This document shows, in pieces, positions 1 to 64,000 of a stretch of DNA of 64,000 nucleotides. The translations under genes and the position numbers were made by a program. Under the pieces are notes generated by a model. That model made no database searches. It was not told where the DNA came from and worked only from the letters and a program-made list of their open reading frames with translations. Location of the stretch: contig JABDMU010000034.1 in the NCBI GenBank assembly GCA_013001285.1, forward strand, positions 1 to 64,000, written 5' to 3'. The DNA is from Flavobacteriaceae bacterium. GTDB taxonomy: Bacteria; Bacteroidota; Bacteroidia; Flavobacteriales; Flavobacteriaceae. The first letter of the stretch is position 1, and every line of letters starts with the position of its first letter.

Positions 1-450
1 AAACTCATACCCGCCGATTTTATTGGTTTTACCCAGTCGTTGCATAAGAACAAAGATCATCAAGATAAGTTAATGTCTAATTTCTTTGCACAAACAGAAG
101 CATTACTAAAAGGGAAATCAATTGATGAAGTTGAATCGGAACTTATGAGTTTGGCAGATGAAGACCGTAATAAATTAAAGCCTTTTAAAGTGTTTTCCGG
201 GAATCGTCCAACCAATACCATTCTTATTAAATCCCTCACTCCAGAAAGCTTAGGGAAGCTCATAGCGCTTTATGAGCATAAGATCTTTGTGCAGGGCGTC
301 ATTTGGAATATATTCAGCTTTGATCAATTTGGTGTCGAACTCGGAAAGCAATTGGCTGGAAAAATATTGAAAGATTTTAATCAAAATGTTGATGAAAATC
401 ATGACCCTTCTACCTCAAATCTTATTGAATATTACAAAAATTTAACATAA
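1..450 (+). CDS. pgi: Glucose-6-phosphate isomerase, C-terminal part
   Basis: The frame is open from the first base and ends at a TAA, giving about 149 codons. Pgi interconverts glucose-6-phosphate and fructose-6-phosphate in the cytosol. The fragment shows the family blocks ADFIGFTQS and [14 protein letters not shown], and the second PGI signature [13 protein letters not shown], which contains the conserved active-site lysine. The N-terminal three quarters lie outside the window, so an ATG or TTG inside this stretch should not be taken as the start. There is no strong terminator in the 160 bases before the next gene. Confidence 0.95.
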
Positions 451-573
451 GCTTTGTTAAAAACTCTGTTTATAGTTTTATTTGCTCTAAAATTGATAAG
501 TACGATAATAATACTAACTTCAAATGTTGAAAATTTCTTAATGATATCTTAATAATTTGTAAGATTTTATACT

Positions 574-581
574 TAATTTTG
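574..581 (+). promoter_or_regulatory. -7 promoter box of the first TonB-dependent receptor gene
   Basis: TAATTTTG matches the Bacteroidota sigma-factor -7 consensus TAnnTTTG and lies 29 bases before the ATG at 611. A TTTG at 556-559 is a -33 candidate, but its 14-base spacing is shorter than usual. Confidence 0.55.
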
Positions 582-610
582 CGACAAATTAAAAACCAAT
601 TTAATTTCAT

Positions 611-3319
611 ATGAAAAAAACTACTCAATTTTTGTTATTGTCAGCAGCGTTGTTATTCTCTGTTGTAACAATGGCACAAAGCACTATTACCGGGACGGTA
701 GTAGGTTCAGACCTTAATGCTCCACTACCTGGAGCCAACGTCATTGAAAAAGGCACCAAAAACGGTACTACGACTGACTTTGACGGAAAATTTACTTTAA
801 AAACCGATGCTGCTTCAGGACAAGTGGTTATTTCATTTGTAGGTTATGAAAAAATGACAATGGCCTTCAACGGGAATACTGATCTTGGAACGATTACAAT
901 TTCACCAGACAATACACTTGATGAGGTTGTTATTACTGGAACAGGGATTATCGATTTAGCTGAAGATAGACAAACCCCAGTTGCGGTGTCTACCATTAAG
1001 GCTGCAGAGATTCAAAAGAAAATTGGAGCTCAGGACATTACAACAGCACTAGTTAATACACCTTCCGTTTATGTTGCCGGTTTATCTGGAGGTTTTGGTG
1101 ATTCTAGAATCGCTGTTCGTGGATTTGAACAGGATAACACAGCTTTTCTTCTCAACGGACAACCAATTAACAGTATGGAAGATGGAAGAATGTTTTGGTC
1201 TAACTGGTCAGGAATGAATGATGTTGCTAGCGCTATTCAAATTCAAAGAGGACTTGGGTCTTCAAAACTTGCAATTTCATCTGTTGGTGGTACGGTTAAC
1301 TTTGTAACTAAAAGTACTGATCGTAGAGAAGGCGGTTTTGTTTATGCAGGTATTGCAAATGACGACTACCTTAAAACAACTTACTCTTACAGTACAGGAA
1401 GGAATGATAAAGGTTGGGGAACAAGCTTTATGTTGTCTCACTGGCAAGGTGATGGTTACAACGAAGGGACTTTTGGTCAAGGGCAAACCTATTTCTTCTC
1501 AGTTGGATATACACCAAATGACAAGCATAACCTCAACTTTTTGATCACAGGTGCACCTCAATGGCATGACCAGAATTTTTCAAAAAGTATTCAAACATAC
1601 TTAGATAGAGGATTGCGTTATAACAATAACTGGGGTATGTATGGTAATCAGTATCTTACTGAAAGAAGAAACTTCTATCATAAGCCAGTAGCAAACTTGA
1701 ACTGGGATTTTAACGTTAATGAAACTACCAACCTTTCCACTGTGCTTTATGCTTCTTGGGGACGTGGTGGTGGAACCGGTAACCGTGGTAATAGAATCAG
1801 AACTGCAGAAGGACGAATTGATTATAATGCTATTTATGCATATAACGAATCAGTTCCAGGAGGTACTGGAGGATATTTCACCGCAGGAGGTGGATATGTG
1901 ACGCGTTCGTCAATGAACTTACATAGCTGGTATGGTCTAGTATCTAACCTAGAAAAGAAATTAGGCGAAAATGTAACTTTAAATGTTGGTTTCGATTTAA
2001 GAACTTACTATGGTGAACACTTTAGAATTGTTGAAAACTTCCACGGCCTTAATTCATGGCAAGAGAACATTCGATTAAGAGATCAAAATAATGACCATCA
2101 AACATATGGATCATTTGGGACTTATAAGAATGTGATCACAATGAGAGATATGGCTGCCAATCCATGGACCGTTTTATTTGCAAAATTCGATGAAGATGAG
2201 AAAATTGCTTACAGTAATGATGAGCGCATTTCTTATGGAGGATTTTTTGCTCAAATGGAATATGCTAAAGACGATGTATCTGTATTCTTCCAAGGAGCAG
2301 CTTCTAATCAATGGCACCAAAGATTTGATTATTACCAATATGCTGATCAAGCCTTGATTGATGGTACTTCATCTCAAAACGTTGATAATGATAATGATGG
2401 TAACCCTGACCCACTTCCAGCTGGAATTGAGCCTGGGGTAAATTCTGAAAAAATATCAAATTTTGGATTTAATGTAAAAGGTGGTGGTAGCTATACCATA
2501 AATGAGGATAATAAAGTGTATGTAAATGCTGGTTACTATTCTCGTCAACCTTATCATGATAATATTTACTTGAACTTTACGAACCAAGTTAATCCTTTAA
2601 CTGAAAACGAAAAGATCTTAGGTCTTGAAGCAGGTTATTCCTTCAAAAGCCAATTCTTTTCGGCTAATTTGAATTTATACAGAACATCATGGAAAGATCG
2701 TGTTGTTACATCTTCAAGTGTTGTAGATGATCAACTTCAGTTCTCAACTAATTTTGGTGTTGAACAAGTACATCAAGGTATTGAATTGGATTTTACATCT
2801 AAGCCCTTACCTCAATTACGAATTAATGGATTTTTATCTATTGGAGATTGGGTATTTAAAGGAGAAGGAGTCACTCAGATTACTGACGAAGAGCAAAACG
2901 TGATAAGCACTGATGAAACTGATTTTGATGGTGGAAAAGTTGGTGATGCTGCACAATTTACCGCTGGTATTGGTACTGATGTTCAAATCTGTGAAAACTT
3001 TTCTTGGGATGCTGATTACAGATTCTATGATAACTTATATGCAGATGTAGGGGCAGTAAAAGAAAATCTTGAATTACCTTCTTATGGTGTTGCAGATACT
3101 GGATTATCTTATAAAATGCTACTTGGAAGAGATAAAATGAAATCTTTAAGCATAAGAGCTAATATCAATAATGTATTTGATAATGAGTACATTTCAGAAT
3201 TAAGAACAAATATTGCTGCTGAAGCAGGGGACGATACTTACGAAGGTATCAATACAGCTAACCAAGGGTATTTCGGATTAGGAAGAACTTGGAACCTCGG
3301 ATTAAGATATAAGTTTTAA
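611..3319 (+). CDS. TonB-dependent receptor with N-terminal carboxypeptidase-regulatory domain
   Basis: This 902-residue outer-membrane receptor is predicted to import a ligand using TonB and the proton-motive force. A signal peptide (residues 1-23, ending TMAQ) is followed by a carboxypeptidase-regulatory-like domain (about 25-100, with GxVV, GANV and SFVGYE). Next come a plug domain (about 120-235, with IAVRGFEQDNTAFLLNGQ and ending GGTVNFVTKS) and a long beta-barrel finishing in the aromatic C-terminus LRYKF. The length and the absence of a neighbouring SusD gene argue against a SusC polysaccharide transporter. The ligand cannot be read from sequence. The gene is monocistronic, with its own -7 box and a strong terminator at 3343-3374. 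Confidence 0.93.
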   Translation: MKKTTQFLLLSAALLFSVVTMAQSTITGTVVGSDLNAPLPGANVIEKGTKNGTTTDFDGKFTLKTDAASGQVVISFVGYEKMTMAFNGNTDLGTITISPDNTLDEVVITGTGIIDLAEDRQTPVAVSTIKAAEIQKKIGAQDITTALVNTPSVYVAGLSGGFGDSRIAVRGFEQDNTAFLLNGQPINSMEDGRMFWSNWSGMNDVASAIQIQRGLGSSKLAISSVGGTVNFVTKSTDRREGGFVYAGIANDDYLKTTYSYSTGRNDKGWGTSFMLSHWQGDGYNEGTFGQGQTYFFSVGYTPNDKHNLNFLITGAPQWHDQNFSKSIQTYLDRGLRYNNNWGMYGNQYLTERRNFYHKPVANLNWDFNVNETTNLSTVLYASWGRGGGTGNRGNRIRTAEGRIDYNAIYAYNESVPGGTGGYFTAGGGYVTRSSMNLHSWYGLVSNLEKKLGENVTLNVGFDLRTYYGEHFRIVENFHGLNSWQENIRLRDQNNDHQTYGSFGTYKNVITMRDMAANPWTVLFAKFDEDEKIAYSNDERISYGGFFAQMEYAKDDVSVFFQGAASNQWHQRFDYYQYADQALIDGTSSQNVDNDNDGNPDPLPAGIEPGVNSEKISNFGFNVKGGGSYTINEDNKVYVNAGYYSRQPYHDNIYLNFTNQVNPLTENEKILGLEAGYSFKSQFFSANLNLYRTSWKDRVVTSSSVVDDQLQFSTNFGVEQVHQGIELDFTSKPLPQLRINGFLSIGDWVFKGEGVTQITDEEQNVISTDETDFDGGKVGDAAQFTAGIGTDVQICENFSWDADYRFYDNLYADVGAVKENLELPSYGVADTGLSYKMLLGRDKMKSLSIRANINNVFDNEYISELRTNIAAEAGDDTYEGINTANQGYFGLGRTWNLGLRYKF

Positions 3320-3342
3320 TCTACCATATCTTTATTACCATT

Positions 3343-3374
3343 AAAACCTTCTCATTTTTGAGAAGGTTTTTTTA
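3343..3374 (+). terminator. Rho-independent terminator after the first receptor gene
   Basis: A perfect 12-bp stem (3343-3354 with 3359-3370, core CCTTCTCA/TGAGAAGG) and a 4-base loop are followed by a T run. Confidence 0.9.
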
Positions 3375-3388
3375 TAACTTGAATTTAG

Positions 3389-3396
3389 TACATTTG
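3389..3396 (+). promoter_or_regulatory. -7 promoter box before the four-helix membrane gene
   Basis: TACATTTG matches TAnnTTTG and ends 23 bases before the ATG at 3420. No convincing -33 TTG is seen at the usual distance. Confidence 0.55.
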
Positions 3397-3419
3397 TTTA
3401 AAACCAACTTAAAAGTAAT

Positions 3420-3857
3420 ATGTACGACGCACTTAAAAATTTACATTCCTATTGGGCCTATTTTGTATTATTGATGCTTATTGTGGCAGTAGTCAATGCC
3501 ATTATTGGACGTACTTCTAAGAAGGAGTATACTCAGCAAGCTTTTCGAATTGCTTTATTTACTTTAATCGTTGCACATATGCAATTGCTTATTGGACTTA
3601 TCCTTTATTTCATTTCACCAATGTTTGATCTTTGGGACAGTTTAGGTGGCGAGGTCATGAAAGATAGTTTGGCAAGACTCTATTTGGTTGAACATCCACT
3701 AACCAATATTATCGCAATTGTATTGATCACGATTGGCTTTTCTAAAGCTAAAAAGAAGTTTGAATCTGCCTCTAAATATAAAACGATACTTATTTTTTAT
3801 TCAATCGCACTTATTCTCCTGCTTTCAAGGATACCTTGGGATGCATGGCCTAGATAA
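3420..3857 (+). CDS. Four-helix membrane protein, possible cytochrome b-like
   Basis: This 145-residue protein has four predicted membrane helices (about 13-30, 42-65, 95-112, 122-140). Histidines sit near the helices (LHSYWAYF, VAHMQLLIG, VEHPLTN), in the style of small haem-binding cytochrome b proteins. Bacteroidota homologues are, as far as I recall, often labelled 'cytochrome B', but haem binding is not proven by sequence. The gene stands alone between two terminators. The product is conserved-looking, and its function is inferred only weakly. Confidence 0.7.
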   Translation: MYDALKNLHSYWAYFVLLMLIVAVVNAIIGRTSKKEYTQQAFRIALFTLIVAHMQLLIGLILYFISPMFDLWDSLGGEVMKDSLARLYLVEHPLTNIIAIVLITIGFSKAKKKFESASKYKTILIFYSIALILLLSRIPWDAWPR

Positions 3858-3863
3858 AAAAAG

Positions 3864-3890
3864 AGCGACTATTTTAGTCGCTATTTTTTA
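3864..3890. terminator. Bidirectional terminator between convergent genes
   Basis: The 8-bp stem AGCGACTA/TAGTCGCT (3864-3871, 3875-3882) has a 3-base loop. It is flanked by an A run on the left and a T run on the right, so it can serve the 3420-3857 gene and the convergent 3912-4967 gene. Confidence 0.85.
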
Positions 3891-3911
3891 TTCGTTTATA
3901 ATAAATAGGTG

Positions 3912-4967
3912 TTATTCAATGACCTCTTTAATTAAAGTAACATAAACAGGAAAGTGATCACTAAATCCATTAGTGAATCCCCCATCTGCGAAACTCCTAA
4001 GGGGATAACCCTTCCATCGTCCTTTTTTATTGGTCAAATAATTTTTATTAAAGATCCCTGCCTTGTAAAAGCGAAATGAAGAGTAATCCTTTTCTAATAA
4101 TGGTTGGGTAAACATGATTTGATCAAACAAACTCCAGCTATCTCTATAGGCATTACTTCCTATGCCTTTCTTTGCTAAATTTTCCATTGGATTATAGATG
4201 CCCTTTAATACAACCTCATCACGGTCACTCTTCGCATTTAAAATATCTTTCACACTAGCATTGGTTGGATCATCGTTTAAATCTCCCATCGTGAAGATCT
4301 TCGCATAGGGATCAATAGCTTGAAGCGAATCTATTAAGCGTTTATTAAGTTTGGCAGCAGCAACACGTTTTGAACGGCTGCGCGCTTCACCACCACTTCG
4401 TGAAGGCCAGTGATTCACTATGAAATGTACGAGATCACCATCTAAATTTCCGCTTACTAGAAGCTGGTCTCTCGTATAAACACGCTTTCTTGAGACATCA
4501 TCATAAATGATCAATTCATGACTACTCTTGCTCAAAGGCACAAATAGCGCCTTTTGATACATTAAGGCAACATCAATACCACGAAGATCAGGAGATTCAA
4601 AATGAACAATGCCATAATCCTTACCAATTAAAGCAGGATCATTGGCTACATCTTCTAATACTGCTCGGTTCTCGATCTCTGAAACACCAATGACCGCAGG
4701 CGAATTGTTGCTGATATCAGCTCCAATTTCAGAAATGACACGAGCCATATTTCGAACCTTTTTTTCATAAACACCTTTTCGATTGAAATCCATTTCCATG
4801 ATCGGACTCGCTTCATCAAATTTATTAGGATCGTTGATGGTGTCAAACAAATTTTCTAAATTGTAGAAGGCTACTGTATGAATTTTAAATTTGCGTTTAT
4901 CTTGTGCATTTACGGTTATAATAAATAGCAGACAAAGCGCTGAAAGACAAAATTTTAAGGTTCTCAT
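3912..4967 (-). CDS. Secreted endonuclease/exonuclease/phosphatase (EEP) family enzyme
   Basis: This 351-residue metal-dependent phosphodiesterase of the EEP (DNase I-like) fold has a signal peptide (1-22, ending VNAQ), so it acts outside the cytoplasm. The fold's motifs appear in order: FYNLENLFD, the metal-binding glutamate in VSEIENR, NHWPSRSGG, GDLNDDP and the catalytic SDHFPV near the C-terminus. The substrate could be nucleic acid or another phosphodiester. It is transcribed away from the second receptor gene (5107) across a shared 139-base promoter region. A paralogue without a signal peptide is at 21156-22124. Confidence 0.9.
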   Translation of the reverse strand: MRTLKFCLSALCLLFIITVNAQDKRKFKIHTVAFYNLENLFDTINDPNKFDEASPIMEMDFNRKGVYEKKVRNMARVISEIGADISNNSPAVIGVSEIENRAVLEDVANDPALIGKDYGIVHFESPDLRGIDVALMYQKALFVPLSKSSHELIIYDDVSRKRVYTRDQLLVSGNLDGDLVHFIVNHWPSRSGGEARSRSKRVAAAKLNKRLIDSLQAIDPYAKIFTMGDLNDDPTNASVKDILNAKSDRDEVVLKGIYNPMENLAKKGIGSNAYRDSWSLFDQIMFTQPLLEKDYSSFRFYKAGIFNKNYLTNKKGRWKGYPLRSFADGGFTNGFSDHFPVYVTLIKEVIE

Positions 4968-5013
4968 TTATAGTGATATTATGTTTCTGTAAATCTATAA
5001 TCAAATCTTAAGC

Positions 5014-5021
5014 CAAAAGTA
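5014..5021 (-). promoter_or_regulatory. -7 promoter box of the secreted EEP gene
   Basis: On the minus strand the box reads TACTTTTG (TAnnTTTG), 46 bases upstream of the ATG at 4967. It lies only 20 bases from the divergent receptor promoter at 5042-5049, so the two polymerase sites overlap. Confidence 0.5.
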
Positions 5022-5041
5022 AATATTAATAATAAATAACG

Positions 5042-5049
5042 TAAATTTG
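5042..5049 (+). promoter_or_regulatory. -7 promoter box of the second TonB-dependent receptor gene
   Basis: TAAATTTG matches TAnnTTTG and leaves a 57-base A-rich leader before the ATG at 5107. A -33 TTG is not evident. Confidence 0.55.
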
Positions 5050-5106
5050 CGAGCCTTAAATCTTTATTTTTTAACCTAAAAAGAAGTAATAACTATAAAT
5101 TCAAGT

Positions 5107-7947
5107 ATGAAAAAAAGATTATTGATTTTTTTATTGGGGATATTTTCAATTTTTTCGGCTTTTTCTCAACAAACTGTAATCACAGGAAGTGTAAAAGATG
5201 CCATTTCTAATCAACCTATTTCCAATGTAACAATCACTATTGAGGAAACACAGCAAACAGTCTTAACAGATGATTTAGGGGTATTTAGTTTTTCAACAGA
5301 TGTACCTTTAGGCGAACAAGTATTACGTGTTTCAAAAGTAGGATATTTGGTAAAAAGATATCCAATTGTAGTTAATGAAGGGCAAACAGTAAATATTACT
5401 GATATGACTCTGGAAGTCGATCCTAATGAAACTGCAAATTCATTTGTTATCTCTTTATCGGATGATGAACTTAATGGCGATGACGATGGATTCACTGACA
5501 ACATATCAGGACTCTTACAATCGTCACGAGATGTGTTCTTAAACGCTGCAGCCTTTGATTTTAGCTCAACATTTTTTAGACCTAGAGGTTTAGATAACTC
5601 AAGTGGAAAGCTATTGATCAATGGGATTGAAATGAACAAACAATTTAACGGCAGACCGCAATGGGCAAACTGGGGTGGTCTAAACGACGTTCAAAGAAAC
5701 CAAGAATTCTCAATGGGAATGTCGCCAAACGACAATACTTTTGGGGATCTGGCAGGATCAACTAACATCATCATGAGAGCTTCAAAATATCGTGAAGGCG
5801 GTCGTGTTTCATTTGCATCTGCAAACAGAAGTTATCAAGGACGTATCATGGCAAGTTACAGCTCTGGATTAAAATCGGGTGGCTGGTCTTATTCTATTTT
5901 AGCATCAAGACGATTTGGTGATGAAGGTTTTATAGATGGTACATTATACGATTCGAATTCTTTTTTCGCCTCGGTTGAAAAGCAATTGAGTGAAGACCAT
6001 AGTTTGAACTTTACCGGAATATATGCTCAAAACAGAAGAGGGCGTTCAACTGCTATAACGGATGAGGTTTACCGATTAAAAGGTAGAGAATACAACCCGT
6101 TTTGGGGAACCCAAGATGGCGAGATCAGAAACTCTAGAACGCGTGAGATTGAAGAACCTATATTAATGTTAAACCACTTCTGGTCACTTTCAGAAAAATC
6201 AACATTAAACACAAACGTTGCTTATCAATTTGGTAAAATTGGAAATAGCAGAATTGATAACGGTGGTACACAGCTTGAATTCGGACCAGGGGGAGAAGCT
6301 TTTTATACAGGTGGAGCCCGTAATCCTGACCCTGCATATTATCAAAATTTGCCGAGTTATCATTTACGTTTCGACAACCCGACAGCTTACGATTTTCAAA
6401 ATGCATTTGTACATGAGCAGGAATTTAGAAATGATGGTCAATTAGATTGGTCACCGCTCTACGAAGCGAATGCACGAGCAGGAAAGAATTCAACATATAT
6501 CATTCAAGAAGATCGAAATGATGACACACAGCTCTCTATTAGTTCAATATTTAATACAGAGATCAATGATAACATCAATTTAAACGCCTCTTTGAATTAT
6601 CGTAAATTGAATAGTGAAAACTTCGCTAGCGTTAAGGATCTATTGGGAGGAACAGGATATTTAGATGTCGATTCTTTTGCGGAAGAAGACCCACAATCAT
6701 CTACGGTACTCACAGATATCGCTCAAAGTGATGTCAATAATCCAAATAGAATTGTAACTGAAGGCGATCGCTACAAATACAATTTTGAGATCGATGCAAA
6801 TGTCATAAATGGCTTTGCTCAAGCACAATTTAAATACAGCAAAGTAGACTTTTACGTTGCTGCAAATGTTGGTAAAACTTCGTATCAGAGAAATGGCTTA
6901 TTTGAAAACGGTTATTACCTAGGCAATGCATCATTTGGAAAAAGTAAAAAACTTGATTTCACAACTTATGGTGTGAAAGGAGGATTGACCTATAAAATTT
7001 CTGGGCGCCACCTTATTGATCTTAATGGAAGTTATTTCACTAAAGCACCAACCATTAGAAATTCATTTAGTAATTCTAGACAAAATAATAACGTCGTTAG
7101 TGGGCTGACAGAGGAAACTGTCAATTCAATTGATGCCAGTTACATTTATAGATCTTCATTGGTTAAAGCCAGACTTACCGGATTCTATACAAATTTTTCT
7201 GATGGAACTGATATCGGGTTTTACTTTACTGAGGATCTTGCAGGATTAGGTATTGAAGAAGATGCCTTTGTTCAAGAGGTCACGACAAATATTGAAAAGC
7301 GTCATGTAGGGGTTGAATTGGGTATAGAAGCTCAAGTTACACCAACAATAAAGTTAAAAGCGGCTGCTTCAATAGGTCAATATACGTATCAGAATAACCC
7401 AAACCTTTATTTAACAAGTGATGACTTCCCTGGAGAATTAAGATTTGGAGATGGTACAACTAACTTAAAAGATTATCACGTGGCCGGTGGTCCTGAACGC
7501 GCAATGCAATTAGGGTTTGAATACCGTGACCCTGAATTCTGGAACATTGGTATAACTACCAACTACTTTTCAAATGCGTACGTTGATGTAGGTGCTCTAG
7601 CAAGAACAGCCAATTTTGGTCTAGATTATGATAATCAACCCATAAATTCTTATGATGCTGACATAGCTAAAGACCTTCTTAAGCAAGAAGAATTTGACGA
7701 TTATGTTTTAGTTAATGTAATAGGTGGAAAATCTTGGCGAATTGGAAGCTACTTCCTTGGATTCTTTGCAACGATAAATAATGTCTTTGACCAAGAATAC
7801 AAAACTGGAGGATTTGAACAATCTCGTCTTTCAAAATACGACACCTTACTTGAGGATAAATCAAGAGAATATGGCCCTGTTTTTGGAAGCCGATATTTCT
7901 TTGGGAACGGAACAACATACTATCTTAACGTCTACCTAAGATTCTAA
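5107..7947 (+). CDS. TonB-dependent receptor with N-terminal carboxypeptidase-regulatory domain
   Basis: This 946-residue outer-membrane receptor has a signal peptide (1-21, ending AFSQ), a carboxypeptidase-regulatory-like domain (about 24-105), a plug (about 125-235, with FFRPRGLDNSSGKLLINGIEMN) and a beta-barrel ending YYLNVYLRF. It starts a two-gene operon with the DUF5689 lipoprotein gene 13 bases downstream, and is divergent from the secreted EEP enzyme. That arrangement suggests the receptor imports something bound or released at the surface by its neighbours, possibly nucleic-acid or phosphate compounds. The ligand is inference only. Confidence 0.92.
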   Translation: MKKRLLIFLLGIFSIFSAFSQQTVITGSVKDAISNQPISNVTITIEETQQTVLTDDLGVFSFSTDVPLGEQVLRVSKVGYLVKRYPIVVNEGQTVNITDMTLEVDPNETANSFVISLSDDELNGDDDGFTDNISGLLQSSRDVFLNAAAFDFSSTFFRPRGLDNSSGKLLINGIEMNKQFNGRPQWANWGGLNDVQRNQEFSMGMSPNDNTFGDLAGSTNIIMRASKYREGGRVSFASANRSYQGRIMASYSSGLKSGGWSYSILASRRFGDEGFIDGTLYDSNSFFASVEKQLSEDHSLNFTGIYAQNRRGRSTAITDEVYRLKGREYNPFWGTQDGEIRNSRTREIEEPILMLNHFWSLSEKSTLNTNVAYQFGKIGNSRIDNGGTQLEFGPGGEAFYTGGARNPDPAYYQNLPSYHLRFDNPTAYDFQNAFVHEQEFRNDGQLDWSPLYEANARAGKNSTYIIQEDRNDDTQLSISSIFNTEINDNINLNASLNYRKLNSENFASVKDLLGGTGYLDVDSFAEEDPQSSTVLTDIAQSDVNNPNRIVTEGDRYKYNFEIDANVINGFAQAQFKYSKVDFYVAANVGKTSYQRNGLFENGYYLGNASFGKSKKLDFTTYGVKGGLTYKISGRHLIDLNGSYFTKAPTIRNSFSNSRQNNNVVSGLTEETVNSIDASYIYRSSLVKARLTGFYTNFSDGTDIGFYFTEDLAGLGIEEDAFVQEVTTNIEKRHVGVELGIEAQVTPTIKLKAAASIGQYTYQNNPNLYLTSDDFPGELRFGDGTTNLKDYHVAGGPERAMQLGFEYRDPEFWNIGITTNYFSNAYVDVGALARTANFGLDYDNQPINSYDADIAKDLLKQEEFDDYVLVNVIGGKSWRIGSYFLGFFATINNVFDQEYKTGGFEQSRLSKYDTLLEDKSREYGPVFGSRYFFGNGTTYYLNVYLRF

Positions 7948-7960
7948 AAAAAAAATCAAA

Positions 7961-9406
7961 ATGAAAAAAAATAAATATTTCAGAATAATGAAAGCAATAC
8001 AATTAAAAAATTTAGTAACCATCCTACTAACTTTAGTAGTGATCACGTCATGTGTTCAAGATGACGACTTTAAAACGCCTAACCTTACTATTACAGAACC
8101 TGTTTTAAGTGGTCCAGTGATAACTATTGATGCTATTGCAGGCTTTTTAGCACAAGAACAAGATAATGGCAGTGGCGCTGTAGATTATACAGATGAGGAA
8201 ACTACCTTTACCTTTGACGAAACAAATAGCTATGTTGAAGGGTATGTCATATCTAGTGATGAAGCAGGAAACTTTTTCGAAGAGCTTCTTGTTCAAGATA
8301 AAAGTGAGAACCCAACTATAGGAATGAAAGTTCCTGTTAATGTAAATCCTTTATATACGCGCTATGATATGGGAAGAAAAATCTACATCAAATTAGATGG
8401 TCTTTCTATAGGAATAACCAATGGCGTTTTAACGCTTGGATTCCTGAATGGAAACGAAGTTGATCAAATTCCTGCACCTCAGGAAGAAGATTATATATTG
8501 AGGTCTTCAGAACAAGCTACTTTGGTACCACTTCCTATTACTTTCCAAGGACTTGAAGATAGCATGACCAATTTATATGTGACACTTCAGGATGTTCAAT
8601 TTCAACGTAATCAGGTATTGATAGATAATCCTTTAACTTTTGCAGCTGAACCATTAGATGAGTTCGATGGTGAGCGTATATTAGAAGATTGTAGTAATGG
8701 CTCTAGCGTAATTTTTAGCACGAGCACATTTTCAGATTTTAAAGGATTACATCTTCCTGCTGGGCGTGGTTCTATGAATGCGATTTTATCAAAGAACTTC
8801 TTTGGCGACACCTTTAACATAGTCGTGAATTCAGCGTCTGATATTACTTTTGATAATCCAGAAAGATGTGATCCAGATTTCTTATTCTGTGAAACTGCTA
8901 GTGGTGGTGGATCGACTTTCTGGGAAGAAGATTTTGAAGGCTTTACTGGATATGCTTCAGAGGGATGGGGTAATTTTAATGTAAGCGGAGGAAGCTTACA
9001 ATGGGTTACTGGAAGTTTTTCAGGAAATGCATATGCACAGATTTCAGGGTTCAATTCTAATGAAGATCCATTCCAAGTGTGGTTAGTCACACCTACAATT
9101 AGCTTAGATGGAACAACAGGAGAAGAACTTAGCTTTGATGTTCAAACCAACTTCAACAATGGGAATATCCTTTCTGTATTCGTTTCTACAGACTATGCTG
9201 GAGATCCAACAACTGCTACCTGGGTACCTTTAGATGCTATTATTCCAGAAGGAAGTTCTAGTGGATTTGGAAGTTTTGAGGGAGTAGGGCCAATTAATAT
9301 TTCTTGCCTTGATGGCGATATTAATCTTGGGTTCTACTATGAAGGTGCTGATCCAGGACCTACAACTAGATACCATGTTGATAATATTGAAATCACAGGA
9401 AACTAA
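7961..9406 (+). CDS. DUF5689-type surface lipoprotein with jelly-roll C-terminal domain
   Basis: The product is 481 residues, or 472 if translation starts at the internal ATG at 7988, which gives a more typical signal peptide. A lipobox (VVITSC) puts the lipidated cysteine at residue 31 (22 from the second start). Residues about 50-300 look like DUF5689, a Bacteroidota domain found beside TonB receptors. Residues about 315-481 look like a choice-of-anchor J jelly-roll module (FWEEDFEGFTGY, FQVWLVTPTISLDG, RYHVDNIEITG). It has no T9SS sorting domain, so it is probably an outer-membrane lipoprotein partner of the receptor encoded just upstream. Confidence 0.8.
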   Translation: MKKNKYFRIMKAIQLKNLVTILLTLVVITSCVQDDDFKTPNLTITEPVLSGPVITIDAIAGFLAQEQDNGSGAVDYTDEETTFTFDETNSYVEGYVISSDEAGNFFEELLVQDKSENPTIGMKVPVNVNPLYTRYDMGRKIYIKLDGLSIGITNGVLTLGFLNGNEVDQIPAPQEEDYILRSSEQATLVPLPITFQGLEDSMTNLYVTLQDVQFQRNQVLIDNPLTFAAEPLDEFDGERILEDCSNGSSVIFSTSTFSDFKGLHLPAGRGSMNAILSKNFFGDTFNIVVNSASDITFDNPERCDPDFLFCETASGGGSTFWEEDFEGFTGYASEGWGNFNVSGGSLQWVTGSFSGNAYAQISGFNSNEDPFQVWLVTPTISLDGTTGEELSFDVQTNFNNGNILSVFVSTDYAGDPTTATWVPLDAIIPEGSSSGFGSFEGVGPINISCLDGDINLGFYYEGADPGPTTRYHVDNIEITGN

Positions 9407-9422
9407 TCATTATATAATGTAT

Positions 9423-9454
9423 AAAAACCACATCACGCGATGTGGTTTTTTTTT
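9423..9454 (+). terminator. Terminator of the receptor-DUF5689 operon
   Basis: The 12-bp stem (9423-9434 with 9439-9450, core CCACATC/GATGTGG) and 4-base loop are followed by a run of T. Confidence 0.9.
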
Positions 9455-9474
9455 AATCAATTGCCATTTGAACA

Positions 9475-9846
9475 ATGGATAAATTATTCTTTAGCGTATT
9501 TAACTATTATAAGTCGAAAAAGAACAAAAATGCTTCTTTGTATGCAAGTTTATATATCACCTTGTTACAAGGTGCCTTATTGTTGTTACTGGGCATCTTC
9601 TTCTCAGAATTCTTTAGGAATATGAACATGTCAGTAATGTCATCAAAGAAGGCCTGGGTTTTGTATTTATTGGGGTTGCTATTTATTTATTTTAGGAACT
9701 GGATGTATTATAGTGGACGCAAACGCAAAATATTGAACGCTAAGCAAAGTGGTAAACGCAGCCTAAAGCGATCTATTTATGTGCTTTGGTTATTACCGTT
9801 GGCCTGCTTTGGAGTGGCCTTGATATTGCTACAGATATTGAAATAA
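9475..9846 (+). CDS. Small membrane protein of unknown function
   Basis: This 123-residue protein has three predicted membrane helices (about 26-47, 59-75, 100-121). The loop between the second and third helices is very basic (GRKRKILNAKQSGKRSLKRS), and the N-terminus is also basic (YKSKKNKN). I do not recognise the family. The gene begins 21 bases after the preceding terminator, with no clear -7 box. It is convergent with the OmpA-type gene at 9914. Confidence 0.65.
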   Translation: MDKLFFSVFNYYKSKKNKNASLYASLYITLLQGALLLLLGIFFSEFFRNMNMSVMSSKKAWVLYLLGLLFIYFRNWMYYSGRKRKILNAKQSGKRSLKRSIYVLWLLPLACFGVALILLQILK

Positions 9847-9848
9847 AA

Positions 9849-9875
9849 AAAGCCTCAACGCGAAGTCAAGGCTTT
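9849..9875 (-). terminator. Terminator of the T9SS cassette
   Basis: The 7-bp stem AAAGCCT/AGGCTTT (9849-9855, 9869-9875) has an A run on its left, which is a T run on the minus strand. It lies 39 bases beyond the stop at 9914 and could also end the plus-strand gene. Confidence 0.65.
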
Positions 9876-9913
9876 AAAAATTGGTTAGTTAGTTATTCAT
9901 ACAAATAACACGT

Positions 9914-11824
9914 TTAAGAGTTCGGGTTTCCACTTGTTATAATGAATTCCGAACGTCTATTCATTTGATGCTCTTCTTCAGAACAGTTTGAACCACATTT
10001 AACTTTAAGGTCGTTCTCACCTTTACCTTCTCCTGTAATTCTACTTGCATCTATTCCTTTTGAAATGACATACTGTACTGTTGTTTTTGCACGTCGCTCA
10101 GACAATCCTTGATTGTAAGAAGCAGAACCGCGACTGTCAGTATGTGAATTTGCCTTTATGACCATTTCAGGATATTTTTTCATGATCTGAACCAGCTTAT
10201 CGAGTTCAAATGCAGCTTTTGCTGTGATGTTTGATTTATCAAAATCAAAATAGATTGGATTCAATTCGATTTGATCCATAACAATGATCTTTTCAATAGG
10301 ATCTAAGGACACACTAACATTTACTTCTTCTTCATTTGAACCATCAACTGAAACCATAGTACTTTCATAATCTTCCATAGTAACTTCTAATTGTGTACTG
10401 GTTTCACATTCAATGATAAACTCAGCAATCCCGTCTGCATTCGTTGTTTTTGTTGAAATTGAATTGCCTTCAGTATCTTGTAAATTCACTAAAGCGCCAC
10501 TTATCGGATTGCCCGTTTTTGAATCGGATACAGTAGCAGTGATCAGCACATCACAGATGGGTTGCAATTTTTTAACCCCATAGATGTCATCACTTCCTTG
10601 TCCGCCATCTCTATTTGAGGAAACAAACCCTTCGCCTGTTTCTTCGTTCAATCGGAAAGCAAAATCGTCACCATTACTATTTAAAGGCACTCCAGCATTT
10701 CTAATAGGCGCCATTTTCCCGTCGATTTCCTTGGTTTGGAAAACATCCAAACCGCCGAGTCCTAAATGACCATTCGAAGAAAAATACAAGGAATTATCAC
10801 TACTGATATATGGGAACATCTCTTGACCTTCTGTATTCACTTTTTGGCCAAGATTCATAGGTTCACCTAAAGTACCATCATCATTAATGGCTGCTTTGTA
10901 AATATCAAAATCTCCAAATCCTCCAGGCATATTTGACGCGAAATAAAGTGTTTTTCCGTCACTACTAACTGATGGATTTTTGACTGAATAATTGTTGCTA
11001 TTGAAAGGTAAAGGATCAACTTCACTCCAACCATCAGATAAAAGAGTACTTCTGTATAGATTTAAAACACTGATCTTATTTTTGGTCAATGTGTCTTTTT
11101 CGTAAAGATTGTCAAAATAACTTTCTCTAGAAAAATACATGGTCTTTCCATCAGGACTGAAACTAACAATGCCTTCGTGATACTTGGTATTGATACGATT
11201 GCCAAGTAATCTTTCACCAACATAAGAACCATCACTTGAAACTGTATATTCATAAATATCTAAAAATGGCTGTCCGTTCCATCCATATGTTCGTCGCGAC
11301 GTGTTACGCGCCGACGTGATGTATAATTTTCCACCTTGTAGTGTGCCACCGAAATCTGAGGTCTCCGAATTAATTTCTAAATTCTGAACATTAAATTTCT
11401 TGCCTTTATCCAGAAGCTTAGGTAAATAATTAGGGTTTGCCTTAAATGCTAAAGCACGATCATCACCTGGGCGCATTTCTGCAAATTTGGCCATCCATTG
11501 GTTAGATTCATCATACTTTCCATTAGCTTTAAGCATTTGAGAATACTTATAGATCATTTCAGGATTTTCAGAATCAGTCAGAGCTTTTGCATACCAGCGT
11601 TCGGCTTCTTCAGTGTTGTATATGTTGTAATAGCATTCCCCTAATTGTCCATAAACATAGGTATCTGCTTCGCCTTTTTCTACTAAACTATGGTAGTCTT
11701 CGGCAGCTTTAATGAACTCCAATCTGCTAAAGTGCTTATCGGCTTTTTTGGTTGCTTTATTTTGAGCTGTTAAGCTTAAGCTACTTAACAAGGCTACTGT
11801 AAAAAGGGTTATTAGTTTTTTCAT
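9914..11824 (-). CDS. OmpA-family protein with TPR and beta-propeller domains (PorE-like)
   Basis: This 636-residue envelope protein has a signal peptide (1-21, ending LTAQ). TPR-like helices follow at about 25-115, then PD40/WD40-like propeller repeats at about 150-410 (SFSPDGKTMYF, SVSSDGKTLYFASN, YISSDNSLYFSS). A carboxypeptidase-regulatory-like domain lies at about 430-510 and a C-terminal OmpA peptidoglycan-binding domain at about 520-632 (FDFDKSNI, SHTDSRG, LSERRA, NRRSEFI). This order is that of PorE, a T9SS component thought to anchor the machine to peptidoglycan. As the last gene of the cassette, 23 bases after the PorP/SprF gene, it is more likely a cargo-dedicated paralogue than the core PorE. 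Confidence 0.88.
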   Translation of the reverse strand: MKKLITLFTVALLSSLSLTAQNKATKKADKHFSRLEFIKAAEDYHSLVEKGEADTYVYGQLGECYYNIYNTEEAERWYAKALTDSENPEMIYKYSQMLKANGKYDESNQWMAKFAEMRPGDDRALAFKANPNYLPKLLDKGKKFNVQNLEINSETSDFGGTLQGGKLYITSARNTSRRTYGWNGQPFLDIYEYTVSSDGSYVGERLLGNRINTKYHEGIVSFSPDGKTMYFSRESYFDNLYEKDTLTKNKISVLNLYRSTLLSDGWSEVDPLPFNSNNYSVKNPSVSSDGKTLYFASNMPGGFGDFDIYKAAINDDGTLGEPMNLGQKVNTEGQEMFPYISSDNSLYFSSNGHLGLGGLDVFQTKEIDGKMAPIRNAGVPLNSNGDDFAFRLNEETGEGFVSSNRDGGQGSDDIYGVKKLQPICDVLITATVSDSKTGNPISGALVNLQDTEGNSISTKTTNADGIAEFIIECETSTQLEVTMEDYESTMVSVDGSNEEEVNVSVSLDPIEKIIVMDQIELNPIYFDFDKSNITAKAAFELDKLVQIMKKYPEMVIKANSHTDSRGSASYNQGLSERRAKTTVQYVISKGIDASRITGEGKGENDLKVKCGSNCSEEEHQMNRRSEFIITSGNPNS

Positions 11825-11847
11825 AATGATGCTTTTAGCTTAATGGA

Positions 11848-12765
11848 TTAAAAATAACGAGGTGAACGAGAGATCTTTTTAGGAAAGTTAAGATCAAAAT
11901 TCAAAAATACTTCATGAGAAGAATTTGTGACAATATCCAACTCAGATTGGATGCTATCATAAGCATATCCAATTCTTAAATTAGGCATGACGAGGAAATT
12001 GATCATTCCACTAAACGAATCGTCTAAACGATATCCAACACCAACCTCCACGATATCATACATAAATACGTTTGCGTTGATATCAAAACTTACAGGTGCA
12101 TCAGAGGCATATTTTAAAAATGCATGTGGTTTTAATTTGAAGTTTTCATTCAAATCAAACACATAACCAGCAGCAGCAAACAGATGCTGAGTTTCTGATC
12201 CTATTTTGGTCCCATTTGAATCCAGATGAACGGCGTCTAAAAGGTTTGGCATAGATACCGAAACATAGTAACGGTTTGGTTTGAAAAAGTAAACTCCTGC
12301 TCCAATATTTGGCGTTGTTTCATTAATATTATTGGCAAAAAATGGATCCCCTGAATCAATCAAGTCAATTTGACCTTCCTGAATTCCAATGTCATGAAAA
12401 GTAAATCCACCTTTCAATCCAAAAGCAAGTTTGGTTTCTGAGGTTACAGGAATGGTGTAAGAGAAATCAATATAGGCATTGGTTTCTTTTACAGGACCAA
12501 TCTCATCAGCAATTAACGATAATCCAAGTCCAACACGATCGCCAACGGGTGAATGACCTGCAAAAGTAAAGGTCTTTGGTCCACCATCTAATCCAGCCCA
12601 CTGACTTCTATACAGAACACCTATGGCAAGGCCTTCGGTTGTTCCAGCATAAGCGGGATTGATGACATTCATGTTATACATATATTGTGTGTACTGAGGG
12701 TCTTGCTGAGCATTAGTTTTTAATGCGAACAAGCATACAATTAATATGATATATATTTTTTTCAT
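11848..12765 (-). CDS. PorP/SprF-family T9SS outer-membrane protein
   Basis: This 305-residue beta-barrel-type protein has a signal peptide (1-20, ending TNAQ) and the family's typical mature N-terminus, QDPQYTQYMYN...NPAYAGT. It continues with GVLYRSQWAG and predicted alternating strands. In Flavobacterium johnsoniae, SprF is needed to secrete and attach SprB, a type-B sorting-domain adhesin, and such genes usually lie beside their cargo. Here it follows a type-B cargo gene by 19 bases and precedes the OmpA-type gene by 23 bases, consistent with one transcript. Confidence 0.92.
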   Translation of the reverse strand: MKKIYIILIVCLFALKTNAQQDPQYTQYMYNMNVINPAYAGTTEGLAIGVLYRSQWAGLDGGPKTFTFAGHSPVGDRVGLGLSLIADEIGPVKETNAYIDFSYTIPVTSETKLAFGLKGGFTFHDIGIQEGQIDLIDSGDPFFANNINETTPNIGAGVYFFKPNRYYVSVSMPNLLDAVHLDSNGTKIGSETQHLFAAAGYVFDLNENFKLKPHAFLKYASDAPVSFDINANVFMYDIVEVGVGYRLDDSFSGMINFLVMPNLRIGYAYDSIQSELDIVTNSSHEVFLNFDLNFPKKISRSPRYF

Positions 12766-12784
12766 TATTAGGTTGTTAGTTTCG

Positions 12785-15700
12785 TTAATAATTTAAATAG
12801 ATCCAACTGGTGATAGGTTCTCTAGATGAGTTGAAGTAAATGATATAGAAATAGGTTCCAACAGGAAGTATTTTACCGTCTTGGTCAGTACCACACCATT
12901 GATCAACATAATCATTGAGTTCATAAATCTTGGTTCCATAGCGGTTAAAGATCTCTGCTTTTCTTATATCTTCACGATCTTCTAGATGATCTAAGATCAA
13001 GCAGTCATTAAACCCATCCCCATTTGGTGATAATCCTTGAGGTATGTCAACACAATACGCATTTTCATAGAAATTAACTGTGATTTGACTTTGACCCCAA
13101 CATCCAGTAACATCATCAAATACTGTTACTATAAAATCACCAGATTCTTCGGCATCAACCGTTAATTCATATAAATTGCTTGGTCCATTTTGCACTTCCA
13201 CGCCATCAAGGGTCCAGACATAAGTTAGTGGTCCCATATTTGGATCATCAGCATTTGCGACAAGAGCTTCTAAAGTATTAGCTTCATTTGCACATTTTAT
13301 TATGCTTGCTGATTCAAACGATACCTCAGGATTCGGGAAGAACTCTACTAAGATTTCATCAGAGAAGGTACAATCTGTTCCATTTATTACAATATCAGCA
13401 CGATAGAATGCCGTCGTACCAACCGAAATAGTTGTTCCCGTTTCTCCAGCAAGCAATTGTCCGTCCTGATACCAACTTATGGTTGAATTATTTGGAAGGT
13501 CCCCAGCATCAAGTATAACTTCGTCACCTTCGCAATTAGCGTTTCCAGATGCTAATAGGATATCATCCCCAAGATCAAGATCACCAATATCAAAACTTCC
13601 AGCAGCTAAGAACACAGCCGAATCAAATAAAGTATCTCCATCGTCAGCTACCACTAATTTGATATGGTATAATTCGTTTGGAATCACATCAGCTTGAGCA
13701 GTCATAACCACCGTATGGCCTCTAAAATCTGTTGGGCTTATTAATGGGTTTAATCCGTTAGGATCACCGTAATAATTATCAAAGAATTCTGCATTAACTG
13801 AAGGGCAGCCACCGTTATAAGTTTCGTCTCTAACCGTTAATACTGAAATTGGATCAACCGTACCTGGCACAATGGCTAGGTTAGTAGTGACACCATTTGA
13901 GTCGGTTAACAAGAATGCAAAGGCATCTGTAAATGTACATTGGAATGTTCCATATTCTTCAGCAGCAAAAATAAAATCAAAACTCATGTTATCTATGACC
14001 GGAATGAAATCAAATTCAATGACCGAAGCATTATTTGTATCTCCTGGATCTAATCCAGGAATTGCGTTTTCTAGATCGGCATCACCTGGCCAAGCAAAAC
14101 TTCCATCGCTTATGGTTTCGTCTTCAGGTCCAGGAGCATTTAGTACATCACCCGAGGTCATTATAAGTCCGCTTTCAAAAGGCCAAGAAGACCCATTTTT
14201 TTCAAAATATCCAATTCCATTTGTACTACCAAAGTCAGTACCAGTAGACCATGTAATATTGAATACCTGGTTACATTCTGAATCGATCAAAACATCTTGA
14301 ATGAGTTCTTCAACAGTATATTGATCTGTGTTTGTTGTTATTGGAGGCGGTATTGTAAAGACACAAATGTCAAATGTAACATCCTGTAAAGGTGTTGCCG
14401 TCCAAGAATATACTCTCACCGTATAGGTGTTTCCAACGGTTAAACCGTTAGCTACACTATCATTTGGGTCGCTGCAATAAAGTTGTGTAAGATTATTACA
14501 ATCATCACCTTCATAAACAACGTGATATAGATCTTGAGTATCTCCTACAATGTTGAATAACGTAATTGCATGATCTGTAGAAACAGCTGTAAACGTGAAC
14601 CAAACGTCATCATCAGCGGTTCCACCACAGCCATTTAATTCAGCTGAAGGCGTAGCTCCAAAAATAGTTCCAGAACCAAAATCAGTACAGTTACCATCAG
14701 CATTTGCAATGATCACAGTGGCATTGGCACATTCATCATTTGCAGGTGGCGTTGGAGGCTCTGTACAAGTTACTGTTAACGTATAGTCACCTACACTAGA
14801 GCCGAAGCCAAATACATAAACATAATATTGTGTTCCTAAGGTTGAAATAAATTCAACTTCAGATTGAAGTCCACCACATGCACCAAAATTATCATCGTTT
14901 CCAACAATACACGAAAGGGCGGTACAATCACCTTCCCAGACTTGAATTTTAGTGTCGTAAGTTGAACCACATAATGAGAAATTAACAATATCTCCAGTTC
15001 CTGTGAAGGCATACCATACTCCAGGCGAACCACCTCCGGTTCCACAGAAACCTCCAGGTTCATCAGTATCAGTAGCAGCACTTGTATTTCCAGAAACAAC
15101 ATCATCACATGCTATAGGAGTTGCGAGAGTACACAAATCATTATCAGGTGGGCAAGCCGCTTGAGTAAATGATGAACTCGTGATCAAACAGTTGCCGTCG
15201 TCATTATTTGTAATAGTAATGATCACGTTTGTGCCATTAGGATAAGGGCCCATTGTAACCACCCCTGTTACAGAAGCAGTTTGTGCGGGACTACCTTGGT
15301 TATCAGTAACATCAACTGAGGTTGCAGTTCCGAGATCGGTAATATCAACATCCATTAAAAATTGTTCACCATTAGCACAGTCATTAACTAAGGTATAAGT
15401 TGCAGTTGGATTTGTACATGTTGCACAAGACACATTGAAATCAATTGGTGTATAGCCTTCAGATTGACAACCAAAAATGCCATCAGATTGAACAAATAAG
15501 CTTATGGTATCTCCAGAAGATTGAAAACTCAGTCCGGAGACATCACCTAAATTACCGTAAGGCGTAGCCGCATTTAAATCGGTTACACCATCTGAATCAT
15601 AAATGATCAATTCATCCCATCCATTTTCAACTTGTCCTTGATTTATGGTAAGGTTTAACGATGAGCCGTCATCACTTATGAATGAATAAATTACCGTATT

Positions 15701-16615
15701 ATTATTGTCATAACAGAATACAGTATTCACCGGGCCATTAGCGCAGATCACTGTAGTATTAGGATCGGTTTCAGTTGTGAAGCTGGATGAAGTACATCCA
15801 GTAGCATTCCCTGAAGCATTGTAAGGTGTTATTGTAATATAATATGTAGTTGAATAGGCCAGTGTTGCCGGATCATAGGTTAACACATTTCCAACATCAA
15901 AATTATCAAGGATATCGGTTCCTCCTGGTGTTGTACCAATTGAAATAAGATAACCATCGGGAAATCCAGATGCTGGAGACCAATTGATCGTTGGATTAAT
16001 ACTTTCTCCTGTCGCACCATCTGTGGGAGCTGTTACGACAGCATCACAATTAGGAACCGCAGCCCCTTGAGAACTGATCACCGAGTTTTGAATACACCAT
16101 CCCCATTGCCAGCCATCGGCATCATCATAGGCATAACGGTATTTAAATCCAGATAATTGAGTGGCAGTAAAACCGCTAATATCAAATCCAGTTTCAAATG
16201 GTTGTAAGTTATTACAGGTTTGGTAATCATTAAGATTGGTGGTTCCTTGAAGATCCAGTAATGAATTCCAAGTTCCTCCATCAGCATCCCACCATTGAAT
16301 GAGAAGCGTTCCGCCAATATCTCTATGTGTATAATCTCCACTTATGGTAATTAAATTTTCGGTTGCTGTAAACGCAGCCGTTAAATCTATTATTGGAGAT
16401 TCAGAAGCAATATCATCATCTGATGTGCTACCTGCAGCATCATCGTCGAAAGCAAATGAGTTATCAACAGTTGGATCACCAAGCAATCCAGCGGCCGTAT
16501 AAGTCCCTGAAGTGGCCCAATTTGTATTTGGCCAGTTAGCAGGTTGATTTAAAACTTGAGAAAATGATACAAACGTAAATGAGAGAAAAACAATTAGTAA
16601 AGTAATTTTTTTCAT
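12785..16615 (-). CDS. Large T9SS type-B cargo protein with choice-of-anchor L domain
   Basis: This 1276-residue secreted adhesin-like protein has a signal peptide (1-20, ending SFSQ). An N-terminal module (about 20-180) and a fibronectin-like segment (about 185-280) come first, then a CUB-like unit with linker (about 288-490) homologous to the repeats of the upstream gene. Two PPC-like modules (about 495-755, with VWYAFTG and DVWFTFTA) are followed by a choice-of-anchor L domain (about 761-1008) and Ig-like sequence. The type-B (gliding-associated) sorting domain occupies about 1190-1276 (LSPNGDGFND, IFNRYGTKIY, LPVGTYFYII). Many Asp/Asn loops suggest calcium binding. The adjacent PorP/SprF gene probably handles its export. 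The ligand is unknown. Confidence 0.9.
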   Translation of the reverse strand: MKKITLLIVFLSFTFVSFSQVLNQPANWPNTNWATSGTYTAAGLLGDPTVDNSFAFDDDAAGSTSDDDIASESPIIDLTAAFTATENLITISGDYTHRDIGGTLLIQWWDADGGTWNSLLDLQGTTNLNDYQTCNNLQPFETGFDISGFTATQLSGFKYRYAYDDADGWQWGWCIQNSVISSQGAAVPNCDAVVTAPTDGATGESINPTINWSPASGFPDGYLISIGTTPGGTDILDNFDVGNVLTYDPATLAYSTTYYITITPYNASGNATGCTSSSFTTETDPNTTVICANGPVNTVFCYDNNNTVIYSFISDDGSSLNLTINQGQVENGWDELIIYDSDGVTDLNAATPYGNLGDVSGLSFQSSGDTISLFVQSDGIFGCQSEGYTPIDFNVSCATCTNPTATYTLVNDCANGEQFLMDVDITDLGTATSVDVTDNQGSPAQTASVTGVVTMGPYPNGTNVIITITNNDDGNCLITSSSFTQAACPPDNDLCTLATPIACDDVVSGNTSAATDTDEPGGFCGTGGGSPGVWYAFTGTGDIVNFSLCGSTYDTKIQVWEGDCTALSCIVGNDDNFGACGGLQSEVEFISTLGTQYYVYVFGFGSSVGDYTLTVTCTEPPTPPANDECANATVIIANADGNCTDFGSGTIFGATPSAELNGCGGTADDDVWFTFTAVSTDHAITLFNIVGDTQDLYHVVYEGDDCNNLTQLYCSDPNDSVANGLTVGNTYTVRVYSWTATPLQDVTFDICVFTIPPPITTNTDQYTVEELIQDVLIDSECNQVFNITWSTGTDFGSTNGIGYFEKNGSSWPFESGLIMTSGDVLNAPGPEDETISDGSFAWPGDADLENAIPGLDPGDTNNASVIEFDFIPVIDNMSFDFIFAAEEYGTFQCTFTDAFAFLLTDSNGVTTNLAIVPGTVDPISVLTVRDETYNGGCPSVNAEFFDNYYGDPNGLNPLISPTDFRGHTVVMTAQADVIPNELYHIKLVVADDGDTLFDSAVFLAAGSFDIGDLDLGDDILLASGNANCEGDEVILDAGDLPNNSTISWYQDGQLLAGETGTTISVGTTAFYRADIVINGTDCTFSDEILVEFFPNPEVSFESASIIKCANEANTLEALVANADDPNMGPLTYVWTLDGVEVQNGPSNLYELTVDAEESGDFIVTVFDDVTGCWGQSQITVNFYENAYCVDIPQGLSPNGDGFNDCLILDHLEDREDIRKAEIFNRYGTKIYELNDYVDQWCGTDQDGKILPVGTYFYIIYFNSSREPITSWIYLNY

Positions 16616-16663
16616 TTGTATTGATTAAGTTAGTTTATGTTTAAAATGAAGTTATGATAGACC

Positions 16664-16737
16664 AAGATAGAAAAAATGAGTTTCATCATTTAGTTAACAA
16701 ACTTTTAATAGATAAACTGCAATTATCATCGATTAAA
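16664..16737. repeat. Intergenic repeat, copy A
   Basis: This 74-base sequence lies between the two giant cargo genes and resembles 21054-21129 along its whole length. Both begin AAGATAG, share TTTTAATAGA in the middle and end CATCGATTAAA. It lies 49 bases upstream of the ATG at 16615 (minus-strand gene). It encodes no protein that I can see and has no standard -7 box. Confidence 0.75.
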
Positions 16738-16754
16738 GGATTTTAATTTTATAG

Positions 16755-19700
16755 TTAATAATTGACGTAAATCCATGCGGCTCGCTCCTTATTATTTTGA
16801 TATCGCATAACATAAAAATAGGTCCCAACAGGAAGTAATTTCCCATCATTTGATTGGCCTTTCCATTCATTAGAATAATTAGACTTAGAGTAGACTAGAG
16901 TTCCATTTCTATTATAGATTTCTAATTTATGAACATCATAACTGCTAAGGTCAAAACTATCATTAAATCCATCGTTGTTTGGTGAAATTCCTTGAGGAAT
17001 TACGCAATTTTCTAATTCAATTACTGTTAGACTGTTTGATCCTGTACATCCAGTTCCATCGAAGGTGACCTCGATTGTGTATTCGCCAGCAACTAAAACA
17101 GGCAAGGTTAAACTTGACTCTCCTGTTATTATTACACCATCTAAATACCATGAGATACTTACCTCGTTGTCAGAATAGTTTTCACCTGTTGCTACTATTT
17201 GAATTGGCACAGTAGCATCAGGACAAACCTCGAAGTCAAAATTTGGATCGAAACTGGTCACAGGAATATCGTTTACAACAAGATCAAAACTTGTGGTATC
17301 ATAGCAATCAACTGCTTGATTACTTTCAACTCGAGCAAATAATGTCTCTGGATTAGAAGTGTTGTTATAAGGTGATGCAATTGGATTTGTGCCTGATTCT
17401 GCATCAATTTGATTTATATGATAGGTCACAGTATATATTGTATCATCCTGACCATTTAAAATGTTAGGAGAATGGCTGTTTAAATCAAAACTCTCTACGC
17501 CATCTCTTGTGATATCGTCACATAATTCAAAATCAACGGATGTGGCTGTTGGTGTTGTACCAGAAATGACAAGGTCGAATGTTGAAGTTACAAAGCAACC
17601 AGAAGTGGACCCAACGGCATCTACATCTTCAACTCTCACATAAATGGTTTGTGGATTCGAAAGGTTTGTATAAGGTGAACTTAAAGCATTGATGCCAGCT
17701 TGAGCATCTGCAAGCGATTCGTGATAGGTGACCACAAAATCGGCAGGGCTTTGGCTTCCTAAAATTCCAGCAGTTTGAGCTTCAAGATCAAAGTCTTCAA
17801 TGTCATTCCCAGTTGGATCATCACAAGTGACGATATCATTCACTGGATTCGCATTTGCATCTTGATAAAAGGTTATTGTGACTTCGTCTTGGGCGGTTAC
17901 ATCACATTGTTCATCATATACAATTAATGTATAAGTGTCAGATTCTGTCACAGTTAATGACGATGAAATTTCACCATCAATTACAATACCATTTTGATAC
18001 CATTCAAAGACATCTGCAAAAGGTGAATTAGCAAAAATTGTATAGTCGGCGAATCCACAAAGTTCTTGATCTTCTCCAAGATCGGCCTCAATTTCTGCAG
18101 TTATCGATCCTGCACCGGCGTCGCCCTGATTGGTCTGCTGAATTTGAATGAATCCAGGTTGATTAGAAAAGTTTGTAACTAAGAGCACGTATATCTCACC
18201 AGAAAGGGCATTATCAATGGTAATACTTTCTTCAGGTGCTGGCGAATAGCTGCAATCAACAATATTTCCGAAGGGATAAAAATTCGGATTTGTTGTATTG
18301 TTAGGACAGGTTGGACAATCGACCAAAAGATCAAGTTCGCAGTAGTCTGTTTGGTTGTCAAAAGGGCCCCATAATACGAAGTCAACGTCGAGTCCGTTTC
18401 CAATGGGATTACCATTGGTATCAAATTCGGTATTCTGTACAATTTGTATTTCAATTAACCCTGGATCACCAATCTGAATAATGTTCCATGAAGGATTAGG
18501 AATAGTTCCTAAACAGGCTACACTGGAATCATTTGGTAGGCCAACGACATTGGTTCCAATTAGCGCACCTCCATCAACACAAAAATTTGATGCATTTTCA
18601 CAGATCGTATTCTCTGGTGCTTCTTTTATACACAGGTCAAAACTACTTGTTTCTTCGGCAGAACCTGCAGAAAAAACGCGAACAAAGTAGGTGTTACCCA
18701 CAACCAGTTCAGGTGTAATACTTGCCGTATCTCCAGAACAGTATAATTCTACTAAACTGCCACATGATCCTTCATAAACTGCATGGTCCAAATTTGTTGT
18801 ACCATCAGTAATATTGATAATTGAGATCAATTGAACATTATTCAAGGCAGTGAATTCATACCAAACGTCATCATCAGGATTTCCGAAACAACTGCCTTCA
18901 GAGACTCCCGAATCCGAGGCTGCAATTATAGATCCTGGAGTAAGGAGATCACAAGATTCGTCGTCATTCACCACTGCTGAGGTAGCATCAATACAATTGT
19001 CGTTATCAGGAGGACATGCCAATTGTTGAATTGGGCCAGAATTTATTATACAATTAACGTCGTCATCATTAGAAATTGTGATGATAATATCTGTTAAGAA
19101 AGGGTACGGTCCAAATTGTGTTATTCCAGTAGTCGTCACCTGAACTGGTGCACTACCTTGATTATCAGAGATCGTTAATGATGTGGCATCCCCGAGACTC
19201 GTTACATTAACATCTATTAAAAATTGGTCACCATTGTCGCAATCATCAACCACCAAATAATTGGCAGTTGGATTGATACAGGTAGCACAAGACACTGAAA
19301 AATCCCATTCCAATCTTGCACCAGATTGACAACTTACAGAACCATCACTATCCACTTCCAAAAACATTGAATCACCTGTTGATTGAAACACTAATCCGGC
19401 AAAATCATTAATGGCCGCATCATTGTTATTGAATAATATTGTTCCAGTATTGTCAGCGCCATCATATATTGTTAAATCATCAAAAAAGCCTTCGATGGTT
19501 CCTGAATTAAATTGAATGCGTAGTGGGCTACCATCAGATGATGTAAACAGCCATGATGTTGTATCATTATTCCCATAACAATATAATATGTCTAATGGCC
19601 CTGCCGAGCAATCAACAATATTCAAGACACATTGATCTTGAGTTAGGGATGGGCTGGTCAGTATGCAATTGGCGTCGTCATCATTGGCTACAGTAATAAC

Positions 19701-20912
19701 TACGTTAGTATTATTTAGAAATGGTCCGAACGAAAATTGACCAATTGCTGATGTCGTTTGTGCTGGACTTCCTTGATTATCGGAGATCGTAATTGACGAG
19801 GCTGAACCCAGATCGGTGAGATCTACATCAACGAAAAATTGTGGACCATTGATACAATCTTCTGAAACTGTATATGTGGCAACAGGATTGGCGCAGGTGG
19901 CGCAGGACACATTGAAATCCCATTCTAATCGCGAGCCAGATTGACAACTTACCGAACCATCGCTATCAACTTCCATGAAGAGTGAGTCTCCAGTAGAGTC
20001 AAACACTAAGCCAGAAAAGTCTTGGATTGCATCAGTATTATTATTGAATAATATTGGCGAGCCATTATCTGGGCCATCATAAATAGTTAGATCATCAAAA
20101 AAGCCTTCAATCGTTCCTGAAACAAAAGATAGTCTTACTGGACTTCCATCTGTGGAGGTAAATAACCATGATGTTGTGTCATTATTACCATAGCAGTAAT
20201 TAAATTGAAGAGGCGGTTGTGTGCAATCAACAGAGTTTAAAACACATTGATCTTGTGTTAGTGTTGGACTTGTTAAGATACAATTGCTATCGTCATCATT
20301 CGTTACTGTAACTACAACATTGGTGTTGTTTGCAAATGGGCCAAATGTAAAAAGTCCGATCGCACTTGTGATCTGTGGCGCACTACCTTGATTATCTGTT
20401 ATTGTTATGGAAGTTGCCGAACCGAGGTCGGTAAGATCAACATCAACAAAAAATTGAGGACCATTAATACAATCCTCATTAACGGTATAGGTGGCTGATG
20501 GGTTTACACATGTAGCACAGGCCACGTCAAAATTCCATTCCAATCGAGATCCAGATTGACAACTTACAGAGCTATCACTATCGACTTCAAGAAACAGGGA
20601 ATCTCCAGTTGAACTAAATTCTAATCCGGTAAAATCTTGAATAGCATCTGCATTATTATTAAAAAGAATGGCACCAGTATTATCGGTACCATCATATATT
20701 GTGAGGTCATCAAAAAACCCTTCTATTGTTCCTGAGTTAAAGCTTATTCTCAATGGGCTTCCATCATTAGAAGTAAATAACCAGGTCATGGTGTCATTGT
20801 TGCCGTAACAATAAACCGTATTTACTGGGGAACCGTTACAATCTATACTAATTTGAGCATTACCCTGTATTCCGGCAATTAAAAGGATTAAACAAAGCGC
20901 AATTTTTTTCAT
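16755..20912 (-). CDS. Giant T9SS type-B cargo protein with three tandem CUB-like repeats
   Basis: This 1385-residue secreted adhesin-like protein has a signal peptide (1-20, ending GNAQ). Three consecutive 205-residue units follow (about 24-228, 229-433, 434-638). Each holds a CUB-like half (YCYGNND, SGTIEGFFDDLTIYDG, SCQSGSRLEWDF) and a second half (DVDLTDLG, ISDNQGS, CILTSP). PPC-like modules (about 640-935, with DVWYEFTA) and Ig-like stretches come next. The type-B sorting domain is at about 1302-1385 (GISPNNDGFNDSF, IYNRNGTLVYS, LPVGTYFYVM). The paired cysteines and Asp/Asn-rich loops suit an extracellular calcium-stabilised rod. It heads the cassette with the 1276-residue paralogue and PorP/SprF. 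Confidence 0.92.
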   Translation of the reverse strand: MKKIALCLILLIAGIQGNAQISIDCNGSPVNTVYCYGNNDTMTWLFTSNDGSPLRISFNSGTIEGFFDDLTIYDGTDNTGAILFNNNADAIQDFTGLEFSSTGDSLFLEVDSDSSVSCQSGSRLEWNFDVACATCVNPSATYTVNEDCINGPQFFVDVDLTDLGSATSITITDNQGSAPQITSAIGLFTFGPFANNTNVVVTVTNDDDSNCILTSPTLTQDQCVLNSVDCTQPPLQFNYCYGNNDTTSWLFTSTDGSPVRLSFVSGTIEGFFDDLTIYDGPDNGSPILFNNNTDAIQDFSGLVFDSTGDSLFMEVDSDGSVSCQSGSRLEWDFNVSCATCANPVATYTVSEDCINGPQFFVDVDLTDLGSASSITISDNQGSPAQTTSAIGQFSFGPFLNNTNVVITVANDDDANCILTSPSLTQDQCVLNIVDCSAGPLDILYCYGNNDTTSWLFTSSDGSPLRIQFNSGTIEGFFDDLTIYDGADNTGTILFNNNDAAINDFAGLVFQSTGDSMFLEVDSDGSVSCQSGARLEWDFSVSCATCINPTANYLVVDDCDNGDQFLIDVNVTSLGDATSLTISDNQGSAPVQVTTTGITQFGPYPFLTDIIITISNDDDVNCIINSGPIQQLACPPDNDNCIDATSAVVNDDESCDLLTPGSIIAASDSGVSEGSCFGNPDDDVWYEFTALNNVQLISIINITDGTTNLDHAVYEGSCGSLVELYCSGDTASITPELVVGNTYFVRVFSAGSAEETSSFDLCIKEAPENTICENASNFCVDGGALIGTNVVGLPNDSSVACLGTIPNPSWNIIQIGDPGLIEIQIVQNTEFDTNGNPIGNGLDVDFVLWGPFDNQTDYCELDLLVDCPTCPNNTTNPNFYPFGNIVDCSYSPAPEESITIDNALSGEIYVLLVTNFSNQPGFIQIQQTNQGDAGAGSITAEIEADLGEDQELCGFADYTIFANSPFADVFEWYQNGIVIDGEISSSLTVTESDTYTLIVYDEQCDVTAQDEVTITFYQDANANPVNDIVTCDDPTGNDIEDFDLEAQTAGILGSQSPADFVVTYHESLADAQAGINALSSPYTNLSNPQTIYVRVEDVDAVGSTSGCFVTSTFDLVISGTTPTATSVDFELCDDITRDGVESFDLNSHSPNILNGQDDTIYTVTYHINQIDAESGTNPIASPYNNTSNPETLFARVESNQAVDCYDTTSFDLVVNDIPVTSFDPNFDFEVCPDATVPIQIVATGENYSDNEVSISWYLDGVIITGESSLTLPVLVAGEYTIEVTFDGTGCTGSNSLTVIELENCVIPQGISPNNDGFNDSFDLSSYDVHKLEIYNRNGTLVYSKSNYSNEWKGQSNDGKLLPVGTYFYVMRYQNNKERAAWIYVNY
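18999..19613 (-). repeat. 615-bp coding repeat, unit 3
   Basis: Third in-frame unit of the tandem array inside the giant cargo gene, 205 codons long. It starts at the Asp-Cys pair homologous to those opening units 1 and 2, and ends where the array joins the PPC-like region. Confidence 0.85.
19614..20228 (-). repeat. 615-bp coding repeat, unit 2
   Basis: Second 205-codon unit. Matching landmarks (for example the segment ending ccatgatgtt at 20175) are exactly 615 bases from their counterparts in unit 3. Confidence 0.88.
20229..20843 (-). repeat. 615-bp coding repeat, unit 1
   Basis: First 205-codon unit, directly after the signal peptide. Its landmarks are exactly 615 bases from unit 2, so no insertion or deletion has shifted the spacing between units. 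Confidence 0.88.
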
Positions 20913-21053
20913 TTTATCGGTTCGTTGGTGTATGTAAGTTCAAAGGACAAAAACTAAAATATCAATTTCGATTTAATCAAAATAATAAGTAGAAAAATAA
21001 TCCAAATTAAGGATTCTTTTTTATTATAACTCAGAGGGAATTAAGGGAAATCG

Positions 21054-21129
21054 AAGATAGAGAAAAATGCAGTCAATCATTGATTCATCACAGTTTTAAT
21101 AGACAAAACCCACTATTTCATCGATTAAA
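21054..21129. repeat. Intergenic repeat, copy B
   Basis: This 76-base sequence matches 16664-16737 with small differences. It lies 141 bases upstream of the ATG of the giant cargo gene (20912, minus strand) and 26 bases beyond the stop of the EEP gene at 21156. The remaining bases (20913-21053) are AT-rich and show no gene. Confidence 0.75.
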
Positions 21130-21155
21130 TGTGAATAAGTGATGCATGTCAAATA

Positions 21156-22124
21156 TTAGCCCTTTTTTAGAAGTAGATACACAGGGAAATGGTCACTATA
21201 ACCTCCTTTATATTTTAGACCCACATAAGTCCTAAAAGGATTCCCCTTGTACTTTCCTTTAAATTGTTTTAAAAATTGGTCATCAAAAATATTAGCTTTT
21301 GAGAAACGATGCTTCCCTTTGGCGTGCTCAAAAAAATTAGTTGAGAACATGATTTGATCAAATAAATTCCAATTAAATCTATAGTTTAAACTTCCACGTT
21401 TATAGGAGAGCAACGTTTCCATGGGATTGAACAATTCTAAATTGTGAACTAAATTCTTTACGCTTTTGCACTTAGGGTCATCATTAAAATCGCCCATGAC
21501 AATGATCTTGGCATTGGCATCACTTTCCTTAATTTGTTGTACCACTTCAATAAGTCTGTTAGAAGCGATTAATCGTTTTGGTTCGGTTATTTCAACACCT
21601 TCGCTTCGTGAAGGCCAATGATTGACCAAAGCATAAATTTTTTCTCCATTTAACAATCCTTCTACACACAAGATATCTCGGGTATGATCAGGGAGTCCGT
21701 CTTCATCAAATAGGTTAATACTAAAAACTTCGGTATTGATCACTTCAAAAAATTTCGAATTGTAAAGTAGGGCAGTGTCAATACCACGTTCATCGGGTGA
21801 ATCATAATGTACAAAGGCATAGCCTTCATTTTTAAGAAATTTTGAATTCACCAAGTCCCGAAGTACTAATTTGTTTTCAACTTCAGCTAATCCAACAATA
21901 ACAGGTAATTTATTAGTCGATTTTAGGCCTATTTGAGAGATGGTATAGCCCAGTTTTCTAAGTTTTTTTTGATAGCGTTTCTTAGTCCATCTCCGTTCTG
22001 AATCTGGCAAGAAATCGTCATCATTCGTTAAATGATCATCATGGGTGTCAAACAAATTCTCTAAATTATAAAAGGCAACAGTAAAATAATTGGAGTGTTT
22101 TTTTTTCTTTTTGAAGAAGGACAT
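21156..22124 (-). CDS. EEP-family phosphodiesterase without signal peptide
   Basis: This 322-residue protein is homologous along its length to the secreted enzyme at 3912-4967. It has FYNLENLFDTHDD, VGLAEVENK, NHWPSRSEG, GDFNDDPK and the C-terminal catalytic SDHFPV. The N-terminus is a lysine-rich stretch (MSFFKKKKKHSN) instead of a signal peptide, so it is predicted to be cytoplasmic. The substrate is unknown. The gene is divergent from hflX, with 110 bases between the starts. Confidence 0.9.
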   Translation of the reverse strand: MSFFKKKKKHSNYFTVAFYNLENLFDTHDDHLTNDDDFLPDSERRWTKKRYQKKLRKLGYTISQIGLKSTNKLPVIVGLAEVENKLVLRDLVNSKFLKNEGYAFVHYDSPDERGIDTALLYNSKFFEVINTEVFSINLFDEDGLPDHTRDILCVEGLLNGEKIYALVNHWPSRSEGVEITEPKRLIASNRLIEVVQQIKESDANAKIIVMGDFNDDPKCKSVKNLVHNLELFNPMETLLSYKRGSLNYRFNWNLFDQIMFSTNFFEHAKGKHRFSKANIFDDQFLKQFKGKYKGNPFRTYVGLKYKGGYSDHFPVYLLLKKG

Positions 22125-22209
22125 ATGCTAATTTGAAAGCTTTGCATAATCATATTCAGAAAATGCCTAATTATGCACCTAAGATACTAAATTGAAAACA
22201 TTCAATTTG

Positions 22210-22217
22210 TACATTTG
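22210..22217 (+). promoter_or_regulatory. -7 promoter box of hflX
   Basis: TACATTTG matches TAnnTTTG. A TTG at 22192-22194 is 15 bases upstream, slightly closer than usual. The predicted leader before the ATG at 22235 is about a dozen bases. Confidence 0.6.
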
Positions 22218-22234
22218 CAATTCACGAAAAGGAA

Positions 22235-23446
22235 ATGATCGAGAAAAAAGACATTGAGTTAGAAAAAACTGTATTGATAGGAGTGATCACTAAGGATCAG
22301 AACGAAGATAAATCGAAAGAATATTTAGATGAATTAGAGTTCTTGACCTATACAGCTGGTGGTGAGGTATTGAAACGATTTACACAGAAATTAGAAATGC
22401 CACATCCAAAAACCTTTATTGGGTCTGGTAAAATGGAAGAGGTCCAACAATTTATTGATGCAAATGATGTTGGAACTGCCATATTTGATGATGAGTTATC
22501 GCCTGCCCAAGAACGCAATATCAGTAAAATACTAAATTGCAAGGTGCTGGATAGGACCAACCTCATTTTAGATATTTTCGCACAACGCGCTAAAACAAGT
22601 TATGCGCGCACTCAAGTTGAACTGGCCCAATGCCAATATTTGTTACCGCGATTGAAGGGTATGTGGACGCATTTGGAACGTCAAAAAGGGGGTATTGGAA
22701 TGCGAGGCCCAGGTGAAACTGAAATTGAAACAGACAGACGTATTGTAAGGGATAAAATCTCGCTTTTAAAGGATAAAATTGCTAAGATCGATAAGCAAAT
22801 GGCTGTGCAACGCGGTAATCGCGGGAAAATGGTACGAGTTGCTCTTGTAGGTTATACTAATGTTGGAAAATCAACCTTGATGAATGTCATTAGTAAATCG
22901 GATGTATTTGCCGAAAACAAACTTTTTGCGACTCTAGACACTACGGTTAGAAAAGTTGTAATAAAAAATCTACCTTTTTTGTTAAGTGATACCGTTGGGT
23001 TTATTAGAAAACTGCCAACACAACTTATTGAATCCTTTAAAAGTACTTTAGATGAAGTTCGGGAGGCAGACTTATTGCTACATGTTGTTGATATTTCCCA
23101 TCCAAATTTTGAAGAGCACATCGATTCGGTAAATAGTATTCTAGACGAGATCGAATGTCAAGATAAACCAACAGTAATGATCTTTAATAAGATCGATGCT
23201 TACGAAGCCGAACCTTTTGATGACAGCGATTTAATTGTTGAACGTAGCAAGGCTAATTATTCCTTGGCTGAATGGAAGAAAACATGGATGGCCAATGGTG
23301 GTCAAACCTTGTTTATTTCAGCACTGAACAAGGAAAATTTAGAAGAATTCAGAAAAACAGTTTATGATGAAGTAAGGCGGATCCACATCACAAGATTCCC
23401 TTATAATCATTTTTTGTATCCTGATTATGATGAACATATGGAATAA
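22235..23446 (+). CDS. hflX: GTPase HflX
   Basis: This 403-residue ribosome-associated GTPase of the HflX family is known to split stalled or hibernating 70S ribosomes. The N-terminal HflX domain includes HPKTFIGSGK, DDELSPAQERN and RTQVELAQ. The connector has the family hallmark GGIGMRGPGETEIETDRR. The G domain carries G1 GYTNVGKST (about residue 205), G3 DTVGFIRKLP and G4 NKID. The length is usual for the family. It is monocistronic, with its own promoter and a shared terminator. Confidence 0.96.
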   Translation: MIEKKDIELEKTVLIGVITKDQNEDKSKEYLDELEFLTYTAGGEVLKRFTQKLEMPHPKTFIGSGKMEEVQQFIDANDVGTAIFDDELSPAQERNISKILNCKVLDRTNLILDIFAQRAKTSYARTQVELAQCQYLLPRLKGMWTHLERQKGGIGMRGPGETEIETDRRIVRDKISLLKDKIAKIDKQMAVQRGNRGKMVRVALVGYTNVGKSTLMNVISKSDVFAENKLFATLDTTVRKVVIKNLPFLLSDTVGFIRKLPTQLIESFKSTLDEVREADLLLHVVDISHPNFEEHIDSVNSILDEIECQDKPTVMIFNKIDAYEAEPFDDSDLIVERSKANYSLAEWKKTWMANGGQTLFISALNKENLEEFRKTVYDEVRRIHITRFPYNHFLYPDYDEHME

Positions 23447-23474
23447 AAAAAGCACCTTGAAAAAGGTGCTTTTT
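23447..23474. terminator. Bidirectional terminator between hflX and the DUF3078 gene
   Basis: The stem AAAAAGCACCTT/AAGGTGCTTTTT (23447-23458, 23463-23474) with a 4-base loop gives a T run in both directions between convergent stops. Confidence 0.9.
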
Positions 23475-23494
23475 ATTATTTTAAGTGAATCGAA

Positions 23495-24427
23495 TTAAAG
23501 CGAGTAATTCAATCCGAACATCCAATATGTTTGTAGTTTATTATCTACATTATCAAAAGTAGCATCGGTATTACCAATTCCTAAATTATAGTTTAATGCC
23601 TCTTGTTTGTTATTTCTTAATCCGAAATCAAATCCTACACCGATCTTTTTCCATAGTGTATATCCAAATGAATTCGTCCAAGTCCAGTTAGAATAATCGG
23701 AACTCTTATAACTTTGGAACAATGATAAATTAGTTTTGAAATTAACAGCTCCAATCTTACGTGTATAATCGGCCACTATCTTTGCTCCTAAAGACGATTC
23801 AAATACAGTTTCTCCTTTGCTAAAAACAAAGTTGTAGTTTAATGGATGAATCACAACAATAAGATCTGTGATTGGTGTCCATGTTGCACCAACCCCAATA
23901 TCTAAATATCCTGGATTATTGAAATTGTTTAAAATTGTTGTACGGTATTCACCCAATGTTGAAATCGCAAAATTTTCACTTAGTTTACGACCGTATAATG
24001 ATGAAATATTAAAAACATCTGTAGCTTCCCTAAAATCTTCACTATCTGTTGGATCATCTTTATTGTCAAGTTTAACCCAAGATAAGTTGATGTTTGCGCT
24101 GTTTCTCCAGAAAAATTTGTCTTGTAAAAGATTTGCGTAACCGTTGACGGTAAAACCAATATTTCCAGAAGAGTTATTTGGTGCACCTTGAGCGTACCAA
24201 TTGCTAAATTCAGAAATGCTTCCGCCTATTGTTCCGAAGGCTCCTTTTCTCCATCCTGGCAAGGCATCAATTTGTGCTTGAATTGCATTTGCTTCACCTT
24301 GTAAGGCATCAGCAGCCGCTTGTTTTTCAGCTTTTTGAGCTTTTAATTCTTCTTTTGTTTGTGCCTGTAAAGATGTTACAGCAATACACATTACAAATAA
24401 TAAAATTAGTTTTTTCATTTTTTTCAT
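23495..24427 (-). CDS. DUF3078-family outer-membrane protein
   Basis: This 310-residue protein has a signal peptide (ending SLQAQ, about 23 residues) and a short Ala/Glu-rich coiled-coil segment (about 24-55). DUF3078 sequence follows, with predicted beta-strands typical of a barrel (GWRKGAFGTIGGSISEFSNWY, NINLSWVKLDNK) and ending FGLNYSL. Two in-frame starts nine bases apart (24427, 24418) are possible. The family is common in Bacteroidota envelopes and has no assigned function. It has the best-formed minus-strand promoter in the window. Confidence 0.88.
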   Translation of the reverse strand: MKKMKKLILLFVMCIAVTSLQAQTKEELKAQKAEKQAAADALQGEANAIQAQIDALPGWRKGAFGTIGGSISEFSNWYAQGAPNNSSGNIGFTVNGYANLLQDKFFWRNSANINLSWVKLDNKDDPTDSEDFREATDVFNISSLYGRKLSENFAISTLGEYRTTILNNFNNPGYLDIGVGATWTPITDLIVVIHPLNYNFVFSKGETVFESSLGAKIVADYTRKIGAVNFKTNLSLFQSYKSSDYSNWTWTNSFGYTLWKKIGVGFDFGLRNNKQEALNYNLGIGNTDATFDNVDNKLQTYWMFGLNYSL

Positions 24428-24441
24428 TTTTTAAGGGTTGG

Positions 24442-24473
24442 CAAATATAAAGTTAAATTCATATTTACCAAAA
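24442..24473 (-). promoter_or_regulatory. Complete Bacteroidota promoter of the DUF3078 gene
   Basis: On the minus strand TTTTG (24473-24469), a 19-base spacer and TATATTTG (24449-24442) match both the -33 and -7 elements. The -7 box is 14 bases before the ATG at 24427. Confidence 0.75.
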
Positions 24474-24558
24474 CGTTAATTATTGGTATATCTATTTTTT
24501 TGAATTACCTATAAGACACAGAAATTTAATAGAAGTCACCAATTCCTAAAACGAAAGG

Positions 24559-25071
24559 CTATTTTTTAATAGATTTGAACAAAGGAACCGAAGAACAAGC
24601 TTCACCATACATGATCGATCTAGCTATGGGTTTAAGTTTTTGAGAGAGGAAAATATAGGCGTTCTCGGGAACGGGTTTTTTTGAGCATCCTTTTATGATC
24701 ACCGGTTTGTCTTTAAAACTTGAAACATCAAGCCGGTCAATTATGTCTTGATAGATTGAAGTTTCTAAAGTGATCAAGTCTCCTATTACAATTTTTTTGG
24801 CATGAGGCTGAAGATTCAGACTGATCAGCATATATGCCCAGGCAGGGATGATGGCATCGGTCGAACAACATAGGGCGACATAGTGGTCTTGATATTGCTC
24901 CCAATTATGATCCTTTGCAAATTGTCTAAACTCTTTCTCCTTTAGTATAAGACCTTCATAGAGCCAATCTTTAATATCGAAAACAGAGCGCTTACCTTCA
25001 GGATAAAAGTCCTCAAGATCTATAGTAACAAGTTTACTATTGGCAACCCGATTTATGATTTCTTCTGCCAT
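24559..25071 (-). CDS. DUF2480-family protein
   Basis: This 170-residue soluble protein is recognised as DUF2480 from FYPEGKR, FDIKDWLYEGLILKEKEFR and the conserved cysteine segments ALCCSTDAIIPAWAY, IKGCSKKPVP and GEACSSVPLF. The function is not established. It is the last gene of the suf operon, three bases after the DUF59 gene. The several conserved cysteines make a link to Fe-S or thiol chemistry plausible but unproven. Confidence 0.85.
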   Translation of the reverse strand: MAEEIINRVANSKLVTIDLEDFYPEGKRSVFDIKDWLYEGLILKEKEFRQFAKDHNWEQYQDHYVALCCSTDAIIPAWAYMLISLNLQPHAKKIVIGDLITLETSIYQDIIDRLDVSSFKDKPVIIKGCSKKPVPENAYIFLSQKLKPIARSIMYGEACSSVPLFKSIKK

Positions 25072-25074
25072 AAT

Positions 25075-25401
25075 TTAAAGCATTCCTAAATCTAATTTTG
25101 CCTCTTCACTCATAAGATCCTGGCTCCAAGGCGGATCAAAGGTGATCTCAACTTCGGCGTCTTTCACTTCATTGAGTGATTTCACTTTTTCTTCAACCTC
25201 AAGAGGCAAGGTTTCAGCCACGGGACAATTTGGCGTTGTTAAGGTCATGAGGATCTTTACCTCATGATCTTCATTAACCATAACATCATATATGAGTCCG
25301 AGCTCATAAATATCAACCGGAATCTCTGGATCGAAAATCGTCTTCAAAACGCGTACTATTTTTTCGCCTAAGGCATTTACATCGATGTCTGTTGTGCTCA
25401 T
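25075..25401 (-). CDS. DUF59/MIP18-family Fe-S assembly protein (SufT-like)
   Basis: This 108-residue protein of the DUF59 family includes members that help mature Fe-S proteins. It shows DPEIPVDIYELGLIYDV, the conserved reactive cysteine in TTPNCPVAE, and the C-terminal FDPPWSQDLMSEEAK block. The start overlaps the sufE stop by four bases (ATGA type), supporting translational coupling inside the suf operon. Confidence 0.92.
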   Translation of the reverse strand: MSTTDIDVNALGEKIVRVLKTIFDPEIPVDIYELGLIYDVMVNEDHEVKILMTLTTPNCPVAETLPLEVEEKVKSLNEVKDAEVEITFDPPWSQDLMSEEAKLDLGML

Positions 25402-25832
25402 TTGCTTAATTGTGTTTGAAATGCGATCGCATATATTTTTAATTGCTTTATCATACTAACCAAACCATTTGCTCTGGTTGGAGATAAATGTTCTTTTAAT
25501 CCGATAGCATCTATAAAATCTGTTTTAGCTTCAATAATGTGTTGAGGGGTTTGATTCGAAAAAGCTCTGATCAAAATAGCAATAATCCCTTTTGTTATTA
25601 TAGCATCACTATCTGCTGTGAACACTACTTTATCGTTAACCAGGTCAGCATGCAACCAAACCTTACTTTGACATCCTTTTATAAGATTATCATCTGTTTT
25701 GAATTCGGGTTTGATGAGTGGTAAAGATTTACCCAATTCGATCATGTATTCGTAACGTTGCATCCAATCGTCAAACATTTCAAATTCCTCAACAATGTCG
25801 TTTTGTATATCGTTAATGGTCACAGTTTTCAT
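25398..25832 (-). CDS. sufE: Sulfur acceptor protein SufE
   Basis: SufE accepts sulfane sulfur from SufS and passes it to the SufBCD scaffold. I place the start at 25832 (MKTVTIND), giving 144 residues as is normal for SufE. A longer reading from 25868 adds 12 residues with no homology. The family blocks MIELGKSLPLI, the catalytic cysteine in IKGCQSKVW (about residue 54) and SPTRANGL are present. Confidence 0.94.
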   Translation of the reverse strand: MKTVTINDIQNDIVEEFEMFDDWMQRYEYMIELGKSLPLIKPEFKTDDNLIKGCQSKVWLHADLVNDKVVFTADSDAIITKGIIAILIRAFSNQTPQHIIEAKTDFIDAIGLKEHLSPTRANGLVSMIKQLKIYAIAFQTQLSK

Positions 25833-25872
25833 TTTAGCTAATTTACAACAAGAATCGTTCCTAATCAAAGAA

Positions 25873-27111
25873 TTAGGACAGCATCATTTTTGCCTTATTT
25901 ACACCTTGAACCAAAGCATCTATTTCAGCTTTGGTATTATAAAACGAAAAAGAGGCTCTTACAGTTCCCGGAATTTTGTAAAAATCCATGATAGGTTGGG
26001 CACAGTGATGTCCTGTTCTCACGGCAATTCCCATTTTATCTAGAAGGGTGCCAATGTCGTAAGGGTGAATGCCTTCAACATTAAATGAAATGACTGCTGT
26101 TTTATTTTTGGACGTACCATAAATTTTAAGCCCTGAAATCTCAAGCAATTTTTCTGTGGCATAGTTTAAAAGTTCATCCTCATAGGCTGCAATTGCCTCT
26201 AATCCAATAGCATTCAAATAATCAATGGCTTTCCCAAAGGCGATCCCACCGCAAACATTTGGTGTTCCTGCTTCAAATTTATGAGGCAGATCGGCATAGG
26301 TTGTTTTTTCGAAGGTTACTTCAGAGATCATTTCTCCACCACCTTGATAAGGAGGTAATTTTTTGAGCCATTCTGTTTTCCCATAAAGCATTCCAACGCC
26401 TGTTGGTCCACACATTTTATGAGCTGAAGCAACATAAAAATCGGCATTTAATTTTTGAACATCTGGGATCAGATGCGGACAAGCTTGGGCACCATCTATG
26501 AGTACAGCTGCCCCTACTTGGTGCGCTTGTTTTATGATCTTTTCTATAGGATTAATAGTGCCTAGCGCATTTGAAACATGGTTAACAAAAACCAATTTTG
26601 TATTCTCGGATAATAATTCTGAATAATGCTCGAGATCCAACTCCCCTTCAGGAGTCATTGGAATCACCTTTAGTTGAGCTCCTGTTTTTTCACAAAGCAT
26701 TTGCCAAGGCACAATATTACTGTGGTGTTCTAAAGCCGAAACAAGGACTTCATCCTCTTCAGTAAGGGAATTTTCAAAACCATGAGCCACTAGGTTGATG
26801 CTGTGTGTGGTTCCGGAGGTAAAAATAATTTCATGGGCATCTGCTGCATTGAAATGCTTCTGAATTTTTTGCCTCGCTTTTTCGTAAAGATCTGTGGCTT
26901 CTTGACTTAAAGAATGTACACCACGATGTATGTTGGCATTATAGTTCTCGTAAAATTCAACAATGCAATTAATGACCTGAGTTGGTTTTTGTGATGTTGC
27001 TGCATTATCAAAATACACCAAAGGTTGACCATTTATTGTGCGTTGGAGTATTGGGAAATCCTTTCTAATGCTGTCAACATCAAAAGCGATATGTGGTTTT
27101 GCTGCATTCAT
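25873..27111 (-). CDS. sufS: Cysteine desulfurase SufS
   Basis: This 412-residue PLP-dependent group II desulfurase releases sulfur from cysteine as an enzyme persulfide. It has YFDNAATSQKP near the N-terminus, the PLP-binding lysine in ASAHKMCGPTG (about residue 231) and the active-site cysteine in RTGHHCAQP (about residue 369). The start codon directly adjoins the sufD stop, and sufE follows 40 bases after its stop. Confidence 0.96.
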   Translation of the reverse strand: MNAAKPHIAFDVDSIRKDFPILQRTINGQPLVYFDNAATSQKPTQVINCIVEFYENYNANIHRGVHSLSQEATDLYEKARQKIQKHFNAADAHEIIFTSGTTHSINLVAHGFENSLTEEDEVLVSALEHHSNIVPWQMLCEKTGAQLKVIPMTPEGELDLEHYSELLSENTKLVFVNHVSNALGTINPIEKIIKQAHQVGAAVLIDGAQACPHLIPDVQKLNADFYVASAHKMCGPTGVGMLYGKTEWLKKLPPYQGGGEMISEVTFEKTTYADLPHKFEAGTPNVCGGIAFGKAIDYLNAIGLEAIAAYEDELLNYATEKLLEISGLKIYGTSKNKTAVISFNVEGIHPYDIGTLLDKMGIAVRTGHHCAQPIMDFYKIPGTVRASFSFYNTKAEIDALVQGVNKAKMMLS

Positions 27112-28425
27112 TTATAGATCGAAGCCAATATTGACACCAAGTTTGGTCGCAATAATTTTATTGATGCGTTGTTTAAGTTCGCTAATCTTTACGCTTTCCA
27201 ATACATTGTTTGCAAAGGCATACATTAACAAGGCTTTTGCTTCTTTTTCTGGAATCCCACGACTTCTCAGATAAAACATAGCGTTGTCATCTAATTGTCC
27301 AATGGTACAACCATGTGAGCATTTCACATCATCAGCAAAAATCTCCAATTGGGGTTTTGTATTGATGGTGGCCTTGTCATTAAGCAATAAATTATTATTG
27401 GCTTGAAAAGCATTTGTTTTTTGAGCTTCTTTATCAACGACAACCTTTCCATTAAAAACACCAGTTGCATTATCTCCAAATATACCTTTGTAGTCCTGAT
27501 GACTTTCACAATTAGGCTCTTGATGATGAACCAAAGTGTTGTGATCAACATGCTGTTTATTTCCAATAATGGTAACCCCTTTTAATGTAGAATCAATGCG
27601 TTCGCCATTCTGATAGAAATTAAGATTATTTCTAACCAATTTTCCTCCAAATGAAAACGTATGTACAGACACGTGACTTTCTTGTTTTTGCTTTACAAAT
27701 GTGTTATCTATTAGTGAGGCTTCTTCATTATCATTTTGAACCTTATAATAGTCGACAATCGCCCGCTTATTTGCAAAAATCTCTGTTACACTATTAGTAA
27801 GCACAGGATTCTCTGTAAGACTTTGATGACGTTCAATAATTTGTAAATGTGAATTTTCATCAACAATAATCAAATTTCGAGGTTGCAACATAAGTGCAGC
27901 TTCATTCCCAGTCGAAAAATGAATGATCTGAATTGGTTTTTCAACCAGTTTATTTTTTGGAATATGAATGTAAGCGCCTTCTTTTGAGAATGCGGTATTT
28001 AATGCTGAAATACTATTGCCTTTTGCTATTTTATTAAAATAATTCTCAATGATTATTCTGTACTTCGGTTTTGACAGTGCAGCTGACATGAGACAAACAT
28101 CCATGCCGTCATGGGTAGTCTCTGATAAGTGCGATGAATACTTTCCATCGATAAAAACGATCTTATACGAGTCAATATCATGAATAAAATATTTTTTAAC
28201 CTCACTATATTCGAGTGCATTTTCTTGTTTTGGAAAAACACTATAGTCTTCTTTAAGAATCTTGTTCAAGGAGGTGTATTTCCAATCCTCTTCTTTTTTT
28301 GAAGGGAAACCTCGGTCTTCAAATTCTTTCAACGCTTCTTCACGAATATTATGGACAAAGGAATCCACATCGACCTGATTTTCGAATGCTAAAAATGAAG
28401 AAATTAGTTTTTCTTTTAAATCCAT
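27112..28425 (-). CDS. sufD: Fe-S assembly scaffold subunit SufD
   Basis: This 437-residue member of the SufB/SufD family forms the SufBC2D scaffold complex. It shows EDWKYTSL near residue 45, the beta-helix core, and C-terminal blocks CSHGCTIGQLD and YLRSRGIPEKEAKALL. I use the ATG at 28425 (MDLKEK), nine bases after the sufC stop. A TTG three codons upstream is unlikely. Confidence 0.95.
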   Translation of the reverse strand: MDLKEKLISSFLAFENQVDVDSFVHNIREEALKEFEDRGFPSKKEEDWKYTSLNKILKEDYSVFPKQENALEYSEVKKYFIHDIDSYKIVFIDGKYSSHLSETTHDGMDVCLMSAALSKPKYRIIIENYFNKIAKGNSISALNTAFSKEGAYIHIPKNKLVEKPIQIIHFSTGNEAALMLQPRNLIIVDENSHLQIIERHQSLTENPVLTNSVTEIFANKRAIVDYYKVQNDNEEASLIDNTFVKQKQESHVSVHTFSFGGKLVRNNLNFYQNGERIDSTLKGVTIIGNKQHVDHNTLVHHQEPNCESHQDYKGIFGDNATGVFNGKVVVDKEAQKTNAFQANNNLLLNDKATINTKPQLEIFADDVKCSHGCTIGQLDDNAMFYLRSRGIPEKEAKALLMYAFANNVLESVKISELKQRINKIIATKLGVNIGFDL

Positions 28426-28434
28426 TTTAAACAA

Positions 28435-29187
28435 TTAAGCGTTCACTTCTTCTTTGATCCAATCATAACCTTGTTCCTCTAACTTATAAGCCAATTCTTT
28501 TGGGCCGGATTTCACAATTCGACCATCAAGTATGACATGAACAAAATCAGGAACTATATAATCTAATAAACGCTGATAATGCGTTATGACAACAACAGCA
28601 TTCTCCTTACTTTTTAGTTTATTAACTCCATTTGCTACAATCTTCAAAGCATCGATATCTAAGCCAGAATCGGTTTCGTCCAAAATGGCAAGTTTTGGCT
28701 CTATCATGGCCATTTGAAAGATCTCGTTTCTCTTCTTCTCACCTCCTGAAAAACCTACGTTCAAAGAACGCGATAAGAATTTCCTATCGATATCAAGCAA
28801 TTCAGATTTCTCACGAATAAGTTTTAGCATTACATTAGCGGGCATTTCTTCTAAACCCTGTGCTTTTCTTGTTTCGTTTATGGCCGTTTTCATAAAGTTG
28901 GTCACGGTAACACCAGGGATTTCAACTGGATATTGGAAAGACATAAAAATGCCTTTGTGTGCACGTTCTTCAGCAGAAAGTTCGTCAATAGAATCATCAT
29001 AAAATAGAATCTCACCTTGATCAACTTCATATTCTTCTTTTCCGGCAATAACCGAAGCTAAAGTACTTTTACCAGAGCCATTTGGGCCCATGATAGCATG
29101 AACTTCTCCAGGGTTTACTTCAAGATTTATGCCTCTTAAAATACTTTTATCTTCAACACTCGCGTGTAAATTCTTTATTTTTAACAT
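28435..29187 (-). CDS. sufC: Fe-S assembly ATPase SufC
   Basis: This 250-residue ABC-type ATPase powers the SufBCD scaffold. It has Walker A GPNGSGKST, the SufC-type signature GFSGGEKKRNE, Walker B LAILDETDSGLD and the switch histidine in VITHYQR. It is separated from the small lipoprotein gene upstream by four bases and from sufD by nine, so it is co-transcribed. Confidence 0.97.
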   Translation of the reverse strand: MLKIKNLHASVEDKSILRGINLEVNPGEVHAIMGPNGSGKSTLASVIAGKEEYEVDQGEILFYDDSIDELSAEERAHKGIFMSFQYPVEIPGVTVTNFMKTAINETRKAQGLEEMPANVMLKLIREKSELLDIDRKFLSRSLNVGFSGGEKKRNEIFQMAMIEPKLAILDETDSGLDIDALKIVANGVNKLKSKENAVVVITHYQRLLDYIVPDFVHVILDGRIVKSGPKELAYKLEEQGYDWIKEEVNA

Positions 29188-29191
29188 AGTT

Positions 29192-29626
29192 CTAATTACC
29201 TAATTTGATTACATCATCTCCATCAGCTTTTGGCTCGGAAACATTTAATATTTCTTTTATTTCAATGCGATAATCCCAACCTTCTTCGCCATCTGGTTTT
29301 GGGAAGATCTTAGCTCTTACCTCTACAGGAACCATATCAGTATCAGCCTTTTTATAAGGGCTTGCCATACTGTTTAACTCATGCATTTTTTCATCTATAA
29401 CAACACCATAAACTTCACGATGAGTTTGCAAAACTGCCGCATCTGCCAAGTATAAAAAGTCACCCTTCAACAAGGTAAGTCCATCACTTTGTTTTTCGGT
29501 TTTCTCTGGACTATCTGCCGAATAGATAGTTTCCTTATTATCTGATGTTGAGGTTGATTGCTCATTGGTTTCCTTGCATCCAAGAACAAGCATTAACCCA
29601 AACAGAAATAACATTGTTTTTTTCAT
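29192..29626 (-). CDS. Small lipoprotein encoded inside the suf operon
   Basis: This 144-residue predicted lipoprotein has signal peptide MKKTMLFLFGLMLVLGC with the lipidated cysteine at residue 17. A low-complexity Ser/Thr/Asp/Glu linker (about 18-48) leads to a compact domain (about 50-144, with LKGDFLYLADAAVLQTHREVYGVVIDEKM, WDYRIEIKEILNV). I do not recognise the family. It sits between sufB (7 bases) and sufC (4 bases), so it must be co-transcribed, yet its product is exported while Suf is cytosolic. Confidence 0.8.
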   Translation of the reverse strand: MKKTMLFLFGLMLVLGCKETNEQSTSTSDNKETIYSADSPEKTEKQSDGLTLLKGDFLYLADAAVLQTHREVYGVVIDEKMHELNSMASPYKKADTDMVPVEVRAKIFPKPDGEEGWDYRIEIKEILNVSEPKADGDDVIKLGN

Positions 29627-29633
29627 ATCTAAA

Positions 29634-31082
29634 TTATCCTACTGATCCTTCTAAACTAATTTCCAATAATTTTTGAGCCTCTACAGCAAATTCCATTGGT
29701 AATTTACTTAGGACGTCCTTACTAAAGCCGTTTACGATAAGTGCTATAGCTTTTTCAGTATCGATCCCACGCTGATTACAATAAAATATCTGATCTTCTC
29801 CAATTTTACTTGTTGTAGCTTCATGCTCGATCTGGGCTGTTTTATTTTTTACTTCAATATATGGAAAGGTATGTGCGCCACATTCATTTCCCATCAATAA
29901 ACTATCACATTGTGAAAAATTTCTAGCGTTTTTTGCTCTTGAATTTATCTGAACCAATCCGCGATAACTATTCTGTGATTTTCCTGCAGAAATACCTTTA
30001 GATATAATTGTAGATTTTGTGTTCTTTCCAAGATGGATCATTTTGGTTCCAGTATCGGCTTGCTGGTAATTGTTAGTGACAGCGATCGAATAGAATTCAC
30101 CTACAGAATTATTTCCTTTAAGGATACAGGATGGGTATTTCCAAGTGACCGCACTTCCGGTTTCAACCTGTGTCCAAGAGATCTTGGCATTGGTTTCACA
30201 TAAGCCTCGTTTGGTCACAAAATTAAAGACACCACCTTGACCTTGTGCATTTCCTGGATACCAATTTTGAACCGTCGAATATTTAATTTCGGCATCATCA
30301 AGAGCGATCAATTCAACAACAGCAGCGTGCAATTGATTTTCATCACGACTTGGTGCTGTACAGCCTTCAAGGTAGCTGACATAACTTCCTTCATCGGCAA
30401 TGACTAGTGTTCTTTCAAACTGTCCTGTACCTGCTTGATTAATTCGAAAATAAGTTGATAATTCCATTGGGCATCGAACGCCTTTCGGAATATAACAGAA
30501 ACTTCCATCGCTAAAAACCGCACTGTTTAGGGCCGCATAAAAATTATCTGTTTTTGGCACTACAGAACCAATGTATTTTTGAACCAATTCAGGATGTTCT
30601 TTTATGGCCTCACTGATGGAACAAAAAATAATACCTTTTTCAGCAAGGGTTTTTTTGAAAGTAGTCGCCACCGAAACGGAATCAACAACAACATCCATGG
30701 CAACACCAGCTAATTTTTTCTGTTCATCTAAAGAGATCCCTAATTTTTTAAAGGTTGCTAAAAGTTCAGGATCTACTTCATCAAGACTATTATATTTTGG
30801 TTTGCTGTTAGGAGCAGAATAATACGATATGGCTTGGAAATCTGGTTTTTTATATTTGACATTGGCCCATTCAGGTTCAACCATTTGTTGCCAAATTCGA
30901 AAAGCTTCCAAACGCCATTCAGTCATCCAATCAGGTTCTTCTTTTTTCTTTGAAATGGCCTTGACGATATCTTCGTTTAATCCAACAGGGAATGTTTCTG
31001 AATCAATATCAGTATAAAAACCATATTCATACTTCTTGGTTTTCAGTTCTTCTCTTAAATCATCTTCTGTATACTTGTTCAT
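29634..31082 (-). CDS. sufB: Fe-S assembly scaffold subunit SufB
   Basis: This 482-residue scaffold subunit builds nascent Fe-S clusters with SufC and SufD. It has the SufB N-terminal block [12 protein letters not shown], the core [16 protein letters not shown] and [21 protein letters not shown], and the C-terminal [17 protein letters not shown] and [15 protein letters not shown]. The length is normal. It begins 10 bases after the IscA-like gene. Confidence 0.97.
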
Positions 31083-31092
31083 CGTCTATTTT

Positions 31093-31422
31093 TTATAAAG
31101 AAAAACTTTCTCCGCAACCACAAGTTCTATTTGCGTTGGGATTATTAAATACAAAGCCTGTTCCGTTTAGACCGCCAGAATATTCCAAGGTTGTTCCAAT
31201 AAGATATAAGAAACTCTTTTTGTCAACAATGATCTTTACACCATTATCTTCAAACACCTTATCCTCATCAGCATGAGAATTATCAAATTTTAAATCATAG
31301 GACAATCCAGAGCAGCCACCACTTTTTACACCAACACGAACAAAGTCGGCAATGGGGTTGAAGCCCTCCTCTTTCATGAGCTCTATGACTTTACTTTTTG
31401 CTGTTTCTGATACTTTGATCAT
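31093..31422 (-). CDS. IscA/SufA-type Fe-S assembly accessory protein
   Basis: This 109-residue A-type carrier has the three conserved cysteines, in SGGCSGLSY and the C-terminal TCGCGESF. I start it at 31422 (MIKVSE), the normal start for the family. An upstream ATG at 31506 would add a 28-residue extension that reads through the -7 box. It is the first gene of the suf operon. Confidence 0.94.
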   Translation of the reverse strand: MIKVSETAKSKVIELMKEEGFNPIADFVRVGVKSGGCSGLSYDLKFDNSHADEDKVFEDNGVKIIVDKKSFLYLIGTTLEYSGGLNGTGFVFNNPNANRTCGCGESFSL

Positions 31423-31454
31423 TAGTCTTATATAGATTTTGTCTAAATAGAGTG

Positions 31455-31462
31455 CAAATATA
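31455..31462 (-). promoter_or_regulatory. -7 promoter box of the suf operon
   Basis: The minus strand reads TATATTTG, a full TAnnTTTG match, 32 bases before the ATG at 31422. No good -33 TTG is seen about 20 bases further upstream, which would suit an activator-dependent promoter. Confidence 0.6.
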
Positions 31463-31485
31463 CAATATAAGTCCTGTTTTACCAT

Positions 31486-31532
31486 AATACCTAACATTAT
31501 ATTCACATATAATATAATAGGTATTGCCTATT
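31486..31532. promoter_or_regulatory. Nested inverted repeats upstream of the suf promoter
   Basis: AATACCTA (31486-31493) and TAGGTATT (31518-31525) form a perfect 8-bp inverted repeat. Between them TTATAT/ATATAA (31497-31502, 31507-31512) form another, and AATAGG/CCTATT (31516-31521, 31527-31532) a third. The group lies just upstream of the expected -33 region. No T run follows on the minus strand, so I read it as a possible protein-binding site, not a terminator. Confidence 0.45.
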
Positions 31533-31580
31533 GAAAATAAAGTCAATTTTTGGAATTAATTTCGGCTATAGAAGTAAATA

Positions 31581-31841
31581 CTAAATGCCTTGGGGGAAAT
31601 GATAGATCCGGTGGCGCTTTTTTAAATGAATTTTACTTTTAATAATAAACAACTGCTTGATCAAGCGATCTACAGCATGATTTTGCTTTGAAGGTAGGTC
31701 AAAATCACCTTCTTTATTCAGTGCAATTGATATATTGCAATGCTTACAGCGAATCTCTTCATTTTTTTTATTTACAGATCTTTTTCTGTAAAAATTATGG
31801 CCAAAATTGGCACATAAGTCGTTTGTAGGTTCTAAACTCAT
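31581..31841 (-). CDS. Small zinc-ribbon-like protein, paralogue 1
   Basis: This 86-residue protein has the pattern C-x2-FGH-x16-C-K-x-C (CANFGH at residues 10-15, CKHC at 32-35), which could bind one zinc through Cys, His, Cys, Cys. The C-terminal half is basic (KSKIHLKKRHR). It resembles the proteins at 33047 and 33335, which share the same spacing, and more loosely the short DUF1660-type proteins. It is the most divergent of the three. The function is unknown. Confidence 0.72.
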   Translation of the reverse strand: MSLEPTNDLCANFGHNFYRKRSVNKKNEEIRCKHCNISIALNKEGDFDLPSKQNHAVDRLIKQLFIIKSKIHLKKRHRIYHFPQGI

Positions 31842-31980
31842 GGCAGAATTTGTAAATGTTTGGGAAGATGAAGATAAACAAATATTTCATTTACCCGACT
31901 AAACGGCCTAATTATTCGATGAAATGCACAAAATCAATAAAGAATCTTTTTTTAGGCACAATTTATTCGACATAAAAACG

Positions 31981-31996
31981 CAGGTTAAAAAACCTG
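31981..31996. promoter_or_regulatory. Operator-like palindrome in the thiL promoter
   Basis: CAGGTT-AAAA-AACCTG is a perfect 6-bp inverted repeat with a 4-base spacer. It ends two bases before the -7 box, so a protein bound here would block polymerase. It could also be chance in AT-rich DNA. Confidence 0.4.
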
Positions 31997-31998
31997 TT

Positions 31999-32006
31999 TA
32001 TTTTTG
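31999..32006 (+). promoter_or_regulatory. -7 promoter box of thiL, predicting a leaderless mRNA
   Basis: TATTTTTG matches TAnnTTTG and ends five bases before the A of the ATG at 32011. Because transcription usually begins a few bases past this box, the message should have no leader or almost none. Confidence 0.55.
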
Positions 32007-32010
32007 CAAT

Positions 32011-33063
32011 ATGATAGAAGATAAAAATACAAGTAAAACAGCAATAAGTGAATTGGGCGAGTTTGGCCTTATTGATCATCTCACAAAAAACTTTAAAATA
32101 ACACAAGAAACCACCATTAAGAGTATCGGAGATGACGCTGCAGTTATGAATTTTAAAAATAGGGAAGTGCTGCTTAGTACCGACCTTTTGATCGAGGGTA
32201 TTCATTTTGATCTGAGCTATATGCCATTGAAACATTTAGGATATAAAGCAGTGATTGTAAATCTGTCAGATATTTATGCCATGAACGCTATTGCTAGTCA
32301 AATTACAGTATCAATAGCTGTTTCCAATCGTTTTCCTTTAGAAGCATTGGAAGCCCTTTATTCTGGAATTGAAACGGCATCGAAACTTTATAATGTTGAT
32401 GTTGTAGGAGGTGATACGACCTCTTCAAGAACAGGACTTTTGATATCAGTTACAGCAATGGGTTCAGAAAAAAAGGAAAAGATAACATACAGATCAGGAG
32501 CACAAGCAAATGATCTTTTGGTTGTAAGTGGCGATCTAGGAGCTGCTTACCTGGGACTTCAAATATTAGAACGAGAGAAACAGGTATATCAGGTGAATCC
32601 GAATAATCAACCAGACCTCGACCAATACTCGTATTTAATAGAGAGACAATTAAAGCCGGAAGCCAGAAAAGACATAGTGACTCTATTAAGTGATCTCGAT
32701 GTAAAACCGACTTCAATGATAGACATAAGTGATGGTTTGTCTTCGGAAGTCATTCATTTATGTAAACAGAGTAAAGTAGGAGTAGATCTGTATGAAGATA
32801 AAATTCCATTAGATCCCCAAGTTATTTCAACCTGCGAGGAGTTTAAACTGGATAGTACGACTATTGCGTTAAGCGGAGGCGAAGATTACGAATTATTGAT
32901 GACCATTTCGCAAGATGATTATTTAAAAATTAAGGGAAATCCAAATTTAACGGTTATTGGATATATGACGGAAGAAAGTTCAGGAATGCATTTAGTGACG
33001 CGAGCAGATACAAAAATACCCTTAACTGCTCAAGGGTGGAATGCTATTAACGATCAAACATAA
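32011..33063 (+). CDS. thiL: Thiamine-monophosphate kinase
   Basis: This 350-residue enzyme phosphorylates thiamine monophosphate to thiamine pyrophosphate using ATP. Family motifs are IGDDAAV, STDLLIEGIHFDL, VGGDTTSS, DISDGLSSE and SGGEDYELL. I start at the ATG at 32011 (MIEDKN). An upstream in-frame ATG at 31924 would run through the promoter and add 29 unrelated residues. It stands apart from other thiamine genes. Its last 17 bases overlap the convergent gene at 33047. Confidence 0.94.
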   Translation: MIEDKNTSKTAISELGEFGLIDHLTKNFKITQETTIKSIGDDAAVMNFKNREVLLSTDLLIEGIHFDLSYMPLKHLGYKAVIVNLSDIYAMNAIASQITVSIAVSNRFPLEALEALYSGIETASKLYNVDVVGGDTTSSRTGLLISVTAMGSEKKEKITYRSGAQANDLLVVSGDLGAAYLGLQILEREKQVYQVNPNNQPDLDQYSYLIERQLKPEARKDIVTLLSDLDVKPTSMIDISDGLSSEVIHLCKQSKVGVDLYEDKIPLDPQVISTCEEFKLDSTTIALSGGEDYELLMTISQDDYLKIKGNPNLTVIGYMTEESSGMHLVTRADTKIPLTAQGWNAINDQT

Positions 33064-33271
33064 GTTGTTGTCGCTTTATTCGTTTTAAATGAATACGCTC
33101 TAATACCGAATTTATTTCTTTGTGTTTGGGTGTAAGTAAAGTTAATTTTCCATTGCCATTTGTTGTAACCTCTTCATGGCAATTTTTGCAGGTATATTCC
33201 TTGACATGATAAGTGACTTTTTTAGAGACCACATATTTATGACCAAATAAAGAGCAATACAAATGTTTCAC
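33047..33271 (-). CDS. Small zinc-ribbon-like protein, paralogue 2
   Basis: This 74-residue basic protein has C-x2-FGH (CSLFGH, residues 6-11), a 16-residue spacer and CKNC. A shared tail follows (TNGNGKLT.LTPK, INSVLERIH). About 39 positions over roughly 60 are identical to paralogue 3 by eye. Its 3' end overlaps thiL by 17 bases in opposite orientation. The function is unknown; the Cys/His pattern suggests a structural zinc. Confidence 0.75.
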   Translation of the reverse strand: MKHLYCSLFGHKYVVSKKVTYHVKEYTCKNCHEEVTTNGNGKLTLLTPKHKEINSVLERIHLKRIKRQQLMFDR

Positions 33272-33304
33272 AACGATTTACAATTAATTAATTAGAGAGA
33301 TACT

Positions 33305-33312
33305 CAAAGTTA
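33305..33312 (-). promoter_or_regulatory. -7 promoter box of zinc-ribbon paralogue 2
   Basis: The minus strand reads TAACTTTG (TAnnTTTG), 33 bases before the ATG at 33271, so this gene need not depend on paralogue 3 for transcription. Confidence 0.5.
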
Positions 33313-33334
33313 ATAATTAGTTGTATATGAGTGC

Positions 33335-33607
33335 TCATGCACCAGAATAAATCGATGAAGTGAGTGATTTTTGCTTTGAACGCATCATTCTTGATGTGTG
33401 AATGTGCTCTAAAACAGAATTAATCTCTCGAAATTTAGGTGTTAACTCGGTTAGTCTGCCATTACTATTAGTGGTCAGCTCCTTTTTACATGACTTGCAT
33501 TTGTATTCTTTTACATGTGATGTCACATTTTTTGATACCTCAAAATTGTGCCCAAAAACATTGCAATACGCTTTTGAGATCGGGTTAGATTTGGTAGTTT
33601 TTGACAT
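33335..33607 (-). CDS. Small zinc-ribbon-like protein, paralogue 3
   Basis: This 90-residue protein has the same C-x2-FGH-x16-C-K-x-C core (CNVFGH at 15-20, CKSC at 37-40) and the same INSVLEHIH tail as paralogue 2, plus short N- and C-terminal extensions. It lies 63 bases upstream of paralogue 2 on the same strand, which points to a local tandem duplication. The function is unknown. Confidence 0.75.
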   Translation of the reverse strand: MSKTTKSNPISKAYCNVFGHNFEVSKNVTSHVKEYKCKSCKKELTTNSNGRLTELTPKFREINSVLEHIHTSRMMRSKQKSLTSSIYSGA

Positions 33608-33666
33608 ATGTTAGTAAATTTAGGAAGACTAAACATAGAAAAAATTATAAAAAAAACGATAAAATG

Positions 33667-34452
33667 CTATATCTTTTCGATGAAATGCATTAAAATGTAA
33701 GTAAATTCTTTATAATTTTCAATATAACTCATATGCCCATCAGGCAATTCTTTCATTTCAATATCTGAATTTTTAAGTTGATCCTTCACTAAATCAAACG
33801 GAATGACAGTGTCTTTTTTTCCAACGATAATGAGTTTAGCGAGTGGCAATTCCCTAAAAAGTTTTAAATGATCGGCTCTTAATTTCATACCTTCTAGAGC
33901 CGAAATTATTGCCGAACTTTTCATTTTTAAAGCTTCATTTATAATCGTAATGATCTTTTGAGATAATCTGGATCTATTTTCTGCTCGGAATAAATTGGAT
34001 ATAAAGACCTTTACAAAAGCTTCTTTGTTATTTTTGACCACCGCTTTCGCCTGATCTCGCTTTTGTTTTTTCTCGTCAGTATCTGCAACAGCCGTTGAAT
34101 TCACAAGGACTAGTCCGTTTAGTTTTTCTGGATATTTATGAGCGTAGGCTAGCGCAACATATCCACCCATAGAATGACCAATCATCACGAATTGTTCGAT
34201 ATTTAAATGCACAAGAATTTCGTGAACAGCATCGGCCATAATAGGCATGGAATGCACGGTTTTTAAACTTCCTGATTTTCCATGACCAGGCAAGTCTATT
34301 GCTACGACCTTATATTTATTATTGAGTTCTTTAATTAATGGAGTCCATGTATTTGAACTCATAAGAAATCCGTGTAGTAAAACAACAACATGGCCATCAC
34401 CAGTAACTGTAAAATGTAATTTTGTGTTTCTAAAAGAAATGAATTGACTCAT
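33667..34452 (-). CDS. Alpha/beta hydrolase
   Basis: This 261-residue alpha/beta-hydrolase-fold enzyme has the oxyanion motif LHGFLMSS, the nucleophile elbow GHSMGG, an acidic residue in VGKKDTVIP and the late histidine in DGHMSY. It has no signal peptide, so it is cytosolic. The fold covers many esterases, and no specific substrate can be assigned. It is divergent from brnQ, with 39 bases between starts. Confidence 0.88.
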   Translation of the reverse strand: MSQFISFRNTKLHFTVTGDGHVVVLLHGFLMSSNTWTPLIKELNNKYKVVAIDLPGHGKSGSLKTVHSMPIMADAVHEILVHLNIEQFVMIGHSMGGYVALAYAHKYPEKLNGLVLVNSTAVADTDEKKQKRDQAKAVVKNNKEAFVKVFISNLFRAENRSRLSQKIITIINEALKMKSSAIISALEGMKLRADHLKLFRELPLAKLIIVGKKDTVIPFDLVKDQLKNSDIEMKELPDGHMSYIENYKEFTYILMHFIEKI

Positions 34453-34474
34453 TTTTCTAATTGCTTATATTGTA

Positions 34475-34482
34475 CAAAGATA
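34475..34482 (-). promoter_or_regulatory. -7 promoter box of the alpha/beta hydrolase gene
   Basis: The minus strand reads TATCTTTG (TAnnTTTG), 22 bases before the ATG at 34452, within the short divergent gap to brnQ. Confidence 0.5.
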
Positions 34483-34491
34483 AGTGACCCT

Positions 34492-35769
34492 ATGAAAAAT
34501 ACTAAAGAAACATTTGCCATTGGATTTGGGATATTTGCAGCATTTTTTGGTGCTGGCAATTTGATTTTGCCACCATTATTAGGTTTTAATTCTGGACCAG
34601 ATTGGTGGTTGGTCGCTATCGGATTTATCACCTCAGCGACCTTGATACCACTTCTTGCTTTGTTTGCACACGCAAGACTTCAAGGTACCATGCTTGATTT
34701 TGGGAATAAGGTTTCTCCACTTTTTAGTTTAGTTTTTTGCCTTTGTGTATATATTATCGCAATAACACTACCCTGCCCGAGAACGGCTGCCGTAACTCAC
34801 GAAATGGCCATTCAACCATTCTTTGGGACAAATTCACTCCTTACTAGTGCCATTTATTTTGTTTTGGTTTTCGTATTTGCTATGAATAGAAATAACGTCT
34901 TGCAAATTTTAGGAAAGTATTTAACGCCTTTTATTGGAATCATATTACTAGCCATTATTTTAATTGGCATTTTTTCTCCCGTGGGTTCGATGAATCCTTC
35001 TAGTTTTGAAGCGCCCATGGTCAGCGGTTTTTTTGAAGGCTATCAAACATATGACGCACTTGCGGGTTTATTAACGGGTGGGATTGTGGTTATTTCATTA
35101 AATATAAAAGGCTATACTTCTTTTGAGGAGAAGAAGAAAATAATAGCTAAGTCTGGTTTGATCGCCATGTTGGGTTTATTCATAATTTATGCTGGATTGA
35201 TCTCAGTTGGTGCATTATATAGCGGACAATTTGAGTCTACCATAACACGAACTGAATTATTAACTGGTTTGAGCAAAGCTACTTTAGGCCATATAGGAAC
35301 AACCTTTTTAAGTGTGCTAATTGCTCTCGCTTGCTTTACTACAGCCGTTGGAATTGTCGTTGGAACCGCCGATTTTTTCAGAGGTTTATTTAATAACTCC
35401 AAAAGAGCCTATTTTATAACTGTTTTTATTTCCTGTTTGATAGGAATTTTAGTTGGACAGCTTGATGTGCACGATATTATTGTTGTTGCGCTTCCAGCCT
35501 TAATGTTTATTTATCCCTTGTCTATTGTACTTATCTTATTGAATGTAATACCAGAAAAATATGCCTCAAAGAAAGTGTTTAAAGCCGTGGTTTTGGTCAC
35601 TTTTATTTTCAGCATTCCTGATTTCCTTAATTTTCTAATTCCACCTGAGAATTTAGATGCTCTAAAGGCAGTCATTCCTTTTGCAGATGACAATTTAGGG
35701 TGGGTTTTACCGGCAGTATTGACCTTTCTGATTGTAAATTTAGTTACAAATAAGTCGGTTAATTCATAA
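34492..35769 (+). CDS. brnQ: Branched-chain amino acid transporter BrnQ
   Basis: This 425-residue inner-membrane carrier of the LIVCS family takes up leucine, isoleucine and valine with a cation. It has about 12 hydrophobic segments and the family's N-terminal block FGAGNLILPPLLG. The middle has PCPRTAAVTHEMA. I start at the ATG at 34492 (MKNTKE). An upstream in-frame ATG at 34444 would overlap the divergent gene. Its 3' end overlaps the convergent aminopeptidase gene by 11 bases. Confidence 0.92.
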   Translation: MKNTKETFAIGFGIFAAFFGAGNLILPPLLGFNSGPDWWLVAIGFITSATLIPLLALFAHARLQGTMLDFGNKVSPLFSLVFCLCVYIIAITLPCPRTAAVTHEMAIQPFFGTNSLLTSAIYFVLVFVFAMNRNNVLQILGKYLTPFIGIILLAIILIGIFSPVGSMNPSSFEAPMVSGFFEGYQTYDALAGLLTGGIVVISLNIKGYTSFEEKKKIIAKSGLIAMLGLFIIYAGLISVGALYSGQFESTITRTELLTGLSKATLGHIGTTFLSVLIALACFTTAVGIVVGTADFFRGLFNNSKRAYFITVFISCLIGILVGQLDVHDIIVVALPALMFIYPLSIVLILLNVIPEKYASKKVFKAVVLVTFIFSIPDFLNFLIPPENLDALKAVIPFADDNLGWVLPAVLTFLIVNLVTNKSVNS

Positions 35770-37048
35770 GATCTTCGATCTCTTCAATTTCAATTGGAAT
35801 ATTTCGCATGAGATTAAAAGGCTCACCAGATTTTTGAATGACAACATCATCCTCTAAGCGTATTCCAAAACCTTCTTCAGGAATATAAATACCTGGTTCA
35901 ACGGTAAATACCATTTGAGCTTGCATGGGCTCATGAAGTAATCCATAATCATGTGTATCTAAACCAATATGATGGCTGGTACCATGCATGAAATATTTTT
36001 TGTAAGCTGGCCAATCAGGGTTTTCATTTTTAACATCGGCCTTGTCAATCAACCCCAATTCCAGTAATTCTGAAGTCATCATTTTGCCAACCTCTACATG
36101 ATAAGCCGCCCAGTCAGTACCTGGAACCAATAATTTAGTGGCTTCATTTTTAACACGATTTACAGCATTATAAACCGCCTTTTGTCGCTTAGAAAATCGA
36201 CCTGAAACAGGAATTGTACGTGTCATGTCTGAAGAATAATTGGCATATTCGGCACCTACATCCATTAAAATGAGATCGCCCGACTTACATTGCTGGTTGT
36301 TTTCGATATAGTGTAAAACATTCGCATTATTTCCAGAGGCGATTATAGGAGTGTAAGCAAATTTTCTTGAGCGATTTCTCAGAAATTCATGCATATATTC
36401 AGCTTCAATTTCATATTCCCATACTTCGGGTTTTACAAACTTTAAAACACGCCTAAATCCTTTTTCAGTGATGTCACAAGCCTTTTGCATCAATTCAATT
36501 TCAATAGGGTCTTTAACAGATCTTAAGCGTTGAAGAATTGGATTGCTTTTAGCTACGCTATGTGCTGGATATTTTTCCTTTAACCATTTGGTAAATCGAT
36601 CTTCTCTAGTTTCAGTTTCAACCGATGCTCTATAATGTTCATTAGTATTAATATATAGAGTATCACATTGTGTCATGATTTCGAACATAATTTTTTCCAT
36701 GTCCTGAAGCCAATAAACCGTTTTTATTCCACTTGTAGCAAAAGCTTTTTCCTTGGTTAATTTTTCGCCTTCCCAAACCGCAATATGTTCATTGGTTTCC
36801 TTTAGGAAAAGGATCTCTCTGTGTTTTTCCTTCGGACAGTCTGGAAAAATGACCAGCACGCTCTCTTCTTGGTCAACACCACTTAAATAGAAAATATCAC
36901 GATGTTGTTCAAATGGCATTGTGCTATCGGCGCTAATTGGATAGATGTCATTACTATTAAAAACAGCAATACTGTTAGGCTTCATTTTTGAAGCGAAATT
37001 TTTACGGTTATTGATAAATAATTTAGAATTTATGGCGTGATATTTCAT
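35759..37048 (-). CDS. Aminopeptidase P family protein (Xaa-Pro aminopeptidase)
   Basis: This 429-residue metallopeptidase removes N-terminal residues before proline. An N-terminal creatinase-like domain is followed by the pita-bread catalytic domain, with two-metal ligands in LMDVGAEY, SSDMTRT, HGTSHHIGLDTHD, TVEPGIY and RLEDDVV. It has no signal peptide. The last 11 bases overlap the brnQ 3' end. Confidence 0.94.
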   Translation of the reverse strand: MKYHAINSKLFINNRKNFASKMKPNSIAVFNSNDIYPISADSTMPFEQHRDIFYLSGVDQEESVLVIFPDCPKEKHREILFLKETNEHIAVWEGEKLTKEKAFATSGIKTVYWLQDMEKIMFEIMTQCDTLYINTNEHYRASVETETREDRFTKWLKEKYPAHSVAKSNPILQRLRSVKDPIEIELMQKACDITEKGFRRVLKFVKPEVWEYEIEAEYMHEFLRNRSRKFAYTPIIASGNNANVLHYIENNQQCKSGDLILMDVGAEYANYSSDMTRTIPVSGRFSKRQKAVYNAVNRVKNEATKLLVPGTDWAAYHVEVGKMMTSELLELGLIDKADVKNENPDWPAYKKYFMHGTSHHIGLDTHDYGLLHEPMQAQMVFTVEPGIYIPEEGFGIRLEDDVVIQKSGEPFNLMRNIPIEIEEIEDLMN

Positions 37049-37065
37049 CTACAAAAGATTTTGTT

Positions 37066-37073
37066 CAAATGTA
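37066..37073 (-). promoter_or_regulatory. -7 promoter box of the aminopeptidase gene
   Basis: The minus strand reads TACATTTG, 17 bases before the ATG at 37048. The terminator of the next gene upstream lies about 27 bases beyond it. Confidence 0.55.
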
Positions 37074-37094
37074 TTAATTTTTAAATGTATTGAA

Positions 37095-37120
37095 TAAAAA
37101 AGCATCCAAAAATGGATGCT
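37095..37120 (-). terminator. Terminator of the glycine-rich membrane gene
   Basis: The 8-bp stem AGCATCCA/TGGATGCT (37101-37108, 37113-37120) with an AAAA loop is followed on the minus strand by TTTTTTATT. It lies 25 bases beyond the stop at 37146. Confidence 0.85.
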
Positions 37121-37145
37121 CTTTCATTTTTATTAAAAATTAAAA

Positions 37146-37445
37146 TCATTTATTCGTTGCATTCTTTATGGCACCAATGATGGCCATTAAAACACCGCCA
37201 CCAACACCACCTCCGGCAACACTACCGAGGATACTTCCAATATCCATACTTGTAGAAGCTTCAGCAGCTTCAGCTCCTCCTAAGCCTAAGGCTCCAAGGA
37301 GATATCCTCCAAGGCCACCACCTAAAATACCCGATATTGAATTCCAAAGGGTACCTAAGGAGAATTTTTTCATTAATGAACCTGCTAAGTTACCGCCTAC
37401 GGCACCACTTACAAGTTGAATAATTAAAGGCAAATACTCTTCCAT
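37146..37445 (-). CDS. Small glycine-rich membrane protein
   Basis: This 99-residue very hydrophobic protein has two or three membrane segments built of glycine-zipper repeats (GAVGGNLAGSL, GILGGGLGGYLLGALGLGG, GSVAGGGVGGGVLMAIIGA). Glycine-zipper proteins often oligomerise in membranes. I do not recognise a named family. It has its own terminator, and about 206 AT-rich bases separate it from the divergent gene at 37652, with no clear promoter box seen. Confidence 0.72.
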   Translation of the reverse strand: MEEYLPLIIQLVSGAVGGNLAGSLMKKFSLGTLWNSISGILGGGLGGYLLGALGLGGAEAAEASTSMDIGSILGSVAGGGVGGGVLMAIIGAIKNATNK

Positions 37446-37651
37446 TTTTGTTTTAGTTTATTAGTTAATTGTGCTAAAAATAAAAAATTAATAATAAATC
37501 AGCATTTATAAGAACAATTAATTATGAAATCTTGAAATTAAAAGTTAAAAATTTGAGTAATTCATAAATGTTAAAATGATAATTTATAGTATAAGATTTT
37601 GACACTCTCGTTCAGTTTAATTAATTTCATGGACTTAAAACAACTAACCAC

Positions 37652-40498
37652 ATGAAAACTTTCAAAACTCTATGTCTAGCCTTTTTATTTTTGGGCGCGC
37701 CTTTGTTTGCACAACAGCCTGCATCTAATGCCAAAGATGTTGAAACTGCTCTTAAGCAAAAAATGGAAATGACGAATACATCGCTTGTAAAAAATGTCCC
37801 ATTTGAGAACATTGGCCCAACTATTATGAGTGGACGGGTGGTTGATCTTGATGTCAATCCTGATGATCCAACAGAATTTTATGTGGGCTATGCTTCAGGT
37901 GGTGTCTGGCATACCACGAATAATGGAACTACTTTTGTTCCTATACTCGATAATTCTCCAACGCAAAATGTTGGCGACATTGCAGTGCATTGGCCATCTA
38001 GAACCATTCTCGTAGGTACTGGAGAGAACAATGCATCACGCTCTTCTTACGCCGGGATAGGCATTTTAAAAACAAATAATAATGGAGAAACATGGACCAA
38101 TATTGGGCTCATGGATTCTCATCATATCGGTCGCATTCTCATCAATCCAAATAATCCTGATGAAATCGTTGTTGGTGTCACGGGACATTTGTATTCACCA
38201 AATCAGGAGCGAGGTGTTTATAAATCAACCGACGGTGGAAAAACCTGGAGCCAGAAATTATTTATAGACAATATGAGTGGAATTATTGATATTCAGCATG
38301 CTCCAAATAATTATAATGTGATGTTCGCTTCCTCTTGGACAAAGGATAGAAAAGCCTGGAATTTTTCTGGCAATGGGAATAACTCTGGAATTTACAAATC
38401 AACAGATGCGGGTGAAACCTGGACCAAGGTATCTACACCTTCCAGTGGTTTTCCAACTGGTGAAGGTGTTGGGCGTATTGGATTGGCATTATATAATGAC
38501 ACTATTATTTATGCTATTCACGATAGTCAATTTAGAAGGCCTTCGAATGCTCGAGGAAATGGGCGTGGACAGGGTCTCACAAAAGATGACTTTAAAAACA
38601 TGAGTGTCGATGCTTTTTTGAAATTAGATGATAAGCAGCTTGGAAATTTTCTTAAAAACAATGGATTTCAAGAAAAATATCGTGCTGATAATGTCAAGCA
38701 AATGGTGCGAAATGGAAGCGTAAAGCCTGTTGACCTCGCGAAGTATTTAGAAGACGCCAATTCAATGCTATTTGATACGCCAGTTGTTGGTGCTGAAGTT
38801 TATAAAAGTACAGATGGTGGTGCCACTTGGGTCAAAACCCATGACGATTATTTAGATGGTATTTATTTTAGTTATGGTTATTATTTTGGTCATATTTATG
38901 TGTCTTCTGCAAATCAAGATCACATCTACATATATGGTGTACCCATATTGAAATCTAAAGACGGTGGAAAATCCTATAGTTCAATTAGCGCCGAAAATGT
39001 ACATGCCGACCATCATGCCCTTTGGATCAATCCAAAAGATCCAGATCACTTGATAAATGGCAATGACGGCGGCGTAAATATTACTTATGATGACGGCGAA
39101 AATTGGATCAAAAACAACTCGCCTTCAGTAGGTCAATTTTACGCAATTGCTGTAGACAACGAAAATCCGTATAATGTTTATGGTGGACTTCAGGACAATG
39201 GAGTTTGGGTTGGACCTCATAATGCTCGTGAAGATAAATCATGGCATCAACGCGGCCAATATCCATGGGAAGGAATTATGGGAGGCGACGGTATGCAAAT
39301 TGAAGTCGATGATCGCGATGCTAATATTGTTTATACTGGTTTTCAGTTTGGAAATTATTACCGATTAAATCGTGAAACTGGTGAACGACTTCGTTTCGAT
39401 ATCAAACATGAACTCGGTGAAACACCGTATCGATTTAATTGGCAAACGCCTATTTTATTATCTCCTCATAACCAAGACATCGTTTATTTTGGAGGTAATA
39501 AATTATTACGATCAATGAATCAAGGCACTTCTTGGGAAGCCATTAGTGATGATCTGACAACTGGAGGAAAAAAAGGAAATGTAGCCTATGGTACAATTAC
39601 ATCAATAAGTGAAAGTCCATTTCAATTTGGGTTGATCTATACTGGCAGCGACGATGGTTACATCCATATAACGAAGAACGGAGGTGGTTCATGGGAGCGT
39701 ATTTCAAATATATTGCCTCAAGATCTTTGGGTGTCTCGTATAATTGCTTCAAAACATAAAAAAGAACGTGTTTATGCGGCATTAAATGGATATCGATGGG
39801 ACGACTTCGAGGTGTATCTATATATGAGTGATAATTATGGCAAATCATGGACATCTATTAGTAGTAATATTCCGATGTCTCCAGTAAACGTCATTAAAGA
39901 AGATCCAGAAAATGAAAATGTTCTTTATGTGGGGACAGATAATGGTGCATATGTGAGCTTTAATAAAGGGAAGTCATGGGAAATATTTAGCCATGGCCTG
40001 ACAAATGTAGCCTTTCATGATCTGGTCATTCAAGAGCGAGAAAAGCATCTGCTATTAGGAACCCATGGTAGAAGTATTTACAAAGCCGACATTGCTGCAC
40101 TTCAGCAAATGAATTCGTCATTCAATTCAAAAGATGTGACCTTATTCTCTGCAGAATCAGTGCGATCATCCCGTCGTTGGGGAAGTTCTTTTATAAGATG
40201 GATGAATGCCTTTGAGCCTTCTACAACATTTTCTTTTTATTCGAATTCTGCCGGAAATAAAACCATTAAAGTGCTTTCTAAAGGTGGGGCCGAACTTAAT
40301 TCAATTTCAGTAAATGCCGATAAAGGATTCAACTCTGCCAATTATGATATCACCATGACTGAAGCCGGTAAAGAGTCTTTAATGAAAGAAGATACAAGTT
40401 TGAATATCAACCGAGCTCAGAATGGGAAATATTACCTTCCGTCGGGAACTTATACCATTAAAATTGGAACAGAAAGTACAGCTTTTGAAGTAAAATAA
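37652..40498 (+). CDS. Sortilin/BNR-repeat beta-propeller protein, exported
   Basis: This 948-residue exported protein has a signal peptide (about 1-21, ending PLFAQ). Repeated Asp-box-like motifs (TNNGTTF, TNNNGETWT, STDGGKTWS, STDAGETWTK, SKDGGKSY, NKGKSWEIF) mark a large VPS10/sortilin-type or glycosyl-hydrolase-like beta-propeller. A charged helical insertion (about 305-370, TKDDFKNMSVDAFLKLDD) interrupts the blades, and an Ig-like tail follows from about 860. No sialidase-type catalytic set or canonical T9SS sorting domain is evident. It is probably a surface or periplasmic binding protein or hydrolase, with substrate unknown. Confidence 0.82.
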   Translation: MKTFKTLCLAFLFLGAPLFAQQPASNAKDVETALKQKMEMTNTSLVKNVPFENIGPTIMSGRVVDLDVNPDDPTEFYVGYASGGVWHTTNNGTTFVPILDNSPTQNVGDIAVHWPSRTILVGTGENNASRSSYAGIGILKTNNNGETWTNIGLMDSHHIGRILINPNNPDEIVVGVTGHLYSPNQERGVYKSTDGGKTWSQKLFIDNMSGIIDIQHAPNNYNVMFASSWTKDRKAWNFSGNGNNSGIYKSTDAGETWTKVSTPSSGFPTGEGVGRIGLALYNDTIIYAIHDSQFRRPSNARGNGRGQGLTKDDFKNMSVDAFLKLDDKQLGNFLKNNGFQEKYRADNVKQMVRNGSVKPVDLAKYLEDANSMLFDTPVVGAEVYKSTDGGATWVKTHDDYLDGIYFSYGYYFGHIYVSSANQDHIYIYGVPILKSKDGGKSYSSISAENVHADHHALWINPKDPDHLINGNDGGVNITYDDGENWIKNNSPSVGQFYAIAVDNENPYNVYGGLQDNGVWVGPHNAREDKSWHQRGQYPWEGIMGGDGMQIEVDDRDANIVYTGFQFGNYYRLNRETGERLRFDIKHELGETPYRFNWQTPILLSPHNQDIVYFGGNKLLRSMNQGTSWEAISDDLTTGGKKGNVAYGTITSISESPFQFGLIYTGSDDGYIHITKNGGGSWERISNILPQDLWVSRIIASKHKKERVYAALNGYRWDDFEVYLYMSDNYGKSWTSISSNIPMSPVNVIKEDPENENVLYVGTDNGAYVSFNKGKSWEIFSHGLTNVAFHDLVIQEREKHLLLGTHGRSIYKADIAALQQMNSSFNSKDVTLFSAESVRSSRRWGSSFIRWMNAFEPSTTFSFYSNSAGNKTIKVLSKGGAELNSISVNADKGFNSANYDITMTEAGKESLMKEDTSLNINRAQNGKYYLPSGTYTIKIGTESTAFEVK

Positions 40499-40643
40499 AT
40501 TACAGTTTAGAATACACGGAATTAGATAAGGAGAATAAAACTAATCAAGGGCCAGAGAACAAGTAGTTGATAGTCCTTAGTGATTTAATTCCTATGTACT
40601 GTAATTAAAAATCATTCTAAATAAAAATTAAATCTTCAACTTG

Positions 40644-40674
40644 TTGCCTATGATTTAATTGAAGCGTATTTTTG
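40644..40674 (+). promoter_or_regulatory. Complete promoter of the sdhCAB operon
   Basis: TTG (40644-40646), a 20-base spacer and TATTTTTG (40667-40674) match the Bacteroidota -33/-7 elements, about 26 bases before the sdhC ATG. The 145 bases before it hold no recognisable gene. Confidence 0.75.
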
Positions 40675-40699
40675 TTGGAGTTAAACTAACTTCAAAAAA

Positions 40700-41377
40700 A
40701 TGGGTGGATTTTTTAAATCTTCGATTGGAAGAAAGTTTGCCATGGCACTTTCGGCTTTCTTTCTTATGTTTTTTCTTTTACAACATTTTGCAATAAATTT
40801 TACATCGGTCTTTAGTGGTGAAACTTTTAATGAAGTATCCCATTTTATGGGGACTAACCCGTTGATTCAATTTGTGCTTCAACCTATTCTAATATTTGGG
40901 GTGATCTATCATTTTGTTATGGGAATCATTCTGGAATTACAAAATAGAAATGCACGTCAAATAAGTTATGCGAAAAATAACGGTGGAGCCAATTCAACTT
41001 GGATGAGCCGAAATATGATTTGGACAGGATTGGCAATACTTGCCTTTATGGGATTGCATTTTTATGATTTCTGGTTTCCTGAGATCAATACAAAGTTCAT
41101 TGAAGGCGACTGGTCTGGATTACATGATGGCGAATTTAGATATTACCATGAATTGCAAGAAAAATTCTTAAGCCCTGTACGTGTCGGACTTTATGTTCTG
41201 GCCTTTGTATTTCTTGCACTTCATTTATTACACGGATTTAATTCTGCGTTCCAATCAGTGGGCGCGAATAATAAATATACGAGAGGATTAAAATTGTTTG
41301 GAAAGCTGTATGCCATACTCATCCCATTAGGATTTGTGGTTATTGCCTTGTATCACCATTTTAATCACAACCATTAA
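40700..41377 (+). CDS. sdhC: Succinate dehydrogenase cytochrome b subunit
   Basis: This 225-residue single-polypeptide membrane anchor is of the Bacillus/Bacteroidota type, with five predicted helices and histidines suited to haem b ligation (LLQHFAINF, IYHFVMG, GLHFYDFW, LHLLHGFNSAF, YHHFNHNH). It binds the SdhAB head and passes electrons to menaquinone. It is the first gene of sdhCAB, and sdhA begins 10 bases after its stop. Confidence 0.95.
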   Translation: MGGFFKSSIGRKFAMALSAFFLMFFLLQHFAINFTSVFSGETFNEVSHFMGTNPLIQFVLQPILIFGVIYHFVMGIILELQNRNARQISYAKNNGGANSTWMSRNMIWTGLAILAFMGLHFYDFWFPEINTKFIEGDWSGLHDGEFRYYHELQEKFLSPVRVGLYVLAFVFLALHLLHGFNSAFQSVGANNKYTRGLKLFGKLYAILIPLGFVVIALYHHFNHNH

Positions 41378-41387
41378 TTAATTGCAT

Positions 41388-43385
41388 ATGGCATTAGATT
41401 CTAAAACACCTGAAGGTCCTTTAGCCGAGAAATGGACCAATCATAAGAATAAGATCGATCTGGTAAATCCAGCCAATAAACGTCATATAGATGTTATTGT
41501 CGTTGGAACAGGGTTGGCTGGCGGTTCGGCTGCTGCAACCTTAGCAGAATTGGGTTATAACGTTAAAGCCTTCTGTTTTCAGGATTCACCACGACGCGCG
41601 CATTCAATTGCAGCTCAAGGCGGCATAAACGCTGCTAAAAATTATCAAGGCGACGGCGATTCTACCTATCGTTTATTCTATGATACTGTCAAAGGTGGTG
41701 ACTACCGTTCTCGAGAAGAAAATGTCTATCGCTTGGCTGAGGTTTCAGCAAATATCATTGATCAATGTGTTGCACAAGGAGTTCCTTTTGCCAGAGACTA
41801 TGGCGGACTTTTAGATAATCGTTCCTTCGGGGGGGTTCTTGTATCCAGAACCTTTTACGCTAAAGGGCAAACCGGCCAACAATTATTACTTGGAGCATAT
41901 TCGGCAATGAACAGACAAATTGGTCGTGGCAAGATAAAAATGTATAACCGTCATGAAATGCTAGATGTGGTTATTGTTAACGGAAAAGCCAGAGGAATCA
42001 TAACTCGAAATCTTGTCAATGGAAAGATTGAGAGACATTCGGCGCATGCGGTTGTTTTAGGGACTGGCGGTTATGGAAATGTCTTTTTCCTGTCTACAAA
42101 TGCCATGGGAAGTAATGTAACTGCGGCGTGGAAAGCCCATAAACGAGGTGCCTTTTTTGCAAATCCATGCTATACACAAATTCATCCTACCTGTATTCCA
42201 GTATCTGGAGATCACCAATCTAAACTGACCTTAATGTCGGAGTCATTACGAAATGACGGACGAATATGGGTGCCGAAGAAGAAGGAGGATGTGATGGCTA
42301 TTCGAGAAGGCAAATTAAAACCAACTGATTTGGCTGAAGAAGATCGTGATTACTACTTGGAAAGACGCTATCCAGCGTTTGGAAATTTAGTGCCAAGAGA
42401 TGTGGCTTCACGAGCCGCAAAAGAGCGTTGTGATGCTGGTTTCGGTGTTAATGCAACAGGCGAAGCAGTTTATTTAGATTTTGCCGCTGCAATAGAACGC
42501 TATGGAAAAGAACAAGCTCATATTAAAGGTCTAGATGAAGATGATGCAGACCTTGTAAAAAAATTAGGAAAGGATGTCGTAAAGGCAAAGTATGGGAACC
42601 TATTTCAGATGTACGAAAAGATCGTAGATCAAAATCCATACGAAACGCCAATGATGATCTATCCTGCTGTACATTATACAATGGGCGGCATTTGGGTTGA
42701 TTATAATTTAATGACAACTGTTCCTGGATTATACTGTATTGGTGAAGCTAATTTTTCTGATCATGGTGCGAACCGATTAGGAGCATCGGCTTTAATGCAA
42801 GGCCTAGCAGATGGCTATTTTGTATTGCCTTATACTATTGGGGATTACCTTTCTGATGATATTAGAACAGGCCCTATTTCAACAGATTCCCCTGAATTTG
42901 AAGCTGCAGAAAAAAATGTGACTGAAATCATTAATAAATTGGTGAATAATAAGGGATCCCATACTGTTGATTATTTCCATAAGAAATTAGGAAAGATCAT
43001 GTGGAATAAATGCGGCATGTCAAGAAACGAAACTGATCTTAAATCGGCTATTTCTGAAATTGCTGAACTTCGTAAAGCCTTTTGGGAAGATGTGAAAGTA
43101 CCTGGTACCGCCGATGAATTTAATGAAGAATTGGCAAAAGCCATGCGAGTCGCAGACTTCCTAGAATTGGGAGAGTTATTTGCCAAAGATGCATTGCATC
43201 GTGAAGAGTCAGCTGGTGGTCATTTTAGAGAAGAACACCAAACCGAAGAAGGTGAAGCTAAACGTAGAAAGGAATTTCAATTTGTTTCAGCCTGGGAATA
43301 TAAAGGAGAACCAAAGGATGCCGAATTGCATAAAGAAGATTTGGTCTATGAAAATATAAAAGTGAAGGAAAGAAGTTATAAATAA
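41388..43385 (+). CDS. sdhA: Succinate dehydrogenase/fumarate reductase flavoprotein subunit
   Basis: This 665-residue catalytic subunit oxidises succinate to fumarate in the TCA cycle. It has the FAD dinucleotide motif [19 protein letters not shown], the FAD-linking histidine in [14 protein letters not shown], active-site HPTCIP, and [19 protein letters not shown] take the ATG at 41388 (MALDSK) over a TTG two codons earlier. sdhB follows after nine bases. Confidence 0.97.
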
Positions 43386-43394
43386 AAGTAAGCT

Positions 43395-44141
43395 ATGAAT
43401 TTAACTTTAAAAATTTGGCGTCAAAAGAATGCGAGTGATAAGGGAAAACTTGTTGACTATTTGATCAATGATGTATCACCTGATATGTCCTTTCTTGAAA
43501 TGTTAGATGTACTAAATGATAAGTTGATCACTGATGGGGATGAACCAGTAGCATTCGATCATGATTGTAGAGAAGGAATTTGTGGTATGTGTTCACTATA
43601 CATAAATGGTGAGGCTCATGGTCCTGATCGTGGGGTAACCACCTGCCAGTTACATATGCGAAAGTTCACCGATGGAGATACCATATATATAGAACCATTT
43701 CGTGCAAAAGCTTTTCCAGTGATAAAAGATCTTGTTGTTGACCGTTCGGCATTCGATCGCATTCAACATGCAGGTGGATTCATCTCTGTTAACACTTCAG
43801 GGAATACTCAAGATGCCAATTCGATCCCAATTTCTAAACATGCAGCCGATGAAGCTATGGATGCCGCAACTTGTATTGGATGTGGTGCCTGTGTCGCCTC
43901 ATGTAAAAATTCCTCAGCCATGCTATTTGTTGGAGCCAAAGTTTCACAATATGCATTATTACCACAAGGACAAGTGGAGGCAGCAGATCGGGTATTGAAT
44001 ATGGTCAAACAAATGGATGAAGAAGGTTTTGGTAATTGTACCAACACTGGAGCATGCGAAATTGAATGTCCAAAAGGGATCTCCCTTGAAAATATAGCCC
44101 GAATGAATACCGAATACCTTAAAGCTTCGCTGAAAGGCTAA
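43395..44141 (+). CDS. sdhB: Succinate dehydrogenase/fumarate reductase iron-sulfur subunit
   Basis: This 248-residue subunit carries electrons from the flavin to the membrane anchor. The N-terminal ferredoxin domain has [15 protein letters not shown] and a later cysteine (TTCQLH) for the 2Fe-2S centre. The C-terminal half has [15 protein letters not shown] and [15 protein letters not shown] for the other centres. It ends the operon. A 12-bp palindrome follows, but I see no strong terminator in the 167-base gap. Confidence 0.97.
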
Positions 44142-44295
44142 AAGAAGAATTAATTCTCGAGGTCCCGTCAAAAGCATGTTTATTTTCCGGATGGCGTTGA
44201 AGGCGTTTTTTTGATGAATCGAGTCTTTAAGTTTGTCAATAACAGTAGCTACTTTAACTATTAAAGATCATTAATTAGCAAAAATGATTTTATAT

Positions 44296-44303
44296 TATCT
44301 TTG
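44296..44303 (+). promoter_or_regulatory. -7 promoter box of the aminotransferase gene
   Basis: TATCTTTG matches TAnnTTTG and ends six bases before the A of the ATG at 44309, again predicting a leaderless or nearly leaderless message. Confidence 0.55.
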
Positions 44304-44308
44304 AAGTT

Positions 44309-45451
44309 ATGCAATACAGCTCTAAACTCCCCAATGTTTCAACATCAATTTTCTCGGTGATGAGCACTTTGGCGAATAAACATAATGCTCTTAATCTTTC
44401 CCAAGGCTTTCCTAATTTCAAGAGTGATCAAAAACTTATCGATTTAGTATCCAGGGCTATGAATTCAGGACATAATCAATATGCACCTATGCCTGGCTTG
44501 CTAAGTTTAAGGGAGGCGCTTTCCAGAAAGTTTGAAATGCTATATCAAAGTACTTATGATCCAGAACTTGAGATCACCATTACGGCAGGCGCAACTCAAG
44601 CTATTTTTACGGCCCTGTCAGCGTTTGTTGGTCAAGATGATGAGGTCATCATCTTCAAACCAGCCTACGATTGTTATGAGCCAACCATCGAACTGAATGG
44701 GGGAAAAACTATTGCGATTCAATTAGAAGCACCTCATTATAAAGTTAACTGGGAATATGTTCAGGAAATGATTTCCGAGAAAACTAAAATGATCATAATA
44801 AATACACCTCATAATCCCAGCGGCACACTGCTTTCTAAAGAAGACATGCTCAAAATGCAAGAGTTATTAATGGGAACAGATATTTTAGTTTTAAGTGATG
44901 AGGTCTATGAGCATATCATTTTTGATAATGAAGTCCATCAAAGTGTATGTCGTTTTTCAGACTTAAAAAATAGAAGTTTTATTACTGCATCTTTTGGCAA
45001 AACATTTCATAATACTGGTTGGAAAATGGGCTATTGTTGTGCACCGAAAGAGCTCATGAGCGAGTTTAGAAAAGTGCATCAGTTTAATGTGTTTAGCGTT
45101 AATCATCCAATTCAAATCGCTCTGGCTGAATATTTAAATGAGTCTAAACATTATGAAGGATTATCTTCGTTTTACCAACAGAAAAGAGATATGTTCCTTA
45201 ATCTGATCTCTAGCTCAAGATTTAAATTTACACCCGCAAAAGGTACTTACTTTCAAGTATTGGATTTTAGCGATATCTCTATGGAAAACGATATAGAATT
45301 TGCTAAAAACATGACCATTGAAAAGAAATTGGCGGCTATTCCTCTTTCCGTATTTAATGAAAATGGGCTTGACCATAAAGCACTTCGGTTTTGTTTTGCT
45401 AAAAATGAAGACACCCTTAAAGGCGCTGCTGAAATTTTATGCAAACTATAA
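44309..45451 (+). CDS. PLP-dependent aminotransferase, methionine/glutamine type (YbdL-like)
   Basis: This 380-residue class I/II aminotransferase is close to the YbdL/methionine aminotransferase group, with NLSQGFPNF, ITAGATQAIFTAL, NTPHNPSG, LSDEVYEHIIFD and the PLP lysine in SFGKTFHNTGWK (about residue 231). Such enzymes transaminate keto-methylthiobutyrate or aromatic keto acids, often with glutamine as donor. An omega-amidase gene about 1.1 kb downstream would remove the alpha-ketoglutaramate by-product, which favours the glutamine-dependent role. Confidence 0.9.
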   Translation: MQYSSKLPNVSTSIFSVMSTLANKHNALNLSQGFPNFKSDQKLIDLVSRAMNSGHNQYAPMPGLLSLREALSRKFEMLYQSTYDPELEITITAGATQAIFTALSAFVGQDDEVIIFKPAYDCYEPTIELNGGKTIAIQLEAPHYKVNWEYVQEMISEKTKMIIINTPHNPSGTLLSKEDMLKMQELLMGTDILVLSDEVYEHIIFDNEVHQSVCRFSDLKNRSFITASFGKTFHNTGWKMGYCCAPKELMSEFRKVHQFNVFSVNHPIQIALAEYLNESKHYEGLSSFYQQKRDMFLNLISSSRFKFTPAKGTYFQVLDFSDISMENDIEFAKNMTIEKKLAAIPLSVFNENGLDHKALRFCFAKNEDTLKGAAEILCKL

Positions 45452-45502
45452 TGCAACTTTTTTCGTATATATGTGTTATATAAAAAGGAATAAAAATTAA
45501 AA

Positions 45503-45994
45503 ATGATGAAGCACTTATTTATTTTATTACTGGCCTTTGGCATTTCCAATATGACTTTTTCTCAAAAAGTCGTTTCTGATGGCGTTAAATATGAAGTGAA
45601 AGGAGACCGAATATTTCAGAATGGAGAAGATGTAACAGCCAATCTTTCGAGCGAGAAAATCAATCAAATACAGACTGATCTTCGTAAAAAGCAAAAACTA
45701 GAAAAAGACGAAAAAGAGGCAAAAAAGGCTGAAAAACGCGAAGAAAAGGCCGAAAAGAAGCAAAAACAAGCCGAAAAAAAGCAAAAACAGGCAGAACGTG
45801 AATTAAAGAATAAGCGAAAAGCTGAACAAGTTTTAGAAAATGCTGAAAAGAAATTAGAAAAAACACAACGCAATTATTCACGTCAAAAAGAGCGTGGTCG
45901 ATTATCACCAGTTTCAGAAGAAAAATGGCTTAGAAAAATTGAAAAGCAAAAAGGCGATGTAAAGCGCGCCAAGAAAAAGCTAAGAAAAAGCTAA
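45503..45994 (+). CDS. Secreted Lys/Glu-rich coiled-coil protein
   Basis: The product is 163 residues (162 if the second of two consecutive ATGs is used). It has a signal peptide (about 1-20, ending MTFSQ), a short ordered segment (about 22-55), then a highly charged Lys/Glu/Ala helix to the end (EKREEKAEKKQKQAEKK), predicted as a long coiled coil and strongly basic. I do not recognise the family. Its stop codon overlaps that of the convergent GNAT gene by four bases. Confidence 0.7.
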   Translation: MMKHLFILLLAFGISNMTFSQKVVSDGVKYEVKGDRIFQNGEDVTANLSSEKINQIQTDLRKKQKLEKDEKEAKKAEKREEKAEKKQKQAEKKQKQAERELKNKRKAEQVLENAEKKLEKTQRNYSRQKERGRLSPVSEEKWLRKIEKQKGDVKRAKKKLRKS

Positions 45995-46578
45995 GAAAAT
46001 TCATATTTCATTAACCAATCGGTTTGCTTGTCCTTACCTATGAAATAAGGATGTGTACCAAATTTTTTAAACCCATGCCGTTCATAAAACCGAACGGCAT
46101 TTTTATTTTCTTGCCAGACACCAAGCCAAAGCACCTTTATAGCAGCAGCCTTCGCTATTTTAAAGATTTCAATAAGTACCTGCAGTCCTAAACCTTGATT
46201 TTGATGAGACGCTTTGATATAAATACGTTCTAACTCCATACTATTTTCATGAAGGCGTTCGTTTTGTGCCGTTTTGACATTTAGTTTAAAATATCCAATT
46301 AGTAGGTCTTCTAAATAAATAAAATAGAAATGGCTGTAGGCATTTAAAAGTTGTGTTTTAATGGATTCCGTATTGAACGCTTCATCCAAATAAGTTTTAA
46401 AATCGATTGGATCATTGTATGCCTCAAAAGCATGAACAAAGGTGTCTCGAGAAATAGTCGCCAAGAGCTCAAGATCATTTGGATTACATCTTCTTAATGA
46501 TATTTGCTTTTTTCTTTTCAGATTAATTACATTTGATATATGCAAGATAGCTTGAAAATCGCACTTATTCAATCGCAT
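45991..46578 (-). CDS. GNAT-family N-acetyltransferase
   Basis: This acetyl-CoA-dependent acetyltransferase has the GNAT core ELERIYIKASHQNQGLGLQVL (acetyl-CoA pyrophosphate loop QNQGLG) and AVRFYERHGFKKFG. The substrate is unknown. Homology seems to begin near SLRRCNPNDLEL, yet the nearest ATGs are 46578 and 46602, and both overlap the divergent omega-amidase gene. No GTG or TTG lies in between, so I give 46578 as a provisional start. A non-standard start nearer 46520 is possible. Confidence 0.8.
   Translation of the reverse strand: MRLNKCDFQAILHISNVINLKRKKQISLRRCNPNDLELLATISRDTFVHAFEAYNDPIDFKTYLDEAFNTESIKTQLLNAYSHFYFIYLEDLLIGYFKLNVKTAQNERLHENSMELERIYIKASHQNQGLGLQVLIEIFKIAKAAAIKVLWLGVWQENKNAVRFYERHGFKKFGTHPYFIGKDKQTDWLMKYEFS
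46503..46535 (+). promoter_or_regulatory. Promoter of the omega-amidase gene, predicting a leaderless mRNA
   Basis: TTTG (46503-46506), a 21-base spacer and TACATTTG (46528-46535) match both elements. The -7 box ends five bases before the A of the ATG at 46540. The whole promoter lies within the 5' part of the divergent GNAT reading frame. Confidence 0.65.
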
Positions 46579-47322
46579 TTGATCTGGGAAAATCCTGAGC
46601 AAAACCGTATTAACTTTGAGCTAACAATAGATGCGATATCTGAACCAATAGATTTTATCATTTTGCCAGAAATGTTCACTTCAGGGTTCACTATGAACCC
46701 TTCAAAGGTTGCTGAGACCATGGACGGGACAACTGTTAAATGGATGACTGATATTTCATTAAAATATAGTGTTGCTATTGGGGGAAGTTTGGTCATACAA
46801 GAGGAGGATAAGTTTTATAACCGATTTGTTTTTGCACTTCCTAATGGTGATCTACGTCATTATGACAAACGGCATACCTTTACTTTGGCTGGAGAACATA
46901 AGGTGTACGGTGCAGGTAAGAAAAAGGTGATTTTTGAATACAAAGGATGGAAAATTTGTCCGCAAGTTTGTTATGATCTTCGGTTTCCGGTATGGGCAAG
47001 AAACCTTGAAGATTACGATTTATTGATCTATGTGGCAAGCTGGCCTAAGCCGAGAATTGATGCTTGGGATGCCTTGTTAAAGGCACGTGCAATAGAGAAT
47101 ATGTCGTATTGTGTTGGTGTTAATCGCGTTGGCTTAGATGCAAATAACTATGAATATCCCGGGCATTCAGCAGTGTACGATGGATTAGGGAAATTGGTGA
47201 CTGAAATTCAGAATGAAGTTGAAAATACCTTTATTGTAGAACTTCAAAAAACGCATTTAACAACAATAAGAGAAAAATTGCGATTTTTAGAGGATCGCGA
47301 TCAGTTTAATCTTTTAAAGTAA
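46540..47322 (+). CDS. Omega-amidase, nitrilase family (YafV/Nit2-like)
   Basis: This 260-residue carbon-nitrogen hydrolase has the Glu-Lys-Cys triad at E44 (LPEMF), K110 (HYDKRHTF) and C144 (QVCYDLRFP). The YafV/Nit2 group deaminates alpha-ketoglutaramate made by glutamine transaminases. SWPKPRIDAW and CVGVNRVG are also typical. The nearby glutamine/methionine-type aminotransferase supports this role. The last 17 bases overlap the convergent lipoprotein gene. Confidence 0.9.
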   Translation: MQDSLKIALIQSHLIWENPEQNRINFELTIDAISEPIDFIILPEMFTSGFTMNPSKVAETMDGTTVKWMTDISLKYSVAIGGSLVIQEEDKFYNRFVFALPNGDLRHYDKRHTFTLAGEHKVYGAGKKKVIFEYKGWKICPQVCYDLRFPVWARNLEDYDLLIYVASWPKPRIDAWDALLKARAIENMSYCVGVNRVGLDANNYEYPGHSAVYDGLGKLVTEIQNEVENTFIVELQKTHLTTIREKLRFLEDRDQFNLLK

Positions 47323-48913
47323 ATTCTTCAATTAAATTCCAGCTTGCTCTCACTTCAAGCACTTCTGGATAATAACTAACGCGTTCAGATTGTGTTTTTT
47401 TCAAATAGATTCCAGGATCATATTTTCTGTTTCCATTATCGTCAAAAATAACTCGTAAGTAATATCTATTAGGCAAGATATTATTAAAATCTAATACCGC
47501 TTCTTGAGTGGCATATTTCTCAGCAACCAGATCATTTTTTTCATCAATCAGCTGTATAATTACAGGGTATTTTGCATTTTTTAGGGTCAATCTCAGGTTG
47601 CCATAATCTGAAAAGGATCGTGTTTTAAGATTAAAATTGAGGGTGTCATTGGTGTCTTCAAAGAAATCAGTCACTGCTCCTGGCAGCAATCTCACCTTAT
47701 AATTATTATTTTCTATTTTATTAAAATCTATCCCTAATCGATTATTAAGCGTGTCTAAGGAAGTATTAAATTTGATGAGTATTGAATCTTTATCCATGAT
47801 GCTGATCAATTGTTCGTTTACCGATTCAAAAGGAACGCTGCCTTCAAGTTCAAACGGACCATCAAAAGGGATAAACCGACTTTGTAGTGCTGTAACAACC
47901 AAGGAGTCTTTAGTTTGATCTTTGATTTTTACGTTGAGCGTATCAGAATAATTCACATGAGATACTTCAAAACTCAAAGAATCTGAAGCAATTTCAGGTT
48001 TGAACCAATAGAATAGTGTATCTCTTTTTTGGTCTTTGGTAATGCGTTCCATATAGTCTTGGGGACGATTGGAGAGCAATTTTATTTTCATGGCTTCATG
48101 GTCACCTTCATAACCGAATGCAATTTTTTGACCTGCAAGTAAACGTGGTCTGGTTGCTTTAAAATCGACATTTTCCTTGAATAATTCTATAGTATAGCTA
48201 GTATCAGTTGGAAGGGATATGTACTCATTAACAAAACCGATCTTATCAGTTTTCTGTTGAAACTTGTAATCGCTATTTTGATCTTTAATTGCAACGAGCA
48301 AATATTTTCCTGCCTTTAAATTATCCAACGTAAAATTACTGGTACTGTCTAAGGTACTGGTGATATATTTTGGTTTCTCCTTATATACAATGGAATCAGT
48401 GAACGTTGAATCTACATCATAAAGCATGACTGAAACAAACTCCTCGACCGTACGATCTAGAGCATCTGAAATTGAACCGCTTACTTGAAGAGAATCAATA
48501 TAATTACCCGTTGAAAAAACATAACGATAAAATGGATAAGGATTGTCCTCATTGTTATCAATAATACTTTCACCAAAATTGAAAGCGTAGGTTGTGTTAG
48601 TAGCTAGGGTATCATTGATTTTTATGGTTATGTATTTGCTTGCAGTGCCCAAAGGAGTGATCTCTGGCTGAGGATCCATTGGAGGGGAAATGATCAGGTT
48701 GCGTTGCAAGTTCTTGATCTTAATATATTCATCAAAATAGATCTTGATCTCTTTAGAATTAAAATTTGTACTGTAATTTTCAGGAATTGATTTCGTGATA
48801 ACTGGCGGCTCAGTATCTTTTACTCCTCCCTGAGGAGAACCGCGATTGGCGCAATTAATAATGAGCATCCCAATGGTAACAAAGGCAAGAAAATTAGAAA
48901 TCCGTTTGAGCAT
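47306..48913 (-). CDS. Ig-like (Big_5) domain lipoprotein
   Basis: I start at the ATG at 48913, giving 535 residues with signal peptide MLKRISNFLAFVTIGMLIINC and lipidation at Cys21. An extended frame from 48994 adds 27 residues that spoil the signal. The mature part starts ANRGSPQGGVKDTEPPVI and continues with a Big_5 Ig-like module (PENYSTNFNSKEIKIYFDEYI). A carboxypeptidase-regulatory-like stretch (DNLKAGKYLLVAIKDQNSDY) and further beta-sandwich modules follow. Such lipoproteins are widespread in Bacteroidota; the function is unknown. Confidence 0.82.
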   Translation of the reverse strand: MLKRISNFLAFVTIGMLIINCANRGSPQGGVKDTEPPVITKSIPENYSTNFNSKEIKIYFDEYIKIKNLQRNLIISPPMDPQPEITPLGTASKYITIKINDTLATNTTYAFNFGESIIDNNEDNPYPFYRYVFSTGNYIDSLQVSGSISDALDRTVEEFVSVMLYDVDSTFTDSIVYKEKPKYITSTLDSTSNFTLDNLKAGKYLLVAIKDQNSDYKFQQKTDKIGFVNEYISLPTDTSYTIELFKENVDFKATRPRLLAGQKIAFGYEGDHEAMKIKLLSNRPQDYMERITKDQKRDTLFYWFKPEIASDSLSFEVSHVNYSDTLNVKIKDQTKDSLVVTALQSRFIPFDGPFELEGSVPFESVNEQLISIMDKDSILIKFNTSLDTLNNRLGIDFNKIENNNYKVRLLPGAVTDFFEDTNDTLNFNLKTRSFSDYGNLRLTLKNAKYPVIIQLIDEKNDLVAEKYATQEAVLDFNNILPNRYYLRVIFDDNGNRKYDPGIYLKKTQSERVSYYPEVLEVRASWNLIEEFTLKD

Positions 48914-48965
48914 TATTAACACATATTTTGAGCAAAGAAACAACATATTTAAAGAAACGAAAAAC

Positions 48966-49646
48966 TCATTCTGCAATTGCCATGGTTGCGACACTAATTT
49001 TCACATCTGCATGTTTTTGAAGTATGTTCGCACAGGCCTCAACTGTTGCTCCTGTCGTGATGATATCATCAACCAGTAAAATGTGTTTTCCAGATAGTGA
49101 GGTGTCTTTTTGAAGCGTAAAAATTTCTTCGTTATTGTTCCATCTTGCCAATCGTTTCTTAAAAACCTGAGTACTCGTAGCTGTTGACTTCAGAAGAATT
49201 TGTTCAGAAAACGAAGTGTTCAATGCCTGCGCAATTGCTTGACCAAACTTAGTTACTTGATTATAACCGCGTTTGCGTAATTTCTTTTTATGTATGGGCA
49301 CTGGAATTACGAGATCAATAGATTCAAACGCCTTGCTTTCTTTTAGCTCATGGCCTAACCATCTGCCTAATACATCGCCTATTTTTTCCTGCCCTTTATA
49401 TTTTAAATTGTGTAATAAATGTTGAACTCTCCCTTTTTTCTGAAATTTTAAAAGTGCGGTTGCGTTTTCAATTTTTACACGTCCGTAAAAAACTTTTTCA
49501 ACTAAATTTTCATTTTCGAAATGCGCATTAGTCACTGGTAATGAATGTCGGCAAGAAGTACATAAATGCTTTTCATTATCAGATAGAAGATCAATGCATG
49601 CATAGCATAATTTTGGAAAAAATAAGTTTAACAAGTTTTTTATCAT
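48966..49646 (-). CDS. ComF-family phosphoribosyltransferase-like protein
   Basis: This 226-residue protein starts at the ATG at 49646 (MIKNLLNLFFPKLC). An N-terminal zinc-finger-like segment (CYAC...CTSC) precedes a PRTase fold with the PRPP motif LLVDDIITTGAT and the block HKKKLRKRGYNQ. ComF/GntX relatives take part in DNA uptake and processing in naturally competent bacteria, but the biochemical role is unsettled. It lies upstream of the lipoprotein gene, with 52 bases between them. Confidence 0.9.
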   Translation of the reverse strand: MIKNLLNLFFPKLCYACIDLLSDNEKHLCTSCRHSLPVTNAHFENENLVEKVFYGRVKIENATALLKFQKKGRVQHLLHNLKYKGQEKIGDVLGRWLGHELKESKAFESIDLVIPVPIHKKKLRKRGYNQVTKFGQAIAQALNTSFSEQILLKSTATSTQVFKKRLARWNNNEEIFTLQKDTSLSGKHILLVDDIITTGATVEACANILQKHADVKISVATMAIAE

Positions 49647-49670
49647 TTGGTCGATTAAAATTAGTTTATA

Positions 49671-49678
49671 CAAACTTA
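49671..49678 (-). promoter_or_regulatory. -7 promoter box of the ComF-type gene
   Basis: The minus strand reads TAAGTTTG, 24 bases before the ATG at 49646, in the 82-base divergent gap. Confidence 0.5.
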
Positions 49679-49728
49679 AAACATATTTTCGCTTTTTATA
49701 AATTAATTAATTCATCCCTTACTGTAGA

Positions 49729-50601
49729 ATGATAGTTAATACACAAGTTTTTAACTACAGATTTACCATTGGAACGTTAATTATAGCCATAATTGCTTTA
49801 GCTATTTATGGATTTTCAAATTATAGTGAACTAGAGGCAGATCGAGATTATCTGGTTCACGAAAAAAAACTCCTACAAAAGGAACTTAATCGATTTATCA
49901 ATAGTTATGATGAGATAAGTTCAACCAATACAATCCTCAAATCGCAATTTGAAAATGCAAAATTAAGCGCACAAAATGCTTATGATTCGTTAGGTATTTT
50001 AAAAGCAAATGTGTCCACATTGGCACGTTACAAAGCTAAATTAATGTTGCTTGAGAAGCAAAATGAGATTTTGCAATCTAATTCTAATAAAGATGTCATA
50101 GACGATCTTGAAAAGGAAAATGGTGATATCGCTGAAGCATTATCAAAACAAAAAGCTTTGAATGAAATGCTTGAAAAAGAGAATCGTTCCCTCGCTGAAA
50201 CGGTTGAAAAAGGGACACTCCTGTTCGCCAATTCATTCGAGGCCAAAGTATTCAGAACAAAAAAATCTGGAGAAAAAGTTCAAACAAATAAGTTCAATAA
50301 CGCGGAAACCTTTGAAGTCTGTTTTGTGCTTGGTGAAAACCCGCTAGCGGCTAAAGGAGAAAAGAAATTTTATATTCAAATTGTTGGCCCCGACAATAAT
50401 GTCGTTAATGATAAAGGTGCTGTGAATTTTGGTGAGTCATCATTGATTTATAGTTCAAGTATCGCCATTGAATATAATAATGTTTCGGAAGAAATATGTG
50501 CTAATATTCCTAACAATGAGTCCTTTAATAAAGGGGTTTATTATGTTAGCGTTTTTGAAAATGAACGTAAACTTGGAAGCACACAAATAGAACTAAATTA
50601 A
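49729..50601 (+). CDS. Membrane-anchored coiled-coil protein of unknown function
   Basis: This 290-residue protein has one membrane helix (about 13-30), a long coiled coil (about 32-165, with heptads such as KKLLQKELNRF and LLEKQNEILQ) and a C-terminal beta-rich domain (about 175-290, FEVCFVLGENPLAAKGEKKFYIQIVGP) probably outside the cytoplasm. I do not recognise the family. It is followed by a strong terminator that adjoins the glyS promoter. Confidence 0.75.
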   Translation: MIVNTQVFNYRFTIGTLIIAIIALAIYGFSNYSELEADRDYLVHEKKLLQKELNRFINSYDEISSTNTILKSQFENAKLSAQNAYDSLGILKANVSTLARYKAKLMLLEKQNEILQSNSNKDVIDDLEKENGDIAEALSKQKALNEMLEKENRSLAETVEKGTLLFANSFEAKVFRTKKSGEKVQTNKFNNAETFEVCFVLGENPLAAKGEKKFYIQIVGPDNNVVNDKGAVNFGESSLIYSSSIAIEYNNVSEEICANIPNNESFNKGVYYVSVFENERKLGSTQIELN

Positions 50602-50621
50602 TCCAACAAATAAATTTTAGG

Positions 50622-50653
50622 AAACCGCTCCATTAGTTTGGAGCGGTTTTTTA
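50622..50653 (+). terminator. Terminator abutting the glyS promoter
   Basis: The 10-bp stem AAACCGCTCC/GGAGCGGTTT (50622-50631, 50640-50649) and 8-base loop are followed by a T run. The T run joins the glyS -7 box at 50652. Confidence 0.9.
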
Positions 50654-50659
50654 TTTTTG
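50652..50659 (+). promoter_or_regulatory. -7 promoter box of glyS, predicting a leaderless mRNA
   Basis: TATTTTTG matches TAnnTTTG and ends five bases before the A of the ATG at 50664. The sequence and spacing are almost the same as at thiL. The preceding terminator hairpin occupies the -15 to -40 region. Confidence 0.55.
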
Positions 50660-50663
50660 CAGC

Positions 50664-52205
50664 ATGGCAAATCAAGATGATCAGTTTAAAAAAGTAATTT
50701 CACATGCAAAAGAATACGGCTATGTATTCCAAAGCAGTGAAATTTACGACGGATTGAGTGCAGTGTATGACTATGCTCAAAACGGAGTTGAATTAAAAAA
50801 TAACATAAGAAATTATTGGTGGAAGGCCATGGTGCAAATGCATGATAATATTGTCGGGATCGATTCTGCCATATTTATGCATCCAACCATTTGGAAGGCC
50901 TCCGGTCATGTCGATGCATTTAATGATCCATTAATCGATAATAAAGATTCTAAAAAACGTTATCGTGCCGATGTTTTAATAGAAGACTATTGTGCGAAGA
51001 TAGAATCTAAATTAAATAAAGAAGTTGCAAAGGCTGAAAAGCGATTTGGTGAAGCCTTTAATAAAGAAGAGTTTGTTTCAACCAATCAGCGCGTCATTGG
51101 CTATCAAACCAAAATAAACGAAACCCTTTCCAGAATGGCCAAGTCTTTAGAAAATGAAGATCTGGCAGATGTCAAAGCCTTGATAGAAGAATTGGAAATT
51201 GCTGATCCTGTTTCAGGAAGTAAAAATTGGACCGATGTGAAGCAATTCAATTTAATGTTCGGAACTAAATTAGGGGCTTCAGCCGATTCGGCTATGGACC
51301 TGTACCTACGTCCAGAAACAGCTCAGGGCATCTTTGTCAATTTTTTAAATGTTCAGAAGTCAAGCCGACTTAAAATTCCGTTTGGAATTGCTCAAACAGG
51401 AAAAGCATTTAGAAATGAGATCGTGGCCAGACAGTTTATCTTTAGAATGCGTGAGTTTGAGCAAATGGAAATGCAGTTCTTCATCAAACCAGGTACTCAA
51501 AAGGAATGGTATGAACAGTGGAAGGAAAAACGTTTGAAGTGGCATTTGTCCTTAGGGTTAGGTGAAGAAAACTATAGATTCCATAATCATGAAAAATTAG
51601 CTCATTATGCTGATGCAGCCAGTGATATCGAATTCAATTTCCCATTTGGATTTAAGGAATTGGAAGGGATACATTCAAGAACCGATTTTGACTTGAGTCA
51701 ACACGAAAAATTCACAGGAAAAAAATTACAATATTTTGATCCTGAAGAAAATAAAAGCTACACGCCTTATGTTCTTGAAACCTCCATTGGTTTAGATCGT
51801 ATGTTCCTAGCCGTGTTTTCAAAGGCACTTGAAGAAGAACAATTGGATAATGATACGACACGAACAGTTCTGAGATTACCCGCTGTTTTAGCTCCCAATA
51901 AAGCAGCTATTTTACCACTGGTTAAAAAAGATGGATTACCTGAAATTGCACAACAAATTGTTGAAGATTTGAGATGGGATTTTAATGTGGTCTATGATGA
52001 AAAAGATGCTGTTGGAAGACGTTACAGACGTCAAGATGCAAATGGAACACCTTTCTGTATTACAGTTGACCATGATACGCTTGATGACAATACCGTGACC
52101 ATACGACATAGAGATTCTATGGAACAAGAACGCGTTAAGATTCAAGATTTGAAGGATATAATCAAAAAAGAAACCGATATGAGGTTTTGGTTAATGAAGA
52201 TGTAA
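50664..52205 (+). CDS. glyS: Glycyl-tRNA synthetase, dimeric type
   Basis: This 513-residue class II synthetase attaches glycine to tRNA-Gly. It is the single-chain (alpha2, eukaryote/archaea-like) type and not the alpha2-beta2 bacterial form. It has YDYAQNGVELKNNI, motif 2 FRNEIVARQFIFRMREFEQMEMQFF, motif 3 ETSIGLDRMFLAV, and a C-terminal anticodon-binding domain (PNKAAILPL, RRYRRQDANGTPFCITVDHDT). It is monocistronic. Confidence 0.97.
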   Translation: MANQDDQFKKVISHAKEYGYVFQSSEIYDGLSAVYDYAQNGVELKNNIRNYWWKAMVQMHDNIVGIDSAIFMHPTIWKASGHVDAFNDPLIDNKDSKKRYRADVLIEDYCAKIESKLNKEVAKAEKRFGEAFNKEEFVSTNQRVIGYQTKINETLSRMAKSLENEDLADVKALIEELEIADPVSGSKNWTDVKQFNLMFGTKLGASADSAMDLYLRPETAQGIFVNFLNVQKSSRLKIPFGIAQTGKAFRNEIVARQFIFRMREFEQMEMQFFIKPGTQKEWYEQWKEKRLKWHLSLGLGEENYRFHNHEKLAHYADAASDIEFNFPFGFKELEGIHSRTDFDLSQHEKFTGKKLQYFDPEENKSYTPYVLETSIGLDRMFLAVFSKALEEEQLDNDTTRTVLRLPAVLAPNKAAILPLVKKDGLPEIAQQIVEDLRWDFNVVYDEKDAVGRRYRRQDANGTPFCITVDHDTLDDNTVTIRHRDSMEQERVKIQDLKDIIKKETDMRFWLMKM

Positions 52206-52227
52206 CTAAAGCCAAAAAAACTTATTT

Positions 52228-52255
52228 AGCCCATGATTTTATGGGCTTTTTTTTG
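52228..52255 (+). terminator. Terminator of glyS
   Basis: The stem AGCCCAT/ATGGGCT (52228-52234, 52241-52247) with a 6-base loop is followed by eight or more T. Confidence 0.9.
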
Positions 52256-52422
52256 CATAATATCGAACTAAAATCAACTCTTATTTCATTTTCTTTAGAT
52301 GATTATCATTAATGTCGCTCTAATCGTCTAATAATTAACAAAATATTTAAAATTTCTACAAAAAAACAGTACTTTTAGCTTTCTTAATATTTCAAAACTA
52401 ATACAATCGTAAATTTTTCAAC

Positions 52423-55104
52423 ATGAAAGCAAAATTACTCGTAGCATTTAGTTTTTGTCTTTGTTTACTAACCATACCAACAAACGCACAACAACTAGAT
52501 AATGTACCCCAAAAAGCAGCAACAATTGGCGAATTAAATTATACATATGTGCCAAGTATTGCTAGTCAGATAAAAAATGGAACCTTCATCCATGGCGACA
52601 GAAATCCTGGCGCAGATGGATTCCAAGCTCCACCTAAAATGAGAGGTGGAAATAATGTCGTTCCTGGGAAAGGTTCATATGGACCAGATCCATTAGTAGA
52701 CGTTCAGCGCAATGCAGAACTTTTGCCAACAAGAATGCCAGATTTGATTTTTAACCCAACTGCGGGAGTCAATTTTAATTTGGCCCCTTCTGATCCAACT
52801 GGAGCTGTAGGACGAGATTTCTATGTAGCCGCTTGGAACATTTCTTTTAGAATATTCAACAAAGATGGAACACCAGCTTCACCTATTGCATCACTAGGCA
52901 CTTTATTTGGAGAGAATGTGGGTGATCCTATTGTTCTTTATGATTCTGAAGTAGATAGATATATCGTCACTCAATTTTCTGGAAGCGGATTTAGTGTTGC
53001 CATTTCGCAAACAAACGACCCAGTTAATGGCGGTTGGCACATTTACTCACCAACGAACTTTAATACTGGAGCATTTCCGGATTATACAAAATTTTCAATT
53101 TGGTCTGATGCCTATTACGTAACAGCTAATATCGGAGGTGGTAATGGTCAAGTATGGGCCATTGAACGCGATGAAATGCTCAATGGTAATCCAGCGACAA
53201 TTCAAGGGTTTTTCTTACCTGGGATTATAACAAATGGATTTTACAGTCCACAAGTTTTTAATATTTCTAACGATGTTCATCCGGCAAATGGCAAGGCAAC
53301 TGTAGTTTATATGGCTGATGACGCCTGGGGAGGTGTCGCTAATGATCATTTGAAATTATGGACCATTGATGTTGACTGGGTGACACCTGCCAATTCAACT
53401 ATTTCAGCGGCAACCGAAATTCCGGTGACGGATTTTACGGGTGTATTTGATGGTGGTGGATTTTCAAATTTAACACAACCTGCGGGTGGTCCAGATATTG
53501 ACTGTTTACAGGCAACAATTATGAATCAGGCGCAATTTAGAAAATTTGGCACTCATAATTCTGCCGTCTTTAACTTTGTTGTTGATGCCGATCCAGGTGG
53601 AGGTGAATTAGCCGCAGTGCGTTGGTATGAAATGCGTCAAACCGCAGACGGACAGCCATGGACTATTCATCAAGAAGGTACGTATACAGCACCTGAAGGT
53701 CGTCATGCATTTGCCGCAAGTATGGCCATGGATGCTGCTGGCAACATTGGTATGGGGTATTCCTCTTTAGATGGCGTAAATGATGAACGCATCTCTTCGC
53801 GATATACAGGTCAGTTTGCAGGAGCTCCTTCAGGGGTTATGAACGCTGTTGAAGAGCTCATTTTCTTAAGTACGACAAATAATGGAAGTTTTAGATATGC
53901 CGATTATTCACACTTAACAGTAGATCCATCGGATGATGCTACATTCTGGTTTGACACTGAAGTTTTTGACAGTGGTGGATTAAGAAATGTCGTAGCCGCA
54001 TTCCAACTAACAGCGCCTCAAGCTGATGACGTTGGGATATCTAATATAACCGCACCAGTAAATGGTGTCTTAGGTCCTACCGAAACAATTACTGTTGATG
54101 TAAGAAACTTTGGAACCAATTCACAATCAAATATCCCTGTGAGTTATACTATTGATGGAGGTACTGCAGTTAATGATGTTTATCCAGGACCGCTTGCCGG
54201 TGGAGCCACAGATTCATTTTCGTTTGCTGTAACAGCCGATTTATCAGTAACAAATCAAACTTATACTATAGTTGCCACAACCAGTTTGGCTGGAGATGCA
54301 GATACTGGAAATGACGCGTTTACTGCTATGGTCACTAATGCAGCTGACCTTTGTGAACCAACGGCAACTTCTGGTTGTAATGTTGATGGGATTAAGAAAT
54401 TTGTTCTCGGTACTATTGATGCTGATGATGGGGCAAATGGATGTAATGGTAATGGAGCAGGATATGTTGATCGTAGAAATCTCTCTACTGATCTGGATCG
54501 TGCGACAGGAAATAACACTCACATTCTTCAAGCACAGCATAACTGGGCTACTGCAGCTAATAACGAAGCGCTTTCAGTCTGGATCGATTTTGATGATAAC
54601 GGAACCTTTGATGTTTCAGAACGTTTGATCTCAGGCGTTGGTTTTCAAACCAATAATGCGTTAGAAGATTTCGATTTGGTCATTCCTACGAATGCCAATA
54701 TGGGACCTCATGTTTTAAGAGCAAAAGCAATTGATGTTACTGCAACAGGCGATATATTAGATCCTTGTACTGACTTCTCCTTTGGTGAAGTTCATGATTA
54801 TACGGTTAATATTATCGATACTGATTTAGGTTTAGATGATCTTGAACTAGATGCATCTTTACTTGAGATCATTAGCAAGCCAAATAATCAATTCGAAATT
54901 ACATTGACCACATCGTTTAGTGATAAACTGTCGTTTAGCGTTTATAATATGCTCGGACAACAATTGGTGTTCAATAATATTTCGAAAGGCAACGATGGAA
55001 AATATTCGTATCAATTAGATATGTCTTATGCTTCAACCGGAGTTTATATTGTAAAAATGGGACGCGGTGATAGTTTTGTTACTGGACGAATTGTCGTTGA
55101 ATAA
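52423..55104 (+). CDS. Large T9SS type-A cargo protein with GEVED domain
   Basis: This 893-residue exported protein has a signal peptide (1-23, ending TNAQQ). A long propeller-like N-terminal region (about 90-530, SDPTGAVGRDFYVAAWN, DPIVLYDSEVDRYIVTQFS) is followed by an Ig/CARDB-like module (about 535-645) and a GEVED domain (about 645-800, WIDFDDNGTFDVSERL, GEVHDYTV). The type-A sorting domain is at about 815-893 (SVYNMLGQQL, STGVYIVKM, GRIVVE). It should be exported by T9SS with sorting-domain cleavage. The ligand or enzymatic role is unknown. Confidence 0.88.
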   Translation: MKAKLLVAFSFCLCLLTIPTNAQQLDNVPQKAATIGELNYTYVPSIASQIKNGTFIHGDRNPGADGFQAPPKMRGGNNVVPGKGSYGPDPLVDVQRNAELLPTRMPDLIFNPTAGVNFNLAPSDPTGAVGRDFYVAAWNISFRIFNKDGTPASPIASLGTLFGENVGDPIVLYDSEVDRYIVTQFSGSGFSVAISQTNDPVNGGWHIYSPTNFNTGAFPDYTKFSIWSDAYYVTANIGGGNGQVWAIERDEMLNGNPATIQGFFLPGIITNGFYSPQVFNISNDVHPANGKATVVYMADDAWGGVANDHLKLWTIDVDWVTPANSTISAATEIPVTDFTGVFDGGGFSNLTQPAGGPDIDCLQATIMNQAQFRKFGTHNSAVFNFVVDADPGGGELAAVRWYEMRQTADGQPWTIHQEGTYTAPEGRHAFAASMAMDAAGNIGMGYSSLDGVNDERISSRYTGQFAGAPSGVMNAVEELIFLSTTNNGSFRYADYSHLTVDPSDDATFWFDTEVFDSGGLRNVVAAFQLTAPQADDVGISNITAPVNGVLGPTETITVDVRNFGTNSQSNIPVSYTIDGGTAVNDVYPGPLAGGATDSFSFAVTADLSVTNQTYTIVATTSLAGDADTGNDAFTAMVTNAADLCEPTATSGCNVDGIKKFVLGTIDADDGANGCNGNGAGYVDRRNLSTDLDRATGNNTHILQAQHNWATAANNEALSVWIDFDDNGTFDVSERLISGVGFQTNNALEDFDLVIPTNANMGPHVLRAKAIDVTATGDILDPCTDFSFGEVHDYTVNIIDTDLGLDDLELDASLLEIISKPNNQFEITLTTSFSDKLSFSVYNMLGQQLVFNNISKGNDGKYSYQLDMSYASTGVYIVKMGRGDSFVTGRIVVE

Positions 55105-55120
55105 TCATTAATTTTCTATA

Positions 55121-55156
55121 AAAAAAAAGAGAAGGAAATCCCTTCTCTTTTTTTTG
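55121..55156. terminator. Bidirectional terminator
   Basis: The stem AGAGAAGG/CCTTCTCT (55128-55135, 55141-55148) is flanked by eight A on the left and eight T on the right, between convergent stops. Confidence 0.92.
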
Positions 55157-55173
55157 TAATCATATTTCGATTT

Positions 55174-55542
55174 TTATGTACCAGCCTTTATTTCTGTTAG
55201 CTCAACGGGTTGAATGTTAGGGCATCTGTTAGGCATTCTTAAACCTCGAAATTTCACATAGACCTTGGCATCATTCGATTTAAAAGAAGCGAATTTTTCA
55301 GCATCAAAATTTATTGGATCGTACATTAAGTTTTTCTTTTCATCAACAAGGATATAATTGCATTTACTGTCTTCTTGATATTTAACCGAAGCTAATATAT
55401 AGCCATCAGCTACTAATTTTGAATCGTCCATAGTTTCTATAGCTTTGGTTTCTTGTTCGTTTGTTGCAGCTGATTTTGCAGAATCGCAACCAGCGGTCGT
55501 TGCAAGAAATAAAAAGATTGACATTTTAAAAAACAAAATCAT
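55174..55542 (-). CDS. Small lipoprotein of unknown function
   Basis: The product is about 122 residues if started at 55542 (MILFFKMSIF); starts at 55572 or 55524 are also possible. A signal peptide ends at ATTAGC, with the cysteine as probable lipidation site. A short Ala/Glu/Thr linker leads to a small domain (SKCNYILVDEKKNLMYDPINFD, VYVKFRGLRMPNRCPN). No known family is recognised. It is followed 3' by the bidirectional terminator, and the giant outer-membrane gene lies 26 bases upstream of the longest start. Confidence 0.7.
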   Translation of the reverse strand: MILFFKMSIFLFLATTAGCDSAKSAATNEQETKAIETMDDSKLVADGYILASVKYQEDSKCNYILVDEKKNLMYDPINFDAEKFASFKSNDAKVYVKFRGLRMPNRCPNIQPVELTEIKAGT

Positions 55543-55598
55543 AATGTAAAAGTTTAAGGTTATGAATTTCAATTTACAAAAAATGTGCCTAAATGGAT

Positions 55599-58500
55599 TT
55601 AGAAGTAAGCTTTTAGCTGAATACTACCTGTATGGATGGCCTTACTGGTTTCAGATTTTCTTCCGAAGTAATTGAGATTAAGATCAAGAAATTTGGTCAA
55701 TTTCTTCTGTGCGATTAAATTCCAGGTGAAGTTTTTTCCAGGTTGTAACCCTTCCATCATCTGGTAACCAACAGGAGAATTAGCATTGCCGCTGAAATCA
55801 TTGGAAAAGAAATTGAACTCCCCACTAATAGCTGCTTTTTGATTATTGGAAACGGCAAACGAAAGACCATACTTTTGCTGCCTTAATGTTTCCATATCAC
55901 CAATGGTATTGTCCTTAGAACTGAACTGGTAAAATACATCAAACCGTATCGCATCATTTAATAAATACGATAGTTTTGGATTTAGTCTCACTTCATCGAT
56001 CTTGAAATTCTTTGTTGGGAAATTTTCGCTTTCACTCTCATTTTGGTCAAAAGCGGAAAATAGTTTGACCAACCAGCTTTTATAAAGGAGATGCGTAAAA
56101 TCGAATTGGTGACTTTTCAGTTTGTTTTCAATATAACCAACAGATAAAACGCTTCTAGATTCATTAGAAAGGAAGGTATATGAAGTTGTATAGTGCTGTT
56201 TTCCCCGATTAAAAAATAAGGTGTTTCTGAAATTTAATTGAAGCCCTAATTGATCTGCTGTGGTGTTTTCAAATGGATTTAAATTGAAGTTATTCCCATT
56301 TCGCCTTACCTTTCTATCGATGAGATAAGCAGTTTGATTGTAAAACTTAGTCCAAACAGAAGCTGGTTTCGCATTTACATTTGCCCATTGTTGCGGATTA
56401 ATAGTGAGGGTTTGACTAAGTCTGTTTTGATGCGTTTTTAGAAAAATCTGATTTGGTAATAATACTCTAATATAACTGCCTTGATCCTGAAATTGAGCAA
56501 TTTCAAATTCTTCAAGCTCCTGAATGCCATTGTTGTTATAGTCTATCCAGGTATAGGCACCCTGTCCGGGTTCTACTTCAATATATGTAAATTCCTGTTG
56601 AGGTAATGTTCCTGAATTGGTTTCAAAAACAGTATTCCATTGCATTAGTTGTTGAATGAATTTCTGAGAATATTGTAATCTGGAATTTAAGGACTGTTCG
56701 TCTTCAATAGTCTCATCTTCGTATGACAACGTTCTATAATTCACAAAAAGCCCCAAATTCGAATTTTTATTTTGAATGATCTTCGATTTTACAAAATAGG
56801 TGTTCGACGCGTTAACACGTTCAAGTTGGTTATTTCGGATACTGTCATTGATCCTAAATTTGTAGCCAATTTCAACAAAAAGTTTGGTGCTATCACCAAT
56901 CCCAGTAAATAGTTCATAGGTTGCAAACTTCTGACTTAGTTCTGATAGTTCGTTTGTTGACCTATCTACTTGCTCATTATCTTCTAAGGCTATTTTTGAA
57001 CCAATCCAGCCTTTGTTATAGCGATATACAAACCGATTAAAAGATCGAAGAAAAGTAGATTTATTTGATGTAGAATTTGCTGTTAGGTAACTTGAATTAG
57101 AAAAAATATTAAATCTGTTCATTTTCAAACTTGCAGCTAATACATGTCTGTTTCCATTAAAGTTGTTTGCAAAGTTCAAATGCTCAAATTGATACGAAGC
57201 TATTCCTTTTTTCGGATGCATAAGTTCGATACCTGATGTGGCAAAAATTTGGTTGCCTAACCCGTTTATATTTTGACTAGAGGTAGGCTGATCAATATTC
57301 CAATCGCGAATGAATTCAGGTCGATATAACCTTTCTATAGTTCTAAAATTGTCATCAATGTAATCGCCATCAAAAATGGCATTGATGTTCCATAAACTAT
57401 CTGATTTCTTCAAAAATTGATTAACAGAAAATTTGGCAGCTACACCATCGTTATTTGAATCGTCTGTATCTGAAAATAAATTGAGGTCATTTTTGCTTGC
57501 AGCCAGTTCAAAACCGATGTTCGTTTTTTCTGATGGCTGGTAGGTTCCATTAAAAACTGCAATTTGCAACTTGGTAGGTGCGATGAGTTGAATAATTGGC
57601 GCGTATCGTCCTTGAGGAACGCCATTTATAGGTGCTATGTACTCGAAAATGGTAGAGAGGCCACTAGTATTACTAACTATATAATCTCCTTGATTGTCGC
57701 CTACTAACGTGAATTTTACGCTAAACAGCTCGTCATCCGGATCGCTGGAAAAAACAAAGACCTCTTCATTATTGATGATCTCCTTTCTGTAAAGCACTCT
57801 ATTTTCATTAAAAGGCTCTGGAATTGCTGAGGGTGCTATCATTAATGAATTATCATCACCAGCATCTGCTAATATTTGAACTTGTTCTTCGGATAGGTTT
57901 TGCTGCAAGGGTTGATTTTTAGCGTCGTTCTCATTGTATACAGAAACGCCTAGTTTGAGTTTCTCCGTTTCGTAATTGGCACCTCCAAAAGCCACAAGAC
58001 GTGAATAATTGCGATCGCTAAATTGATAGTCTACCGTTATTCGCATTTCTGAAGTCACAGGAAACGTTGAATTAAAAATGATCTCACCTGCATTATAGTC
58101 AATGATATAGTCCTTGTTTTCACCGCGTTCAAGTAAAAGGCCGTTTACATAAACCATTTCACTTCCTGAGACAATGAGTACGAATAGTTCCCCATTTGGA
58201 CCTTGTAATTTATAGGGTCCTTGATTTCCTTCCTGAGCGCGAAACTGACTCGTTGCAAATTGCCCTCTTACCAGAGCACCAGAAGCTGTCATTTGAGTTT
58301 TAGATTCAGGATGGTCTAAATTAACGGCAACAGATAGTCCTTGTACGCGTTTGGAAAAATTTGCATAATAGGAGCCTTTATTGGTAAGATCGATATCACC
58401 AGCTCTAATTTTCCATTTATCGCTAAATAATTCAATAAAGACTTGATCAAATTCATCAAGACGCTGCGAATAGCCGCTTTCCTGCAATGGAATGTTAGCA

Positions 58501-59033
58501 TCTTGAATAGAAGCCCGAAGGGAGACCTTATCATTTAATTTACCCGTGATCTGCAGATCTAATTCGCTATTTAAAACCGAGTTTTGATTATTTCCTATGG
58601 TAACACCTCGACTTATACTTCCGGAGGTACTAAGGCCGTCAAATGGCGTGAATGAGGTACTTTCACTGGGCTGTGAAAGCTTATACAATTTATCGAGATC
58701 CTTAGTGTCCTCAACAATAATGCTTCTGTCAAGTTGGTTGTAGGTTTTTGTTAAAAATTCAGGATATCTTAAATATTCAATGATGATCGAATCATTTGTG
58801 ACAGTCCTATTAAACGTTAATACTGCTTTCGAATAATCTATAATGTAAAGGGTGGAATCAATTAATTCCCCAAATTTATCTTTGACTATAAAGCGTGAAG
58901 GATTAATGCTAACGCTATCAATCACTATAGTATCTCTTACTGATACTTTTTTTGATCTGTAATTGGACGATTGCTCCTGAGCCAGAGCAAAGAAACACAT
59001 CAAAAATAATACAATCGATAGTCTATATTTCAT
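55599..59033 (-). CDS. Large outer-membrane protein of unknown function
   Basis: This 1144-residue protein has a signal peptide (about 1-19, ending FALAQ). It contains a short repeat-like unit (VSGSEMVYVNGLLLERGENKDYIIDY, then GEIIFNSTF and RITVDYQFSD) of a kind also seen in some giant Bacteroidota surface proteins. Many amphipathic strands follow and the end is aromatic (IQLKAYF), so a very large beta-barrel is likely. No plug, POTRA or sorting domain is evident. I know of no assigned function. Confidence 0.78.
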   Translation of the reverse strand: MKYRLSIVLFLMCFFALAQEQSSNYRSKKVSVRDTIVIDSVSINPSRFIVKDKFGELIDSTLYIIDYSKAVLTFNRTVTNDSIIIEYLRYPEFLTKTYNQLDRSIIVEDTKDLDKLYKLSQPSESTSFTPFDGLSTSGSISRGVTIGNNQNSVLNSELDLQITGKLNDKVSLRASIQDANIPLQESGYSQRLDEFDQVFIELFSDKWKIRAGDIDLTNKGSYYANFSKRVQGLSVAVNLDHPESKTQMTASGALVRGQFATSQFRAQEGNQGPYKLQGPNGELFVLIVSGSEMVYVNGLLLERGENKDYIIDYNAGEIIFNSTFPVTSEMRITVDYQFSDRNYSRLVAFGGANYETEKLKLGVSVYNENDAKNQPLQQNLSEEQVQILADAGDDNSLMIAPSAIPEPFNENRVLYRKEIINNEEVFVFSSDPDDELFSVKFTLVGDNQGDYIVSNTSGLSTIFEYIAPINGVPQGRYAPIIQLIAPTKLQIAVFNGTYQPSEKTNIGFELAASKNDLNLFSDTDDSNNDGVAAKFSVNQFLKKSDSLWNINAIFDGDYIDDNFRTIERLYRPEFIRDWNIDQPTSSQNINGLGNQIFATSGIELMHPKKGIASYQFEHLNFANNFNGNRHVLAASLKMNRFNIFSNSSYLTANSTSNKSTFLRSFNRFVYRYNKGWIGSKIALEDNEQVDRSTNELSELSQKFATYELFTGIGDSTKLFVEIGYKFRINDSIRNNQLERVNASNTYFVKSKIIQNKNSNLGLFVNYRTLSYEDETIEDEQSLNSRLQYSQKFIQQLMQWNTVFETNSGTLPQQEFTYIEVEPGQGAYTWIDYNNNGIQELEEFEIAQFQDQGSYIRVLLPNQIFLKTHQNRLSQTLTINPQQWANVNAKPASVWTKFYNQTAYLIDRKVRRNGNNFNLNPFENTTADQLGLQLNFRNTLFFNRGKQHYTTSYTFLSNESRSVLSVGYIENKLKSHQFDFTHLLYKSWLVKLFSAFDQNESESENFPTKNFKIDEVRLNPKLSYLLNDAIRFDVFYQFSSKDNTIGDMETLRQQKYGLSFAVSNNQKAAISGEFNFFSNDFSGNANSPVGYQMMEGLQPGKNFTWNLIAQKKLTKFLDLNLNYFGRKSETSKAIHTGSIQLKAYF

Positions 59034-59152
59034 CTTATTGTAAAACTAAAAACCTTGTAAAATATTTTGTTGATAGTTTTCGTTAAATCTGTTCAAATTA
59101 TATGGTATAAAAGTACAGCATTATTTATTTTAGCTAAAATTCAATAAAAAGC

Positions 59153-59911
59153 ATGGAAATAGTATCCTACAACGTCAACGGAATTCGTGCAGCCATTAAC
59201 AAAGGGTTTATCGATTGGCTAAATAAAGAAAGTCCGGATGTTGTTTGTCTTCAAGAAATTAAAGCGATGAAAGAACAGCTCGATCTGTCATTATTTGAAG
59301 CTGCTGGATATGAACACAATTATTGGTATAGTGCTCAGAAAAAAGGCTACAGTGGCGTTGCTATATTAAGTAAGCATAAACCTGATCATGTAGAATTTGG
59401 TACTGGAATTGAACACATGGATTTTGAAGGTCGTAATTTAAGGGTAGATATCAATGACATTTCCATTATGAGTATGTATTTGCCTTCAGGCACAAATTCG
59501 AAACGTTTGGATTATAAGTTTCAGTACATGGATGAAATTCAGAATTATTTATCAGAATTGAGAAAATCATTTCCGAATTTAATTGTTTGTGGCGATTATA
59601 ATATTTGCCACCAAGAGATCGACATTCATAATCCAAAAATGAAAGGTGTTTCAGGCTTCCTTCCAGAAGAACGACAATGGATTGGCGAATTTATTGATAG
59701 TGGCTTTATCGACTCTTTCAGGCATCTCAATACAGATGTACAAAAATACAGTTGGTGGAGTTATCGCGCTAACGCTCGAGCTAATAATAAAGGCTGGCGT
59801 TTAGATTATGCAATGGCTTCAGATCCATTAAAAAAGCGCTTAAAAAAAGCAGAAATATTAAATGATGCTTATCACAGCGATCATTGTCCGATATTTTTAG
59901 AAATAGATTAA
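59153..59911 (+). CDS. xth: Exodeoxyribonuclease III
   Basis: This 252-residue EEP-fold AP endonuclease and 3'-5' exonuclease acts in base-excision repair. It has NVNGIRAAINKGF, the metal-binding glutamate in CLQEIKA, GYSGVAILS, CGDYNICHQEIDIHNPK, DYAMAS and the catalytic histidine in SDHCPI. There is no signal peptide. The OmpA-lipoprotein gene follows after 10 bases, so the two are probably co-transcribed. Confidence 0.95.
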   Translation: MEIVSYNVNGIRAAINKGFIDWLNKESPDVVCLQEIKAMKEQLDLSLFEAAGYEHNYWYSAQKKGYSGVAILSKHKPDHVEFGTGIEHMDFEGRNLRVDINDISIMSMYLPSGTNSKRLDYKFQYMDEIQNYLSELRKSFPNLIVCGDYNICHQEIDIHNPKMKGVSGFLPEERQWIGEFIDSGFIDSFRHLNTDVQKYSWWSYRANARANNKGWRLDYAMASDPLKKRLKKAEILNDAYHSDHCPIFLEID

Positions 59912-59921
59912 TAAATATACT

Positions 59922-60881
59922 ATGATAAAAAAGTTTGTTTTAATAGCACTGATCATGGGCTTCGTAAGCTCATGTGTATCACCAAAGGTTTATAAAGATC
60001 TTGAAGATAAATATACAGCATTAAAAAAAGAAAATCGAAGCCTAGCTGACGAAAATAAAAGACTACAAGAAACGAGAACAATGTTGCAAAATGATCTCAA
60101 TGCTTTAGTTAAAAATTATGATGAGGCCCTTGCCGAGAATAGCAAAATGAAAAATGAATTGGCCGCTCTAAGATCATCTTACGATAATCTTTCAAATTCT
60201 TACGATGCTTTGGAGAAGAACAGTTCGGCTGCAATTGCTGAAAATGCAAAAAAAAATAGAGAATTATTAGCTCAACTAGAGGCTAAAGAACAAGCCCTAG
60301 CTGCCGAAAATCAGCGACTTGAAAAGTTAAAGAAAGAATTAGAGGCACGCTCAAATCGTGTTGAAGAATTGGAGGGATTAATTGCGGCAAAAGATGCTGC
60401 TATGAGCAAATTAAAGGACGCTATTTCTCGTGCATTAACAGATTTTGAAGGGAAAGGATTAACCATTGAACAACGCGATGGTAAGGTTTATGTCTCTATG
60501 GAGAATAAATTATTATTTAGTTCAGGAAGTTGGGCTGTTGGTTCTGAGGGTAGAAAAGCAGTACAACAACTTGGAAATGTATTAGCAGATAATCCGGAGA
60601 TCGCTATTTTAATTGAAGGGCATACTGATAATGTGCCATATTCAGGAAATAGCACGCTTTCAGGTAATTGGGATCTGTCTACAAAACGCGCGACAGCAAT
60701 AGTTAACATTCTGCAAGAGAACTCACGAATAAATCCTGAAAATTTAACAGCTGCTGGTCGTGGTGAGCACTCTCCAGTTGCGTCAAATGCAACATCTACT
60801 GGTAAGGCCAAAAACAGAAGAATAGAAGTGATTCTTACACCGAAACTTGATGAGATCGCTAAACTCTTAAACGATATTTAA
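59922..60881 (+). CDS. OmpA-family lipoprotein with coiled coil
   Basis: This 319-residue lipoprotein has a signal peptide ending VSSC with lipidation at Cys18. A coiled coil (about 25-165, rich in Lys/Glu/Ala/Leu) spans to the C-terminal OmpA peptidoglycan-binding domain (about 190-312, EGHTDNVPYSG, NWDLSTKRAT, AAGRGEHSPVASN, NRRIEV). It should tether outer membrane to peptidoglycan. The stop overlaps the next start in a TAATG arrangement, implying coupled translation. Confidence 0.93.
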   Translation: MIKKFVLIALIMGFVSSCVSPKVYKDLEDKYTALKKENRSLADENKRLQETRTMLQNDLNALVKNYDEALAENSKMKNELAALRSSYDNLSNSYDALEKNSSAAIAENAKKNRELLAQLEAKEQALAAENQRLEKLKKELEARSNRVEELEGLIAAKDAAMSKLKDAISRALTDFEGKGLTIEQRDGKVYVSMENKLLFSSGSWAVGSEGRKAVQQLGNVLADNPEIAILIEGHTDNVPYSGNSTLSGNWDLSTKRATAIVNILQENSRINPENLTAAGRGEHSPVASNATSTGKAKNRRIEVILTPKLDEIAKLLNDI

Positions 60882-61918
60882 TGAAGTATACAAGGCTTCC
60901 AAACACCCAAGTAGAGGTTAGTAAAATTTGCCTAGGGTCAATGACATGGGGCAATCAAAATACAGAAGCAGAAGGCCATGAGCAATTAGATTATGCCCTT
61001 GATCAAGGCGTGAATTTTATTGATACTGCCGAATTATATCCGGTACCTGCAAATGCTCAAACTCATGGAAGAACAAGCAAGATCATAGGAACCTGGTTAA
61101 AAAAACGAAACACTAGAGATAAAGTTATCATTGCTTCTAAGATTGCAGGACCTGGGGATTATACGGCTCATATTAGAACTACTGGATTTAGTCCAAGCTC
61201 AATTCGAGAAGCCGTTGATCTGGAATTAAAAAGACTACAAACCGATTATATAGACCTGTACCAATTGCATTGGCCAGAACGACAAACGAACACATTTGGG
61301 GTTCGAGATTATAGGCATAATTCAAATGACCCATGGACGGATAATTTCAGATCTATTTTGGAAACCTTAGACGAGCTCTTGCAGGCTGGAAAAATTAGGC
61401 ATGTGGGATTATCCAATGAAAAGGCTTGGGGAACGATGCGTTATTTGGAAGAATCTAAGGAAAATGATCTTCCAAGAATGATAACCATTCAAAATGCCTA
61501 TTCTATGCTCAACAGAACCTTTGAAGGAGACCTTGCTGAAATTGCCATGAGGGAAAACATTGGCTTGTTACCCTATTCACCATTGGCCTTTGGGGTATTA
61601 ACTGGAAAGTACATTGAAGGGACTGCGGCACCAAATGCTAGATTGAAACTGTTTGAACGTTTTTCGCGATATAGTAGTGCTGAGGCAACTGAGGCTACAA
61701 GAAAGTATTTGCAGTTGGCGAAAAATCACAACATCAGTCTCACCCAAATGGCCTTGGCATTTGTAAATCAACAACCCTTTGTGACTTCAAATATTATTGG
61801 CGCAACTACTTTAGAGCAGTTAAAGGAAAATATAGACAGTATTAATGTTCATTTAGATGATGAACTTATTGAAGAGATCAATAGCATACACAATAGCATT
61901 CCTAATCCTGCGCCCTAA
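60881..61918 (+). CDS. Aldo/keto reductase (Tas-like)
   Basis: This 345-residue NADP(H)-dependent oxidoreductase of the Tas subgroup has an active-site set visible as NFIDTAELYPV (Asp, Tyr), ASKIAG (Lys) and LHWPERQTNTFG (His). The cofactor-binding end is VTSNIIGATTLEQLKEN. The physiological substrate is unknown. It overlaps the OmpA-lipoprotein stop by one base and ends at a strong terminator. Confidence 0.92.
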   Translation: MKYTRLPNTQVEVSKICLGSMTWGNQNTEAEGHEQLDYALDQGVNFIDTAELYPVPANAQTHGRTSKIIGTWLKKRNTRDKVIIASKIAGPGDYTAHIRTTGFSPSSIREAVDLELKRLQTDYIDLYQLHWPERQTNTFGVRDYRHNSNDPWTDNFRSILETLDELLQAGKIRHVGLSNEKAWGTMRYLEESKENDLPRMITIQNAYSMLNRTFEGDLAEIAMRENIGLLPYSPLAFGVLTGKYIEGTAAPNARLKLFERFSRYSSAEATEATRKYLQLAKNHNISLTQMALAFVNQQPFVTSNIIGATTLEQLKENIDSINVHLDDELIEEINSIHNSIPNPAP

Positions 61919-61940
61919 TCGTAGAAATATATAAAACCAA

Positions 61941-61976
61941 AAAAGCCTTGCTCAAACAGAACAAGGCTTTTTTTTA
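61941..61976. terminator. Bidirectional terminator between the reductase and RNase E/G genes
   Basis: The stem AAAAGCCTTG/CAAGGCTTTT (61941-61950, 61962-61971) carries T runs on both strands, between convergent stops. Confidence 0.9.
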
Positions 61977-63521
61977 TAATTTAATAATGTCACCATTTTT
62001 ATCTTTAAAATGGTACTCTAAATATGTGTAAGCATCTCGAGGTAATATTTTCACCCATTTTTTATGTTCAAAATACCATTTTGAACGTATCGATGGAAAG
62101 CCTTTTGTTAGAAAGGCTGCTATAAAAGGATGTGTGTTTAAGGTCACCTTCTTATAGTCTTTTTTAATAATTTGATCTAGATCTTGTTTAATTTTATCAA
62201 TTAAAACAATTGGTGCTTCAACTTCTTTTCCATTTAAACCATTTGGATGTTCTTCCGCGGTTTTAATGTTCATTTCAGGTCTTACACGCTGTCTGGTCAT
62301 TTGTATCAGTCCAAATTTACTTGGAGGCAATATTTTATGTTTCGCTCTATCATCTTTCATTTCATTTCTAAAATGGTTGAATAAAGCTTTTCTGTTTTCG
62401 GCTTTCACCATATCAATAAAATCTACCACAATTATGCCGCCCATATCACGTAAGCTTAATTGTCGTGCTATTTCAGTAGCAGCGATTAAATTGACTTCAA
62501 GAGCAGTTTCTTCCTGGGATTTCGCTTTGTTTGAGCGATTTCCGCTATTCACGTCAATAACATGTAGTGCTTCGGTATGTTCAATAACCAAATAGGCACC
62601 TTTTGCTGTTGACACTGTTCTTCCAAATGAAGTTTTTATTTGTCTTTCAATTCCGAACTTTTCAAAAATTGGAACTTTCGACTGATACAACTTTACTATT
62701 GATTCTTTTTTTGGTGCAATTTCTTGCACGTAATCTTTAATTTGAAGGTAAAGCGTCTCATCATCAACATAAATAGATGTAAATGAATCGTTGAATATAT
62801 CTCTTAAAATTGAAGAGGCTTTATTCATTTCGCCCAGCACTTTGCTTGGGAGATGCGCTTTATGTAACTTTTTACTCATTGCGACCCAACGGTCATACAA
62901 GTTTTGTAAATCTCTGTCAAGTTCAGCTACTTTTTTGCCCTCTGCAACGGTACGAACGATAACACCAAATCCTTTTGGAGTTATACTTTTTACGAGTCGT
63001 TTTAAGCGGTTTTTTTCATCGCGATCTTCAATTTTTTGAGAAATTGAAATCCGATCAGAAAAAGGCACCAAAACCAAATAACGTCCGGCAATTGAAATCT
63101 CGGAGCTTATCCGAGGGCCTTTCGTTGAAATGGGTTCTTTTACGACCTGTACCAATACAGATTGATTTGATTTTAAGACTTGAGCTATGCTTCCGTCTTT
63201 ATCAATATCTTTTTCAAATGGGAAATTTTTTAAAGAATAATCTTTAAGTCTACCTGTGCTTACACGTTTGATGAATTTTAAAAGGGAAGGTAATTTCGGA
63301 CCTAAATCATGATAATGCAAAAAGGCATCTTTTTCATAACCAACATTAACAAATGCGGCATTTAGTCCGGGAACAGTTTTCTTTAACTTGGCGATAAACA
63401 CATCACCAACAGCAAACTTGTTATCATCTTCATCTCTTTGTAATTCAATTAACTTTCCATCTTTTAAAAGGGCAAAATCAACATAATCTGAACCAGAACG
63501 AATAATTAATTCTTTATTCAT
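61974..63521 (-). CDS. rng: Ribonuclease E/G family endoribonuclease
   Basis: This 515-residue endoribonuclease acts in rRNA processing and mRNA decay. An N-terminal S1 domain (about 35-125, VGDVFIAKLKKTVPGLNAAFVNVG) precedes the catalytic domain, with metal-binding aspartates in HVIDVNSGN and GGIIVVDFIDM and the block LIQMTRQRVRP. The usual CPxCxG zinc-link motif after that block is replaced by EEHPNGLNGKEV, and the whole protein contains no cysteine. It follows the 31-residue gene and HU on the same strand. Confidence 0.93.
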   Translation of the reverse strand: MNKELIIRSGSDYVDFALLKDGKLIELQRDEDDNKFAVGDVFIAKLKKTVPGLNAAFVNVGYEKDAFLHYHDLGPKLPSLLKFIKRVSTGRLKDYSLKNFPFEKDIDKDGSIAQVLKSNQSVLVQVVKEPISTKGPRISSEISIAGRYLVLVPFSDRISISQKIEDRDEKNRLKRLVKSITPKGFGVIVRTVAEGKKVAELDRDLQNLYDRWVAMSKKLHKAHLPSKVLGEMNKASSILRDIFNDSFTSIYVDDETLYLQIKDYVQEIAPKKESIVKLYQSKVPIFEKFGIERQIKTSFGRTVSTAKGAYLVIEHTEALHVIDVNSGNRSNKAKSQEETALEVNLIAATEIARQLSLRDMGGIIVVDFIDMVKAENRKALFNHFRNEMKDDRAKHKILPPSKFGLIQMTRQRVRPEMNIKTAEEHPNGLNGKEVEAPIVLIDKIKQDLDQIIKKDYKKVTLNTHPFIAAFLTKGFPSIRSKWYFEHKKWVKILPRDAYTYLEYHFKDKNGDIIKL

Positions 63522-63664
63522 AAAGTTAATTTTTATCCATTTCCTAATTAGAAAACAGATGGATTATACATTTTTTCACAGGATATTTTATCCGGTAAAT
63601 TCATAGTCATACTAGGTAGATAGTATGTTATTATGAATTATTTTCAAAGAACGATTTTTCTAAA

Positions 63665-63696
63665 AAACCGAAAAAGTAGTTCAAACAACTACTTTT
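63665..63696 (-). terminator. Terminator after the 31-residue basic gene
   Basis: The stem AAAAGTAGTT/AACTACTTTT (63672-63681, 63687-63696) has a 5-base loop. On the minus strand it is followed by a T-rich tail. It separates the small gene from rng; the 140 bases between it and the rng start show no clear -7 box. Confidence 0.8.
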
Positions 63697-63721
63697 CCTG
63701 AATTATTTCTTCTTGCGTCGA

Positions 63722-63817
63722 TTAATTCGACTTCTTCTTGTGACGATTAGCTCGTCGTCTTTTTTTACGCTTATGCGTAGCTACCTTGTGTCTTTTTCTC
63801 TTTTTACCACTTGGCAT
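63722..63817 (-). CDS. 31-residue, extremely basic peptide, probably ribosome-associated
   Basis: The 31-codon frame starts MPSGKKRKRHKVATHKRKK and continues RRRANRHKKKSN, with more than half of the residues Lys, Arg or His. I recall near-identical short proteins as conserved in Bacteroidota. The composition suggests an RNA-binding or ribosomal peptide, which is inference. It is not the THX ribosomal peptide, whose sequence differs. It is flanked by HU (38 bases upstream) and a terminator, and is easily missed by gene callers because of its length. Confidence 0.75.
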   Translation of the reverse strand: MPSGKKRKRHKVATHKRKKRRRANRHKKKSN

Positions 63818-63855
63818 AAATGTTTTCCTTTTTTTAAGTTAATACTGTAATATCG

Positions 63856-64000
63856 TTATTTAACTTCAACATTGGTTTTAACGCCTTCAACGAAAACCTT
63901 TGCTGGCTTAAATGCTGGAATATTGTGTGCAGGAATCTTGATAGTGGTATTCTTTGAAATGTTTCTACCAGTTTTTTCTGCTCTTGTTTTAATTATGAAG
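63856..64000 (-). CDS. hup: HU-family DNA-binding protein, C-terminal part
   Basis: About 47 C-terminal codons are present; the start lies beyond the right edge. The fragment reads RAEKTGRNISKNTTIKIPA followed by HNIPAFKPAKVF, the DNA-gripping arm and last strand typical of HU/IHF (family consensus RTGRNPxTGE...IPASKVPAFKPGK). HU is a nucleoid protein that bends DNA. The gene reads toward the 31-residue peptide and RNase E/G genes. Confidence 0.93.
   Translation of the reverse strand, partial: FIIKTRAEKTGRNISKNTTIKIPAHNIPAFKPAKVFVEGVKTNVEVK

Follow-up and report, generated by a model that had tools for sequence, protein, structure and literature searches.

A putative LytTR-type operator in a duplicated promoter element upstream of T9SS cargo genes in Flavobacteriaceae

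Background

Two cargo genes lie one after the other on the minus strand of a 64,000-nucleotide stretch of a Flavobacteriaceae genome (hereafter the window), both coding for proteins with a T9SS type B sorting domain, and each is preceded by a copy of the same non-coding sequence. What is this sequence, and what do its two copies mean? A sequence-only reading of the window had placed three answers side by side, namely a shared regulator site, an untranslated-RNA element and the relic of a gene duplication. We are confident that the duplicated stretch is a conserved promoter/operator; more specifically, we give a probability of roughly 70% to the reading that it serves a T9SS cargo-SprF-PorE gene cluster as promoter and is composed of a distal operator of the LytTR type, a pair of proximal boxes and a -7-like box. 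Table 1 lists the genes and the parts of the element. Upstream of cargo B lie an endonuclease-family gene and hflX. Cargo B also contains three related segments of ~210 residues (window 18969-20852), each matching the same part of cargo A.

Table 1. Genes and parts of the duplicated element at the cargo locus (window positions)
Feature	Position	Strand	Basis
PorE/OmpA-like gene	9914..11824	-	PF00691; the two closest NCBIfam models (CHU_0125_OmpA, T9SS_PorE) below curated cut-offs
PorP/SprF-family gene, next after cargo A	11848..12765	-	PF11751, TIGR03519
Cargo A, T9SS type B sorting domain	12785..16615	-	PF13585, TIGR04131
Putative promoter element copy 1, upstream of cargo A	16652..16740	-	model R1 match, E 1.8e-18; pair alignment
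-7-like box copy 1, TATCTTGG	16662..16669	-	sequence; conserved columns
Proximal boxes copy 1, TGTTAAC and TGATGAA, 11 bp apart	16682..16699	-	sequence; GTTAA offsets 15 and 26 in 35 copies
Putative distal operator copy 1, two direct half-sites, 20-bp period	16706..16739	-	family-wide operator pattern, 1 mismatch
Cargo B, T9SS type B sorting domain; partial paralogue of cargo A	16755..20912	-	PF13585, TIGR04131; BLASTP against cargo A
Putative promoter element copy 2, upstream of cargo B	21042..21132	-	model R1 match, E 5.1e-15; pair alignment
-7-like box copy 2, TATCTTCG	21052..21059	-	sequence; conserved columns
Proximal boxes copy 2, TGATGAA and TGATTGA, 11 bp apart, degenerate	21073..21090	-	sequence; same alignment columns
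Putative distal operator copy 2, half-site spacing one base longer than in copy 1	21097..21131	-	read from alignment
Endonuclease-family gene just upstream of copy 2; precedes the element in many relatives too	21156..22124	-	PF19580; synteny

Duplication and conservation of the element

The two stretches align end to end, 16664-16737 with 21054-21129, just as the sequence-only reading had it. Their local alignment score is 58, against a mean of 21 (sd 3.2, largest 37) in 3000 dinucleotide-preserving shuffles, and under a second scoring scheme it is 40 against a largest shuffled score of 30; none of the 3000 shuffled pairs reaches either score, and the Gumbel p values for the two schemes are 1.8e-7 and 1.0e-5. 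The distances claimed to the cargo ATGs are also right, with 48 and 141 nt between stretch and ATG, and the conserved unit is a little longer than first stated, spanning ~90 nt. In the 2.88-Mb genome the combination TTAATCGATG-N12..18-TCTATTAAA occurs at two places only, which are the two copies, and a model of the element gives two strong matches (Table 1), the next best having an E value of 0.0028. Twelve of 37 weaker model matches in this genome were inspected, six of them lying inside an ORF; two weaker matches (L195, L202) are operator-like sites. A dispersed mobile repeat was considered and rejected, there being only two copies in this genome, both before cargo genes.

The genome collection searched held no other genome of the same genus, and conservation was followed across the family. 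By eye the element was read in five family stretches with related cargo genes (L088, L089, L096, L098, L101) and weakly in a sixth (L099). Among 80 loci collected through the endonuclease, 35 were inspected and eight showed it (L105, L106, L116, L132, L124, L125, L127, L153); in the last four the next gene encodes a protein of ~305 aa, which is SprF-like where tested (L268, L271). The weak candidate L099 is not in A1, and neither L124 nor L127, which nearly duplicate L125 and L153, was used. A sequence-only model built from 13 copies and searched against 299 family genomes at a cut-off of E<=0.001 gave 67 matches in 58 genomes, 49 of these having one match and nine having two. Forty matches were taken with their surroundings, seven were already in the set and 20 (E 1.6e-4 or worse) were left out. 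In 27 of the 40 the gene that follows the element resembles cargo A, cargo B or SprF; of the other 13, two are cut by the contig end (L251, L276) and 11, all with E values of 8.6e-6 or worse, do not stand before such a gene.

In 35 copies anchored on TCTATTA, mean pairwise identity is 0.40-0.86 inside the element and 0.28-0.33 in both flanks, where composition predicts 0.305. The anchoring, and the model as the source of most of the copies, raise the inside values; the copies first found by synteny did not come from the model. The profile uses 35 of 51 entries, omitting three duplicates, the 11 weak matches not before a cargo gene, L276 (cut) and L278 (unanchored). The sequence-only reading had named lack of conservation, lack of other copies and flank-like divergence as the outcome against it; the search found the element conserved in many genera with its flanks at background. 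Its proposal of a shared regulator site gains support from the same conservation before a related gene in many genera, from the background-level flanks, and from the occurrence of the distal pattern before other T9SS-related genes described below.

How the two copies arose is best seen in the relative G220, which has both elements on separate contigs, one lying between the endonuclease and cargo B and the other following the end of a cargo B-like gene and preceding cargo A. Elements of the same gene are 0.82 (cargo A) and 0.80 (cargo B) identical between the two genomes, while the two copies within one genome are 0.77 identical here and 0.72 in G220. Since the between-genome identity exceeds the within-genome identity, the pair most likely predates the split of this genome from G220, both copies having been kept since. 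The relic proposal thus contained a sound part, the origin of the two copies here by duplication, and one that did not hold, as the element is not decaying and both copies are kept in G220 as well. That the element is nothing but a functionless leftover is hardly credible: cargo A and cargo B are partly paralogous and the element was duplicated together with them, in G220 too, but many genera have it in a single, conserved copy between background-level flanks. In another relative (G039; L089, L090) there are tandem cargo-SprF-PorE-like triplets, in which the element is found only at the cargo gene that follows the endonuclease; the two following cargo genes have 37-nt spacers without it.

Architecture of the element

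Read on the coding strand, the element consists of a distal repeat, TGTTAA-type boxes, a T tract and TATCTTnG, in that order. 1) The distal repeat of copy 1 is TTAATCGATGA / TTTATCTATTA with a 20-bp period, and the period in copy 2 is 21; the half-sites within copy 1 are CCTTTAATCGATG and GCAGTTTATCTATT, and the family consensus is about GCATTTnRTCGAT. In Nonlabens-type copies the distal half-site is degenerate. 2) Exact GTTAA occurs at offset 15 in 28 of the 35 copies, at offset 26 in 13 and at 27 in one, all other offsets between 8 and 44 being free of it; the proximal boxes are therefore 11 bp apart, the second being degenerate in both window copies. 3) The sequence-only reading had seen no -7 box in either copy, which is incorrect: both end in a -7-like box, TATCTTGG and TATCTTCG, each agreeing at 7 of 8 positions with TAnnTTTG. 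A TTG that could serve as -33 element lies ~17 nt upstream of the -7-like box in L088, as judged by eye, and is not constant among the other copies.

The box TAnnTTTG is that of the flavobacterial main sigma factor, as described for F. psychrophilum (PMC9723704). Compared with promoters of that type the element has the matching TATCTTnG end but differs in its long conserved upstream region. The same source also describes alternative sigma motifs (SM4-6) in its text. A promoter of the ECF/SigP type was also considered and set aside, no CGT box having been noticed by eye. For Porphyromonas gingivalis, PMC4800418 describes PorXY-SigP as a system whose ECF sigma factor works on machinery genes and showed no binding upstream of porK; both systems concern the transcription of T9SS genes, the present one being distinguished by cargo genes, gldK and a tandem repeat. 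For PhoP of Riemerella anatipestifer an ArcA-like motif with the core TTTAACA is given in PMC9603813, and on the other strand this resembles the proximal TGTTAA boxes, a resemblance only, as such AT-rich words are common.

The position of the -7-like box also bears on the proposal that the element is an untranslated RNA in the leader of the cargo mRNA. As conserved intergenic DNA on the transcribed strand before a gene it would suit such a role; however, with the box at its downstream end most of the element would stay untranscribed, and the distal pattern also occurs in inverted orientation next to gldK. No conserved base pairs were predicted on 13 copies, single copies fold no better than shuffles, and Rfam gave no match to the element up to an E value of 1. 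The proposal found no support in these searches and we consider it very improbable.

A family-wide operator and its target genes

The distal repeat, which probably is an operator of the LytTR type, extends well beyond the cargo locus. We described it by the pattern CNTTTNRTCGA-N8-GCNTTTNRTCKANNA, drawn partly from sites already seen (the element, sites at SixA-like genes and L195); the extra base between its half-sites keeps copy 2 outside this fixed pattern. With up to three mismatches the pattern has 16 matches in this genome versus two for a reversed control, and 13 of the 14 other distinct places are intergenic. With at most one mismatch it has 111 matches in 66 of 149 family genomes, versus none for the reversed control. 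In a class-wide draw it was absent from 192 genomes of other families and present in three of six genomes of the same family. The 111 matches comprise 11 at the orthologous element, three elsewhere in this genome and 97 others, of which 96 were examined (G090:C21, whose downstream side leaves the contig, was omitted). Ninety-four of the 96 are intergenic and two lie inside ORFs by our own ORF calls; 59 immediately precede a same-strand ORF, 16 precede an inverted ORF only and 19 precede neither at the length used, and many of the sites are mutually orthologous, so these counts are not independent. Within the 60 nt that follow the operator in the 94 sites, exact TAnnTTTG starts at an offset of 5-7 nt 16 times and at all remaining offsets combined 10 times. 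Counted from the same point, the -7-like box of copy 1 starts after 36 nt, which places it about three helical turns beyond its position at these simplest targets. One place in this genome (L298 and L305, C34:103278-103331) has three half-sites in a row at the 20-bp period before the gene of an exported protein.

What do these sites precede? Three kinds of targets stand out.

1) T9SS cargo. Sorting domains were sought in the last 115 residues of 33 of the 59 directly downstream proteins, after omission of 16 SixA-like proteins, three of less than 120 aa and seven cut by the end of the stretch. TIGR04183 is matched by 13 of the 33 and TIGR04131 by five, versus 3/60 and at most 1/60 of neighbouring-gene controls. 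Counted together these give 18/33 versus 3 or 4/60 (p 1e-7 to 4e-7), and if every TIGR04131 match also matched TIGR04183 the comparison would be 13/33 versus 4/60 (p 2e-4), the bounds allowing for one more control protein with a type B domain and the controls being those among the matches listed. The Pfam models concur, with 12 tails matching PF18962 and eight PF13585, versus three and at most one among the controls. T9SS sorting domains are thus enriched downstream of the operator, in at least 13 of 33 proteins versus at most four of 60. In this genome, seven of 13 intergenic sites lie directly before a protein with a signal-peptide-like start, as read by eye.

2) gldK, a machinery gene coding for part of the T9SS ring. 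A gldK-like gene adjoins the operator in inverted orientation in five of the 96 cases (L312, L326, L331, L350, L378) and in this genome (L293), where GldK matches TIGR03525 above its cut-off. The 34-nt site at gldK is identical between this genome and G087. Together with a lipoprotein-like gene, gldK accounts for two more of the intergenic sites here, both inverted.

3) SixA-like phosphatase genes. By an N-terminal motif, 16 of the 59 directly downstream proteins are SixA-like; two such proteins, L309 from a relative and L303 from this genome, match the histidine phosphatase family PF00300, and we call proteins of this type SixA-like. In 14 of the 16 relatives 2-5 nt separate the end of the operator from the ATG of the SixA-like gene, the exceptions being L311 (42 nt) and L339 (24 nt). 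The loci in relatives where the operator stands before a SixA-like gene are L309, L311, L317, L334, L339, L341, L343, L347, L348, L374, L379, L380, L386, L389, L399 and L401, besides L303 in this genome.

Several smaller groups of sites were also observed. In four genera (L359, L369, L398, L400) the operator is flanked by a 157-aa ORF and a convergent 202-aa ORF, and no long ORF lies downstream of it; perhaps a small RNA or peptide follows it there. Conserved small ORFs of 53-56 aa follow it at L356, L358 and L415, and conserved ORFs of 50-56 aa with a lipoprotein-like start at L361, L407 and L408. ORFs resembling an ECF sigma factor lie 200-300 nt downstream of the operator at L367 and L383; sigma-70 models match one of the 33 tails, whose sequence identifies it as that of L383.

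A candidate LytTR regulator

According to PMC4847170, the sites of LytTR proteins mostly consist of two 9-11 nt repeats about two turns apart, with a spacer of 11-13 nt, and have no consensus in common. The same source gives GGCATTTCAT as the half-site of E. coli YpdB and a single known target for that regulator. In the upstream region of yhjX in E. coli we read this half-site twice, 21 bp apart. The yhjX operator of YpdB (a LytTR protein annotated PyrR in MG1655) is thus a direct repeat like the one described here, with a period of 21 bp against 20-21 bp, and GGCATTTCAT shares a GCATTTnAT core with our operator, which, as LytTR sites are described as lacking a common consensus, is support and not proof. 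There are also differences: the half-site here runs on into TCGAT, the repeat is found at many genes, and the LytTR domains of the candidate regulator and YpdB are only 27% identical. The 20-bp period (21 in copy 2 and in the regulator promoter) is slightly short of the usual LytTR spacing as that source describes it.

Seven LytTR matches were found in the genome. The one we favour (G000:C77:37346-38038) has a receiver and a LytTR domain, is divergent from a gene read as rpsF, and was chosen among the seven after its promoter had been inspected. In 20 of 59 other family genomes the protein is 93-97% identical; in the remaining ones the best match does not exceed 72% or there is none at E 1e-40. 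For G044 the identity is 97%, against 86% for HflX. All 21 genomes show strong conservation of the gene's own promoter, in which a half-site like CACTTTAnCGATG is followed 21 bp on by a second like GGTTTTTAnCCGA with CGA, and TACTATTG or a close form starts 11 nt from the second CGA, which is the layout of the simplest targets. From these half-sites and the -7-like box we infer both autoregulation and the identity of the regulator: the rpsF-linked protein appears to regulate its own gene through a site of this kind. Of the 21 genomes with a close orthologue 19 carry the operator, versus 11 of 39 others (Fisher 6e-6, a comparison confounded by ancestry), and G035 and G050 have the orthologue and no operator match.

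Should the operator instead be read by another protein that binds head to tail, the rpsF-linked gene would be one more target. AraC-family dimers, too, bind direct repeats about two turns apart, and any of the LytTR paralogues could be involved, there being seven matches in the genome. One of these (L187) is closer to YpdB in the LytTR domain than the candidate (31/98 versus 26/98), and the 11 of 39 genomes that carry the operator and have no close orthologue point the same way. Against another regulator stand the conservation of the rpsF-linked protein in excess of that of HflX and the operator-like half-sites in its own promoter; inspection by eye of the 260 nt before each of the other six LytTR genes showed no such pair. 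We regard another regulator as rather unlikely, and put the rpsF-linked protein as the reader of the operator at even odds.

Proposed control of the T9SS cluster

On our favoured reading, the element would be the promoter of the cargo-SprF-PorE cluster, doubled by a tandem duplication of promoter and cargo gene. The two direct half-sites of the distal operator, 20-21 bp apart, would be bound head to tail by a response regulator of the LytTR type, for which the rpsF-linked protein is the likeliest candidate. The proximal TGTTAA-type pair, 11 bp apart, may be bound by a regulator of the OmpR/PhoP type, and the T tract and the -7-like box TATCTTnG would serve the flavobacterial main sigma factor. 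At the cargo genes the position of the operator before the -7 box fits activation, the regulator then acting ~30 bp further upstream than at the simplest targets, where TAnnTTTG follows the operator after 5-7 nt; at the SixA-like genes, its location immediately before the ATG suggests repression. The same operator would link the cluster to other T9SS cargo genes, to gldK and to the SixA-like phosphatase gene.

In the accessible parts of PMC9723704 and PMC4800418, control of T9SS genes is described through sigma factors, and in the literature covered, mostly outside subscription journals and partly in excerpt, we came across neither this operator nor any LytTR regulator of T9SS genes. The evidence from genome comparison makes it an even chance that in Flavobacteriaceae one self-controlling LytTR regulator, 93-97% identical across genera, ties T9SS cargo, gldK and a SixA-like gene together through a 20-bp repeat operator, joined at the present cargo cluster by a second regulator at the 11-bp repeats. 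Now that the operator is defined, its targets are listed and a single gene is proposed for the regulator, such joint control of T9SS cargo becomes directly testable.
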